A DNA stretch of 64,000 nucleotides from Malania oleifera (taxonomy: Eukaryota; Streptophyta; Magnoliopsida; Santalales; Ximeniaceae). Below the pieces are notes generated by a model, which was not told where the DNA came from, ran no database searches, and saw nothing but the letters and a program-made list of their open reading frames with translations. Location: assembly GCF_029873635.1 (NCBI RefSeq), contig NC_080418.1, positions 149,289,748 through 149,353,747 on the forward strand, written 5' to 3'. Shown here piece after piece: positions 1-64,000 of the stretch (position 1 is its first letter; each line of letters begins with the position of its first letter). Position numbers and translations under genes: made by a program.

Positions 1-960
1 CCTTAAGGCTCCATCATCTGAGATACTGAAATCTTCCTCCAAACCTTCCTATACTCATACAATAATCTCTACTAATTCAGCATCATTCCTCTGAGCCACT
101 TTAATTCTTTCCTGTAGGTTCAGCTATAATATCATATTGACAATAAATGCCTGATGATCACCCTCTATGAGTTCTACACCGAGCCTTTCTAAATCCATCT
201 GAATTGGATGCTAAATCATTCCTACTAACACTGCTACTCCCACTGATTTCTGGCTCAAAGCATCAGCTACCACATTAGCCTTTCCTAGGTGGTAACTAAT
301 GGTGCAGCCATAATCATTTATTAGCTCCAGCCATCTCCTTTGCCTCATGTTTAATTCTTTCTATGTGAAAAAGTATTTCAGACTTTTGTGATTGGTGAAA
401 ATCTCACACCTACCACCATAGAGTTAATGTCTCCAACTTTTTAGCACATAGATCGCCGCTACTAACTCCAGATCATTGGTAAGGTAATTCTTCTTATATT
501 CGTTCAACTTTCATGAGCAATATGCTATAACTCTCCCCTTATTGCATTAGAACAAAGTCGAGTCCTTTATGTGACACATCACTATAAATTACGAAACCCT
601 CTACCCCTGAAGGAATCGTCAACACAGGTGCAGTGATGAACCACTGCTTTAGCTCCAGAAAGCTCCATTCACAATCATCAGTTCACTTAAATTTCACACC
701 TTTCCTAGTCAATTTAGTCAACGAACCCGACAATTTAAAAAAAAACCCTTAACAAACCTACGGTAGTACCTAGCCAATCTTAGAAAACTTCCGATTTTCT
801 GCACATTCTTCGGTTGTACCTAGTCTACTACAACCTCAATCTTGCTCAGATCTACTGAAATACCACCCCTGGATACCACGTGTCAAAGGAAGGTAACTTG
901 CTCTAGCCAAAACTCGCACTTTTTGAGTTTTGCATACAGTCTTTTTTCCTTCAGCACCTA
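1..960 (-). pseudogene. Ty3/gypsy RT-RNase H remnant
   Basis: Read on the minus strand, this stretch encodes broken pieces of a gypsy polyprotein. They are the end of reverse transcriptase (about 840-960, with a frame change), then an RNase H domain with the FTNHKSLKYFF and [10 protein letters not shown] motifs and the [10 protein letters not shown] segment. The order and wording match the better preserved gypsy pol at 24460-25190. Many stops and frameshifts make it non-functional. The rest of the element lies left of the window. It abuts an LTR fragment directly, so the gag-protease-RT part that should lie between 5' LTR and RNase H has been lost or rearranged. Confidence 0.8.
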
Positions 961-1255
961 AAACACTATATTCGTCGACGAAATTTAGAGAAGCCCATTC
1001 CTCGCTCGGTAGTTTCTCATCAACAAAATCCTGCCTTCGTCGACGAAGTCCTGAAGACCTTCGTTGACGAAACCCTGTATTCATCAACGAAATTCCTTAT
1101 GTGCTCGTTGACAAACCCCTGTATTCGTTGACGAGTCCTCGCAATTTCTTAAAATTATTGTTATTATTATTATCTTCAGAATGCCTCCTTCTGTTCCTGT
1201 TTCCATTTTCCTTTCTCTTTAATATTTAAATATCAATATTTTCTGGGTCGTTACA
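961..1255 (-). repeat. LTR fragment, TGTAAC family
   Basis: On the minus strand an LTR start is read from 1255 leftward (TGTAACGACCCAGAA). It matches the starts of the solo LTRs at 29049 and 61587. Positions 975-1140 hold the array of TTCGTCGACGAA-like palindromes seen in those LTRs. Position 1255 is a sharp border with copia gag sequence, so the gypsy element probably inserted into the copia element; the other target-site copy would be outside the window. The LTR breaks off at about 960, where RT sequence begins. Confidence 0.7.
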
Positions 1256-2529
1256 GCAATGATATCGTGATAACATGGATGCAGAACACAATGACGGTTG
1301 ATATCAAATCCCGCACTACATATGCAGAGACTGCGCATCAGCTTTGATTGGAGCTGGAGCAACGTTTTGCTCAGCAAAATGCTCCCAGAATTTTCGAGGT
1401 GAAGCAAGACATCACAAACCTTAAACAAAATCAAGACTTAGTAAGCATTTATTTTTCTAAACTTAAAACTTTGCTTGACGAATTACTCAATTATGAATCA
1501 ATTCCTAATTGTACCTGTGGAGGGTTAAGAGTTGTAGTTCAGAACCAACAAAGGGATTGTGTAATGAAATTCTTGACGGGGCTCAATGATACTTACAAAG
1601 CTATTAAAGCACAGATACTGCTGATCAAACGTTTTCCCAGCTTGAATGAGGTTTACTTCATTATCCAGCAAGAGGAAAAGCGAGAAATTTCTACAAACAA
1701 CCTAGGCAGTGACTCTATGACTTTCGTGAGCAAAGGAAATTTTAGCAAACAATCTGCTGGGCAACAAAGGAGGGATAGGTATTATTGTACCTTCTACAAA
1801 ATACCAGGACACTCTTCGGAGAGATGTTTCAAAGCAAATCCAAACAGGCCCACATTTACTTATTGCCAAATGCTAGGCCACACAGCAGATAAATGCTAAA
1901 GATTGCATGGATACTCAGTAGGATACAAAGGAGAAGAGAAGAACAAACCTGTTATAAATCTGTCAAATGTAAATGCAGTTGTTGGTCCTAAGCAGGGGGT
2001 TCTGAAAGACAAACCTCAAACGTCATTGACACAAGAGCAGTATACTCAACTTCTGGCCCTCCTCAAACCTATCTTAGGCAACCAAGCCTTCATTCCCTCG
2101 GCCAATCATGTTCATGCCATGGTCACACCTTCATCCTCAGATACAAATAACCACAAAATTTTTGATATATCTCTGTGTCTTTCTGCCTTTACTTCCAAAT
2201 CCAGCATTCTCTCAGAAATCCCTTGGATTATTGACACTGAAGCAACAAACCATATGATCTGCTCCAAGTCTTTATTTCATTCCATCCAGAGTACCATTTC
2301 CTCCTCTGTAGCTCTACCAAATGATCAGATAGTGCCTGTTACTCATGTACGAACAGCCAAAGTCACCAAGAATCTTATATTTCATAATGATCTTTGTGTT
2401 CCCAATTTCTCTTTTAATATGATTTCAGCAAAGAAAATGACTCAAGAACTAAATTGTTGCCTTATTTTCTTTTTTGATTATTATTATATTCAGGGCCTTT
2501 TGATTTGGATAACAACTGGCATGGGTTAA
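1256..2529 (+). pseudogene. copia gag-protease remnant
   Basis: The frame opens with a UBN2-type gag domain (DIVITWMQNTM through RIFEVKQDITNLKQ). A TGA at 1345-1347 stands where gag has a tryptophan. Two CCHC knuckles follow near 1790-1900, each with a changed cysteine position. A TAA at 1897-1899 follows the second knuckle, and the same frame then runs on into protease. The protease active site reads DTEAT where the family has D-T/S-G-A, so the catalytic glycine is lost. Not functional as it stands. Confidence 0.85.
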
Positions 2530-4333
2530 GTGAAGCAAGGACTCTATCATATGCTGCAAAAGGAAGTCTCTCCTTCATCTTTATCTGATGCTCTATCCAA
2601 ATATAACCTCAAAACTAGCCTTTCAACTTCTGTCAGCAACAATAGTGAATCCTTTGACCTCTGGCACTATAGATTAGGTCATTCCTCTTACTCTCAATTT
2701 GACACAGATACCAAAGTCAACATACCAAAACCCTTTGATGATCACCCATGTCTCATTTGTCCTTTAGCTAAACAACACAAGCTACCATTTCCAACTAGTC
2801 AACATCAATCTAAGAAATGCTTTGAGCAACATTGTGATATATGGTGTCACGCCCCGAACCCTGAAATGGGACCCAGGGGTGAAAATGTAACCTAACATGT
2901 CCCTGTATCATACAAATCATCCACAGATACAGAACAAAGGATGAGGGTCCAACTTCATGGGGTTACCAGGCACCCTGAACACATCCAAACACAATTATAT
3001 ACGCAGCGTAAATAGGTCATACTATATACATATACAGTACCATACCAAAATCTATACAAGAGCAGACCACGATTCTATCACACAACATACAACTGGGTGC
3101 CCAACACATCCCAAAATAGCAACCCATCAAAATACAATCCTAGCACTTACCAAAGCGCTAAACGCAGTACACCGTCCACTACGCTCCCTACATCATAACG
3201 CTAGTTCCGGTTACTTGAAGGACTTGTAAAAATATATGTACAGCAGGGGTGAGACACCTCTTAGTAAGGAAAAACACAGGTTATATCGGTGTGTGGCATT
3301 TGAGTGTTATCATGATACACTAACATGCATAGATTAAGAGTCAAACAACCAAAATAATTCCAGTATTTTCACAAACCAAGCAATACAATCTGATGTCGTC
3401 ACACCCTTCAGCTCGAAGCCGGACTGTCTGGTGGTATTTCACACCCTACGGTAAAAACCGGTGATTTGGTGGTATTTTACACCCTTCGGCCAATATCGGC
3501 AGTCTGGTGATATTTCACACCCTTCGGCAAATGCCCGTGCCCCCGGTAACCTGGCACAGCATCAGCGTTGAACTGGTGCAGATCTGGTGTTCACACGCCC
3601 TTCGGCCCGAAAGCCGGTCAATCTAGTGGTATTGCGCACTCTTCGGTAAAAGCCGAATTTTCAAACCATGAACAATTCAGAACCCCGTTCCTATTTCACC
3701 AAGATACAACATATGCATGCTCATATAACCAAACAAAGCACACCCATTTGATAATCTAAATCATGGTTTTTCAAAAAAATACATTTTAAACAAGTCAAGG
3801 CACGGTCATCCCAATAACATAGTATAAATCAACATATACCCTCGGTTTTCAACAAAACTAGGGATGTAGCCCGTCACCCCCTTTTTCCCAAAACTATAAT
3901 AATGAAAAACTCATAGTTTTCCCTATTAGATCCCCCCAAATAAGTAGCCAAAACACATACAGCATCGTGAACCATAGTTTCACCGAGTCCAATTTCAAAA
4001 ATAACCGATATAAACACAGTTCCCCTTACCTTTTCCACGAAAAAAAAATCCCGAACTCTAAGGTCTCTAAATAGTGAACCGAGTTCCAAAACCAATAAAT
4101 CACAGTATAGAATATGCTCACAAGACAGTTACCTACAAAACTACTGGATCATAAATGAAAACCGAGCCTTACCTCGATTTTTCTCCAAAACCCGAAAACC
4201 TTCGAAACGAGTTTTTGATTTGTAGAAGTTGTAGAGAATATTTCCACGATCCTCGTGGTAACTTCAGATTTCCAATTCCCGCAACAATCGGTGAAGAAAA
4301 CTAGAAAGAGAGAGAGAGAGTAGGGAGAGTTCT

Positions 4334-4413
<80 letters not shown>

Positions 4414-4445
4414 TGAGTTTTCTTAGTGAGGAAGTAAGGAATCTT

Positions 4446-4456
4446 CTATTTATAAA
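4446..4456 (-). promoter_or_regulatory. LTR TATA box
   Basis: Read on the minus strand this is TTTATAAATAG, a good plant TATA box. It lies directly downstream, in LTR orientation, of the palindrome array at 4470-4665 and just upstream of the GA/CT tract. The same order (array, TATA, CT/GA tract) recurs at 22315-22327, 29385-29392 and 61914-61922, which supports it as the LTR core promoter. Confidence 0.6.
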
Positions 4457-4469
4457 CCCTTGACCTGGC

Positions 4470-4665
4470 CCAACTCGTCGACGAAAAGGTGTTCTCATCG
4501 ATGAATCTTTCATTGCCTTCGTCGACAAATAGGTGGCCTCGTCTACGAATCTGGGATCTCCGATTTTTCTAAGACTCCTCGGCTTCTCCTCGTCGACGAG
4601 CCCCTGAATTTCATCGACAAGAAATACTTGGCCTTTGTCGACGAATTCTGGCATCGTCGACGAAG
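4470..4665. repeat. TTCGTCGACGAA palindrome array
   Basis: About eight copies of a 12-bp palindrome centred on GTCGAC, spaced roughly 20-30 bp, with variants that are mostly C/T or G/A changes (for example CATCGATGAA). Equivalent arrays are at 975-1140, 22345-22537, 29128-29380, 31640-31815, 54878-55067 and 61664-61908, always in the first 80-330 bp of the LTR. The function is unknown; protein binding is an inference from the symmetry and position. Confidence 0.75.
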
Positions 4666-5707
4666 CCTGTTCAAATACCAATTTTACCCCTCTATTATTT
4701 ATTTAACCCATTTATCAAGGTTCACGTTCTTACATATGGGGTCCATGTAATGAAATTAGTTATGATGGTTGCAGGTATTTTTTGACTATTGTGGATGATT
4801 TTAGTAGGTGTACTTGGGCTTATATGTTGAAGTTGAAATTAGAAGCAAGCACCAATCTACAAAACTTTTGTGTGATGATAGAAACCCAATTTGAAACAAA
4901 AGTAAAAACCATTCGGAGTCATAATGGAGGTGAGTTTGACATGAAAGAATTTTATCTAAAGCATGGAATTTTGCAACAAAGGACATGTGTGGAGACACCT
5001 CAACAAAATGCTACTGTTGAAAGAAAACATCAACATATTTTAAATGTTGCAAAAGCACTAAAATTTCAAAGTTGCATTTCATTGAAGTATTGGAACCACT
5101 GCATTCTTACGGCTGTATATCTCATCAACAGAATTCCATCTCCATATTAAATCATTAAAGCCCTTTTGAGGTTTTGTTCAAAAGGAAACCCAGCTATGAC
5201 CATCTAAAGGTTTTTGGGTGCTTGGCCTTTGCTACCACTTTGGTTAATGGAAGACAAAAATTTGATCCAAGGGTTAGAAAGTCAGTATTTATTGGCTGTC
5301 CCTTTGGTATCAAAGGATATAGACTTCTGGATCTAGATACTGAAAAGATTTTCATCTCTCGAAATGTTGTGTTTTATGAAACTATTTTTCCATTCAAAAC
5401 AAACAAAATCAGCCATCCTGATACTAGTTTCAGCAACACTAATGCACTACCAAATCCAAATGAATTAAGTTTTACTCAAAACCTTGTCATTTCCATTCCT
5501 ACTCTACCTGTTAATAATCACTCCATAGACACTGTCAGCCCTAATACACCTTTAGAAGTGCAACCAATGCCTACTGCATTATCTGATTCACAAAGCAATG
5601 AACAGATCAGTTCCCAAAATAACTCCAGAACAGAAACAGAAGCTCATGATAACACCCATACACACTTACCCTGAAAATCAACCAGAATAAGAAGAGCTCC
5701 TACTCAT

Positions 5708-7435
5708 TTGCAGGATTTTATATGTCAGCAGTTAACCTTCCTTCTCCCATCTCAAGACTTGGACAAGCAGAAAGACCAAATGTTATCAGGTAAGCCTTCT
5801 CCTCTAAGTGCCACCATATCTTATGATAAGTTGTCTACACCTCACAAGACTTTCGTGACCTCCGTAACCTCACACACTGAACCTACAACTTACCTGGAAG
5901 CAAGTACATCACCCAAGTGGGTCGAGGCCATGAAGGCTGAAATTGCTGCCCTTGAACTCAATGACACTTGAATTATTATGGATTTACTTCCTAACAAAGA
6001 ACCAATACGCTGTCAATGGGTTTACAAAATCAAATTTCTTGCTGATGGTAGCATAGAAAGATACAAGGTTAGGCTTGTTGCTAAAGGGTACACACAGTAG
6101 GAGGGGTTGGACTACCATGAAACCTTTTCTCTCATGGCAAAAATGGTTACTGTGAGAACCTTGTTAGCCATTGCAGCAGTGAAAGGGTGGTTCTTACAGC
6201 AATTTGATGTCAATAATGCCTTCTTGCATGGGGATTTAGAGGAGGAGGTATACATGGAGTTGCCCTCGGGGTATTCTAATGAAAGTGGGAGAAAAGTATG
6301 CAAATTAAACAAAATTTTGTATGGTCTCAAACAGGCTTCATGTCAATGGTACTCAAAACTCTCAAATTCCATCATTCACCAAGGATATATTCAGTCCAAG
6401 GCATTTTACAGCTTGCTCACAAAGGTGACTGAGGGCTCTTTCACAACTATTCTAGTATGTGTTGATGATGTAATAGTTGCGGGAAATAATATGAAAGAAG
6501 TTGATCAATTGAAGAGATCTCGTGATGACCAGTTCAAAATCAAAGACCTTGGTAAGCTGAAGTATTTTCTGGGTATCAAAGTGGTAATGACAGCAAGGGG
6601 GATTCACTTATGTCAACGGAAATATACTTTGGACATTTTAAGAGACTCGGGTACCATTGGATCCACTCCAGCAAAGATTCCCTTGGATCAAAATGTGAGA
6701 ATGTCCAAAGAAGAAGGAGAATTACTTCTTGAGTCTGCTCTTTATAGAAGATTGATCAGTAGATTATTGTATCTGACCATAACCAGACCTGAATTAGCTT
6801 ACTCAGTCCAAATGCTAAGCCAATTCATGAAGAATCCAAGAGTGTCACACCTGCAGGCAGCCCACAAGGTACTGTGGTTCATCAAAAGGTCACCAGGGCA
6901 GGGTTTGTTCTATCCAGTGGACTCAGAAATCCATCTTAGAGGCTTTAGTGATTCAGATTGGGGGGCTTGTCCAGACACTAGAAGGTCTGTGACAGGCTAT
7001 TGCTTGTTCCTTGGGAAATCCTTGGTGTCTTGGAAATCAAAGAAACAAAGTGTGGTCTCTAGGTCTTCTGCAGAGGTAGAGTACCGCGCAATGGCAAATG
7101 TGAGCTGTGAATTGACTTGGCTGGGGTATTTACTTAACGATCTACAAATTGCTCATTCACAGGTTGCTTCCTTGTACTGTGACAACAAATCAGCTATACA
7201 CATTGCCACCAATCCCATATTCCATGAAAGGACAAAGCATATAGAAATAGATTGTCATTTAATTAGAGACAAGATTCAAGAGGGTTGCATTTCAACAAAG
7301 CATGTGGAAAGCAAGTTGCAAGTGGCAGATATTCTCACAAAGAGCTTAGACTCACAAGCTTTTTATTCAGTCTTATCCAAGATGGGAGTAGAAGACATCT
7401 ACTCTCCATCTTGTGGGGGGGCTGTTGAAGAATGA
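5708..7435 (+). pseudogene. copia reverse transcriptase-RNase H
   Basis: The RT begins with KWVEAMKAEI and CQWVYKIKF, interrupted by stops near 5971 and 6100. From 6107 a 442-codon frame is open. It carries FDVNNAFLHGDL, LYGLKQASCQWY, the catalytic box CVDD (family YVDD), then RNase H with SDSDWGACPDTRRSVTGY, SSAEVEYRAMA, YCDNKSAI and the HERTKHIEIDCH tail. The frame ends 13 bases inside the 3' LTR, as is usual in copia. RNase H looks whole, but upstream breaks make the polyprotein dead. Confidence 0.9.
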
Positions 7436-7653
7436 AGAAAGTTGAACTGGCTGCAAACGGCCGTAACTGCTGAAATTTTTTTTTTTATTTTTTCCATTAT
7501 GTTATAGGGAAATTGTTAGGAATAATCGTATATTATTCCTGTAGTTAGCATCCAACTATTTTTTATTCCATTTGTACTCTATATATATACTGATCCAATA
7601 CAGAAGAAATACACGAGAATTCTTTCCATTATAATTCTTTCCTCTGTTCTACA
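7423..7653 (+). repeat. copia element 1 3' LTR
   Basis: It starts TGTTGAAG right after a G-rich polypurine tract. It has a TATA box near 7577-7586 and an AT-rich leader, and probably ends at TTCTACA (7653). The end is uncertain because the 5' LTR is not in the window for comparison and no target-site pair can be checked. A later end near 7732 is also possible. Confidence 0.6.
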
Positions 7654-7926
7654 TTCTCTCCTTCTCTCCCATGTGTTCGATCCATTACAGCCCAGCGGTT
7701 CTCACTCACAGCAGCAAAGCCAAAATCTTATATATAGTATATTCTAGGAAGGCAAAACCCTATGCCTAGGACTTAGCATTGTTCAATTCTTTATCTATAA
7801 ATATGTACTGCAGTTAGTATTAACTTTGGCTATGCATGTCTCTGTCTTTTAGAAGTTTGTTTCTTAATGCCAGGGGAAGATGATGATGATGATGATGATG
7901 ATGATCGCACGAAGATGATGATGATC
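7654..7926. other. spacer with (GAT)n tract
   Basis: No gene was recognised. The stretch has a CT-rich leader-like segment, AT-rich sequence, and a (GAT)n microsatellite at about 7878-7925 that ends where the left terminal inverted repeat begins. Confidence 0.5.
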
Positions 7927-9330
7927 ATGTTGCATTTAATGTGTCAATCTTGCAATTTCTATAAAAATAAACAAACATTATAGAGATGAAATTTTAAATT
8001 AATATATAATAAAATGATACTTATTTATAGCTCTTACTGATAGTATATTACTCTACATCCTCTCTATCTGCATGTATAGATGCAATGTATTTTGCATACA
8101 CAAGAATAGAAATCCTGAGCATCCTTCCAAGTATTTAAAGCTGGACCTATAAAATAAATTTTTTTAAAAAAAATTTCTGATATTTTTTATCATTTCATCT
8201 TTCATCCCTCTTTCTTGTTAATAAACTAATAAAATTTTTAAAATAATTAACATCTATTCAAATTATCAAGAACAGTGTAGGTATAAGAGTACACCCTAAA
8301 ATTAAGAAAATTGAACACACATACATAAGTAAAATACAATTACTCTTAGTTTCTAACACGGAATTTGATTTTGTCTTCGACTTTGTCTAAATTTTGATAA
8401 AACATTATGTAAATTTTTATTATATTTTTTAAAATCTAAATACTAAAATTTATACTCTCAAATATTGTCTAAAAGTTCAAATCTACTTTAAATTTAATCA
8501 ATCCAGCAAAATGCTTAGCATAACATAGCATTTAATATTATAGAAGAACCAAAACAACAAGAAAGTATCACTCTATAAAAAATAATTTTGCATTATTTGG
8601 CATGCTATCTTTCTTCAACAGTAAATATCACATTTTCTTTTCTTTTGATTTAATTGGGAAGCATTAGTTTTCAACCACACAAATAATTTATTTCTTTTTC
8701 TACCAAATCTTTTCACATTTTACTTTTAATTTTGACTTAAAAGGCATATAAATTAAAACTACATAATCAAAGCATTGACGCGTTGCTCGTAAAACATAAT
8801 TAACATTATTAAATCTTAGAATATTTGAGTATTGAAACCCAATACGAGGAATAATTATTTAGGACCTTTTTTGTTCATTCATCGATAGGTTAGGAGCTTA
8901 TAGAAACTGATAATTCATCTCTCTTCTCGTGTTTCTTGAAAAATATTCTAATTATTTTAACTTGATGCTTATTTGTTAAAGGTTTCCTGTTCTAATCTTG
9001 AGAGGAACATAAAAATGTATAGGATGAGAGTTTATTATTATCTTCTATTTTGAAGTTCAACAAACTTACAATAATAAAATAAATAAAAATAACCTTTCTT
9101 ATATGCTCATTCCCTATCAATTTGAAAATGCTTAACATCACGGATCCATATGTCAAAAGAAGAGAGGAATATCGTATAGGGCCTCGTCTATAACCTTCTC
9201 TCTCCTCTCGCAATAAGGGTCTGTGATGTTTAGCAGCTCAAAATGTCAACTCCCGATTAGTAATGGTAAGAAATATTTTATAATTGGAAACTCAAAGCCT
9301 ATGATGGTCCTCTAATCATCACTATTTTTT
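7927..9330 (+). repeat. left long terminal inverted repeat
   Basis: This arm matches the reverse complement of 15160-16463 along nearly its whole length, for example the block around 8041-8130 against 16261-16350 and the block around 9110-9300 against 15170-15370. Matches are broken by many substitutions and by about 110 extra bases near 8985-9095. No gene was recognised in it. The divergence suggests an old element. Confidence 0.8.
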
Positions 9331-10096
9331 AATCTGAAGTTAATTTTTGCAACAATTATGTATTCTTCATCACTATTTGATACTATTATTAGCATATTAT
9401 TAATTTAAGGTTGCAAAAATTAACGTCAATAACTTCTTATTGACGTTAAAAATGAGAAAAAGTATGTCTAAAGAAGGAAAACCAAGAAAATGTGAATAGT
9501 ATAATTTGATATATTAAGAGGTGCTCACTCATGTGCACAAACACCCATATGACTATATGAGATATTGAAAATCTAGGTAGTTATTGGTATGTTTGGTAAA
9601 TTGAAACAATAAAAGCAAGTCGGTTTGATGGATGGTCAGTCGGCTTCCTTATAATTCTAAACACCGACCGCCGTTTCCCTCTCCTCTCATTTTCTTATTC
9701 ACTGGGTTTGGCCAAGTTAGCTTGAGTCGCTTGGTTAGAAATAGTTTTTTGCCATCAACTACCGGTCAAATCTAATCTGATTAAGTTGTTGCAAAAATTA
9801 ACAATAAAAGCAAGTCAGTATAATTGTTGCAAAAATTAATATCAATAGCTTCCCATTGACGTTAAAAATAGGAAAGAGTATGTCTAAAGAAGGAAGACTA
9901 AGCAAATGTGAATAGTATAATTTGATATTTGATTTCCCAACTCTCAAGGAATTAAAATAAAATTATTTTGAATTTAAATGGTTGGTTTAAAATCTTGAAC
10001 ATGTGATAACAAAATCTATAGAGTTATAATGTAAAATAATAATATTTTAGTATTATTTTAGAAGACCCTAATAAATTGTATTACCCTTTCAAATTA

Positions 10097-10138
<42 letters not shown>

Positions 10139-10219
10139 ACTAGTGAACAAAAATTTTAACAATGATTAATTTTATAAACTTTTTAAAGATTAATGGCTTA
10201 ATTATTTAAAAAAAAATTG

Positions 10220-10591
10220 TCAAATTAGTTTTGAATTAACAATAGTTTTGAAGCCACCACTCACAAGCTGTTTTCGTTTTTGGGCTTTCTCTTGCTCGGA
10301 GAGTGATTGGTCGGACTCGATCACCCGAATCGCTGCGATCAAGTGACCGTCGGAGGACTCGGCTTTGACACGGACCAACGCCAGATTGGGATTGGCGGGA
10401 AGGGAGTAGCAATCGGGGCACTCCCACCGAAGAGCGTCGGCTAGGGTCTGGGGACTAAGGAGGGAGAGGCATTGCACGTGCCATGGAGTGCCACATGTCT
10501 AGCACCCGAGGATATCATTAGCCGACAACTTCTCCTTGCAAATCATGCAAATGTTATCGCCGTCGCAGTGGAATTGTCTATCATGCGCCAT
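10220..10591 (-). pseudogene. VIM/ORTHRUS PHD-finger fragment, copy A
   Basis: VIM/ORTHRUS proteins are plant UHRF1-type ubiquitin ligases needed to keep CG methylation; they start with a PHD finger. The ATG is at 10591-10589, followed by MAHDRQ. The PHD cysteine/histidine order is visible: CMIC, C-x-TC, WHVQC, WECPDC. Next comes the LIAAIRVIESDQSLSEQEKA helix typical of the family after the PHD. The frame is stopped by a TAG at 10499-10501; copy C has CAG at that codon. Homology ends near 10262, so only the first part is present, with its upstream leader (to about 10650). Confidence 0.78.
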
Positions 10592-11094
10592 GAGAGCGAA
10601 ATATAAGCAGGGATGTTCAGGGATGGTGATTGGGAGTAATTAGCTAAGTAGGGTTTTATGGGAAATTCATAACTGCATGTGATGATATTATATACTATTG
10701 CGACAATAGTGATGAATGAAGCTCAATGAGGACGATAGGTGGAGATTTGAAAAACTATAATAAATACGATTTTTGAGAAGATGATATTGATTTTAACTTG
10801 CTCTATATTTGTGTGGTTGCTTGATTTTATTTTTATTTTTTTTTAATTTCCTTTCAATTTGGTAATCAAACTTGAAAATAGAAGGACCATTGATTCTTTG
10901 TATCCCATTAATTAGGTAATAATCAAACTGTAATAAATACGAGTTTGAGACGATGACATTGATTTAATGTTGCTCTATATTTGTGTGGTTGCTTGATTTA
11001 AACTAGGATTCATTTTATAATTCTTTTAAAGATTAATGGCATAATTAAAAAAAATGTTCTCATATTAGTTGTGAATTAAGAATAGTTTGGAAGC

Positions 11095-11417
11095 CACCAC
11101 TCACTAGTTGTTTTTGTTTCCGGGCCTTCTCTTGCGCGGAGAGTGACCAGTCGGGCTCAATCACGTGAATCGCTACGATCAGTCGCTGTTGGAGGACTCG
11201 ACTTCAACACAGACTGGCACCAAATTGGGATTGGCGGGAAGGGAGCAACAATCGGGGCACTCCCACCGAAGAGCATCGGCTAGTGTTTGGGGACAAAAGA
11301 GGTAGAGGCATTTCACGTGCCATGATGTGGCACATGTCCGGCATGCGAGGATATCATCAGCCAACGACTTCTCCTTGTAGATCATGTAAATGTCGTGAGT
11401 TGTCTATCATGCGCCAT
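11095..11417 (-). pseudogene. VIM/ORTHRUS PHD-finger fragment, copy B
   Basis: This is the second copy, a direct tandem duplicate of copy A. The ATG is at 11417-11415. A deletion of about 13 bases just after MAHDRQL shifts the frame. Beyond it the PHD reads ILACRTC, WHVKC and WECPDCCSL without the stop of copy A. The helix after the PHD is interrupted by another frame change near 11180. It has the same flanking leader and upstream sequence as copy A, so the whole block, not only the exon, was duplicated. Confidence 0.75.
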
Positions 11418-12580
11418 GGGAGCGAAGGATAAGCAGGGATGTTTGAGGATGGTGATGGTGGTGATTGGGAGTAATTAGCTAAGTAGTGTTTTATGGGAAG
11501 TTCATAACTGCATGTGATGATTATATATACTGTTGTGACAATGGTGATGAATGAAGATCGATGAGGAGGAGAGTTGGATATTTGGAAAATTGTAATAAAT
11601 ACAAGTTTTGAAAAGATGATATTGATTTTAAGTTGCTCAATATTTGTGTGGTTGCTTGATTTATTTTTCAATTTCCTTTCAATTTGGTAATCAAACTTGA
11701 AAATAAAAGGACCACTGATTTTGTTATCCCATTAATTAGGTAATAATCAAACTGTAATAAATATGAGTTTTGAGAAGATGACATTGATTTTAAGTAGCCC
11801 TATATTTGTGTGGTTGCTTGATTTTTTTAATTTCCTTTCAATTTGGTAATTATCAAACTTCTCATATATAATAAATACAAGTTTTTTCTTCGCAATTCAG
11901 TGCATGAGTTTTACAACAAAATTTTCCATCACGATAATAATTGAAAGGAAATTATTAATAATTTTCCTTTTTATTGACAAATAATTCAACGAATATTTTT
12001 TATTTGATTGGCAAATATTTCAAGAACACGGCACAATTAACTTATTTACATAGAAATGAAATTCCTTATATACTTGGGTGTTTATGTTTTGTTCTATGCT
12101 AAAATGCCACTGTAGAAATATATTTTGGTTATTATATTAGAAATTTGATTATTACCAAATTAAAAGAAAATTAAAAAAAAAAGTCAGGCAACCACACAAA
12201 TATAGAGCAACTTAAAATCAATGTCATCTTCTTAAAACTCATATTTATTACAGTTTGATTATTACCAAATTAATGGGATAAAAAAAAATCAGCGATCCTT
12301 TTATTTTCAAATTTGATTACCAAATTGAAAGGAAATTGAAAAAAAAAATCAAGCAACCACATAAATATTGAGCAACTTAAAATCAATATCATCTTTTTAA
12401 AACTTGTATTTATTATAGCTTTTCAAATCTCCACCATCGATCTTCATTCATCACCATTGTCGCAACAGTATATATAATCATCACATGCAGTTATGAATTT
12501 CCCATAAAACCCTACTTAGCTAATTACTCCCAATCACCACCATCACCATCCTTGAATATCCGTGCTTATCCTTCGCTCCC

Positions 12581-12905
12581 ATGGCGCATGATAGACAACT
12601 CCCCCACGACGGCAACGACATTTACATGATCTGCAAGGAGAATTCGTTGGCTGATGATATCCTTGCGTGCCAGACATGCCACTCCATGGCATGTGAAATG
12701 CCTCCCCCTCCTTCGTCCCCAAATGCTCTTTAGTGGGAGTGCCCCGACTTCCACTCCCTTCCCACCAATCCCAATCTGGTGTCCGTTTGTGTCGATGCTG
12801 AGTCCTCTGACAGCGACTGATTGCAGCGATTCGCGTGATCGAGTCCGACCGATCACTCTCCGCGCAAGAGAAGGCCCGAAAACGACAATAGCTTGTGAGT
12901 GGTAG
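12581..12905 (+). pseudogene. VIM/ORTHRUS PHD-finger fragment, copy C
   Basis: This is the third copy, inverted relative to A and B. ATG at 12581 begins MAHDRQLP, followed by ICKEN and DDILACQTC. The frame is then lost within the PHD: WHV-x-C is destroyed by a frameshift and a stop interrupts near 12731. The IRVIESD segment survives in another frame. CAG at 12671-12673 gives the unmutated state of the codon that is TAG in copy A. Upstream (12430-12580) is the same leader as in A and B. Confidence 0.75.
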
Positions 12906-13494
12906 CTTCCAAACTATTCTTAATTCAAAACTAATTTGAGAACTTTTTTTTTTAATTAAGCCATTAATCTTTAAAAAATTTACAAAACTAATCCTAGTTT
13001 AAATTTGTGTTCACTAGTAATTATATATATTTTCTAATTTGGGGCTAATCTAATTTTTTAGGGTTTGCTAAAGTAATACTAAAATACTATTATTTTACAC
13101 TATAACTCTAGATTTTTTTTTTATCACATGTTCAAGATTTTAAACAAGCTATTTAAATTTAAAATAATTTTATTTTAGTTCCTTGAGGGTTGGAACGACT
13201 GGAAATCAAATATCAAATTATACTATTCACATTTGCTTAGTTTTCCTTCTTTAGACATACTCTTTCCCATTTTTAACGTCATTGAGAAGCTATTGACGTT
13301 AATTTTTGTAAGAATTATACTTTTCCTCAAATTAATAATATACTAATAATAGTCTGAAATAGTGATGAAAAATACAATATTACTAATAGTATATTATTAA
13401 TTTGAGGAAAAGTATAATTGTTGCAAAAATTAACTTCACTAGCTTCTCATTGACGTCAAAAATGGGAAAGAGTATGTCTAAAGAAGGAAAACTA

Positions 13495-13897
13495 AGCAAA
13501 TGTGAATTGGCAAATATATTAAAAGAGTAACATGTAAGGAAATAAATAATGATTTTTATTACGTTTTCTATTAGATTGACTATTATGTGATTTAAAATAT
13601 TTAAACAATTTTCATTTCTTGACATAAATGACAAAATAGTCAAATACCCAACTATTAATTATGCATTAATGATATTTTAGTTTTTAAACTCATAAAGCAC
13701 AATTGATTTTTCTCTTCCACTACTTAATAATATGAGAGGAAAAACACAAGATTCCGCAATAAGTTGACATTAAAAAACAAATGTTATTAGTACTTTATAT
13801 ATATATATATATATTAAATATTTTATTTTATTTTACTTTTGTTTTCTCATTGAAAGTTAAAAATAAGAAAAAAGAGACAAATTCGCCAACTTCTTGG

Positions 13898-13941
<44 letters not shown>

Positions 13942-14064
13942 TAAAAATAATAATGATGATGACGTGGACGACGAGGATGATGATTAGTAATAATATCAGG
14001 CACAATTAGGAATGACCTTTTTGTTGTTTTTAACTTTTTATATATAGAAAAGATTAGTAGAGTG
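13495..14064. repeat. AT-rich spacer with (AAT)n and (GAT)n
   Basis: No gene was recognised. A TA tract lies at about 13798-13815, (AAT)n at about 13902-13950 and GAT/GAC-rich sequence to 13985. Reading frames here are translations of these microsatellites. Confidence 0.6.
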
Positions 14065-14417
14065 GCAAATACTGTGATCCTAAAAGAGAAGAAAAAAAAT
14101 AGATTGATGAAAGAAGATTGTGGTAGTGTAGGTGCCAGGGACGTGTTGCTATCATCTTTAAAATCCACCAGAATGTCCCCATTGCCCGATCCTCAACTCT
14201 CAATTCTACATCTTCACCCCTCTCTCTCTCTCTCCTCCCCCCCCCCCCCCCCCCCAAAAAGAAAATACTGTGATCCTAAAAGAGAAAAAAAAAAAAAAAT
14301 AGATTACTGAAAGAAGATTGTGGTAGTGTAGGTGCCAGGGACGTGTTGCTATCATCTTTAAAATCCACCAAAATGTCCCCATTTCCCGATCCTCAACTCT
14401 CAATTCTCCATCTTCAC

Positions 14418-14476
<59 letters not shown>

Positions 14477-14499
14477 CCCCCCCCCCCCCCCCAAAAAAA
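14065..14499. repeat. two-copy tandem duplication, ~200 bp
   Basis: The segment from about 14068 (AATACTGTGATCCTAAAAG) through a CT tract and a C-run to about 14262 is repeated from 14263 to 14499. The second copy has a longer CT tract (14420-14473) and another C-run. The reading frames over it come from the CT/C repeats. The duplication ends next to the small reading frame at 14500. Confidence 0.7.
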
Positions 14500-14646
14500 A
14501 TGAAGGCCAGAGTTCGGATTGTCGAAAGATCATTGTTCAAGGGATCAGATGATGGTTTCTATAGGCATTTGAAGCCGGGGGCACTCACCCAACTCAGGAA
14601 CTCCAAGATAATCGCCAAGTCTAAGAGATCCTTTGTGGGTCCTTAA
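14500..14646 (+). pseudogene. short captured coding fragment, unknown
   Basis: A 48-codon frame starts MKARVRIVERSL and contains SDDGFYRHLKPGAL and a basic tail KSKRS. It is more protein-like than its surroundings and resembles the N-terminus of small uncharacterised plant proteins, but I cannot name the family. After the TAA the same frame stays open to 14943. It lies inside the TIR element next to a repeat junction, so it is probably another captured gene start; function is unlikely to be retained. Confidence 0.4.
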
Positions 14647-15159
14647 TTCGATCTCTACCCAGTTGCTGATAGTGGCAGTGGTTGCGCCTTCTATGAACAA
14701 TGGGACTGCGGTGTACCCAATCGATGGGGTTCCTTGCTTTGCTTTGTAGACCAACCACCTGCAGTGTCCGCAGCAGAAGAAACTCGTTGCTGTTGCACCA
14801 GTTTTCACAGATTCTTGGTCCCGACCGGTCTCAGTGTTCAGTCAATAAAAAGCCAGGGATTGTGTAATGTAATCACAGTTTTAGTTCTTGTTAGGAACAA
14901 AAACGAATCTATCCAACATTCCTTTAGAAAATCAATCAAGTAAAAATGAATAAACTTTACTTAAAATTTGATACTCTAGAATTGAATGGATTGTGAATGG
15001 GATACAATAAAGAATTCATCATATAAAATTACAAAGACTGATTTCAGTTTATTTTATTTTATTTTTTCATACCAAACAAGTCATTAGATTGTAAGCAAGA
15101 GCTGTAATGTTAGACTAAGTGAATAAATGTTATGCAAGAATTTTCCTCATCATGCAATC

Positions 15160-16463
15160 GGGAAGATGATTAGAGGACCATAATAGGCTTTGAGTTTTCA
15201 ATTAAAAAACACTTCTTACCATTACTAATCAGGAGTTGACATTTTGAGCTGCTAAACATCATAGACCCACATTGTTAGAGGAGATAGAAGGATATAGACA
15301 AGGCCCTATTGGGTATTCCTCTCTCCTTTTGGCGTGTGAATCCGTGATGTTAAGCATTTTGAAATCGATAGGGAATGAACATATAGAAAAGGTTTTTCAA
15401 ATAAGAAACCTTTAACAAATAAGCATTAAGTTAAAATAATTAGAATATTTTCCAAAACACGAGAAGAGAGATGAATTGTTTGTTTCTATAAGCTCCTAAC
15501 CTATTGATGAATGAACAAATAAGGACCTAAATAATTATTCCTCGTATTGGGCCTCAATAGTCACATATTCTAAAATTTAGTAATATTAATTATGTTTTAC
15601 GAGCAATGTATCGATGCTTTGATTATGTAGTTTTAATTTATATGCCTTTTAAGTCAAAATTAAAAGTAAAATGTGAAGAGATTTGGTAGAAAAATAAATA
15701 ATTTATTTGTGTGGTTGAAAACTAATGCTTCCCAATTAAATCAAACAAAAAGAAAATATGATCTTTACTGTTGAAGAAACATAGCATGCCAAATAATGCA
15801 AAATTATTTTTTAAAGAGTGATACTTATTTTCTTGTTGTTTTGTTCTTCTATAATATTAAATGTTATGTTATGTTAATCATTTTTCTGGATTGATTAAAT
15901 TGAAAGTAGATTTAAACTTTTGGATAATATTTGGGAGTATAAATTTTAGTATTTTGATTTTTAAAAATATAATAAAAGTTTACATAATGTTTTATCAAAA
16001 TTTAGACAAAACCGGATTCAAAATGAAATTCCATGTCAAAAACTAAGAGCTATTGTATTTGACTTATGTTATGTGTGTTCAATTTTCTTAATTTTAGTGT
16101 GTATTCTTACACCTACATTGTTCTTGATAATTTGAATAGATTTTAATAATTTTAAAGTTTTTATTAGTTTATTAACAAGAAAGGGGTTGAAAGATGAAAT
16201 GATAAAAAGTATCAGAAAGAAATTTTTTTAATTTTCTTTTATAGGGTCAAGCTTTAAATACTCTGAAGGATGCTCAGGATTTCTATCCCATTGTGTATAC
16301 AAAATACATTCCATCTATACATGCAGATAGAGAGGATGCAAAGTAATACGTTATCCGTAAGAGCTCTAAATGAGTATCATTTTGTTATGTATTTAAGATT
16401 TCATCTTTATAATATTTGTTTATTTTTATAGAAATTGCAAGATTGGCACATTAAATGTAACAT
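15160..16463 (-). repeat. right long terminal inverted repeat
   Basis: Reverse-complement partner of 7927-9330. It includes the paired blocks GATGATTAGAGGACCAT (from 15163) and, at the outer end, AAATGTAACAT (to 16463). It lacks the roughly 110 bases found in the left arm near 8985-9095. The open frame at 15861-16046 is AT-rich and not convincing. Confidence 0.8.
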
Positions 16464-16610
16464 TAGCACGTGGAAAAGTTGTTCTTTGTTTCCAAACACA
16501 GTCTCAAAGTTATGTTTTTTAAATTATTTGCGTAAAATATAATTTTAGACATTAGCACGTGGAAAAGTTATTCTTTGTTTCTTAATTTAATGGCAGAATC
16601 TTGAGGTCAA

Positions 16611-16666
<56 letters not shown>

Positions 16667-16762
16667 TCTCTCCCCTCCCTCTCTCCTTCCCTCTCTCGCT
16701 CTCTCTCCCCCTCCTCTCCCTCTCTCTCTCATCTCTGCGTCCCCCCTCGCCTTCATACTCTC

Positions 16763-16799
<37 letters not shown>

Positions 16800-17190
16800 T
16801 TGACCAAAGGGCCACATGTTAGAGCAATCAAGGAATGGAGAATGCAGATTATTGAGAACATAACATACAGGAAGCCATGGAATGATTGAAACTCTAAATC
16901 ATCCATTGTGGACTTGGAACCACAATAAGAAAATGTAACATCAATAATTTATATAGCTTGCGTGGATGTGGGAGTGAGAAGTGAAGGAGCCCAACATGAA
17001 TTGATGGTTTCGATGAGGGATTGGAGTGAAGGGGATCTGATCTAGACTTGGGATTAGAAAATGAAACCCTAACCCTAGGGAAAAGGTGTGGCCAGAAAGT
17101 GAAAGGGCGCAGTTATTAAGGAGAATACAAAAGGAAGACGAGAGAAACGGAGATGAAGGAGCGCGGTTGCTAGGGAGAACACAGAAGGAA

Positions 17191-17238
<48 letters not shown>

Positions 17239-17640
17239 AGAGAGAGAGAGAGAGAAGAAGAGAGAGAGGAGAGAGAAGAAGGAGAGAGAGGGAGGGAGAT
17301 GGAGTGTTTCTTTATTCTTTATTTTTTTGCAAAAATGTTATAAAATTTTTAAAAATTTTAAAATAAATAAATTATATTTTTTAAACACTTGTGACCCATT
17401 TATTTCTTTTTTTATTTTTATTTTTATTTTTTTTTTGCAAGACTTTACTTTGTTGGAATTCTTTTTTTTTATTGCACCCTTGATGGGGATCAGCATGCCC
17501 TACCTATGTCATTTTCAGATATGTTAACACGTGGATGACCCCTTGATGTCCACATTTTCTTTACCGACATGATGACACGTGGATGCTCTCTCGATATTCA
17601 CATCGATTCATAATTGTTTGTAAATTTTGAATGGATTATT
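16464..17640. repeat. CT/GA microsatellites and short duplications
   Basis: A roughly 27-bp block with GCACGTGGAAAAGTT occurs at 16460 and again near 16553. Long CT tracts fill 16613-16797 and GA tracts 17193-17300. A segment of about 60 bp (GGAGAATACAAAAGGAAG) is duplicated at 17120-17190. AAACCCTAACCCT at 17063-17075 is a telo-box-like motif. No gene was recognised; the Arg/Glu-rich and Leu/Ser-rich frames are microsatellite translations. Confidence 0.6.
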
Positions 17641-19600
17641 TGAAGACTTATTTTGAAGACTTTTCAGTGTGAGAAAGACTCAAGTGGAAATGCCAAAACA
17701 AGTCTGAGTTCAAGACCCATGTGGGCCCCGACACGGTCCTGTGGGCCCTACAAGAAATGGGCCTCCCTTTGACTTTTGTTTTATATTTAATTTAATCTTA
17801 CAATACAACTTGCTTGCATGTGCTTGTCTTTAGTAAGTAGTGTGTTAGTAGGTTGTGCTTAGTATTTAATGTCTTGTAAGTTTGAGTGTTTGTGTGAGTA
17901 TTTATTATATCCACTAAGTTGGTGTCTTTATTATTTGTGTCTCCCACGTTTGTATGGAATTGTTAGTTGTTTAATGTATTTGTCCCCCATGCTAGCTAAG
18001 CTTATTAATGCTTTGTCCCCCTCCGCCCCTCCCTCATGCTAGCTATATATATCCCTTCATTGTAAGAACAACAGTTAGGTTTGAATAATGAAATATTGAA
18101 AGGAAATTCCTTTGCTAAAACTTGTTAGTTTTGTCCAATCATTTTGATTGTGCAGTGTCAAGCTACGCGTTCTCTCTGGAGATCAGGTAGTGAGAGACTA
18201 CTATCTATCCAGCACCTTCATATCCCCACATAGCCACCTTCACTCCATTGCATTGTTGCATTTGTTGGTATTTCAAAGCTTGTACGAAGAACCTAAGGTG
18301 TGGACTACTTGTGTTGAAAGGCATCAAAACCACCCAAGCAACACCCACACGACCACATTACAGCATACACCCCTCAACTTTCTATCCTCCACTCCACTGC
18401 TGCATTAGTCTTGGTAATTTGAAGCTTGATCCAAGGACCTACGGTGTGATCTAACTGCGTGTTGGGCAATGCCTAGCATCCATTGAAACTCTTGGCAAAT
18501 TAGTATCTGTTTGAATCTTTACTAAATCATGTTAAAGCCCTATCTTCAATTTCTGAAATTTCATATTTGATAAGCCTTTGCATCCATAAACTTCAATATT
18601 TCAGCTTGTTAGCTTGAAATCAATTGTGGAATATTGATATGCTAAACTTAGAATTTTATTCTTGAAACACAGAAATGACATTCTTGCTGCATCTAACTTA
18701 ATACCTTTGTGAAAGAACCAATTGGGACTAAATTTTGGAAAGCATCATACACCCTTTCAAAATTTTCCAACATGTGAAATGTCCTCTGATTTATTGTGTT
18801 TATGTTTGTTAATCTATTTCTTAATTTAAAGTGTTTCGAATGTATGTGCTTGCGAGAGTTGAACCGTAGGACATAGGTCAATCCATCCTGTCCTACATCA
18901 ACCCTCCACATGCAAGAATTTATTGAGGCATCATTTGGAGTTCAGAAAAATTTAAGAAATTCAAAAAAAAAAAAAAAAAAACAAAGAAATTAAAATTTTT
19001 TTTTTCTTATTAGATTATTTGAGAAAATAAAAAAGAAAAGAAAATATATAATAAAAAGATACATTATTTTATTTTTTGTGCCTTTAATTTTTCCAAATCT
19101 TAAAGGGGGAAGTTATTGATAAATCAAAAATACCGCGCTAGCATTCCATAAATAAATATATATACATTTTTTTCTTACAAGTTTACCTACTCTTCCCTCT
19201 TTTTTGTATTTTTAATTGTAAGTGAATAAAATGAAAAGTCAAAAGATAAAATTATATATTTATAAAATATGTGCAGGCACAGATCAATATCCCCCTATTC
19301 AACATTCACGTCATACTTGAACTGATTGGTATGGATACTTTAATTTATCTCAGCAATAATATAAGATCTGTGCTTGACATATTCATAATGTTGTATATAA
19401 AAATTGAGAGACATGAACTATAACTTCGACGAAACAAAAAACTATCATTGTTCATGAACTATAATTGCAATTTTGGAAGAAGTAAAATTATTACTTAAAT
19501 TCAAGACAGCATTGCTACAATTCCAGTAATTTGGGATGGCAATGCACATAATGGCTTTAGAAATTTTGCTTTAAAAAAGATCTTACTCAAAAGAAAGAAA
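17641..19600. other. unassigned, possible degraded LTR
   Basis: The part at about 17641-18480 has features of an LTR or leader: CTATATATATCCC (18040-18053), a T-rich region, and a run of short direct motifs (GCTAGCT). No terminal ends or duplication could be fixed. 18561-19600 is AT-rich with a poly-A run at 18962-18981. No coding region was recognised. Confidence 0.3.
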
Positions 19601-20420
19601 AGATTGAACCTGAGCGTTGGGGGAGCAGGAAAGGGAAGAACCGAGGCGGCGGCGACTAACACCATCAATCTTTGGCTTGAACTGAATTTGAATTTTTGAA
19701 TTTGGTTTCTAAGCCAATCAATCGATCAGCCAAATCAATCAATCCACTCTCTCAGAATCTCTATCAGATTTGAATGTTCTGCTGCGCTGCGCGCATCAGG
19801 AAGCGTTTGTCGAGCTCTAGATCGATCCTCTTCTGTCGATCTCTCCCTCTTAAAGACAGGTGACTGCACGCTATTTCCCTCATTGCTTCTTTGCTCGTTC
19901 TTTTCATAATCGCGTGATCTATCCAAATCTATTGTTCAGTTTTCCCCAGAATTCTAATGTGGTTCTCTTCCATTTGTTGAATTTCCATTTTATGATCATA
20001 TGTTCCAAATCAATGCCATACGATGTTCAGGGATCGTCGGTTAGCAATTTCAAGGCGCTTTTCTCGTGTTTTCTATAACAACTGGATTGATTTTAGCTCT
20101 TCAAAGTGCCAATCAGTGGGAAGAAAAGATAGAAGGAAATGAATATCCTCATCTTCCATGCCCTGCTCTTGCTGAAGTTTGCCCATCCACATTAATGTGA
20201 TGTCCCCAGCAAAACGTAATTAATGCATTTGACGCCGTCCTTAATGCATTTTCCAAAGCCTTACTTTTTATAGAATTGCATAAGCATTGAAATAATGTAC
20301 GCGTTTGCCAAAAGTACAATGTTTTCTATGCTGTGAAATGAGCGTGTACTTTAGTTGATCTCAGATCTCATCGTTCCTTTGGTTGGATTTTTCTCTTCCC
20401 ATTTCGCACATGTACAATAC
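19601..20420. other. possible host-gene leader region
   Basis: This segment is less AT-rich than its surroundings. It looks like a plant 5' leader: CT-rich sequence to 19858, then AAAGACAG followed by GTGACTGC at about 19859, which could be a splice donor on the plus strand. GC-rich GGCGGCGGCG at 19645-19656 could equally belong to a minus-strand leader. No protein family was recognised on either strand. Low confidence. Confidence 0.25.
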
Positions 20421-20890
20421 GATGCACTCGCACTGGCATTTGGTTAGTTCATTAGTCAACTGAATTAATCAAAAAATTTCAGTTAGAAAATTATATTAAT
20501 TAAATACAAGTGAGCTTTCATATTACCCCAAATCAAAATTGATCGAACCAAATATTGGTTAAATCAGTTAACCAATTTAATATTTTAATATGTATAAAAT
20601 ATAATCGATATAAATTATATATATAAAATATAAAAAATTTTAGTATATATAAAATATATAAAATGTTTTAATATAATATATATATATATATAATTATTTA
20701 TTATTAATCTACTCTATTCAATTAACTGAATTAACCGAACTCAAAAATCGAATCGACAACCAAAAACCAAAATTCGGCGAAGATGAAAACTAAACTGAAT
20801 CAAATAAATTTTTAATCAAATCTAACTGACTGAATTCACTCGGTTAATTCAATTAATTCGATTTTAAGCAAATTATGTTGTGATCATCCA
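20421..20890. other. AT-rich repeat with GGTTAATTC motifs
   Basis: Dispersed GGTTAA, TTAACCG and AATTAACTGAATT motifs on both strands flank a (TA)-rich core (20590-20700). Such sequences are common dispersed repeats in plants. The two halves are only weakly inverted, so I do not call a MITE. It ends at the target duplication of the gypsy element (TGTGC, 20891-20895). Confidence 0.35.
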
Positions 20891-20895
20891 TGTGC

Positions 20896-22227
20896 TGTCA
20901 CGCCCTGAACCCCGAAATGGGACCCAAGCGTGAGAATATAATATAACATGTCCCTGTATCATACAAATCATCATAGATACACTACAATGGATGAGGGTCC
21001 AATCTCGTGGGGTTCCCAGGCACTCTAAACACATCCAACCACAATCATATATGCAACGGACAAAGTTATTCTATATCAACATATGTAGTACCATACCAGA
21101 GTCTATACAAGAGCAGAGCATGGGTCTGACAAAACGTACAAACTGGGTGCCGAAATACAACTTAAAATGGCAACCCAACAAACTACAATCCTAACACTTA
21201 CTCAAATGCTAACGCAGTACACCGGCCACTACGCTTCCTACATTAAGACGCTAGTGTCGTCACACCCCCGTCACAACACACACACATGATCAGAAACCCG
21301 GTGTCGCCACACCCTTCAGCCCGAAGCTGATCCGGCTTTTCGGCGTTGGCCCGTAGCCAACCCTCAAAGCATGGCGCCACCGGCACATGCCTAGTCCTCG
21401 ACTCTCATGGTATCGTACCGGCGCTAATTGGTGGATCCACACCCTTCGGCCTGATCTACCAGAATAGGCTCATGCCCTCGGATATAGAGCTGGCCACTCT
21501 TGCCTACATAACAGGCGATAAACACACGCCCTCGGATATAGAACCGGTCACTCTCAGTCCCTGGAATCATTGGAATCGCGGTCCCATCAACAATTCCGCA
21601 TATCACACACACATGCATGCTCATATAACCAAACAAACCACACTCATTTGGTAATTTAAATCATGGTTTTCCAAAAAATACAGTTTAAACAAAGTCAAGG
21701 CATGACTATCCCAATATCATAGTATAAATCACACATATACTCGGTTTTCAACAAAACCTGGGATTCGGCCTGTCGCCCCCTTTTCCCCAAAACTGCAATA
21801 ATGAAAAACTCATAGTTTTCCCCATTAGATCCCCCCAAATGAGTAGTCAAAACACACACATGACTGTGGATCACACTTCCACTGAGTCCGATTTCAAAAA
21901 TAACCAATATAAACATAGTTCCCCTTACCTTAACCCCGTATAACAAAACCCGAACTCCAGGGCTCCTAAACAGCGAACCAAATTCCAAAACCTACAAATC
22001 ATAGCATAGAATATACTCACAAGACCATCCTCTACAAAACTACCATATCAGAAATGAAAACCGAGCCTTACCTCGATTTTTCGCCAAAACCCGAAAAACT
22101 TCGAAACGAGATTCCGATCCGTAGAAGTTGTTGAGAATCCTTCCACGATCCTCGTGGTAACTTCCGTTTCCTAATTCTATCAACGATCGGTAAAGAAATC
22201 TAGAGAGAGAGAGAGTAGGGAGAGGTT

Positions 22228-22283
<56 letters not shown>

Positions 22284-22601
22284 AAGCAACTTAATGGTTA
22301 AGCAATGAAAATTTCCTTTTATAACCCTTTGACCAGGCCTAATTTTGTCGACGAAATGGAACCTTCGTCAACGAATCTTTCACTAAATTCATCGACGAAT
22401 TGATGGCCTCGTCGACGAATCCTAATATTTCCTGATTTCTAGACCTCTCGGCTTTTTCTTGTCGATGAGGCTCTGAATTTCTTTGATGAGAAAAGCATAC
22501 ACTTCATCGATGAAATTTGGCTTCGTCGACAAAGCCTGGTAAATTCCAAATTTTCCCATCTCTTAATATTTAATCCAGTTATCACAGTTAGGATTCTTAC
22601 A
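20896..22601 (-). repeat. gypsy family A 3' LTR
   Basis: 1,706 bp, from TGTCACGCCC to GATTCTTACA on the plus strand. Compared with the 5' LTR it lacks about 195 bases (those at roughly 28095-28300 of the partner), including the block GAGACACCTCTCA. A GA tract lies at 22204-22279, a TATA box at 22315-22327 and the palindrome array at 22345-22537. Confidence 0.93.
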
Positions 22602-22614
22602 ATCTCCCCTCCTT
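22602..22614 (-). other. polypurine tract
   Basis: Minus-strand AAGGAGGGGAGAT lies directly before the 3' LTR start, as expected for the plus-strand primer of reverse transcription. Confidence 0.8.
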
Positions 22615-22989
22615 ACAAAAATTTCATTCTCGAAATTTGCCATCTCTCATTCCCAGATTCATACATACAACCGAACACATAAACACAACTCAAGAGTGAA
22701 CTTGCAATCACTACAGCGCAGTCCCCTCATACACATACACATGCGAATTGGCGATCACCGCAGCACAATCCCATCATACACATACACATGTGAACTAGCG
22801 ATCATCACAACATAGTCCCATCATACACATACACATACATACCCTTACTTATGGCGGAGGAAAACAATGGTTACATATACAACAGTCTCAGGAGTTTACA
22901 AGACACACACACTCTCGACGACCAACCACTTACCCCAACCCAAAGTAGGATCATGTACAAGCGCTCAAAATAACTGTGGATACTTCCGA

Positions 22990-24280
22990 CGTATTTCCAT
23001 TTCCAATTTCCAAGAAGCTTCTCAACCTCGTGGTTTCACCACAATACCTTCACTAACGGTATCTCTCTGGTACGAAGCTTCTGAACTGTACGGTCCAGAA
23101 CCTAAACAGGTATCTCCTCATACGCTAAAGTATCCTCAATTTCTAACTCATTATAACAAATAACATGTGAAGGATCCAACACGTACCTCCTCAACATGGA
23201 AACGTGAAACACATCATGGACCCTCAAAAGTGCTGGAGGTAATGCAACTCTATAGGCTACCGGACCCACTCGCTCAAGTACCTCGAATGGTCCAATATAC
23301 CTCGGGCTCAGCTTACCTTTTCTCCTAAATCTCATCACCCCTTTCATCGAGGCAATACGTAGAAATACCTTACCTCCCACTTCAAACTCTAACTCATGAC
23401 GGCAAACATTTGCATAACTCTTTTGCCGATTCTGAACTGATCTAATCCTCTCCCGGATCAAATCCCCCTTCTCAGACTCCTGCTGCACAAGTTCAAGTCC
23501 AAACACTTGACGTTCACCAACCTCATCCCAACAAAAAGGAGATCGACACCTCCGACCATACAAAGCCTTGAACGGTGCCATCTCGATACTAGAATGGAAG
23601 ATGTTGTTATAAGCGAACTCCACAAGTGTCATAAATTGTATCCAGCTACCACCAAAGTCGAACACATAAGCTCGCAACATATTTTCCAATATCTGTATCA
23701 TCCTCTCCGACTATCCATCAGCCTGGGGGTGGAACGCTGTACTGAAAGTAAGCTTTGTCCCCCATGCCTCCTGCAAGCTCATCCAGAATCGAGAAGTAAA
23801 CCTCAGATCCCGATCCGATACTATGGACACCGGTACTCCGTGCATTCTCACAATCTCATGCACGTACAAATTTGCTAGCCTACTCAAAGGATAGCTAACT
23901 TTCATCAATATGAAATGAGCAGATTTCATCAATCTATCAACGATCACCCAAATAGCATTCTGCCCATGAAGCGTTGGTCGCAATCCGATCACAAAATCCA
24001 TGGAAATATGCTCCAATTTCCACACCGGAATAGGCAAAGGCTGCAACAGCCCTACCGGCCTCTACTGTTCAGCTTTCGCTTGCTGACACGTCAGACACCG
24101 CTCCACGAACTGAGCAATCTGCCTCTTCATACCAGACCACCAGAAGGTTTCGCGCAAGTCCTGATACATCTTCATACTACCAGGATGTACCGTATACATA
24201 GTATCATGCGCTTCCTCTAGAATCGTCCTTCTGATCTCATCATCGTTCGGAACACACAGTCTGGTCCTAAACCTCATCAC
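22990..24280 (-). pseudogene. gypsy integrase with chromodomain-like tail
   Basis: The zinc-binding N-terminus has H-x5-H (AHDTMYTVH) and CLTCQQAKAE. The core follows: MDFVIG with the first aspartate, SDRDLRF with the second, SERMIQ with the glutamate. The C-terminal part has KLSPRYIGPFEVLERVG and LHDVFHVSMLR-like wording (here VHDVFHVSMLRRYV). The weak chromodomain-like tail is KVLW-x-NHEVE near 23030. TAG codons at 24062-24064 and 23711-23713 replace family glutamines (HQRP, QSER). A nonsense pseudogene with recognisable catalytic residues. Confidence 0.9.
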
Positions 24281-24459
24281 ACCTCCCTCGGAGATGTTAA
24301 ACTCTGTAGCCAGTCCCTGCTATACCTTTTTCCTAACCTCAGCCAACTCTGCATCACTAGCTTGTGCGGCCTTTATACGCTCAAACAAGGTCGATTGGAC
24401 CACCAAACTAGCAAGATAAGCCTGATGATCACCAACCACCAACTCTATACTTGAGCTAT

Positions 24460-24960
24460 TCAATCCCGTTTGATGTGACATTGAGTTACAACCGCAGATA
24501 CAGCCGTAGGCCCTGACTTCTGACTCAACGCATCAGCTACCACATTAGCCTTCCCCGGGTGATAACTGATCGTGCAATCGTAGTCCTTAATCAATTCTAG
24601 CCACCGTCTCTGCCTCACATTCAACTCCTTCTGGGTGAAGAAATACCTGAGGCTCTTCTGGTCTGTGAAGATCTCACATATCACCCTATACAGATAGTGT
24701 TGCCAGATCTTTAGTGCATATACCACAGCAACCAATTCCAAATCATGCATAGGGTAGTTCTTCTCATACTCTTTTAGTTGCCGAGAAGCATATGCTACTA
24801 CCTTACCCTGCTGCATAATCACACATCCCAAACCCTTCAAAGATGCGTCGCTATAAATCACAAACCCACCATCTCCCGAAGGAATGGTCAACATAGGAGC
24901 AGTGACCAGTCGGTGCTTCAACTCCTAAAAACACTACTCCCAACCACTGGTTCACTCAAA
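24460..24960 (-). pseudogene. gypsy RNase H
   Basis: Contains [18 protein letters not shown], the [19 protein letters not shown] motif, [10 protein letters not shown] and ADALSQKS in the usual order. The TAG at 24925-24927 stands before [10 protein letters not shown], where the family has a glutamine. The catalytic D-E-D residues are present. It continues upstream into RT through further frame breaks (24960-25187). Confidence 0.9.
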
Positions 24961-25187
24961 CTGAACTCCTTTCCTGGTCAATCATGTCAGAGGTCCAGAC
25001 AGTTTATAGAAACCCTCTATGAATCGACGATAGTAACCCACCAGTCCTTGAAAACTCCGAACCTCCTGCACATTCTTCGGCCTTAACCAATCGACCACAG
25101 CTTCGATCTGACTAGGATCAACTGATATACCATTCCAGTAACCACATGGCCTAAGAATGTAATCTGACTTAATCAGAATTCACACTT

Positions 25188-26310
25188 CTACAGTTTAGCA
25201 TACAACTTCTTCTCCTGCAGAATCTGTAATACTAACCTCAAATGTTCCATGTGCTCTTCCGTACTCCTCGAGTATACCAGAATGTCGTCAATGAATACCA
25301 CCACGAACTCATCCAGGTACTCATGGAAAACCCTATTCATCAAATCCATGAACACCACCGGAGCATTCGTCAACCCAAAAGGCACTAAGAACTCATAGTG
25401 GTCATATCTAGTTCGGAAAGCAGTCTTTGATACATCCTCCGCTCTAACCCTCACCTGATGATATCCTGATCGCAAGTCGATCTTTGAAAAGACCCCCGTC
25501 CCCTGCAACTGGTCAAAAAGATCATCTATACGAGGTAAAGGATAGCGATTTTTCATAGTTACCTTATTAATCTCACAGTAGTCAATGCACATCCGCATCG
25601 ATTCGTCCTTCTTCTTCAAAAACAACACTGGAGCTCCCCAGGGTGAAACACTAGGTCGAATGAATCCCCTATCCAGTAATTCTTGCAATTGCTCCTTCAA
25701 CTCTCGAAGTTCTGTTGGAGCCATCCGGTATGGAGCTTTAGAGATCGGTGCCTTACCGGGCAGTAACTCTATCGCAAACTTCACCTCATAATCTGGAGGT
25801 AAACCGAGTAAATCATCTAGAAACACATCCGGGAATTCGCTAACTACCCGAATGTCCTTGAGTCTCAACTCATCCCATGGCTGTTCCTTTATACAAGCTA
25901 GGTACCCCTGACATCCGTCCAAGAGTAGTCCCCTAGCCTGTAGTGCTAACAGAATCTGTGGCACTGAACGCACACACGATCCCACGAATTTGTACTCTTG
26001 CTCCCTAGGAGGTCTAAAAACTACCACCTTCCTACGATAGTCAATCACAACATAACTGGAGAACAACCAATCCATCCCCAGAATGATATCGAACCCTGAC
26101 ATGTCGTATACCACAAGATTCGCCGGTAGCAGCTTCTCCTGAATTTCCACTAAGTAGTCTACCAACATCTTCCTATAGAAAGATACACTCCCCGATGGCA
26201 TAGTAATAGATAACACCTCATTCATGTCTTGGATCTCAACCCCACATCATCCCACAAAATTCACAGATACAAAGGAATGGGTTGCACTCGAATCAAACAA
26301 TACAAAAGCA
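25188..26310 (-). pseudogene. gypsy protease-reverse transcriptase
   Basis: The protease loop reads FDSSATHSF (about 26270-26300); the family has D-S-G, so the glycine is changed. A stop separates it from the 345-codon frame that starts near 26225 and holds [14 protein letters not shown], then [51 protein letters not shown] and the catalytic FIDDILVYS. It ends at a TAG (25188-25190) in KLYAKL-x-KC. The RT catalytic aspartates are intact. Confidence 0.92.
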
Positions 26311-26449
26311 TTATTTTAAAGCAATAATAAGGTACCCGTCACCACGTTACCTGCATGCTCAGCGTCCACCGGAGTAAGAGAGTATACTCTGGCCAAAGCT
26401 GTATTCGTCTGAGCGGTTCCCTAAGGTATCTGGTTGCTCCCTCAGTCCG

Positions 26450-27410
26450 CACTAACTACAGGCACATCTCGCCTCAGTACTCGACAATCATGAGACTTGT
26501 GGCCTGGCTGGCAACAGTTGTAGCAACTACCTCCAAATGATCGGCACTCACCCTCGTGCCACCTGTGACATTTGATACAATGACCACCAGTATAGCTCCC
26601 TTGAGAATCCTGGCGCTCAATATTCTGGAGGTAACCTAAGCCCTTGCTCCTCTTCTTCCATGATCCCTGATGAGATCCTGTCTAAGAACCAGAAAGTACT
26701 GTCCTCTTCCTCGATTCCTAGTCCACCTCGTCCTCTCGGATACAATTCTCGATCACTATGCCTTTATCCACCAACACCGAGAACTCGTGGATCTGAAGCA
26801 TACCCACCAATCTGTGGATATCCTTCCTCAAACCCTTCTCGAACCTCCGAGTCTTCTCATACTCGCTCGAGATCATACATGGTGCAAAGCGGGACAACTC
26901 TATGTACCGAGCCGCATACCCCTGCACCGTCAAACTCCCCTAAACTAACGCAGAAAACTCATCTGCCTTCGTATCACCTACTGAAGCCAGGAAGTATATT
27001 TCAAGGAACACCTCCTTGAAATGGCTCCACATCATCTCCTCTGAACTGGCTCTCTGCTTCTCCAGTAGACTCATCGCAGTCCACCATCGACCCGCCTCCC
27101 CAGATAGCTGGAAGGTGGCATAGAAAACTCTCTGCCTATCCGTGCAGTGCAGGAAACCCAAGATCCTCTCAGTCTTCTCCACCCAATCCTCTGCTATCGT
27201 CAGGTCAGGTCCTCCAGAGAACGTCGGAGGATGCATGCGTCTAAACCTCTCAATGGTGCACCCCGTAGTAGTAGGAGAGCACTCGCGTCTTCCCACACTC
27301 CGCCCGATCTCCCGCAATACCTGCCTCGTCAAACCCCGAGGCACGAAAGGAGACTCATCACTTGCAGTCTCCTCGGAGCCACTTCCCAAGTTATTATCCT
27401 TGGGCTCCAT
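26450..27410 (-). pseudogene. gypsy gag
   Basis: The start is taken at ATG 27410-27408 (MEPKDNN). The retrotransposon gag domain includes FRRMHPPTFSGG and ERILGFLHCTDRQRV, then GWARYIEL-type wording read as AARYIELSRFAP. Two zinc knuckles follow: CIKCHRWHEGEC and CYNCCQPGHKSHDC (about 26500-26600). The frame is continuous but carries several stops, among them TAG at 26940-26942 where a glutamine is expected. Upstream in-frame codons (to 27482) are probably leader. Confidence 0.85.
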
Positions 27411-27719
27411 GCTGTAACACAATAGGAATCTATCAGTATCCCTACAATACATACAGTTAATACAATGATCTACACTAATCATGTTAACTACTCCTTGCTA
27501 GGTCTAGGTCTGTCCTATCACACCGACATGAAAGTCATCAATGATCTGCCCTGCTTTTATTGGAATCGTCATCCCAAGAAAAACATCGAATACCATCAAC
27601 AAATCTCGATCTAGCAATCGAACAACCCTCAACCAACTCTACCCATATCCACATCCAATACTCTGGTATGTACTCATAACTAAGCCTAACCAAATCTACA
27701 AGATCTAGTAACCTGGTTA

Positions 27720-27731
27720 GCTCTGATACCA
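27720..27731 (-). other. primer-binding site (tRNA-iMet)
   Basis: The minus strand reads TGGTATCAGAGC, complementary to the 3' end of plant initiator methionine tRNA, three bases inside the 5' LTR end at 27735. Confidence 0.9.
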
Positions 27732-27734
27732 AGC

Positions 27735-29424
27735 TGTCACGCCCCGAACCCCGAAATGGGACCCAAGGGTAAGAATGTAACCTAACCTGTCCCTGTATCA
27801 TACAAATCATCACAGATACAGTACAATGGATGAGGGTCCGACCCCGTGGGGTTCCCAGGCACCCTAAACACATCCAACCACAATCATATACGCAGCGGAA
27901 AAATTAATTCTATATCAACATATGCAGTACCATATCGGAGTCTATACAAGAGAAAAACATGGCTCTAACAAAACATACAAACTGGGTGCCCAAATACAAC
28001 TCAAAATTGCAACCCAACAAACTACAGTCCTAGCACCTACCAAGCGCTAATGCAGTACACCGGCCACTACGCTCCCTACACTAGGATGCTAGTTCCCGTT
28101 ACTCAAAGGACCTGTAAAAATGTACGTACAGCAGGGGTGAGACACCTCTCAATAAGGAAGAACACAGGTTATATCAGTGTGTGGCATTTGAGTGTTATCA
28201 TGATGCAACATTCACACAGTTAAATGCAAATCCAGTACTAATTTACACAGTGCGTTCACGCACATATATGGCGGCCATTTATATGCAGCCCCGTCACAAT
28301 ACACACACATGATCAGAAACCCGGTGTCGTCACACCCTACGGCCTGAATCCAGTCCGGCATTCTGGCGTTAGCCCATAGGCAACCCGCGAAGCACGGCAC
28401 CACTGGTATATGGCTAGTCCTCAACTCCCATGACATCGTATCGGTGCTAACTGGTGGATCCACACCCTTCGGCCTGATCTGCCGGAATAAGCTCACGCCT
28501 TCGGATATAAAGTTGGCCACTCTTGCCTACGTGGTAGGCAATAAACACACGCCCTTGAATATAGAGCCAGTCACTCTCAGTCCCTGGAATTATTGGAATC
28601 CCGGTCCCATCAGCAATTCTGCATATCACACACACATGCATGCTCATATAACCAAACAAACCACTCTCATTTGGTAATTTAAATCATGGTTTTCCAAAAA
28701 AATACAGTTCAAACAAAGTCAAGGCACGGCTATCCCAATATCACAGTATGAATCACACATATACTCGGTTTTCAACAAAACCCAGGATTCAGCCCGTTAC
28801 CCCCTTTTTTTCCCAAAACTGTAATAATGAAAAACCCATAGTTTTCCTTGTTAGATCCCCCCAAATGAGTAGCCAAAACACACACAGGACCGTGGACCAC
28901 GGTTCCATCGAGTCCGATTTAAAAAATAACCAATATAAACATAGTTCCCCTTACCTTAACCCTATATAACAAAACTCAAACTCCAAGGCTCCTAAACAGC
29001 GAACCAAGTTCCAAAATCTACAAATCACAGTACAGAACATACTCACAATGTAACAACCCAGAAAATACTGATATTTAAATATTGAAGAGAGAGGAAAATG
29101 GAAACAGGAACAGAAAGAGGCAGTAGATTTCGTCGACAACATCGCATTCTAGAGATAATAATAATAATTTCAAGGAGTTACCAGGGAATTTGTCAACGAA
29201 TACAAGGTTTCGTCGACAAGTTCATAATGAAATTTGTCGACGAATAAAGGGCTTCGTTGACGAGAAAATACCGAGAGCCGGATATGGGCTGCTCTAAATT
29301 TCGTCGACGAATACAGAGACTCATCAACGAATTTAATGAAAGACTTGTCGACGAGGTGACGTGTCTCGTCAACGAATCTGGCAGTATAAATATTTGAAAA
29401 CCGAGATTTTTATCCATTTACCAG

Positions 29425-29499
<75 letters not shown>

Positions 29500-31543
29500 G
29501 AATCCTCTCCCTTCTCTCTTTGATTCCAGCCCCACCCGTCGCCGGATCGATGATCCGAAGCTACCACGACGCTCCTGGCGGAGTTCTTTACAAGTTTGCC
29601 AAAGCAGATCGTCGGGAAAATAAAGTTGAATTTCATCACAAATTTAGGGTAAGGTCTTTTATCCAGATTTTGGCCTTATGACAGTTATAGGAAATGATGT
29701 AGGCGAAAAAATACTAATATTTTGTTCTGGGATATTGTAATTTCAGGATGTTGAATTAGGAATCCCGCGGGTATAGAGCCAGTATTATATAAGGGCTTTT
29801 CAAAGTTAAGGTAAGGGAAATATACTATACTAGGAGTTTTAACAAAGTTAACAGCAATTTTATAGATGTATATTTATGCCAGTTTATTATACAATTTTTA
29901 TCAAATATGAGTTTAAATGATTGTGTGGCCTAAGTGATTTTCAATGTACGAAGTAATCCATATAGCTTTTATAATACATATATCATACTATACGGAATGC
30001 ATGAAAGTAGACAGTATGTACAGTTTATATGATTCTTCTTAATATATGAAATTATGCAGAATATACGGGTGTACATATAGATATATTCACAGAGACTATA
30101 CAGAGAGATTTACACGCACATACAGTATTCTTATGAATAATTTCATGAAACAGATAGATACATATATACGTATACATGCATATATTCTTATTCAGATAAG
30201 TATTTATATTATAGCTTTATATAGAACAGTACACACAGAGTTTTAGCATGCCATGTTCCTATTACCATAACATACAGAGTATATAGACAGAATATACAGA
30301 TAGAGATACAAAGGTAGCATCAAAATGCTACAGATGTAGTATATAGTTTTATAGTATATATACAGTACATAAAGATAGCATTATGGTAATTTTGAAACAT
30401 GGCTAAAACAGTAAAAGAATATATATATATATATATATATATGTATAAATGTATATAGTATCAGATCACTGTGGAAAGATTATAAACAGACACAGTACAA
30501 TACAGTTTATAGAGCACGGTACCGTTGCTATATAAAGATAGAGTGCAACCACATATCTCAGATAATATGTGGGTTCCGTCTAACTGAGCTCGGAGAGGAT
30601 GCAGCTCCCTAGTACACTGGGTAGAGGGGGCCGGTTAGACGAGGTAGCAGCTAGTCCCGTGCCTAGGAGAGGATACAGTTTGGCCGGGCTGAGGTAGTGT
30701 AGAGTATATTGACTTATCTGGAGGGCCGACCAGATCGTGTCTCGCCTTCGGGCCGCACAATCCTATCATGAGGAGTCAAATCATGACGTACAGAGTCCCA
30801 AGGATAAAGTACAAATATGTATATGTATACAACATTACAGTATATGATGAGTATAGTATGATATTATCAGTATGAAAAGTAGAAAATACAGATGATACAG
30901 TATATTTTAAATTGAGAAAGAAAGATATGCTTTACAGATTATTTATTGCATTACAGTTTAATTGCTATTTTTAAGTATTCTTAACTTAGTTGTCACACAC
31001 TAGCAATAGCATATTTTTCAGGTGAGCGTCGACTCACCCCATTACCCTAACATTTTTTAGGTGAGCCAGTTAGGCGAGCATATCAGGCTCACAAATAGAG
31101 AGAGAGTTTGATCACCCTGGTTTAGGGTGAGTTTTTGATAGAATTGGGTATATTTTTTAGTAGATGATGATAGAAGGACATTTTTGTATGGATATAGTTT
31201 GTAGATATTGGATTTTGGTGTTGTTTTGTATATATATGTAAACGGTTATATAATTTGTGTTTTCGCTGCTTAGGTATGGATGTAAATGCACAGATATATT
31301 TAAAAAAAAAATGTAGGAATTTTGAGGATGTTACACACAAGATCATCCTCTACAAAACTACTAGATCAGAAATGAAAACCGAACCTTACCTCAATTTTTT
31401 GCCAAAACCCAAAAACTTCCGAAACGAGATTCCAATCCGTAAAAGTTGTAGAGAATCCTTCCACGATCCTCGTGATAACTTCCGTTCCCTGATTCTATCA
31501 ACGATTGGCGAAAAAATCTAGAGAGAGAGAGTAGGGAGAGGTT

Positions 31544-31575
<32 letters not shown>

Positions 31576-31858
31576 TTTGAAGTAACTTAATGGTTAAGCA
31601 ATGAAAATTTCCTTTTACAGCTCTTTGACCCGGCCCAATTTTGTCGACGAATCTTTCAATGAATTTGTCGATGAATTGATGGCCTTGTCGATGAATCCTG
31701 ATATTTCCCGATTTCCAGATATCTCGGCTTTTTCTCATCGACGAGGTTCTGAATTTCGTCGACGAGAAAAGCACACACTTCGTCGATGAAATTTGGCTTC
31801 GTTGATGAAGCCTGGTAAATTCCAATTTTGCCCAGTTATCACAGTTCGGGTTCTTATA
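27735..31858 (-). repeat. gypsy family A 5' LTR, interrupted
   Basis: The partner of 20896-22601. Without the nested solo LTR and its duplicated CACAA it would be about 1,832 bp. Its outer end reads TTCTTATA, one change from the usual TTCTTACA. The block GAGACACCTCTCAATAAG is at about 28139-28156, the GA tract at 31520-31575 and the palindrome array at 31640-31815. Confidence 0.92.
29049..31335 (+). mobile_element. gypsy solo LTR (family B)
   Basis: 2,287 bp from TGTAACAACCC to GGATGTTACA, flanked by CACAA on both sides (29044-29048, 31336-31340). It sits inside the 5' LTR of the gypsy element, so it is younger than that element. In order it holds nine palindromic GTCGAC motifs (29128-29380), a TATA box (29385-29392), a CT tract (29428-29500), GGATCGATGATCC (29543-29555) and TA-rich sequence. 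It is homologous to 61587-63719. No coding region. Confidence 0.93.
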
Positions 31859-31863
31859 TGTGC

Positions 31864-31896
31864 CATGGCGACATGCATGAGTCATGATCATATATG

Positions 31897-31938
<42 letters not shown>

Positions 31939-33607
31939 CTTCTCTATTATTTACATTAAAAAGGGAAGAAAATAAGGATATGGTTAGTTAAATCAAAATA
32001 AATTTATTTAGGGACCAATTGCCACATGTTATAAAACCACGTCTTATAAAATAAATTAAATCAATATAAAATAAAATTATATTTATAAAATCTATTTTAA
32101 ATATGCTAAAGTTTTAACATTAAAAGGAAATTTTATTTAGGGAACAATTGCCATTTGGACTTCCGACATATTTGTCATCGTTAAAAGGAAAATTGATTTG
32201 GAATGTTTGAAATCAAAAATTGACTTGAATCACGAACGGGAGGATCTAACTAAATCCTGGTGAATTCTCGAACCCCGGTGAATTTTTGAGTCTCGGTGAA
32301 ATTTAATTGAGCTCTGGAATTCTAACTGAGACCCGTTGAATTTTGAAGTCCCAGGAAATTTTGACCGAATCCCGGTGTTTTAATCGAGTACCGGTGTTTT
32401 TATTTGAGTCATGATGTTTTAATTGAGTTCCGACACTTTAATTGTATCTAGGCAAATCTTAATCAAGTCTCGGCATTTTAATTGAGTCACGATATTTTTG
32501 CATAGGGTTCGGGTCTCCCGATGTTCGGAAATCAAGTTTTCTTAAACACTTGAAAAAGAAAAATACTTAAAAGTCAAAAAAAAAAAAAATAATAATAATA
32601 AATGAAAAAATAAGAGAAGGCATGGCACGCGGGAAAAATAATCCCCTCCCAAACAAAAAAAGCGTGCAGAGGGCAGGGGAATATTCATTCTGTTAGGATA
32701 TTTTTTTTGGCCTCCCGCGGACATTTTGGCGCCAAATTGTATCACCCCAACTCCTATAAGAGCACAGTTCACGCATACGCAGAGGAGGTCTGATCTCATT
32801 TGGCACGCAAGGCTCAAAAGGAGGACTGATTTTTTTTCTTTTCACTGGCACTCCCCAACTCCCATCTCCATTTTCTCTCACCCTCCATTTCCTCTCAGCT
32901 CACCACCAGCTGCAACTCCATCGACCACCTCCAGCCGCTCCCCTCTGCCTCACAAACCACCACCATCCCTCACCACCTGCTGCGACACCCTCGGCCACCT
33001 CCAGCAACCCCCCATTCCTCTGCAACCGAAGATCCATCCAAGATCTCCATATCCTTCACTCCAGCATACCCAACTCCCCACCATCATCACACTGTCATTC
33101 TCCACTCTCTCCGGCCACCTCACGGCACAACTTCTGCCATAGCTCTGAACCCAGCCCCGACACGCCTCTATTCCCTGAAATCAGCAACCGCCACGCATAC
33201 CCGAGCTACCATCACTCTCCATTCACTCCGATTCTCACACGGAACTGCTGCTGGCTTTCTGCAACAACCATCACCGCCCCCACTCTCCAACGCCTCCCCT
33301 ACACCATCAATCGCAGCACAAACCTCCACAAGCAACCATCTCCACCTGTACCTTTGGCCACCTCCCTCTCTTTCTGGCGAACGACCTTCCGAACAGGTGA
33401 CTGGACCTGGGCCAAACTTCAACCCAGCCAACCTCAAATCTGCAGAGTTTGATTCTATGCAGCGGAGATCAGAAACATATATCTAGACCAGGAGTTATTG
33501 CAGGTCTCGCGTTTCCCTGCCTCTGGCCATTTCCCGTGGTTCTACTGATCTTCTCGGGTACGCAATTGGCTCCTCATTATCTTCTTCTCAATTACCCACT
33601 TCTGCTT
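31864..33607. other. repeat-like region, possible LTR or leader
   Basis: Holds a (TA)n tract (31898-31935), a degenerate tandem repeat of about 24 bp with GAGTCCCGGTG and TTTTAATTGAGT motifs (32230-32490), a TATA-like CTATAAGAG (32754-32762) and a C-rich stretch (32880-33420) whose open frames are low-complexity Pro/Ser/Thr. GGTACGC near 33558 could be a splice donor. This may be an LTR of another gypsy family or the leader of the receptor-kinase pseudogene at 41209, from which copia 2 separates it. Undecided. Confidence 0.3.
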
Positions 33608-33610
33608 TCT

Positions 33611-33857
33611 TATAAAATTTCAAGAACAGAATTTGTAAAATCAAGAACAGAAGATCTGAAATAAACTTGGTCTTATTTCTTGAATCCAGCTGAGCTTTTA
33701 CAAGTGAAAACTTAAAGAATACAAATTATCAAGAACTCCTTATATACAAAAACTATTAAGCTAACTAATAACTAACTTTTGGAGGGAAAGAAAATACAAA
33801 GTTTAACTACTTATAACAAATAACAAATCCTCCCATAGCTTCTTATTAATTTCAACA
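33611..33857 (-). repeat. copia element 2 3' LTR
   Basis: Begins TGTTGAAATT on the minus strand right after GAGGGGGGG (33858-33864, polypurine tract) and ends AAATTTTATA. The partner is 40962-41208. The 3' terminus is TA, not the canonical CA. Confidence 0.9.
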
Positions 33858-33864
33858 CCCCCCC

Positions 33865-35425
33865 TCAAGAGCAATGCTCTTGCATTTTTTATCCTTCTTC
33901 ACATAATCAGGATATTCAATCTTAGGGGCATATATGTTGATCAATCTCAACTTCTTGACTAATCTGATATGGCTATCTACACCAAGTGCCTTAGTAAAGA
34001 CATCTGCAAACTGATTTCTAGAAGCAACATGAAATGTTTTGATAGTACTATCAAGAACTCTATTTCTCACAATATGACAATCTGCCTCTACGTGTTTTGA
34101 TCTTTCATGAAACACAGGATTCATAGCAATATGCAAAGCTGCTTGACACCATGCTTTACTTGAAGATCTTTCAACAGATATAATAACCAAGTTACTTCAC
34201 AGGTAGTACTTGCCATTGATCTATATTTAGCTTCAGCCGAAGACCTTGACACCATTGACAACTTTGATCTTCATGAAATTAAAGCATTCCCAAGAAAAAC
34301 ACAATAACCAATTAATGATCTTCTAGTGTCTGGACATCCTGCCTAATCAGCATCACAATAAGCTTTTAGTTGTAAATCTGAATCACTAGGGAAAAATACC
34401 CCTTGCCCTGATGTTCTCTTGATATATTGCAATATTCTGGTGGCTGCCTACATGTGTGGATGCCTTGGTTTGGCCAAAAACTGACTTAATCTATTTACTG
34501 CATATGTCAAATGAAGTCTGCTCAAAGTTAAATACATTAGTTTGCCTACGAGTCTTCTGTATTTGTTCGAGTCTGTTAACAAGTCTCCAGAATCCTTGGA
34601 CAACTTCAGCTGCTGTTCCATAGGAGAATTAACAGGCTTGCATCTCATCATACCTGTTTCTTTTAATATGTCAAGAGCAAACTTCCTTTGATTTAAGCTG
34701 ATACCCTTCTCACTTCTAGCAACACAGAGTGGATTATTTCCTGTGATGACCATGTCATCCACATATACTAATAAAGCTGTAAACAAAGAACCTTTCACAT
34801 GCACAAATAAGGAATGATCAGTAGTAGATTGAATGAAACCAAGCTGTTGAATAGTGGTGGAAAGTTTAGTGTGCCATTGTCTTGAAGCTTGTCTTAAATC
34901 ATAAAGAGATTTGAGTAGCTTACACACAATAGGAGAAGAAGAACTCCCCTCTTTATTGTGATAATTAGGAGGCAAAGACATATATACTTCCTCATCCAAA
35001 TCCCCATGTAAAAAAGCATTATTGATGTCCAATTGATGGAGAGGCCAAGCTTTGGCAGCTACTAATGCAATCAAGACTCTAACAGTGACTGTTTTGGTTA
35101 CTGGAGAGAATGTTTCAAGAGAATCTAAACCTTCTCGTTGAGTGTAACCCTTTGCAACTAATCTTGAACCATCAGAATTTATTTTAATTTTGTATACCCA
35201 TTTACATCCAATAGGAGATTTATCAGGAGGTAAAGTAGAAAGTTCCCAAGTGTGAGCTTTCTCAAGTGCTTGAATTTTCTTATCCATTGCCTCTTTCCAC
35301 AAAGGATCTTTAACTGCTTGAAAGAAAGATTGAGGTTCTTGAGGAGAAGAACTGACTATCATCATGTATGACTGATAACTTGGTTCCAAATGTGAATAAG
35401 TAAGGTATTGAGAAATATCATAAGG
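33865..35425 (-). pseudogene. copia RT-RNase H
   Basis: RT: DPLWKEAMDKKIQALEK, GCKWVYKIKINSDG, LDINNAFLHGDLDEEVYM, SLYDLRQASRQWH, the catalytic box YVDDMVITGN and YRRLVGKLMYL. The frame then breaks near 34448 and 34200. The RNase H end has [19 protein letters not shown] and [10 protein letters not shown] and runs to the polypurine tract. Catalytic YVDD is intact, but the middle of RNase H is disrupted by stops. Confidence 0.88.
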
Positions 35426-37730
35426 TGTAACGCCCCGAACACTTAAACTCGGGTCCAGCACATTATACTGGATAAAATCCCTGATACATATACGCAGCGG
35501 AAAATATAACCATAATCTCCGTATAACATAATATCAGAGTTTACTAATTCTAATTATTAACCATAATAAATTAATCATCCACCAGTATTCAAATATATGC
35601 ATGTTTCCAAACCATTATTCACTAATACCAGTATGTTTCACAACTATCCTTTCATAACTGACTTAAAACATAAATTGTAAAACATAAAATATACATATTA
35701 AAATTAACATAAAGATATACCATTTTTCTTATATCTTCCAAAAATGGTATAAAATCTCAAGCTCTCAAGCTCGATCCTGAGAAATCCTGAAAAAAAAAAT
35801 GAATTCATATTCGGGTGAGACACATCTCAGTATGGGAAGAAACAATATATTAAAACAGTGTGTGGCCAACATGAGATTATACATATCATTTTATAATATT
35901 TGCAAATCATCAACATTATATTGAAAGTCATTTTTTGATCCTAAACAAACACATGCGAATGTTTAACCCACGAGATTTCCCGAGGATAGGGGTGATTACC
36001 TGCCCATACAAGTAGCACCCTTCTGCTCTGATACATTTAGCAATCCGAAGGTCACAATTAAAACATACCAGAGCACTCACCTTACTCAGTAAACCCTCAA
36101 ATGTTAGATTGATCTCAGACTCATGCATTCAACAATAGTTTATCGGCAAAAGTCCTAAGATTTAGGAATTCTACCCGCCCATACAAGTAGGTTCCCTCTG
36201 CCCTAGTGCGTTATGTAGCTACTGCCACATCTAAAACTACTAGTGCACTCGCCTTACTCAACAAGCCCTCAGGCGAAAGGTACGCCTCGCCCAATCGTAA
36301 CATGTTTTACGTACATACATACTTCTATTATCATAATACATCATTCTTTTCTGTCATTATACATCCATGCACATTCATTCCTGTTCATAACTTAACTTTG
36401 CATTTCGTTTCACTTTAAGTGGCTCTTTCCCATTTACATCATTTACACTTCATTTCATTTTATTGCCATTTCATCGTCATTTCATTGCATAACATTTCAT
36501 TTCATTACTTCGTACTACAGCTGGTCTTTAGCCATCATCAGTTAGTCTACGTAGAAACGTGCTAAATCTACTAATACAGCTCCTTTTAGCTGTCATCAGT
36601 TAGTCTACACAGAAGTGTGTTAGATCTGCTAACATGGCTCTCTTTCAGCCGTCTTACATTTACATGGTTGCATTTAACATATACAGGCAACATTGTCCAT
36701 ATAATATTTTATTTTCATTGCTTTACTTACTTAGCCTGCATCTCATACATTTAATATATATTTGCACAGAATCTCATGCCACACAATTTAACAGTAAAAT
36801 TCATACATTACCTGTAAAATAAGCCAACTAACATTTAATGTTTATATACTAAAAATACCTTTCATTTCTTAATTAATTATCCTGAAAATATTTCCCACTT
36901 TCATAAGTTCATTTTCGCATATACATATCTAATAAACAATCCTAAACTTGGAAAAAATATAATTTAAATAGTTGGCATTTTACCCATATCGAAACATATA
37001 CACGTACATATAATACAATTTATTTTTCCATTAAATTCATAAAAATTCTGATTTAATATATATTTTTCCCCTTACCTGGTTCTTGAACTACGCCAACAGG
37101 GACTTCGAAAAATACCTGCGGCACTCACCCAAATCCTGAAATTAAATTCTTAATTCCAATAAATTATTTAGGAATAAAATATTATTTAAATATTTACTAG
37201 GGCCATAATTCCTAAATAAATAAATATACCCTTAAATTTACCCAAATTGCCAAATTTTCCAAATCCCATTCTCGCTTTGGAGTAGGGCCTAGAAAACCCC
37301 AATTGAAAATTTACCTACGTCAAAATGATGACAACGACGATTAGGACCCCGTGGTGGTGTCTGATCGTCGATTCAACAGCAGATTTAACCAAAAATTGAG
37401 AAATTGGGAAAAAATTACATTTCCCCAGGAGCAGTGCCTAAGCCGTTTCCACGACAAATCTGCTCCAATAGAAATGTCGGTGGCGGAGCTAAGAACCCAA
37501 CAACACTTTCCATTTTCCGATCGGCGCTCGTTAAGCTGACGAAACTGAGGAGAGAGAGGAGGAGTGAAAGGGAGACTATGAGAGAAGCTGAGAGAAGAAG
37601 CAGAAAGCTTCTGCATTCGCAGGAAGCCTCTGCTTCCTTCTTTTGTTTTGTTTTTTTTTTTAACTTACTTTTAACTTAACCAATATATATGTATTAAAAG
37701 TTTAACTTTACTATAAAACTTATACTTTAA

Positions 37731-37789
<59 letters not shown>

Positions 37790-37978
37790 TTATTCCATTT
37801 TTTTTACTATTTATTTATTTAATTTAATAACATTTAATTAATTCATTAATTAATTAATAATTATTTTTTATACTATTTATTTTTATTTTTTTATTTAATA
37901 CATTAATTTAATAGTGTTTAACCAATTAATTAATTAATTATTTTTTTATTTTAAATTTTTTTTCCTCGGGTTAGTACA
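35426..37978 (-). mobile_element. gypsy-type solo LTR (family C)
   Basis: 2,553 bp from TGTAACGCCCCGAAC to TTAGTACA, flanked by TAAGG (35421-35425 and 37979-37983). It is closely similar along its length to 58338-60972. It shares with family A the block GAGACACATCTCAGTA near its TGTAACG end, which gives the minus orientation by analogy. It contains a long (TA)n tract (37737-37787). No coding region. It lies between the integrase and RT of copia 2. Confidence 0.9.
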
Positions 37979-37983
37979 TAAGG

Positions 37984-39483
37984 TGCACCTGGAGTGTGAG
38001 TAACAATACAAGAATAAGCCTTTAAGTAATCAGGTTGTTTGGTGTGTCTCGTTCATTTTCTGAGAGGCGCAGATGATGGTTCTACTGCTGTAACATGAAC
38101 AGGTGCTGTTGAGACTATATTAGGAATTATATGGTCAGGTAAAGAATGAACCAAAGAATCAGTAGAATTATGATTAGCTGGGGAAGTAATAATAGGAATG
38201 ACAGAAGAAGAAGGATTAGAATTAGAATTTGGAATCTCAACTGAAATAGAATTATTAAGTGGAGTTGAACAAGGAATGTGATTTTCAGGAATGCAAATGG
38301 GAGAAACAAAAGAGCTATTACCTGAGCTAGAATTTGCAATGTCCTCAACTTCAGAAGTAAAAAGAAAAGGATCTGAAACTGATTTATTAGCATCAACAAA
38401 AGGAAATATTTCTTCATGAAACACTACATCTCTGGTAATGAAAACAGTATTTGTACTTATATCTAAGACTTTGTAACCTTTCACACCAAAAGGATATCCT
38501 AGAAAGACACATTTTCTAGCTCTAGTAGTAAACTTAGATCTGTTATATGCTAGAGTGGAAGCAAAGCAAAGACATCCAAAAACCCTTAAGTGGCCATAGG
38601 AAGGTGCATGACCATAAAGTATTTCATAAGGAGTTTTATGAGACAAGGCTGAATTTGGGATTCCATTAATCAAATAAACTGCTGTTAAAACACAATGTCC
38701 CCAAAGGTATAAAGGCAAATGAGAATGGAACAAAAGGGATCTTGCAACATTTAAGATATGTTGTTGTTTCCTTTCTACTTTTGCATTTTGTTGAGGAGTT
38801 TGAACATAGCTTAATTGATGTAAAATTTCTTTTTGAGCAAAGAAATTTCTCATGATAAACTTTGTTCCATTATCAGTCCTTATTATCTTTATTTTTCTAG
38901 AAAATTAAGTCTCGACCATATTGTAAAAGTGTTCCAAAATAGATTGTGTTTGAGACTTGTGTTTCAGCAGGTAAACCCAAGTAGACCTAGAACAATCATC
39001 TACAATGGTTAAGAAATATTTGCATGAATCTATTGTAGGAACAGAAAATGGACCCCACAAGTCACAATGTATCAAATCAAAATAATTTTCAGAAATATGA
39101 GAACTTTTATTGAAAGGTAATCTCTTTTGTTTTGCAATATGACAAAGATCACAAAGAAAATCTTTATTTGAATCAACAAAAGGTACATCATTGGATTTAA
39201 TCAAAGCCAATTTTACATTTGATAAATGTCCCAACCTGGAATGCCATACATGTGACTGTGGCTTATTTATTGACAGAACTGAAGAAGAAAAAAAAAAAAA
39301 CAGACTTGCTTCCTTCCAGCAGATAGAGCCCATTGCACTCTTTACGCAGGCCAATCGTGCTCCAATGAGCAAGGTCCTAGATAAGACAAAAATTTCCAAA
39401 GAAAATAAGGCAACAAGAAAATGATTTAACAAGTTGACTGATAGATATGAGATTAAAGCAGAAAGAAGGAACACAAAGAACAT
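37984..39483 (-). pseudogene. copia integrase
   Basis: From the right: VWHSRLGHLSNVKL (GAG-pre-integrase), LCHIAKQKRLPF, the core DLIHCDLWGPF and TIVDDCSRSTWVYLLKH, a frame break near 38900, then RTDNG (second aspartate), [16 protein letters not shown] (glutamate), VFGCLCFAS and [14 protein letters not shown]. The D-D-E catalytic residues are all visible. A long variable Ser/Asn-rich linker (38060-38400) leads to the RT and holds the solo LTR. Confidence 0.88.
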
Positions 39484-40853
39484 TGTATAAGATCAAGGTT
39501 TCAGTGATTTGAACAGTCCCAATGTGTGTAACCAAAGCAGTTTCACCATTAGGAAGATTCACGTGAGTATTCAAAGTGGCTATGATATGTGTGAAACAAG
39601 TAATTGAATGTACCATGTGGTCAGTAGCTCTTGTGTCTATGACCCAATCAGTAGATCCAAAACAATTCTTTACCAATTTGGCTAAGAAAATAGTGTGTTT
39701 CAAAATGGGTGTGAAAGAAGAATTAGATATAAAACCTGATATGGTTTCAAGATAGTTATTATATGCTTGAGGTTAGGAAGAATTTATTGTCACAGCAATA
39801 GCACCATGAACACTAGCAGATCCAGAGGTCAATCCAGACAAACCATTACAAACACTTGCATTAGCAACGTGATGATGTCACTAGAAATTGATCCTGTATT
39901 GAGAAAAGGTAACAATTGCTCACATTGAGTCTTGGTGATGGGACATTGAATCTGGTTTTGAGAAAAATTCTCAATCACAGTTCCTTGAGGACAAGAAACT
40001 TGATTTGCACTTGATTTCCATTTTGACTTATAACCAGGTGGATATCCGTGTAGTTTGAAACACTTATCAATAGTATGCCCAAGCATATTACAATGAGTAC
40101 ACAGAGGTTTTTTCTTTCTTGCTGTTTCCTTTATTCCATCCTGAATTACCAGAACTGCTACCCCTTGAATTTGCATACATTGCTATAGTATCTGGTTTAG
40201 CAGCATAGGAACCTCCATGTCCAGCATTCTTGTGAGACTCCTTTTGAAGAACTAATGCATAAACCTTGTTTATTGAAGGAAGAGGTTCATACATCAGAAT
40301 TTGAGTCCTAATGGTTTCAAAATTTTCATTCAATCCCATAAGAAACCTCATGATATAGACTTTATCATGATTATTACTAAAATTTTTATTTGCACCACAT
40401 GTGCACTCCAGTAATGGTTCAAGATTTAGCAATTAATCCCATAACCTTTTGAACTTTTTGAAGTACTCAGTTACCGACATCTGATTTTGAGTAATATAAC
40501 AAAGCTCCTTTTGAAGGTTATATATTTTGGTAATACATCACACTACCATATACATCTGCGTGCATTGAATTAATCAACCAAGAAATTACCATCGTGTTGC
40601 AACTTTGCCAGTCTTCATAGAGAGGAGACTCTGGATTGGGTTCACCAATTTTTCCATTGATAAAACCTATTTTTTTCTTGGCAGTGAGAGCAAGAATCAT
40701 GGCTCTTGACCAAGAATGATAGTTTTTCATACCAAGTAGTGGCTACGTAACCAGAATGCTACCTGGATTTTCGTTCGAGTGGAGGAAGAATGGATTTATG
40801 AGGTTCGGTTGTGAGGATGGATCAGATTGATTGCTTGAATCTAGAGATGCCAT
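39377..40853 (-). pseudogene. copia gag-protease
   Basis: The gag start is at 40853-40851 (MASLDSSNQSD). Next come MKNYHSWSRAMILAL and NTMVISWLINSM, a frame break, then CTCGANK and LMGLNENFETIRTQIL, and a zinc knuckle CTHCNMLGHTIDKC followed by KLHGYPPGYK. The protease loop reads DTRATDHM where the family has DTGATDHM, so a catalytic glycine is changed. Several stops and frame shifts. Confidence 0.88.
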
Positions 40854-40950
40854 GGATACACCTTCAGCTCTCTATGTTTTTCCTATCTCTGCAAGACTTG
40901 TATAAAAAAAAAAAAAAACAGAAGCATTTTCAATCTGCAAATTGATCGTG

Positions 40951-40961
40951 CTCTGATACCA
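40951..40961 (-). other. primer-binding site (tRNA-iMet)
   Basis: Minus-strand TGGTATCAGAG directly abuts the 5' LTR end at 40962, complementary to initiator methionine tRNA. Confidence 0.88.
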
Positions 40962-41208
40962 TATAAAATTTCAAGAACAGAATTTGTAAAATCGAGAACA
41001 GAAGATCTGAAATAAACTTGATCTTATTTCTTGAATCCAGCTGAGCTTTTGCAAGTGAAAACTTAAAGAATACAAATTATCAAAAACTTCTTATATACAA
41101 AAACTATTAAGCTAACTAATAACTAACTTTTGGAGGAAAAGAAAATATAAAGTTTAACTAATTATAACAAATAACAAATCCTCCCATAGCTTCTTATTAA
41201 TTTTAACA
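40962..41208 (-). repeat. copia element 2 5' LTR
   Basis: Partner of 33611-33857, with small differences (for example TAAAATT for TGAAATT at the outer end). It ends AAATTTTATA next to the PBS. Confidence 0.92.
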
Positions 41209-42547
41209 TGCTTCCATGAACAAAACTCTCAAGGTTAATATTATTTGATTTGATTTGATTTAATTTGATTCGATTTTTTTCTGGGCATTGGACTCTGAAC
41301 ATGAATCAATCGTAATCTGTTTTGGTGTGGAGGCTTGCGGTTTCTTGGTCTTTTCATCGAGTTTCGTTTCATTGAGTTGTAGGTATTACAGTCTTTGGTG
41401 GGGAAACTCAGTATTAAGAATTTGGGTTCAGGTATTTGAGGATATAGATTCACAGTTTGATAGCTCCTCTAATCCAACAGAGAGTTTCGAATTGAATGCC
41501 GTTTGCTGATCAGAACCCCTTCGACGACTCCATCGCCACCACCTTACCGGAGGTTGGTGCACGATAAAGTGGGAAGCTGGGAGAGGAAGCCGGCGGTGAA
41601 CGGCATAGATACGCAGATAAAGAGAGAGTGAGAGAGAGGGGGGGAGCTTCATGTCGGATTCTCGCTGCCACTAGAAAATCTGAAATCACCGACCCCCGTG
41701 GAAGAGAGGTACTCCAGACGGCTGCTGGACTGCCGTAGCTTTAGTCTGTAAGCCCAGTCGTATTTCACTTCCTGTCTCCCACTGCTCTTTCCTCTTCACC
41801 AGTAAAATTTTTCGTTTTGCTTTCAAGATTTTCTTGAGTCAAAAACCCAACCGGCTTCACGCATTTTCAAATCCTCTTCTCGTCTGAATGAATTCACAAA
41901 TGCGGGATCCTGTCTTCGATCTCCTTCTTCCTCTCTGAATTTTAGTTTTCGGTTTCTGCGATAGGATTCGAATCGTAAGCCCTTTTGACTCTATTTTGAT
42001 TCAATCTGTTCCGCGATCGTGCTCATTAAGAACTGGGTTAGTTTAGGTTAATTCCAGCTTTTGGAGTTTGGGCCGGGTTGGAGATGAATGAGCTCTGCAG
42101 GCCCAGGCGATCCAGACCTCTGTTTACAGAGGTCGGTGGTGGCGAAGATGATAAGACAATGGTTATGAATTTGTTTTCCCAAAACATGGGTTTATATTGG
42201 ATTCTTGACGATGAAGAATTGTGAGTGATCCATTTGGAGCTTTGTCGAAATAGGAGAATAATTATGGAGCGGTTAATCCTCATCTTTATTTCGGTGTCGA
42301 GTGCGCGGATGGGGAAGTGTTAGTTCTGAACTTGAGAGGTCTTTGTCATGGGGGGTTGCTGGCACTTGAGCCTGAGAAACTGGTGCGCATAAAATCAATT
42401 ATTTTGCGCATCAATTCTTTTTCCGGGATCGTTCCTGAAGAGAGTGGGCAGTTTCAGAAAGCACTCGTAATGGGTACACCAAAGCTCAGGAGATCAGAGC
42501 CTGAAACAGCTTGTGAGGATTTTAGTAATGTGATTGGTGCTTCATCA
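41209..42547 (+). pseudogene. MRH1-type LRR receptor kinase pseudogene
   Basis: From 42227 an uninterrupted frame apart from one stop (TAG 42251-42253, in place of a tryptophan codon) reads DPFGALSK, NPHLYFGVECADGE, VLVLNLRGLC and IKSIILRINSFSGIVPEE. This is the start of the extracellular LRR domain of root-hair MRH1/At5g41180-type receptor kinases. At 42437-42460 it jumps to SGQFQKALVMGTPKLRRSE and ACEDFSNVIGASS, the juxtamembrane/kinase start. The other LRRs, the membrane span and the kinase are missing. Upstream 41690-42200 looks like its CT-rich leader. It ends in a CA-rich tract. Confidence 0.75.
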
Positions 42548-43090
42548 CACGCACCTAACCCATGCACCCATACGCACACCCACCTGCACACACCCACTCA
42601 CGTGCATTCGCACACCACCCATGCACTAACCCACGCACCCATACACTCTAATACACTCCCACACACACAATTTCACACACTCAAATACACACCTACACAC
42701 ACGGTTTCACGCATTCAAATACACCGTACACACACATTCATTGCTGCACACACCCACATATACATCACCCACACACTAACTCTCTCTCTCTCGCACACTT
42801 ACATTCACACCCACGTGTACATCACCCATGCATTTACACATTCGTTCACACATAGGCATTCAGGCACATGCATACATGTACACATGCACACAATACTCAT
42901 GCATGCACACATTCGTACACATGTACACATTCAGGCACATGCATACATATACTAACGCACACATTCCTGTGGTCATGCACATACATGCGTGTTATTTCAC
43001 ACAAACACGCACGCGCGGGCATTCATGCACCATACATTAGTCGTGCACTCTAAGCACACACAATCCATATGTACGGCAGCACATGTAGAC
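42548..43090. repeat. CA-rich degenerate microsatellite
   Basis: About 500 bases of CACACA, CATGCA and CACCCA variants follow the receptor-kinase fragment without a break. The His/Thr-rich frames over it are products of the repeat. A related GT/CA tract occurs at 45780-45905 near the Tat-like LTRs. Confidence 0.7.
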
Positions 43091-43094
43091 TCAA

Positions 43095-43895
43095 TGGCCT
43101 CGACTAAGACCTTAAATTAGTTTTTCCCCTAGACCGGTCAACGAATGATCGGTTCATCATTCGAGGAACCGGTTCTTCGCAATTCACCTGTATATTATTA
43201 TATTCAGAAAATTCACAAAAAATCACAAAATTCTCAAAAATCACAAAAAACTTTTCACACTTTGATCCCTATTGATTTTTGTTATTTTGAAGTTTGGGAA
43301 AAATCACAAATCACATAAAATATTGAATAAATCACCAAAAAATATTTTTCATCTCGAACGAACTTTGAAAACCTCCCGGAATAGTATTTTCCTACTTAGA
43401 AAAACCTACAGATTTCAAAACGCCTAGGCCTAGGAGCGTATTTTGTATCATATTTTCGATTTTCTTTCTCGATGATTGCAACTAAGGGCATTGACTCTTG
43501 GGAGTATTGGATTGCCCCGGTTTTGAGGGAATACCTGTATGATATTTTCAGTCTTTTGATCTTTGAAAGAAAGTAGTTTTGAAAGGCTTATCAAGTTTAT
43601 TTCAGGATTAATTTTTTATTAATTTGGTACCGTTCGTAAGAACGGGCACGTAGGGGGTGCTAATGTCTTCCCCTCATGTAACCGTATTCCCGACTCCGAC
43701 TCTGGTGACGCAGGCCGATTTTACCCCTAATGGGGTAGCAATCAAGTATTCTAACCGCACATCAAAAGGTTAGTAGCGACTCTATCACACATTATTTTCC
43801 ACGAAAAAATTACATTTTCAAAATACACATTTCCATCCCTTTTCCCCCTGTTCGCTAACCGAACCCACATTGGTGGGGTTCGGGACATCGCGACA
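43095..43895 (+). repeat. Tat/Ogre-like LTR 3' part, copy a
   Basis: Matches in inverted orientation the sequence from 43944 onward: TACCGTTCGTAAGAACGGGC, GGGGTGCTAA, GTAACCGTA and GGTAGCAATCAAGTATTCTAA. It ends TTCGGGACATCGCGACA, comparable with the LTR end at 46238. No pol follows; another inverted LTR begins 49 bases on. The left end is not defined. Confidence 0.55.
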
Positions 43896-43943
43896 ATAAT
43901 TAATATATTAATTTATTTCGATGTAGATAGGACTAGTCATATA

Positions 43944-44867
43944 TGTCACGACGTCTCGAACCCGCCAGAACCACTAGCGCGGGTGCAGTTGCGAACTAGA
44001 AAAAAAGGGGTGAATTTTGAAAAAGATATTTTCGTGGAAAACATAGGTGTGATGGAGTCGTCACTAACCTTTTGAAGTGCGGTTAGAATACTTGATTGCT
44101 ACTCTATTATGGATAGAATCCGTCTGCGTTACCAGATTCGGGTGCGAGAGTACGGTTACGCGAGGAGAAGGTGTTAGCACCCCCTACGCGCCCATTCTTG
44201 CGAACGGTACTAGATTAATCGAAAATTATCCCTTAAACCAAATTTAATAAGCCTTTAAGATAGTTCCTTTCCAAAAATCGACAAGTGAAGGTACTATATA
44301 GGTATTCCCTCATAGTTAGGGCATATCGTACTCCGAAGAGTTCATGTCTCCCTTTGAAATCATCACAATTGAAAAATCGAGAAAATAAGGTACAAAGTAC
44401 GCTCCCGAGAGTTTTGAAATTTGTACGATTTGTCTAAGTATGGAATTGATATTCCGGGAGGTTTTCGAACTCTTTTGGAATGACACAGACCTTAAAAATA
44501 TTTTTGTGGTTTTTCCTAAGACTTTTTTAGATTTTTTTTTTTGACTTTTTCCAAGTGTAAAGACATTTTGGAAAATTTTGATTTATGTCATTTTTCAAAA
44601 TTTTTCCAGAAGTGATTTAAATAACAAAAAGGAAGTTAAGGCAAAATCCACGACAAAATTAAAAGAAGAAAATAAAATGGAATGCTAAACTGGTTTCATA
44701 CCGGTTCAGAGGACCCAAATCGGCTCGGGAATGAGCCGCTCAAAAGAGGGGTCAACCAGTTTTAGGCCCGGGCAAGGCCATCAAGTCAACACACGGTGAT
44801 TTTCATGAGAATGCGTGAGAGTGACAAGGTACAAGGAACAGTCTTCATGTTCCAAAACATTTTTCTG

Positions 44868-44927
<60 letters not shown>

Positions 44928-45780
44928 TTGTAATTTTCCATATCTCCCTATCTTAAATATCGAAAGGATAATTAAAAATAATGAAAGTCAAGTCGAAAAT
45001 ATTTTTACAATTTTTTCCTAATTTTCTCCTTTTTATGACTTTTCATATTTTTGTAAATATGCAATCATGTACAATATAAGTAATTCTACATGATTGGTAA
45101 ATATACAATTCAAATTAAAATACTAACGTAACAAATATAAGATATAAGTAAAATTCTAATATACTAAGTGCATAACATTGTTAAAATACTAAGTTACTAA
45201 ATATGCAATATAACTAATATTCTAAAACACTAAATACATATATAAGTAAAGTTCTAAGATTCTATACATAATATAATTAAAACATTGACCTACTAAAATC
45301 CTAACATGCTATATAATATGATTAAAATTCTAAAAAGGCCAATAATATGATACAACCATAATGCGAACACCTACCACAATAATATGAATCACCCAACATA
45401 TATACACTAACCATGACAAGATTTAACTCACATGTTAACAAAATCCAACCAATAAAAATTCTACCATAATAATAATCATCATTTAATATCTCACAACCTA
45501 AACATGCCTATTAATTGTTAAAACAAGTATCATAGCATCAAAAATCCTACCACGACAATAATATTAATTATTATCTACGATGAACACCGCAAACATCACA
45601 ACTATAAAGCATAATAACCCTGTTAAATTGTTAACCCTCATCACAACAAGAAAACCCACAAATACTGAAAAATAAAAATAAAAATAAAAAATCAGCATAA
45701 AAAACAGCAAAAGAAAAGCAAAATAAAAGCTTGGATATCATTACTCTAAACAAATATCACAATAATAAAATAAAAAGAGC
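43944..45780 (-). repeat. Tat/Ogre-like LTR, inverted copy b
   Basis: Reverse complement of copy a over at least 43944-44600, ending on the minus strand with GAGACGTCGTGACA. The rest is AT-rich and holds an (ATT)n tract (44871-44927). The left limit on the minus strand is unclear. No reading frame was recognised. Confidence 0.5.
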
Positions 45781-46238
45781 ACACGTGCATGTGTGTGTGG
45801 GTGGCATGCACGCATACATGAGGGTGTGTGTGTGTGTGAGAGTGTGTGTGTGTGTGTTTGCTATGTATGCTAGTGTGCATGCATGTGTGAGTGTGTGTGA
45901 TAGCATGTGGCCATGAAAGAGCAGGGGAGTTCACAGTGGGGTTGTTGGGGCTGCAGGCCATGGGTAATCTGATATCATTCATAAGAACAGACGCGTATGG
46001 GGTGCTCTTACCTTCCTCTTGCGTAACCGAACTCTCGAGCCCGACTTTGGTAACGCAAAGCAATTCTACCCCTTACGGGGTAGCAATCCAGTATTCTAAC
46101 CGTACTTCAAAAGATTAGTGACGACTTCATCACACCACGTTTTCCACAAAATATCTTTTTTTCAAAATTAACACAATTTTTCCTAGTTCGCAGCCGCACG
46201 CGTGCCAGTCATTTTGGCAAGTTCGGGATGTTGCGACA
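45781..46238 (+). repeat. Tat/Ogre-like LTR 3' end, copy c
   Basis: After a GT/CA tract (45780-45905) the conserved LTR end appears again: AAGAACAGACGCG, GGGGTGCTCTTACC, TAACCGAACTC, GGGGTAGCAATCCAGTATTC and TTCGGGATGTTGCGACA at 46238. It is in the same orientation as copy a and shortened at its 5' side. Confidence 0.5.
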
Positions 46239-46241
46239 GCT

Positions 46242-46257
46242 TGGCGACTCCACTAGG
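46242..46257 (+). other. putative primer-binding site
   Basis: TGGCGACTCCACTAGG lies three bases after the LTR end. Its position and TGG start fit a tRNA primer site; Tat/Ogre elements are described as using tRNA-Arg. I could not match a tRNA with certainty. The internal region that should follow is not recognisable. Confidence 0.45.
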
Positions 46258-46259
46258 AA

Positions 46260-47016
46260 TAATTCGAGAATCGAGCCAATAATTAATTAAGGATTATCCC
46301 TAAACTCAAATCTAATAAGCCTTCATGATTACTCCTTCACATTTTGTACATGTTGTTCATACGATTGTTTGATTGTAGGTACTTTGTAAATATTATGATA
46401 AGCATGATTAAATAAGTGAATACTTGGCTTTAATCATGACTATTTTGTTGACTGAATAAACATGCGCTTAATTATGAATACTTTGTTCAAACATACCTTT
46501 GCTTGTGAATATTTTGTTTCCATGATTCACTAATTGAATCAGGAAGCTTCTTTAAGCTTCTTGATACTTAACTTATTTTATATATGCATACCATAATATT
46601 ATTAAATTATATTATATTATATTATATTATTAATTTATTATATTATTAAATTAATAATTCTTATTATTTAATTAACTAATTAATTATTTAATTTAATTTT
46701 TAATTAATGAATTATTTATTTATTTATTTATTTACACTTTCATGCATATAATTTTTGGAATCATTACACTTCCGCTGAAGTTTAAGCTCGGAGGAAAAAT
46801 ACATGGAGTCTTCATGAAAAAACAACATTCAAAGTAATAAACATTCTTTGAGTTGGAGGATGATATTTCATGAGGATCCAAAAAGAAAAAAACAGACGCC
46901 GGATGCACAGAAGCAGAATATATTTCAACAACAGACGCTGGATGCGAATCAATTATATGATTACGTAGATTACTAGTGGACCTGCAATTAGTTGAAGATG
47001 CTCCTATACAATTATT
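46260..47016. other. AT-rich spacer, no gene seen
   Basis: The first 250 bases may belong to the leader of the Tat-like element. From 46580 there are long A/T repeats (ATTAT)n and (TTTA)n. The minus-strand frame over 46732-47136 is not a gene; part of it lies opposite the copia fragment. Confidence 0.4.
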
Positions 47017-47596
47017 TATTGTGACAATATGTCCGCAATTGCTATGACGAAATATCCAATATTTCATAGCAGGACCAAACATATTGAGTTGCGTCATTAC
47101 TTTATTCAGGAACTCGTCCAAAAAGGAGAAATCCATTTACAATTCCTACACACTAATAAGCAATTGGCAGATTCATTCACTAAGGCAGTGACAATGGAAA
47201 AATTTAAGGGGTTCAAGGATATTGTCAAAATTACAAATTAAGAGGGGGTGTTAAAAATTTATTTGTAATTTTATTAATGTAAATTAAAAAATAGAAGTGT
47301 GTGGAAATGTGAAGAATTATGTGGAAAATGAAGTGTGTAGAATTGTGTGGAAGATGAAGTGTGTGGAAGTGTGAGGAAGGTGAAGTATTTGGAAGTGTGT
47401 AGAATAGTGAAGTGTGTAGTAGATGGAGATGACATGTCTATATAAAGGCGTTGATGCAATTCAATTGAGTGTAATGAAAAAAAGTAAAAAAGAAATAGCA
47501 ACTCCCTTTCCTATATTTCCTTACCTACTTCATAATTTTACATATTCATTTACATTCTTTTGTAAATAACTTCCATTATTTTTGCTATAGCACCCA
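47017..47596 (+). mobile_element. copia fragment: RNase H tail and 3' LTR
   Basis: The frame reads YCDNMSAIAMTKYPIFHSRT, KHIELRHYFIQE, QLADSFTKAV, the end of copia RNase H, stopping at 47241. GAGGGGG is the polypurine tract and an LTR starts at 47249 (TGTTAAAAATT), with a TATA-like CTATATAAAG (47439-47448), and probably ends at AGCACCCA (47596). Everything upstream is missing. The LTR start and length resemble those of copia element 3. Confidence 0.8.
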
Positions 47597-47645
47597 ATAG
47601 GTTGTCTGGGAGGCTCGAAGGTTGGGGACTAGCGCCATGGACTAG
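47597..47645 (-). repeat. short duplicate of transporter 3' coding end
   Basis: About 44 bases (from GGTTGTCTGGGAGGCTCGA) match 49192-49235, which encode HGARPQPSSLPDN of the transporter tail on the minus strand, with a handful of differences. Sequence before and after does not match. The next bases (47649-47690) resemble 51556-51600 beside copia 3 instead. Confidence 0.55.
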
Positions 47646-48464
47646 AGTGGAGTGTTTGGACTTTGAAGCATAGAAAGCTCAAGAAAAATCCATTTCGAAT
47701 TAAAAAATATTTCATGTTTGGCACATATGAATGGAATCGAGCATGGATTAATGAAATTGAATTTATCACTTACTCTTGACATATTTTCTATTCAATTTTT
47801 CATTTCATTTCACTATCTCATATGAACTATCCAAACTAAAATGCCGCTAATCTATCACTTAATTGAGTTGGATATGAATTGTGAATTTCTTCACTTGATA
47901 AACCATTTCAATCCTCAAGAACAAAATTTAAAAAAAAAAAAAAACAATGACATGGCATGGATTTATATTTAAATTTGTTATTAAAATAGTAGAAGCTTAC
48001 CTATAGGCAAACTTAAATTTATACTTGCATATAGTTTACCGGAAAAGTTGGAAATTTAGTGAAATCGCTGGGAATTCATTTTAGTAAGATTTAAAAAAAT
48101 AAAAAATAAAAATAAAATCCTAAAAAAATTATTAATAAAAAAATCAAAAGTGATTTGAATTTTGATCCTTTCTAGTCGTGCACGTGTTGGTGTCTTTTTT
48201 TTTTTTTTTCTTAAAAAAAAAAAAAAAAAAAAACTTTACCGGCATTGATTGGATTTGAATTGATTTGGTATTTTGTGTTGAATTCTTGGGGAAATGAATA
48301 TAAAAAGACCAAGGAGTCCAAATTGGTTGGATTGGGCCTACGTCCAAATAGCCACATTAACAACTGTGAGGACCATCTCTCTTCTTTGTTTCATAAAAAA
48401 TAATGATATCTAGTGTTTTTTTTTTTTTTAAAAGATGGTCAGTAAACTAATGTGCTATAAGAAG
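47646..48464. other. AT-rich spacer, no gene seen
   Basis: Long A and T runs (47929-47943, 48197-48232) and AT-rich sequence. No coding region, LTR end or inverted repeat was recognised. Confidence 0.4.
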
Positions 48465-48690
48465 ACGTGGTAGCCAAGTCAAGTTGGTTCAAATAGTAAG
48501 GGTGACTTGTAACTTTGGAGCTCCCAAGATCACAAGTTTGATTTCTCTTTGAAAGTTTATCCCGATGAATTACCGAGTGTACGTTAATGAACGGATAACT
48601 TTCACCTCTCGATTTTAGTGTTATATCATAGTGTTCAAAGTAGTATGACAATGGCTGGAGTTCTCATATTATCAAAAAAAAAAAAAAAAC
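48465..48690 (+). mobile_element. tRNA-derived SINE
   Basis: TAGCCAAGTCAAGTTGG (48471-48487) fits a Pol III A box and AAGTTTGATTTC (48534-48545) a degenerate B box, about 50 bases apart as in tRNA genes. A body of about 140 bases follows, then a poly-A tail (48674-48689). Plant SINEs have this design. The flanking duplication could not be fixed. Confidence 0.6.
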
Positions 48691-49057
48691 ATAGCAGCCC
48701 TTACAAATTTGATACCACTTACTCTATATCCAATTCAAGATCAAAAAGACAATGAATAAAAACAAGTCATATAACATTTAACGTAAAAAGCTCTCTAATT
48801 TAAAAAGAAAGTTGCAAACAATTCACTAACTCAAATAAGGAGAATACAACAATAGAAGAGAAAAACTCTCTAATTCTCTCTCCACTCGCAAATACAAAAT
48901 TGGATAACAATCCTTCCAAATACAAGGAATTTTGAGCCTTCGCATTGCTGATTTTTTTTTACGTAAAATAATCAATCCAGTCCGGGCATGGCAACCGTAA
49001 AGAGTAGTGCTGCAGGGGCTTAGACTATCACAAAACAGAACCGCCTCATCGCCCCCC
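48691..49057. other. spacer downstream of transporter
   Basis: AT-rich 3' flank of the transporter gene (which reads leftward). No clear feature. The composition rises to GC-rich at the stop codon. Confidence 0.4.
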
Positions 49058-50857
49058 TCACTCCGTCATCAACGCGGCTGCCCCGAGACCGCCACCGTCG
49101 TCAAATCCATCCTCATCCTCCCCGGAACCAACGGTTGGCTCACTGCCGAAGCCAATTTTGACCCAGAATTCTTCTGTTGCCGGTGGGAGGTGGTTGTCCG
49201 GGAGGCTCGAGGGCTGGGGCCTGGCGCCATGGCGAGCTACGTCACCGCCCTCATCCTCTCCGTCTTCTGCATCAAACGCTTCGAAATCAAACTGAATAGC
49301 CTCAGGGCTGGACCCGTCGAAGTCAAGGGCACCGCTATCGCTCTCCGTGAAACCTATGGGTCCCCCGCTTTGGTCGCCATCAAGACGCTCATCAGAAAAA
49401 TCACCAGGTTCGTCGCCATAGCAATGATGACCACCTTGGATAGAATCAGCTGGCATATCAGGAGCAGGACCAGTCTCATCCCTGTAATAAATCTGAACCT
49501 CACCCGCTTCTTCTCCTGTAGCTTGTTCTGCGGAATCAGTGAATCTCAACCACATCTTCTTCTTACAGTGTTGCATGAGAAGGTACAACAGTTTAATGAC
49601 CGCAAACGCCACGCAAGTCATCATCGGAAAAACATAGTATCTCTTGCGTTCCAACGTGAGCACGTAAGGCACAGACACAACCAGACACATCACCACCGGT
49701 CCTGGCATCCTCATGTGCACCCGAAACGTCCGATTCAGATCCGGCGACTTCCATCTCAAGCATAGAAACAACGTTAACTCCAACAGTGCTGTGAAACTTC
49801 CAAAGAAGCTCACCAATGCCACCAGGTACTCGAAGTCAACAAACAGAACCGTGGTGGCCAATCCGGTGGATACCAAAATCGCTACCCACGGAGTATGAAA
49901 TCGTATGGAATGGAACCCAATGCAATGGGGCAAACACCCCATTTCTGTCATGCGCACGAGCTGGTAAGAGCAGTTGGTTATCCCGTCGTCATATTCTTGA
50001 AGAGTTGACAAAGCGGCTGCAATTTGGAACATGTCTTGTAACCATTTTCCAGCTATCATTTCAGCGGCGATGACGAAGAACCCATCTTTCCACTCGTCTT
50101 GGTTCACGGAAAGAGCACCGGCTACAGCTACAACAGGGATTGCATGAGTAAAACAGGTGAGCGTCACGGAGATATTGAAGTGTGCTTTGAAGAGCAAAGA
50201 TTTCTCTTTGAGTTTGTCCGTTAGCATTTCTCTGGCGGAAGGATTGTCAAATTTCCAGAAACTGAACTTCCAGAGAAGAGTGGTTAAGGGGAGATTCCAG
50301 TTTTTTTTCACCCCTTCCTGCCCAGTGCTAAAGCATCTTTGGATACTGATTTTGGGGTTGGCTATTAGGGACATGACAAGGAAGAGGAAGAGGGGGAGGA
50401 GGAAGAGGCATGCGGAGGTGTAGCGCCCTCGGCGGAGGAGTCCGATGTAGTTGAGGAAGGAGAGGGAGAGGGTTAAGAGGAGGAGGACGAGAGCGCGGGG
50501 CAGGCCGCGGTAGACTTTTTCAAGGTACTCGTGGCAGAGGACGGTGCTGATAGCGAGGTCGACGACGCGGCTGAGGTATATGACGGAACGGATGAGGAAG
50601 CCCCAGAAGGGGCTTCGAAAGGCGGGGGCGATGGAGGAGAGCTCGGCAGTGATGTGGGTGCAGGGGACGCTAACAATGAAAGGGAAGATGAGAGTGCCGA
50701 GGAGGGCAAAGAGGGGGCCGACCGCCCCCACTGCTGGCTCCACCCCGAAGGGAGCACCGCCGATTTCCATGCAGCAGAGGAAGACAACAGTGGGAAGGGT
50801 GAGGGCAAGCTGCTTAGTATCCTCCTCGTTACTCATGGTTGGTTGTTTCGGGTGCAA
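49058..50857 (-). CDS. divergent polyamine/amino-acid transporter
   Basis: A single open frame of 599 codons, related to plant PUT/LAT transporters of the APC superfamily (closest in wording to the At3g13620 type), which import polyamines across membranes. Visible matches: GGAPFGVEPAVGA (family GGPFG) at residues 33-45, LSFLNYIGL (132-140), AGALSVNQDEWKDGFF and AAEMIAGKWL (246-273), YQLVRMTEMGCLP (298-310), FHTPWVAILVSTG (320-332). About ten hydrophobic segments lie between residues 18 and 430. Odd points: the usual PGNGG loop after helix 2 is shortened, and residues 441-599 form a long acidic, Gly-rich tail absent from typical 470-490 residue members. The second ATG (50836) is the likelier start because a TATA box lies only about 25 bases from the first. 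No introns are seen. It may be live or a young pseudogene. Confidence 0.8.
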   Translation of the reverse strand: MHPKQPTMSNEEDTKQLALTLPTVVFLCCMEIGGAPFGVEPAVGAVGPLFALLGTLIFPFIVSVPCTHITAELSSIAPAFRSPFWGFLIRSVIYLSRVVDLAISTVLCHEYLEKVYRGLPRALVLLLLTLSLSFLNYIGLLRRGRYTSACLFLLPLFLFLVMSLIANPKISIQRCFSTGQEGVKKNWNLPLTTLLWKFSFWKFDNPSAREMLTDKLKEKSLLFKAHFNISVTLTCFTHAIPVVAVAGALSVNQDEWKDGFFVIAAEMIAGKWLQDMFQIAAALSTLQEYDDGITNCSYQLVRMTEMGCLPHCIGFHSIRFHTPWVAILVSTGLATTVLFVDFEYLVALVSFFGSFTALLELTLFLCLRWKSPDLNRTFRVHMRMPGPVVMCLVVSVPYVLTLERKRYYVFPMMTCVAFAVIKLLYLLMQHCKKKMWLRFTDSAEQATGEEAGEVQIYYRDETGPAPDMPADSIQGGHHCYGDEPGDFSDERLDGDQSGGPIGFTESDSGALDFDGSSPEAIQFDFEAFDAEDGEDEGGDVARHGARPQPSSLPDNHLPPATEEFWVKIGFGSEPTVGSGEDEDGFDDGGGLGAAALMTE

Positions 50858-50881
50858 GTATGGGGTGGCTACAAGGAGGTT

Positions 50882-50889
50882 CTTATATA
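50882..50889 (-). promoter_or_regulatory. TATA box of transporter gene
   Basis: Minus-strand TATATAAG, 25 bases before the first ATG and 46 before the second. Transcription about 30 bases downstream would start near 50855, favouring translation from 50836. Confidence 0.5.
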
Positions 50890-51059
50890 TGGACTTTCAT
50901 GCACCAGTGCGCAATCTTGTGCCCTGCCACCTGCGCAAACCTCAGAGGAAGCATGTGTGAACATTCAGACCTTCAAAAGTGCAAGCTGCTCCTGTGCCAC
51001 CAAGTCGGATCCTCTGCCTCGCAAAGGGAAAATTATATAGACATTTCCTGACCCTAACA

Positions 51060-51600
51060 GGAGATTAAGAAGGAAAGGAATTATGAGGGCATGGAATTAA
51101 GATAGACTGAAATGAAATTGTTGTTTTTTAATATATATATATATTGTGTTTGATTGGTAATATAGAATTTCTCTAAAAAATTAAAGCATTGGTATTTGTT
51201 AATGATTTTTATAATGGAATGAAAAGTAAATCATTTTTCCATAAAAACCTCTAATACAAAATTATTTAATTTTGTAGTTAGTATTTTTTTTATAATAAAT
51301 ATTTTTATTAGTGCTAGTATTACTTTTATTATCGCTTTTTTTCTTTTTTACTAATTTTTATCTTTAAAATAATGATAATAATAACTTTCTTTTTCTTTTT
51401 ATTATTGTTGTTCTTTTTGTTGTTATTGTTTTTACCTATAAAGCGCCATAATTAAATATATTACGATGAATTTATCATGACAAGGGATCATATCTAGTGA
51501 CTTAGTACTATTTATGCTTGAAGTATAGCTTTTGCTATTTTGGGTAGAAGTAGGTTTTGGAGTGGAGTGCTTGAAGCGTAAAAGTTCAAGAAAAATCTTA
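51060..51600. other. AT-rich spacer
   Basis: Upstream flank of the transporter, with (TA)n at 51131-51145 and T-rich runs. 51556-51600 resembles 47649-47690. No gene was recognised. Confidence 0.4.
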
Positions 51601-51931
51601 TGGGTGGAGAGGAACGCTCAGTCACTAGTTGTGACTGAAATTCAGTGAGAATAAATGCACAATAACAATATATTTCAATCTGAAAAAATATAGAGGACTT
51701 CAAATCAGAACTCTCTCTCTCGCTCACTGGTTTTACACTCTCAACACACCACATTAATACATTACATAAACACACCTATTTATAGCAAATTGTAAAACAA
51801 ATAATCAACAATTGTCGGAGTGAATCTTCAACGGAGTTGGGCTGGTAGGTGGAGTAGGTTGCCTACCGACTCCAGAAAAATCAACAGTGGTGGGCTACCG
51901 GCCATCTCCGATCAAGTTTACTATTTTAACA
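51601..51931 (-). repeat. copia element 3 3' LTR
   Basis: Starts TGTTAAAATAG on the minus strand after the polypurine tract. TATA box GCTATAAATAGG (51780-51791). Ends CTCCACCCA at 51601, about 331 bp. The end is assigned by analogy with the copia LTR ending at 47596. Confidence 0.65.
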
Positions 51932-52929
51932 TCCCCCATTAAACTTGACTTTCCTAACTTTGTCATTCTGAGTATTGTCTTCAGTTTCGCAAAAATATCA
52001 TGCCTGAGTGGCTTTGTGAAAATGTCAGCAATCTGATCAAACGATCTGCAATATATCAATTTCACTTCGTTATTCTTAACATGCTCCTTGATAAATCGAT
52101 ACCAAGTATCAATATGTTTGCTTCTTTCATGGTAAACTGGATTTTTCGCAAGTGCAATCGCTGATTGGTTGTCGATGTAGACTTCTATGGGGTTATCTTG
52201 AAGAAATCTCAGATACTTCTGTACATTCGTAATCCATATACCATGACAAACAGCTGAGCTAGCAGCAACATACTCAGCTTCACATGATGATAGCGTTACG
52301 ATGGGTTTTTTCTTTGAAGACCATGTAAACGTTGTATCTCCCATGAAAAATGTGAATCTCGTCATTTTTTTTCTTTCATCAAGATCTCTTCCCCAATCGA
52401 TATATGAATAGCCGATAAGTTTGCAATCACCTCTTGATGAATAGAACATACCATCGGTGATGGTACCCTTGACATATCAGAGTATCATTTTCGCTATATT
52501 TAGGTGGGACTGGTCAGGAGTCTCCATGTACTTGCTGACAAGTCCAACTTCATAGAGTATATCTGGTCTGGTGCACGTCAAATACCTCAAGCTTCTAACT
52601 AGACTCTTGAAATATGTGGGGTCAACATCTATTTCCTCATTCTTTCTCAAATCCAATCCAGTTTCAACCGGAGTTGTCATAAGATTGCATTTGTCCACCC
52701 CAAACTTCTTCAATACTTCTTTTGCATAGTGGCTCTGGGAGATGAAGATTCTCTTCTCGCTCTGCACAACTTCTATGCCAAGGAAGTGAGCCATCTGGCC
52801 AATATCCGTCATTTCGAATTCTTTGACCATGCTCCTTTTGAAAGCAGCAAACATCTCTAGATTGTTTCCGGTGAAAATCAAATCATCAACATATAGGCAG
52901 GCTATCAGCATGCTTCCATCTGTCTCCAT
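51895..52929 (-). pseudogene. copia RT core and RNase H
   Basis: The RT part (52477-52929) has CLYVDDLIFTGNN with the catalytic YVDD, GQMAHFLGIEV and LRYLTCTRPDI. A stop and a short gap follow, then RNase H: YIDWGRDLDERKK (family SDWAGD-like, changed), SSCEAEYVAAS, IDNQSAIALAKNP, HERSKHID and ADIFTKPL. It ends 36 bases inside the LTR. Only one or two breaks are seen here. Confidence 0.88.
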
Positions 52930-53056
52930 CTTTATGTATAGTGCATGCTCCTAGGGACACTTCTCAAATCCATTCTTATGGAAGTAGTCATCAATCCTCA
53001 TGTTCCACGCATGAGGTGCCTGCTTCAAGACATAGAGTGGTTTCTTCAACTTGTAC

Positions 53057-54742
53057 TATCACGCCCCGAAACAGCAGGTGGGTTCTAGGTGCGAATTTAG
53101 AAACCTAACCAATCTCTGTATCAATTAAAACATACACGATACAACACAAAAAAAGGGTCCGACCCCATGGGGTGAACGGATGCCCCATATACATACACAT
53201 AAACATCCATACTCATCAAAATACGCAGCGAAATACGATATTTTTATACATATACAGTATCATACTAGATTCTATACAAGCTAGGATATACATTCCCATA
53301 ATACCAAGCATACCCCAGGTGTCTACAAAACCATCCCGACAACTTGGATTCCAAAACTCGTACCTAACAGGTACTAGCAGTAGCTAATGACACCCCTGTT
53401 TCCAGATGCTAGAATGCTAATTGTGGCTACTTGAAGGACCTGAAAAATATTGTACGTACATTCAGGGTGAGACACCTCTCAGTAAGAAAGAAAGCAGGTT
53501 ATATCAGTGTGTGGCATACTAGTGTTATTTTACATAAACATTACACTATACAATACGATACAGTTTGAAAACATTTTCACATCATTCCATACAATTCCAT
53601 ATAGTTCCAATATTTTCACAAATGCATTCTAGTACATACAATACCAAAAATATACAGTCAATGTCGTCACACTAGTACGCAACTACTCAAGGTCACCCAT
53701 GTCTCACAGCGATTACATTGCTACATACGTAACTACGCTGCGACGACCAAGGCCCAATGGTGATTACATTACTCCATACGCAACTATACAAGGTCACCTA
53801 AGTCTTACAATGGTTACATTGCTACATACGCAACTACGCTGCAACGACCGATGCCCAATAGTGATTACATTGCTCCATACGGTGTAGAACACACCCATCA
53901 ATAACCAGCCGGAACATACTGGTGATATTTCACACCTCGAATATAGAGTTGGCCACTCTTTCCCACAGTAGTTAATCGGTACATGGCGCAACATACAGTA
54001 ATTAACTGCCACATAGTTGTTTCGGCATAAGGTAATTAGCCACCCCTAACCAATTTCACAAAACTTGGAATCATTTTGGAACTCACGTTCCTATACATAT
54101 CAACATATGGTAATTAGACGCCCCTAGCTGTTTTACAAAGTATCTGGAACAATTACTTACAACCGTACATACCACACCTATTTGGTTTACAGCAAATCAT
54201 ATCGTTTATAAATTCAAGTATACAGTTTATGCAAATATGGATTACGGTCACTTCAATAATATAGTTACAACATAACCAACAGTTTTCCAAACAAAGTAGA
54301 GATGATACTCGAAATCCCCAAATTTTTTTGAAAACTGCAACCCGAAAATCCCATATTTTTACCTGATAGATTTTCCCAAATAAGTAGCCAAAACATACAT
54401 ACGATCATAGCCTACAAGCTTACCGATCCCGATTTCGAAAATAAACTGATATAAACAGAATCCCTTTACCTTAACCCGAATCCAACTACGAGCTCTTCGG
54501 TCCCCAAAAGTACGAACCGAGACTCCAAAACCTACAAACCATAGTACAACACATGCTTACAATTCGTATTACTACACATATCCTAAATCAGAAAAGAAAA
54601 CCGTGCCTTACCTCAATTTTAGCCCGAAACCCAAAATCGCTCAAAACGAGATTCTGATCCGCTAGAAAAGTAGAGAATCCTTCCCTGATCCTCGCAGTAA
54701 CATTGGATTTACAAATCATGTGATGAACGGCGAAGAAATTGA

Positions 54743-54816
<74 letters not shown>

Positions 54817-55129
54817 TCTAAATCTTAGCCAAGAAGTTACCGCAAAATATCCTTTAAAGGCCTTTGATGCAAGTGGATTCGTCGACGAATTGGCATCCTC
54901 GTTGACGAGTTCGCCATTACCTTCGTCGGCGAGACAGTGGCCTCATCAACGAGCTGGATATTTCCAATTTCTCCAAACCTCTCAGCATTCCCTCGTTGAC
55001 GAGCCTCTAAATTTCGTCAACGAGGAGCCTTCATCGACGAATGATGACCTCGTCGATGAAGTTTGCACAATTACTATTTTACCCTTCTTTCAAATATCAA
55101 ATCTACATACTACGGTTCGGGTTCTTACA
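53057..55129 (-). mobile_element. gypsy solo LTR (family A, diverged)
   Basis: 2,073 bp from TATCACGCCCCGAA (one change from TGTCACG) to GGTTCTTACA, flanked by TGTAC (53052-53056 and 55130-55134). It has the block GAGACACCTCTCAGTAAG (53470-53487), a duplicated segment of about 118 bp with ACGCAACTAC and GATTACATTGCT (53678-53880), a long GA tract (54748-54813) and eight palindromic motifs (54878-55067). It splits the RT of copia 3. Confidence 0.9.
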
Positions 55130-55588
55130 TGTACACTTCATCTTCTTTGCCCTTCTTCACATATCCAGGTGGTTGATCGATATAAATCTCTACTTTCAAA
55201 AAACCATTCAGAAATGCTAATTTCACTTCCAGCTGGTAAATTTTCCATCCATTTTGTGCTGATAATGAAATTAGTAATCTGATGGTTTCAAGTCTGGCAA
55301 CCGGGGCAAAGATTTTTCCATAATCAATCCCTTATTTTTGCTTGTAACCTTTGGCGACAAGTCTTGTTTTGTATCTCTGAACTTCTCCTTGAGTATTTTT
55401 CTTGTCTTATAGACCCATTTCACACCAATAGTTTTACGGGCCTTCGGGAGATTTGTCAACTCCCAAGTCTTGTTCTTCTTGATGGATTGAATCTCCTCAT
55501 ACATCGCTTTTCTCCATTTGTCTTCTTCGTTAGCTTCCTCAAAGATAACAGGGTCGCTAGTCAACAATAGACAGTATAGAGTAACATA
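55130..55588 (-). pseudogene. copia RT N-terminal part
   Basis: Reads SDPVIFEEANEEDKWRKAM, WELTNLPKARKTIGVKWVYK, then KFRDTKQDLSPKV in a shifted frame and RLPDLKPSD. This is the usual start of copia RT. It is cut at 55588 by the CACTA-like end and on the left by the solo LTR. Confidence 0.85.
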
Positions 55589-55604
55589 CATTACCAAAAA
55601 ACTG

Positions 55605-56605
55605 GTTTTTAGTGACGAAATTATTAGTGAAGGATTCAAATTCGTCACTAATAGTAAGGTATTAGTGATGGTTTTAGTAACCGTTACTAATACGACACTA
55701 TTAGTGACGAATCTGTCACTAATAGTTTCGTGATTAAAACCGAAAAATATCGCGCCAAAATATTTTTCGCACAAAAATTATTCCGGAAAAATATTAGTGA
55801 CGATTTTTGTGGTATTAGTGACGAATTAAATCTGTCACTAAAAAATAAACATTAGTGACGATTAAATAACTGTCACTACTATTATTTTTAAAAAAAGTAA
55901 AATTTTTTAGTTCAGAGTATTAGTGACAAATTTAGAAATTCGTCACTATTGCCCCATTATTAGTAACGGATTTGAGAACCGTCACTAATAATTTCCTTTT
56001 TCAAAAAAAATTAAAAAATTTTAATTCAGAGTATTAGTGACGAATATAGAAATTTGTCACTATTGACCCCTTATTAGTGACGGATTTAGGAACCGTCACT
56101 AATACTTCCTTTCTAAAAAAATTTAAAATATTTTAATTCAGAGTATTAGTGATGAATTTCGAAATTCGTCACTATTGACCCCTTATTAGTCATGGATTTG
56201 GAAACCGTCACTATTACTTCCTTTTTTTAAAAGATAAAAAAAATTTATCTAAAACTACTAGTGACGAATTTCTAAATTCGTCACTATTGCCTCATTATTA
56301 ATGACGGATTTGAGAACTGTAACTAATAATTCCCTTTTTTAAAAAAATTTAAAAATTTTAGTTTCGAGTATTAGTGACGGATTTGGGAACTGTCACTAAT
56401 ACTTTCTTTTTAAAAAAAAAATTAAAAATTTTTAGTTCAGAGCATTAGTGATGAATTTAGGAACCATCACTACTACTTTTCTTTTAAAAAAAATATAAAA
56501 AAAATTATCTGAAACTATTGGTGACGAATTTAGAAATTCGTCACTATTGTCCATTTATTAGTGATGGATTTGGGAACCGTCACTAATAATTCCCTCTTTT
56601 AAAAA
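55605..56605. repeat. subterminal palindrome array
   Basis: A tandem array of roughly 115-bp units, each with two palindromic parts: TTAGTGACGAATTT...AATTCGTCACTA and TTAGTGACGGATTTGGGAACC...GTCACTAAT, separated by A/T-rich spacers ending TTCAGAGTA. Such repeats are where CACTA transposases bind. The units differ from one another by point changes and one or two partial losses. Confidence 0.8.
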
Positions 56606-56674
56606 AATTAAAATTTTTTTAATTTTAATAAGAGCTGCCCTCTCCTTCATTCCCTCCCTTAACCCATAACAAAA

Positions 56675-57143
56675 ATGGCGCTGAAGGCCGACCTCCTGAT
56701 TCCACCGATCTCCTCCCCTGTATCTCTACTCCAAGTCCATACTCTCTAGTTCCTCTTCATCACCATCTTCCACCTCCAACTCCAAGAAGGTCACCGATCG
56801 CATCGTGAAGCTATTCGCGACTGACCCCAATAAAGCGGGAGGTGTTGGGCTGGCAGGGCACACCCTTCTGAGAGCTCTGTCCAACCACGACCTTATTGAC
56901 CCTGCTTCACACCACTTGGAGGACATTGATGCCTGCTCCCCCGAGTGCGAGGTCAGCATCTCCTAAGAGTGGCTCAAAAAGCTCCCTCCTCCCTCCTACG
57001 ACGAGCAGTACGTGCTCAAGAGGAATTCCAAGTCTAGAGTTCTCAACAAGCATTTTAGGCTCAGTTGTCAGGTCGTCCTCAACTATGACCTCCAAGGTAT
57101 GGTCGTCACGGTCCCCAAACCCAAACCTTGGGATACTCCCTAA
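56675..57143 (+). pseudogene. complex-I ferredoxin-like gene fragment
   Basis: After an ATG (56675) and a frame change, the sequence reads KKVTDRIVKLFATDP, HTLLRALSNHDLIDPASH, LEDIDACSPECEVSIS, a TAA (56964-56966), EWLKKLPPPSYDEQYVLKRN, SRVLNKHFRLSCQVVLN and GMVVTVPKPKPWDTP with a stop at 57141. This is the plant mitochondrial ferredoxin-like protein of the At3g07480 type, reported as a bridge subunit of complex I (C1-FDX). Nearly the full length is present and no intron is seen, but the frame is dead. Family assignment is from memory of its conserved wording. Confidence 0.72.
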
Positions 57144-57393
57144 ACTCAAATCGACAAATTATGGTTTTTTACACCCATGTTTCTCTTGATTTGAATAATT
57201 TGCGCCCTCTTGTTACTTAATGATTTTAAATGTGAGTTGTGTAAGGTTGCATGACGTTTTGTATTTGTAATTTGAATTTCCTGGAATTTATGTTCTTGAT
57301 CACTAATTTTCTGCGTTTAATTTTAAGAATTTATGTTTTTGGGTCTTTTTTGGGGTTGATGTAGCTTTTGGGTTATTAAGGCCACTGATAGAA

Positions 57394-57620
57394 ATGGGAG
57401 CTCTAATTTTATTTTCGGACACCTGGGTGGGTGTCAATTGGGACAATGGAGAAGCCAAGCACGATGGGTCAGTCAATGGGGTCCGAGACCTCCAGGCTAA
57501 ATTAGAGAAATCTGGGTCATTTGTCCAACCACAGAATTTGACGGCTGGGATTTCTTTGCTGGACGCTCTCATGCTTAGATACAGGGTAGAGTCGACAAAG
57601 GAAGAAGAAGTTACAAGATA
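57394..57620 (+). pseudogene. tubulin-folding cofactor E CAP-Gly fragment
   Basis: The frame reads TWVGVNWDNGEAKHDGSVNG, then LEKSGSFVQPQNLTAGISLL and ALMLRYRVESTKEEE. This is the CAP-Gly domain and following linker of TBCE/TFC-E (PFIFFERLING), which helps assemble alpha/beta-tubulin in the cytosol. The signature GKHDGS reads AKHDGS and the following aromatic pair is lost. The N-terminal strand and everything after the linker are missing. It looks like one exon with a little intron on either side. It lies 250 bases from the ferredoxin-like piece, which is a different gene. Confidence 0.75.
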
Positions 57621-57640
57621 ACAATGATTTATTTAGGTGA

Positions 57641-58337
57641 TCCTTAATAGTCACTGGCTTCACAGTGTTGGCTTTGAAACACTTATAATTTTAAAAACTT
57701 TTTTCAAAATAATTGTATTATTATTTTTATTATTATGTCATTTTGTTTACTGGAGCAGATGAAAACAGCTAAAAGGCATTTTAGGAATTTAAAATATTAG
57801 ACTAAAATAACTGTAACATTCAAATGAGGAATCCCAATTATTTTAGTAGTAGATAGTAGTAGCCTTTCTGCATTAGGCTATGTACACTGTGACGAAGTTC
57901 CCCCTACCCTCGCAAAGCCTTGTGGCCTGGGATGACCTTTCCTTTTTTGTATACTAGGAGCCTTTGGTTATATTAACTTTATTATTTTACAATCAATCGA
58001 GCTCATTCATTTATAGATTCATATGTTGTCGGTTTGTAGCTAGAATGGTGATGTAGGATCTGAGTAATGGAACTGTAGGAAACAAATAATAAAACAAAAA
58101 AGAACTAGGAGACAAGTAGAGAAATGTTTTTTTTTCTTTTTCTTTTTCAGTTTTTTCATTTGGTTCCCTTGTCTCACTTATCTAAAACCTAGATTCTCTA
58201 GGAGAACATGAGGTTTTCTAGTGCCCTGTTATCCCCCTAGACTCTTTGAATTTATGAAGTCCACCTTTCAAAGAAAACAATTAAAAACAAGATCTTCCAA
58301 AGACACGGGGGTAACGGGCAATGCAGAAAGATATGAG
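57641..58337. other. spacer, no gene seen
   Basis: AT-rich with a (TTA)n-like stretch (57716-57740) and a conspicuous GC-richer segment CCCCCTACCCTCGCAAAGCC (57900-57919). It may contain the lost right part of the CACTA-like element. It ends at the ATGAG duplication of the next solo LTR. Confidence 0.35.
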
Positions 58338-60680
58338 TGTAATGTCCCGAACCCTTAAACCCGGGTCCGGTGCGTTATACCTAATCATATCCTCATAAAT
58401 CATATTCCAAAACATACGCAGTGGAAAAACATGATCATAATCTCCATATAACATAATACCAGAGTTTACTAATTCTAACTATAATCCATATTAAATCATC
58501 CAACACCTACATTTCCATAAATCTACATAACTCCCAAAATAATTCAGTATATTCACAAACTTTCTTTTCTCCACAAACTTAAAATATAAGGACGTAAAAC
58601 ATAAATTTTTGCATCTCATAATTAACATAGAAATATACCATTTTATTTTACTATTTCCCAATAATGTTATAGAACCTCGAGCTCTCTAAGCTCGATCTCG
58701 ATGAAATCCTGAAAAAAAAAAAAAAAAAAAAGATAAATTTATATTCGGGTGAGACACATCTCAGTAAGGGAAGAAACCATATATTAAAGCAGTGTGTGGC
58801 CAACATGAGTTTATATATAACATAATATTTAACATTTTAAAATCCTTAACATAATTTTCAAAAGCATTCCCTGATCCTAATCAAACACATGCGAATGTTT
58901 AACCCACGAGATTTCTCGAGGATAGGGGTGATTACCCGCCCATACAAGTAGCACCCCTCTGTTATGATACTTAGGCAACCCAAAGGTCACAATTTAAGCA
59001 TAGCAGGGCACTCACCTTACTCAGTAAGCCCTCAAGTGTTAAATTGATCTCATACTCACACAGTTCATACAAAAGTTTATCGGCAAAGGCCCTAAGGATA
59101 GGGGAATCTACCCGCCCATACAAGTAGGTTCCCTCTGCCCTAGTACGTTATGCGGCTACTGCCACATCTGTAGCTACTAGTACACACACCTTACTCAGCA
59201 AGCCCTCAGGCGAAAGGTACGCCTCACCTAATCGTAACATGTTCTACGTACATACGTACTTCTAATATCATAATACATCATTCTGTTCTGTCATTATACA
59301 TTCATGCACATTTATTCCTGTTCATAACTTAACTTTGCATTTCGTTTCACTTTAAGTGACTTTTTCCTCTTTGCATCATTTGCCTTTGTCATTTCATTTC
59401 ATTGTCATTTCATCAGTCATTTCATTGCATAACATTTCATTTCATTACTTCGTACTACAGCTGGTCTTTAGCCATCATCAGTTAGTCTACGTAGAAACAT
59501 GCTAAATCTGCTAACACAGCTCCTTTTAGCTGTCATCAGTTAGTCTACACAGAAGTGTGCTAGATCTGCTAACATGGCTCTCTTTCAGCTGTCTTACATT
59601 TATATGGTTGCATTTAACATACTCAGGCAACATTGTCCATATCATACATAATTTGCACAGAATTTAACATATATTTAACATATATTTGCACAGAATCTCA
59701 TGCCACATAATTTAACAGTAAAATTCATACACTACCTGTAAAATAAGCCAACAAACATTTAATGTTTATATACTAAAAATATCTTTCATTTCTTACTTAA
59801 TTATCCTGAAAATATTTCTCACTTTTCATCAGTTCATTTTCGCATATACATATCTAATAAACAATCCTAAACTTAGAAAAAAATATAATTTAAACAGTTG
59901 GCATTTTACCCATAATGAAACATATACACGTACATATAACACAATTTACTTTTCCATTAAATTCATAAAAATTCTGATTTAATATATATTTTTCCTCTTA
60001 CCTGGTCTCTTGAACTACGCCAACAGGGACTCCGAAAAATACCTGCGGCGCTCACCCGGACCCTGAAATTAAATTCCTAATTCCAATAAATTATTCATGA
60101 ATAAAATATTATTTAAATATTTTCTAGGGTCATAATTCTTAAATAAATAAATATACCCTTAAATTTAGTCAAATTGCCAAATTTCCCAAATCCCACTCTC
60201 GCTTTGGAGTAGGGCCTAGAAAACCTCAATTGGAAAATTACATACGTCAAAATGACGATGACGACAACTAGGACCCCGTGGTGGTGTCCGTTCGTCGATT
60301 TAACCACATATTAACGACAAAATTGAGAAAATAGGGAAAAACTACCTTTCCCCAGGAGCAGTGCCGAAGCCGTTCCCATGAAAAATCTACTCTAGTAGAA
60401 ATGTCGGCAGCGGAACTAGGATTCCAACGGCACCTCCCTTTTCCCGATCCGTCGCAAACTCGCGGAGTAATTGAGAGAAGGAGAGAAGCGGAGACGGAGG
60501 AGTGGCACGCAGGAAAAATATTCAGGAGGGGGGGGGGCGTGTCTACTTCTCTCCAGGTTCTTCTTCTTTCTTCTTTCTTCTTTCTTCTTTCTTCTTCTTC
60601 CTTCTTCTTTCTTCTTTCTTCTTCTTTTACTTATTCTGTCAGTAACTTTATATATATATTAATATATTAAACTTATACTT

Positions 60681-60725
<45 letters not shown>

Positions 60726-60972
60726 AAAATAACATAAATATATATATATATATATATATATCTTATTTTAATTATTTTTTTTTATAAATCCAATACAATA
60801 ATATTTAATTTAACAGCTAGTTATTTAATTATTTAATTTATCTTAATTTAATTTAATTTCTTTATTTTTAATTTTTTTATTTTTCCCACACCATTCCTTT
60901 TATTTATTTATCTGTTATTTTATTTGTTTATTATTATTATTTTTAATTATTTTAATTTTTCGGGTCTTTACA
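58338..60972 (-). mobile_element. gypsy-type solo LTR (family C)
   Basis: 2,635 bp from TGTAATGTCCCGAACC to GGTCTTTACA, flanked by ATGAG (58333-58337 and 60973-60977). It is near-collinear with 35426-37978, including GAGACACATCTCAGTAAG (58752-58769), the CATACAAGTAG segments, the TCAGTTAGTCTAC repeats (59480-59550) and (TA)n tracts (60685-60722, 60738-60761). No coding region; the small frames are not conserved between the two copies. Confidence 0.92.
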
Positions 60973-61269
60973 ATGAGTATTAGTCTCATCATTGTGGTAT
61001 CAATGAATACACATTTTTGGAGGCAAAACTTTTTTAAACCTTCTGCAATGAATAAATCATTATTATCAAATTCTATCAATTATTACTGATCAAGTAAAAA
61101 CCTTTACTTTGAAAGAGACAATTGCTTTCCAAACAATAACAATCAAAGAAAAAGAAACAACATTAGGATCATCAATCAAATGGGCATGACAATATTTGCA
61201 AGAAAAACCCTAGAAGCATTAGAATTTAGACTTGAACACTCTTTTATCTTTTTCTAGGACTATTGAAGA

Positions 61270-61560
61270 TAATCAAGAACATTTAGCATTCATGTAAGAT
61301 TGATAAGATCATTTACTTCTCTCTCATTCATAATACTTCTCCCAAGTGGGATATTCCAAGAAATAGTAGTCCCATTGGAGATGAAGAAGCTAAAAATGGA
61401 TGCATAGTTATGGCTGGAAAGATGAAAGAAACTAGGGAAAGCAGGAGAAAAGAATCTCCCCATAGATCCTTGCAAAAATGAACTCTCTTTATTGCCAATT
61501 TTTACTTTGACCAATGGAAGGCGTTATGGAGTGTGGTGGTAATCTGGTTTTTCTTGTCAG
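61270..61560 (-). pseudogene. LINE ORF2 C-terminal remnant
   Basis: Minus-strand wording AFHWSKVKIGNKESSFLQGS, then FPSFFHLSSHNYAS, ISWNIPLGRSIMNEREVNDL matches the part after reverse transcriptase in plant L1-type LINEs (G-N/D-G-x-x-FW-x-D, FP-x-L-x-x-LS, SW-x-x-x-x-RR, L-x-x-RE). The tryptophan and aspartate of FWxD are changed. Stops follow. The element must have extended right, where the solo LTR now lies. Confidence 0.5.
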
Positions 61561-61586
61561 TGAACATGCTTGTGTTAGGGCTAGTA

Positions 61587-61991
61587 TGTAACGACCCGAA
61601 TAATAATGGAATTTGAATAAATAAAAGGGAGAGAAATAGATATAGAAACAGAAGGAGGCCGTTGACTTCGTCGATGACATTGCATTTTGGAAGGCAAAAC
61701 AAAATGGGGATCATCAGGGCTTCTTCGACGAATCCCCTGTATTCGTCGACGAAGGCTTTAGAAAATTCGTCAACAAAGACTAAATTTCGTCGACGAAGAA
61801 AAACTGAGAGGGGTTTTGGTGCCGACTGAATTTCGTCGACGAAGACTAAATTTCATCGACAAAATTAGTGAGAATTCGTTGACGAAGGATGGGCTCGTCG
61901 ACGAAATCCCCCGTTTATATACATGTAAAATCCGATTTTCAACTTCATTTTTAAGCTTCCTTTACATTCTCTCTCTCTCTCTCCCCTTCGG

Positions 61992-62035
<44 letters not shown>

Positions 62036-63719
62036 TTTTGGGCCAGTTTTACGTCGGATCGATGATCCGAAGTCACCATGACACTCTTGGGAAAGTTCTC
62101 TCCAAATCTGCCGAAGTGGATTACTGGTGAAAGCTAGTTGGAAATTATCCCTGAGTTGAGGTAAGGCTTTTTAAGCCGAATTTGGTCTTGTGATAGTTAT
62201 AGGAAATAATGTACGCATGAAAATACTGAGGTTTAATACAAGGAATTTTCAGTTTTAGGGTATTGAGTAGGAAATCTTACAGGGGTCAGGTTAGGATATT
62301 CTAGGGGCTTTTTCAGTAGTTAGGTAAGGGAATAAACTAAAACAGTTATTTTCCATGCAAGTCATTATTAATTATGAGCACATTTATTTTCAAAAAAGCC
62401 TATGCTATCTTTGTATATTACATATGAAATGTATGTTTGGAAAATACTGCTATCATGATTAAAATGTATATGTATGTATGAGATGCCATAAATGATGATT
62501 TTAGAATATGAAGTATGACTTTAAATGGCACATGTGTGGCATGAACATTATTTTATGTGAAGTGAATCATGATATGAAAGATTTTACAAGTAAAGCATAT
62601 TTTCAGGTATTTTGAAAAGACAAGTTATGCTATACTAAGTTTGACGAATATATGATAAATGAGTTATTTTCAGAATGTAAATACCTGAAACGATTCTGGC
62701 GCGAGGCCATATTTATATTATCAGCACGAGGCCGTATTTATGTTTTGGCGCGAGGCCATATTTATGTTATCGGCACGAGGCCGTATTTATGTTTTCGACA
62801 CGAGGCCATCATTACGATATATTCGGCACGAGGCCGTAATGATGTTATGTATGATCATGTATTATATGTTATCACAACTAGGATGTTAGTTTAGTTTATT
62901 TCAGGGGCTCGGTACCATAGTTATATTGTAGACCAGATATCTACGTCAGATTAGTGCTAACCATCCCACGAGGGGATGGGAGATGGATAGTCGATGTAGC
63001 TTTCAATAGAATGTGGATGTTCACCTGGCATCTGGACCAGGGTGTGGCGGGCCCATCGTACTTACAGACATATTTGATTCGGCAATGGTTGACCAGCCAT
63101 TGTCGGCTCCCGCCTTCGGGCTGCATAACCCGTCATGGGGGGTAATACATGACACCAGCTAGCTATTCATCCTGGGTGTATGTTTTCAGTATTATCAGTA
63201 TAACAGATGCATTACTTATGATATGATTTACTAGTAAATATGAAAGTATATGATGATTTATTATATGACAATGAATGTTTACAGAAATATAAAATGTACT
63301 ATATATGTATAATTCATTAAATGTTCATGTTGCCACACAGCTGTATTTACTTTATTTTTCCTTACTGAGAAGTGTCTCACCCCCAAACTTAATTAATTTT
63401 TAGGAGCCCCTGAGAGACCGGCTGGTCAAGGCTGCCGTTGAGCTAGTGAGATTACCCTGTGAGGAGGGTAAGATTTTGTAATAGGGTTAGAGTTATTTTG
63501 TAGTTGACCCTAGAGATATTTTGATGTATATGAGGATGTATAGAAGTACAGTTTTATAATGTTATAGAAAGCTCTAGTATTATGCTTTATGGATGCATGT
63601 TTGGATTTTATGTTTACTGTTGCGTAGAATTCCGCTGTGTTTGACAGGTATCCCCGTTACCCTTGGGTTCGGGATGACCATTTATATTTATTATGTTATA
63701 TTTTATTGAGGGTCGTACA
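61587..63719 (+). mobile_element. gypsy solo LTR (family B)
   Basis: 2,133 bp from TGTAACGACCCGAA to GGTCGTACA, flanked by TAGTA (61582-61586 and 63720-63724). In order it holds nine palindromic GTCGAC motifs (61664-61908), a TATA box TTTATATAC (61914-61922), CT tracts (61970-62030), GGATCGATGATCC (62057-62069), a tandem repeat GCACGAGGCCGTATTTATG (62695-62850) and CTTACTGAGAAGTGTCTC (63361-63378). It is inserted in the LINE remnant. No coding region. Confidence 0.93.
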
Positions 63720-63724
63720 TAGTA

Positions 63725-64000
63725 AGTTAATTTATATTGTGGATTATGTCTTTGTTTGGAATTACTTATAAATACGTAAATTACTTAGCACTTACAAGTA
63801 CTTGCATAAATATTTAGTGTTTGGTTTATTATATGAAAAGTTATATAACTGTAAGTGCTTATTAAAAACCTGTTGAATAAAATATTTTTTGAGAAGTCGT
63901 TGGGAGTTGCTTATGGTATCTTTTAAGAGGTTCAACAATATACTCATAATTTAGTATATTAAATTATATTATGATGTTATGCAAATAGTAATAATAATTA
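63725..64000. other. AT-rich end of window
   Basis: Nothing recognised. The short inverted motif ACTTACAAGTACTT / AACTGTAAGTGCTT (63800-63860) is the only structure noted. LINE coding sequence does not obviously resume here. Confidence 0.35.

Follow-up and report, generated by a model that had tools for sequence, protein, structure and literature searches.

Three decayed pieces of a VIM/ORTHRUS-type gene in an inverted repeat of Malania oleifera: a possible self-silencing hairpin

Introduction

Does an inverted repeat built from pieces of a gene for the maintenance of DNA methylation act against the silencing machinery of its host, or is it itself a silenced remnant? The question is raised by a locus in a 64,000-nucleotide stretch of Malania oleifera DNA (hereafter the window), for which a sequence-only reading had proposed a hairpin-forming transposon directed against the parent VIM gene.

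Architecture of the locus

Three copies of a VIM/ORTHRUS gene fragment were distinguished, each composed of the leader, the ATG and the PHD part of exon 1. Copies A and B lie in tandem on the minus strand and copy C is inverted on the plus strand, an arrangement that had been predicted and that was confirmed by BLASTN comparison of the whole units: A/B, 83.3% identity over 857 aligned columns; A/C, 82.5% over 1203; and B/C, 85.9% over 894. The E value was 0.0 in each pair, which rules out chance likeness.

Unit A (9817-10999, minus strand) contains a short repeat R, a flank F, the VIM piece (10251-10759, minus strand) and an upstream segment U; its VIM piece extends from the leader through the ATG (first base 10591) and the PHD part to approximately codon 113, with one in-frame stop. 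Unit B (10996-11868, minus strand) carries a truncated flank, the VIM piece (11091-11589, minus strand; ATG 11417), in which a 13-bp deletion causes a frameshift, and U. Unit C (12133-13321, plus strand), inverted with respect to A and B, carries U, the VIM piece (12414-12908, plus strand; ATG 12581), which contains stops and frameshifts, F and R. The flank repeat F with R beside copy C occupies 12906-13401 (plus strand), and the first copy of R is located at 9410-9512 (plus strand). Homology was said to reach far into the non-coding flanks, which holds for A and C (as far as 13321), but in B amounts to only about 95 bp. Likewise, a complete PHD exon had been assigned to each copy; the leader, ATG and PHD are present, but the VIM pieces end within exon 1, at about codon 113, whereas the open frame of exon 1 in the gene of contig C4 extends to the residues ERPVT.

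Units B and C face each other as a head-to-head inverted repeat (approximately 870 bp) with a non-palindromic loop of 264 nt (11869-12132, no strand assigned). All of the copies lie within the span originally given for the element (9800-13490), but the outer inverted repeat is wider (7927-16463), and the VIM repeat is nested in this larger palindrome together with a second gene-like fragment. The left outer arm (7927-9320, plus strand) has more copies at C2:149113099 and C2:149125384, while the right outer arm (15165-16463, minus strand) comprises the matching segments 15165-15397 and 15405-16463. The palindrome also includes a tandem duplicate (14067-14434, plus strand; 14067-14234 and 14263-14434). 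The second gene-like fragment (14499-14892, plus strand) has a sharply bounded 86% match at C4:7460355-7460750; a protein search with it (three candidates) gave none at E 0.01, and Pfam gave no match.

Relationship to the VIM genes of the genome

Copy A, translated with X at its single stop, matched ORTHRUS 2 (7duf), its best solved relative, with an E value of 8.6e-18 (next chain, 4e-5), and passed the Pfam PHD cut-off (29.8 bits versus 24). Copy C alone was weaker, matching 7duf at E 2.3e-7 and scoring 13.9 bits, under the PHD cut-off. A VIM protein used as genome query recovered all three copies (A, E 6e-33; B, 2.5e-9; C, 1.8e-6). The ORTHRUS 2 match and this query bear out the proposed VIM/ORTHRUS-type identity, and the copies have N-terminal sequence kinship with this family. 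None of them encodes an intact PHD-RING-SRA-RING protein, because of their early end and their stops or frameshifts.

The copies share 84-86% identity with an intact VIM gene of contig C4 (C4a), which is open in the segments aligned to the exons of the C13 gene and has a pseudogene duplicate, C4b; two further VIM genes are present in the genome, on C13 and C7. In the phylogenetic tree A, B and C are placed beside C4a/C4b (SH-aLRT 87.4, ultrafast bootstrap 82). These comparisons show the copies to descend from the C4 VIM gene lineage, and lend the grouping of A, B and C modest support.

Decay and methylation footprint

Stops or frameshifts are present in 3/3 copies, and differences between them show no codon-position bias (A-B, 18/18/18; A-C, 20/14/17; B-C, 15/10/19); the copies thus appear to have decayed without visible coding constraint. 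The leader is somewhat more alike than the coding part (A/C, p 0.043; B/C, p 0.023; A/B, p 0.23), but the same holds for the other non-coding parts, and leader conservation was rejected as a sign of function.

With C4a, C4b and C13 as the ancestral proxy, C-to-T changes in A, B and C were found at 11/46, 10/44 and 11/45 CHG sites, 10/56, 12/54 and 11/54 CG sites, and 9/163, 7/157 and 8/153 CHH sites, respectively. The excess over CHH had p values of 7e-4, 6e-4 and 5e-4 for CHG and 0.010, 3e-4 and 0.002 for CG; given the shared ancestry of the copies, these are not independent tests. Such an excess is the footprint of methylated DNA, and indicates, indirectly, that the locus itself has been methylated; the copies are old and decayed, and are probably silenced themselves. 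Pseudogene C4b, which is not a known hairpin, has the same footprint (CHG p 8e-5). The footprint is normal for any silenced repeat and is therefore no proof of siRNA origin.

The decay, the footprint shared with C4b, the retroelement reading frames within the window (two confirmed by Pfam, others recognized by eye) and the low number of perfect 21-mers shared with C4a (1-10 per copy) all favour the view that the locus is inert debris, i.e., a captured and duplicated gene fragment in repeat-rich DNA, methylated via its surroundings, never transcribed as a hairpin and without effect on any VIM gene. It is countered by the behaviour of long gene inverted repeats in plants, since the PAI and VIM inverted repeats of Arabidopsis Cvi-0 produce siRNAs (PMC13213937) and dsRNA was detected from the inverted repeat GmIRCHS of soybean (PMC13051633). 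We consider inert debris a tenable account, but not the favoured one.

Hairpin capacity and potential targets

Computed folding of positions 10996-13004 gave -1290.0 kcal/mol for the plus and -1294.5 kcal/mol for the minus strand, versus -441.7, -448.5 and -435.7 kcal/mol for mononucleotide shuffles of the hairpin region (n=3). The computed hairpin has about 780 long-range pairs, and its longest unbroken helix (76 bp, G-U pairs included) lies within the VIM leader. The B/C inverted repeat and the fold energy uphold the predicted hairpin-forming structure, with a computed capacity to form dsRNA.

From the demonstrated structure and kinship, we infer a single capture and the following order of events. 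One 0.5-kb piece of a C4-lineage VIM gene (leader and PHD part, exon 1) would have been copied into a low-copy repeat of contig C2, and tandem duplication (A, B) and inversion (C) would then have generated a head-to-head pseudogene inverted repeat within a larger palindrome. Read-through transcription from either side may yield a hairpin, which Dicer-like enzymes would cut into siRNAs; these would methylate their own locus via RNA-directed DNA methylation, so that the locus would now be largely self-silenced and decaying. The production of siRNAs in the past, or at a low level, is plausible, and any leaked siRNAs of 21-22 nt could affect, at the very most, the leader and first exon of the C4 VIM gene. 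This self-silencing hairpin, an old and diverged example of the kind represented by Cvi-0 VIM4-VIM2 and GmIRCHS, has in our judgement about an even chance of being the correct explanation.

Of the 21-mers in A, B and C, 10/520, 1/500 and 7/485, respectively, matched intact C4a perfectly in its leader and exon 1, and 155/520, 146/500 and 154/485 were at most two mismatches from C4a. The longest perfect match to C4a was 27 nt in A, 23 nt in C and 21 nt in B, and that to C4b, found in B, reached 32 nt. An active hairpin lowering the C4 VIM gene in trans, with no transposon purpose, would draw on these matches, on the open aligned segments of C4a, and on the position of the VIM1 cleavage tag and siRNAs in Cvi-0, both likewise in exon 1 (PMC13213937). 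According to PMC9263138, hairpin transgenes methylate themselves, in line with a self-silencing locus, but arm mismatches prevent this; arms of 86% identity may therefore not self-silence. Against such activity, A, B and C contain 0 perfect 21-mers to the C13 and C7 VIM genes, so CG maintenance would be buffered. CHG changes in C4b were more frequent in the hairpin-homologous part (10/47) than elsewhere (17/171; p 0.046), but this was one of six uncorrected tests (remaining five, p at least 0.377), and the adjoining remainder of exon 1, outside the hairpin, had diverged too (9/135 sites versus 53/504); homology-bounded methylation of C4b is not supported. We regard an active trans-acting hairpin as unlikely. 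The proposal that the locus lowers the host's silencing machinery found no support, given the 86% arms, the few perfect 21-mers to C4a, their absence for C13 and C7, and a footprint of past methylation on the locus itself. Quite unlikely, too, is an independent, older VIM-directed RNAi in a second plant lineage, on a possibly mobile palindrome, whose siRNAs lower or lowered C4 VIM and helped to silence C4b; on this view, CG methylation would be tuned by head-to-head repeats of VIM exon 1 that genomes evolve repeatedly.

Comparison with known inverted repeats

The hairpin/siRNA class of mechanism has a close precedent in the Arabidopsis Cvi-0 VIM4-VIM2 inverted repeat, from which siRNAs are made and by which VIM1 is lowered; 20-22-nt siRNAs exceed those of 24 nt, and non-CG methylation of the repeat is modest (PMC13213937), both of which speak against the self-silencing account. 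Both loci contain VIM sequence arranged head-to-head, have a short loop and a stem that includes leader and exon-1 sequence, and lie in palindrome-prone, repeat-rich surroundings. The Cvi-0 repeat consists of whole, 99.86% identical genes with start codons about 96 bp apart, whereas near-identical genes of this type were not found at our locus, whose head-to-head arms (85.9%) carry exon-1 fragments only and whose B and C start codons are separated by 1163 bp, much of it also palindromic. GmIRCHS is similarly an inverted pseudogene-fragment repeat (~1.1 kb) with a short spacer and a candidate trigger silencing an intact family, but it is tail-to-tail and adjoins a DnaJ-gene promoter. For Cvi-0 siRNAs and lower VIM1, and for GmIRCHS dsRNA, were detected. 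Should the Malania locus make siRNAs, it would join that of Cvi-0 as the second VIM inverted repeat of natural origin, independently built from exon-1 fragments, and would make it possible to ask directly whether VIM structural variants recurrently reset genome-wide CG methylation. If not, it would be a well-resolved case of captured silencing-gene pieces that decay under a silencing process with which they could have interfered.

The larger palindrome and the transposon question

A 13-bp direct repeat flanks the palindrome, outside the left arm at 7856-7868 and outside the right arm at 16574-16586 (both plus strand). It was reached in 0/3000 simulations and is a candidate target-site duplication, though not a diagnostic one: of the three pairs of ends that were tried, one showed it, and part of it falls within 33 bp of locally duplicated arm sequence. 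The target-site duplication of Pack-MULEs is 9-11 bp. Gene fragments and long arms are present, but the arms stop short of the extreme ends, and the sequences directly inside the 13-bp repeats are, by eye, not mutual inverted copies. The locus resembles Pack-MULEs and MULEs with extra TIRs in its long inverted arms around gene fragments and its extra internal repeats (PMC3310237), and differs in having neither an accepted target-site duplication nor common ends with sister copies.

Two gene-derived fragments inside one palindrome and the 13-bp repeat could point to a transposon bearing a VIM hairpin as a selected counter-defence. For this there is a precedent in rice miR820, which resides in CACTA elements and targets OsDRM2; as described in PMC3459959, it too is a DNA-methylation gene fragment carried by repeat DNA as a fold-back, but it is a miRNA, it is present in five copies of CACTA, and cleavage of its target was demonstrated. 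The Malania repeat is one locus in an unproven element, with a long hairpin and a putative target in the maintenance rather than the de novo pathway. Several observations weigh against counter-defence: the sister palindrome 186 kb away has no VIM match; segment U was matched only in the three copies and by one 65-bp match; the homology of C2b and C7 continues beyond the right end of the palindrome; and coding selection was not seen. The flank repeat also occurs without VIM (F at C5:40398146-40398432; F and R at C2:149226370-149226826). No transposase was noticed by eye among the window's open reading frames of 150 aa or longer and those of 90 aa or longer in sequences L032 and L033. Residence in a transposon, as earlier assumed, is thus unsupported; a selected anti-silencing weapon is unlikely, and the full counter-defence scenario highly improbable.

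Searches of the window with Rfam gathering thresholds and ARAGORN (bacterial code) gave 0 matches and 0 genes, respectively, and a plasmid collection gave no match in distant mode. Continuation of the left arm past a copia element in step with the right arm was rejected, as the 19,747 bases upstream contained no such match (threshold 150 bp, 75% identity). A single insertion shared by the copia elements of the window and C2b was also rejected: the C2b LTRs are 94.8% alike, but the copia bodies of the window and C2b only 84.6 and 86.2%, and separate insertions are therefore more likely.

Structure and VIM Kinship of the Three Units

The window (C2:149289748-149353747) belongs to a genome comprising 1.494 Gb in 510 contigs. 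Long reading frames of the window are mostly retroelement pieces (classified by eye, two of them confirmed with Pfam), and these, together with the plant-type VIM genes found in the genome, place it on a plant nuclear chromosome. An apparently intact host gene is also present: a 612-codon open reading frame (49058-50896, minus strand) whose product falls in the amino-acid permease family (PF13520, 40 bits vs. a cut-off of 27).

Self-comparison distinguished three related units: A (9817-10999) and B (10996-11868), arranged in tandem on the minus strand, and C (12133-13321) on the plus strand. BLASTN identities are 83.3% for A/B (857 columns), 82.5% for A/C (1203 columns) and 85.9% for B/C (894 columns), and ATGGCGCATGATAG is common to all three. 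The A of the ATG lies at 10591, 11417 and 12581 in copies A, B and C, respectively. Copy A retains 113 codons in frame, ending in LVSGG, with one stop; copies B and C carry frameshifts, and copy C contains stop codons as well. At the edge of unit C there is a compact inverted repeat (13225-13507; 127-nt arms, 94% complementary) built of repeat R, one of the repeats flanking the VIM piece.

Copy A, searched with X in place of its stop, matched ORTHRUS 2 (PDB 7duf) with an E value of 8.6e-18 (4e-5 for the following chain), exceeded the Pfam cut-off for PHD (29.8 vs. 24) and marginally that for Prok-RING_1 (31 vs. 29.1). Copy C alone matched 7duf at E 2.3e-7, with a PHD score under the cut-off (13.9 bits). 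A protein search yielded one match among seven candidates, P0001, a VIM N-terminus sharing 54% identity across the whole query. The arrangement and the VIM/ORTHRUS identity proposed in the sequence-only reading are thus borne out, and we regard both as nearly certain.

Origin of the VIM Pieces

Used as a nucleotide query against the genome, copy C's leader and coding part gave at least seven matches: A, B and C, two on contig C4 (82%), a single one on C13 (73%) and, on C5, a piece that covers flank only. With P0001, at least eight were obtained: C7:111365299, C13:73599639 and C4:39553607 (C4a), all free of stops, C4:39663483 (C4b), with two TAG codons, the three copies, and a weak match on C11. 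In tblastn with the C13 reading frames, C4a is open in its presumed exon segments, its stops falling in presumed introns (the exon/intron assignment is our own), and C4b is interrupted by stops in exons 1 and 2 as well as beyond. The C13 and C4 exons encode what we take to be RING and SRA domains.

Across the VIM piece, A, B and C share 83.8, 85.2 and 85.7% identity with C4a, and 84.9 (A/B), 86.7 (A/C) and 88.5% (B/C) with one another. In the tree, A joins (B,C) beside the (C4a,C4b) pair (support of 99), the split having an SH-aLRT of 87.4 and an ultrafast bootstrap of 82. Because of this topology and the identities to C4a, a single capture from the C4 lineage is likely, though not certain. 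Homology to C4a starts about 160-170 bases 5' of the ATG and ends just past VSGG, within exon 1. Beyond that point the copies carry flanking repeat F, which is also present, unaccompanied by VIM sequence, at C2:149226370 and on C5. Segment U, which precedes the leader, gave no matches other than the three copies and 65 bp on C1.

C4a and its duplicate pseudogene C4b are 110 kb apart. They differ at 8 of 571 sites between 850 and 1420 after the ATG (mostly exon 2) vs. 53 of 504 in the leader plus the initial part of exon 1, an unevenness suggesting that gene conversion took place or that constraint came late.

Codon-Position Differences and C-to-T Footprint

Differences among the copies are spread evenly over codon positions 1/2/3 (A-B, 18/18/18; A-C, 20/14/17; B-C, 15/10/19), which gives no sign of coding constraint on them, unlike the C4a-C13 divergence (18/15/40; p = 5e-4). 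In each pair identity is lowest in the coding part (83.6-85.9% vs. 84.0-94.3% in other parts, cells of five or fewer columns excluded).

C-to-T changes were counted on either strand, with C4a, C4b and C13 as ancestor proxy. For A, B and C they affect 11/46, 10/44 and 11/45 CHG sites, 10/56, 12/54 and 11/54 CG sites, and 9/163, 7/157 and 8/153 CHH sites, respectively. The excess over CHH (CHG, p = 7e-4, 6e-4 and 5e-4; CG, p = 0.010, 3e-4 and 0.002; not three independent tests, given the common history of the copies) is the kind of trace left by long CG and CHG methylation. An excess is also seen in C4b (CHG, p = 8e-5; CG, p = 0.001), and in C4a at CG only (p = 0.010; CHG, p = 0.12), the rates of both being biased low by the ancestor proxy.

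Hairpin Capacity and Candidate Targets

The sequence-only reading had also proposed that the inverted pieces could form a hairpin, and the predicted fold agrees. For the stretch of unit B, loop and unit C (10996-13004), the folding energies are -1290.0 (plus strand) and -1294.5 kcal/mol (minus strand), vs. -435.7 to -448.5 for three mononucleotide shuffles of the plus strand; pairs spanning more than 300 nt number 780 and 784 vs. 86-112. The longest unbroken helix (76 bp, G-U allowed) lies in the VIM leader.

The leader and exon 1 of every VIM locus served as references for the copies. Perfect matches of A, B and C extend to at most 27, 21 and 23 nt in C4a and to 23, 32 and 24 nt in C4b. For C13, A reaches 20 nt, and no perfect match of 18 nt or more was found for B or C, nor for any copy against C7. 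Perfect 21-mers to C4a number 10/520 (A), 1/500 (B) and 7/485 (C), rising to 155, 146 and 154 when up to two mismatches are allowed; the corresponding counts for C13 are zero and 45, 25 and 23, and no 21-mer of the copies matched the C7 gene. Judged by these counts, the C4 gene would be the only realistic target among the three intact-looking VIM genes, and a weak one. C-to-T changes inside vs. outside the hairpin-homologous parts of C4b and C4a gave one p of 0.046 (C4b, CHG) in six uncorrected tests, which we take as no support for methylation in trans.

PMC13213937 describes a head-to-head VIM4-VIM2 repeat in Arabidopsis Cvi-0, with siRNAs arising from exon 1; VIM1 shows exon 1 cleavage and lower expression with its own methylation unchanged, and exon 1 of VIM2, VIM3 and VIM4 a modest gain of non-CG methylation. 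Judged by title and start of abstract, the Cvi-0 paper was the only one to describe a VIM inverted repeat among those listed in full-text searches, which cover few subscription papers. Related cases are rice miR820, whose source is a fold-back in CACTA elements resembling part of OsDRM2 (PMC3459959), and maize elements in which captured fragments are siRNA sources against their donors (Muyle, 2021, via PMC13317346). Hairpin transgenes are stated to self-methylate except where mismatches break the repeat (PMC9263138); with arms 86% alike, this precedent would cut both ways here. We consider the chances evenly balanced that the hairpin served as an siRNA source in the past, or does so weakly, together with self-methylation. 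An effect on host VIM is judged unlikely, and a selected transposon weapon highly improbable.

The Surrounding Palindrome

The VIM units lie between outer arms (7927-9320 and 15165-16463) matching inversely at 88-90%. The left arm has at least 21 genomic matches, 13 of these only 49-112 bp long; the eight larger ones fall in the window's own arms (three), a sister palindrome (C2b; two), C12 (two) and C7 (one). C2b (C2:149113099-149126257) has arms of about 5 kb with 95.5% identity, of which the left one corresponds to window 14352-16511 and the right one to 14352-15942; no match to VIM turned up in it.

That the locus lies in a transposon, as first proposed, was not demonstrated. Homology between C2b and C7 continues for about 250 bp after the window has diverged from both, so the right end of this palindrome is not a family end. 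Window 19392-20895 also recurs in C2b beyond its arm (2.6 kb away with the copia element of C2b set aside, vs. 2.9 kb in the window), which points to a segmental duplication. A 13-bp direct repeat (7856-7868 and 16574-16586) is of a length that none of 3000 Markov simulations attained, though three end pairs were tried, at several lengths; of the other two pairs, one has no repeat and one a chance-level 8-mer, and the right copy overlaps in part with arm sequence that is duplicated locally. A 33-bp direct duplicate (16460-16492 and 16549-16581; 97% identical) lies at the right arm's outer end.

A second gene-like fragment (MKARVRIVERSLFKGSDDGFYRHLKPGAL...) is found in the arms of both palindromes (window 14499-14892; C2:149114503-149115174 and C2:149124722-149125383). 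It has a sharply bounded 86% match at C4:7460355-7460750, which may be its source. We read the locus as a palindromic repeat that captures gene sequence and may be a non-autonomous element in decay. MULEs carrying additional inverted repeats are described in PMC3310237. A further palindrome near the window and C2b (C2:149133517-149137669) has arms of about 1.75 kb that are 88.8% identical.
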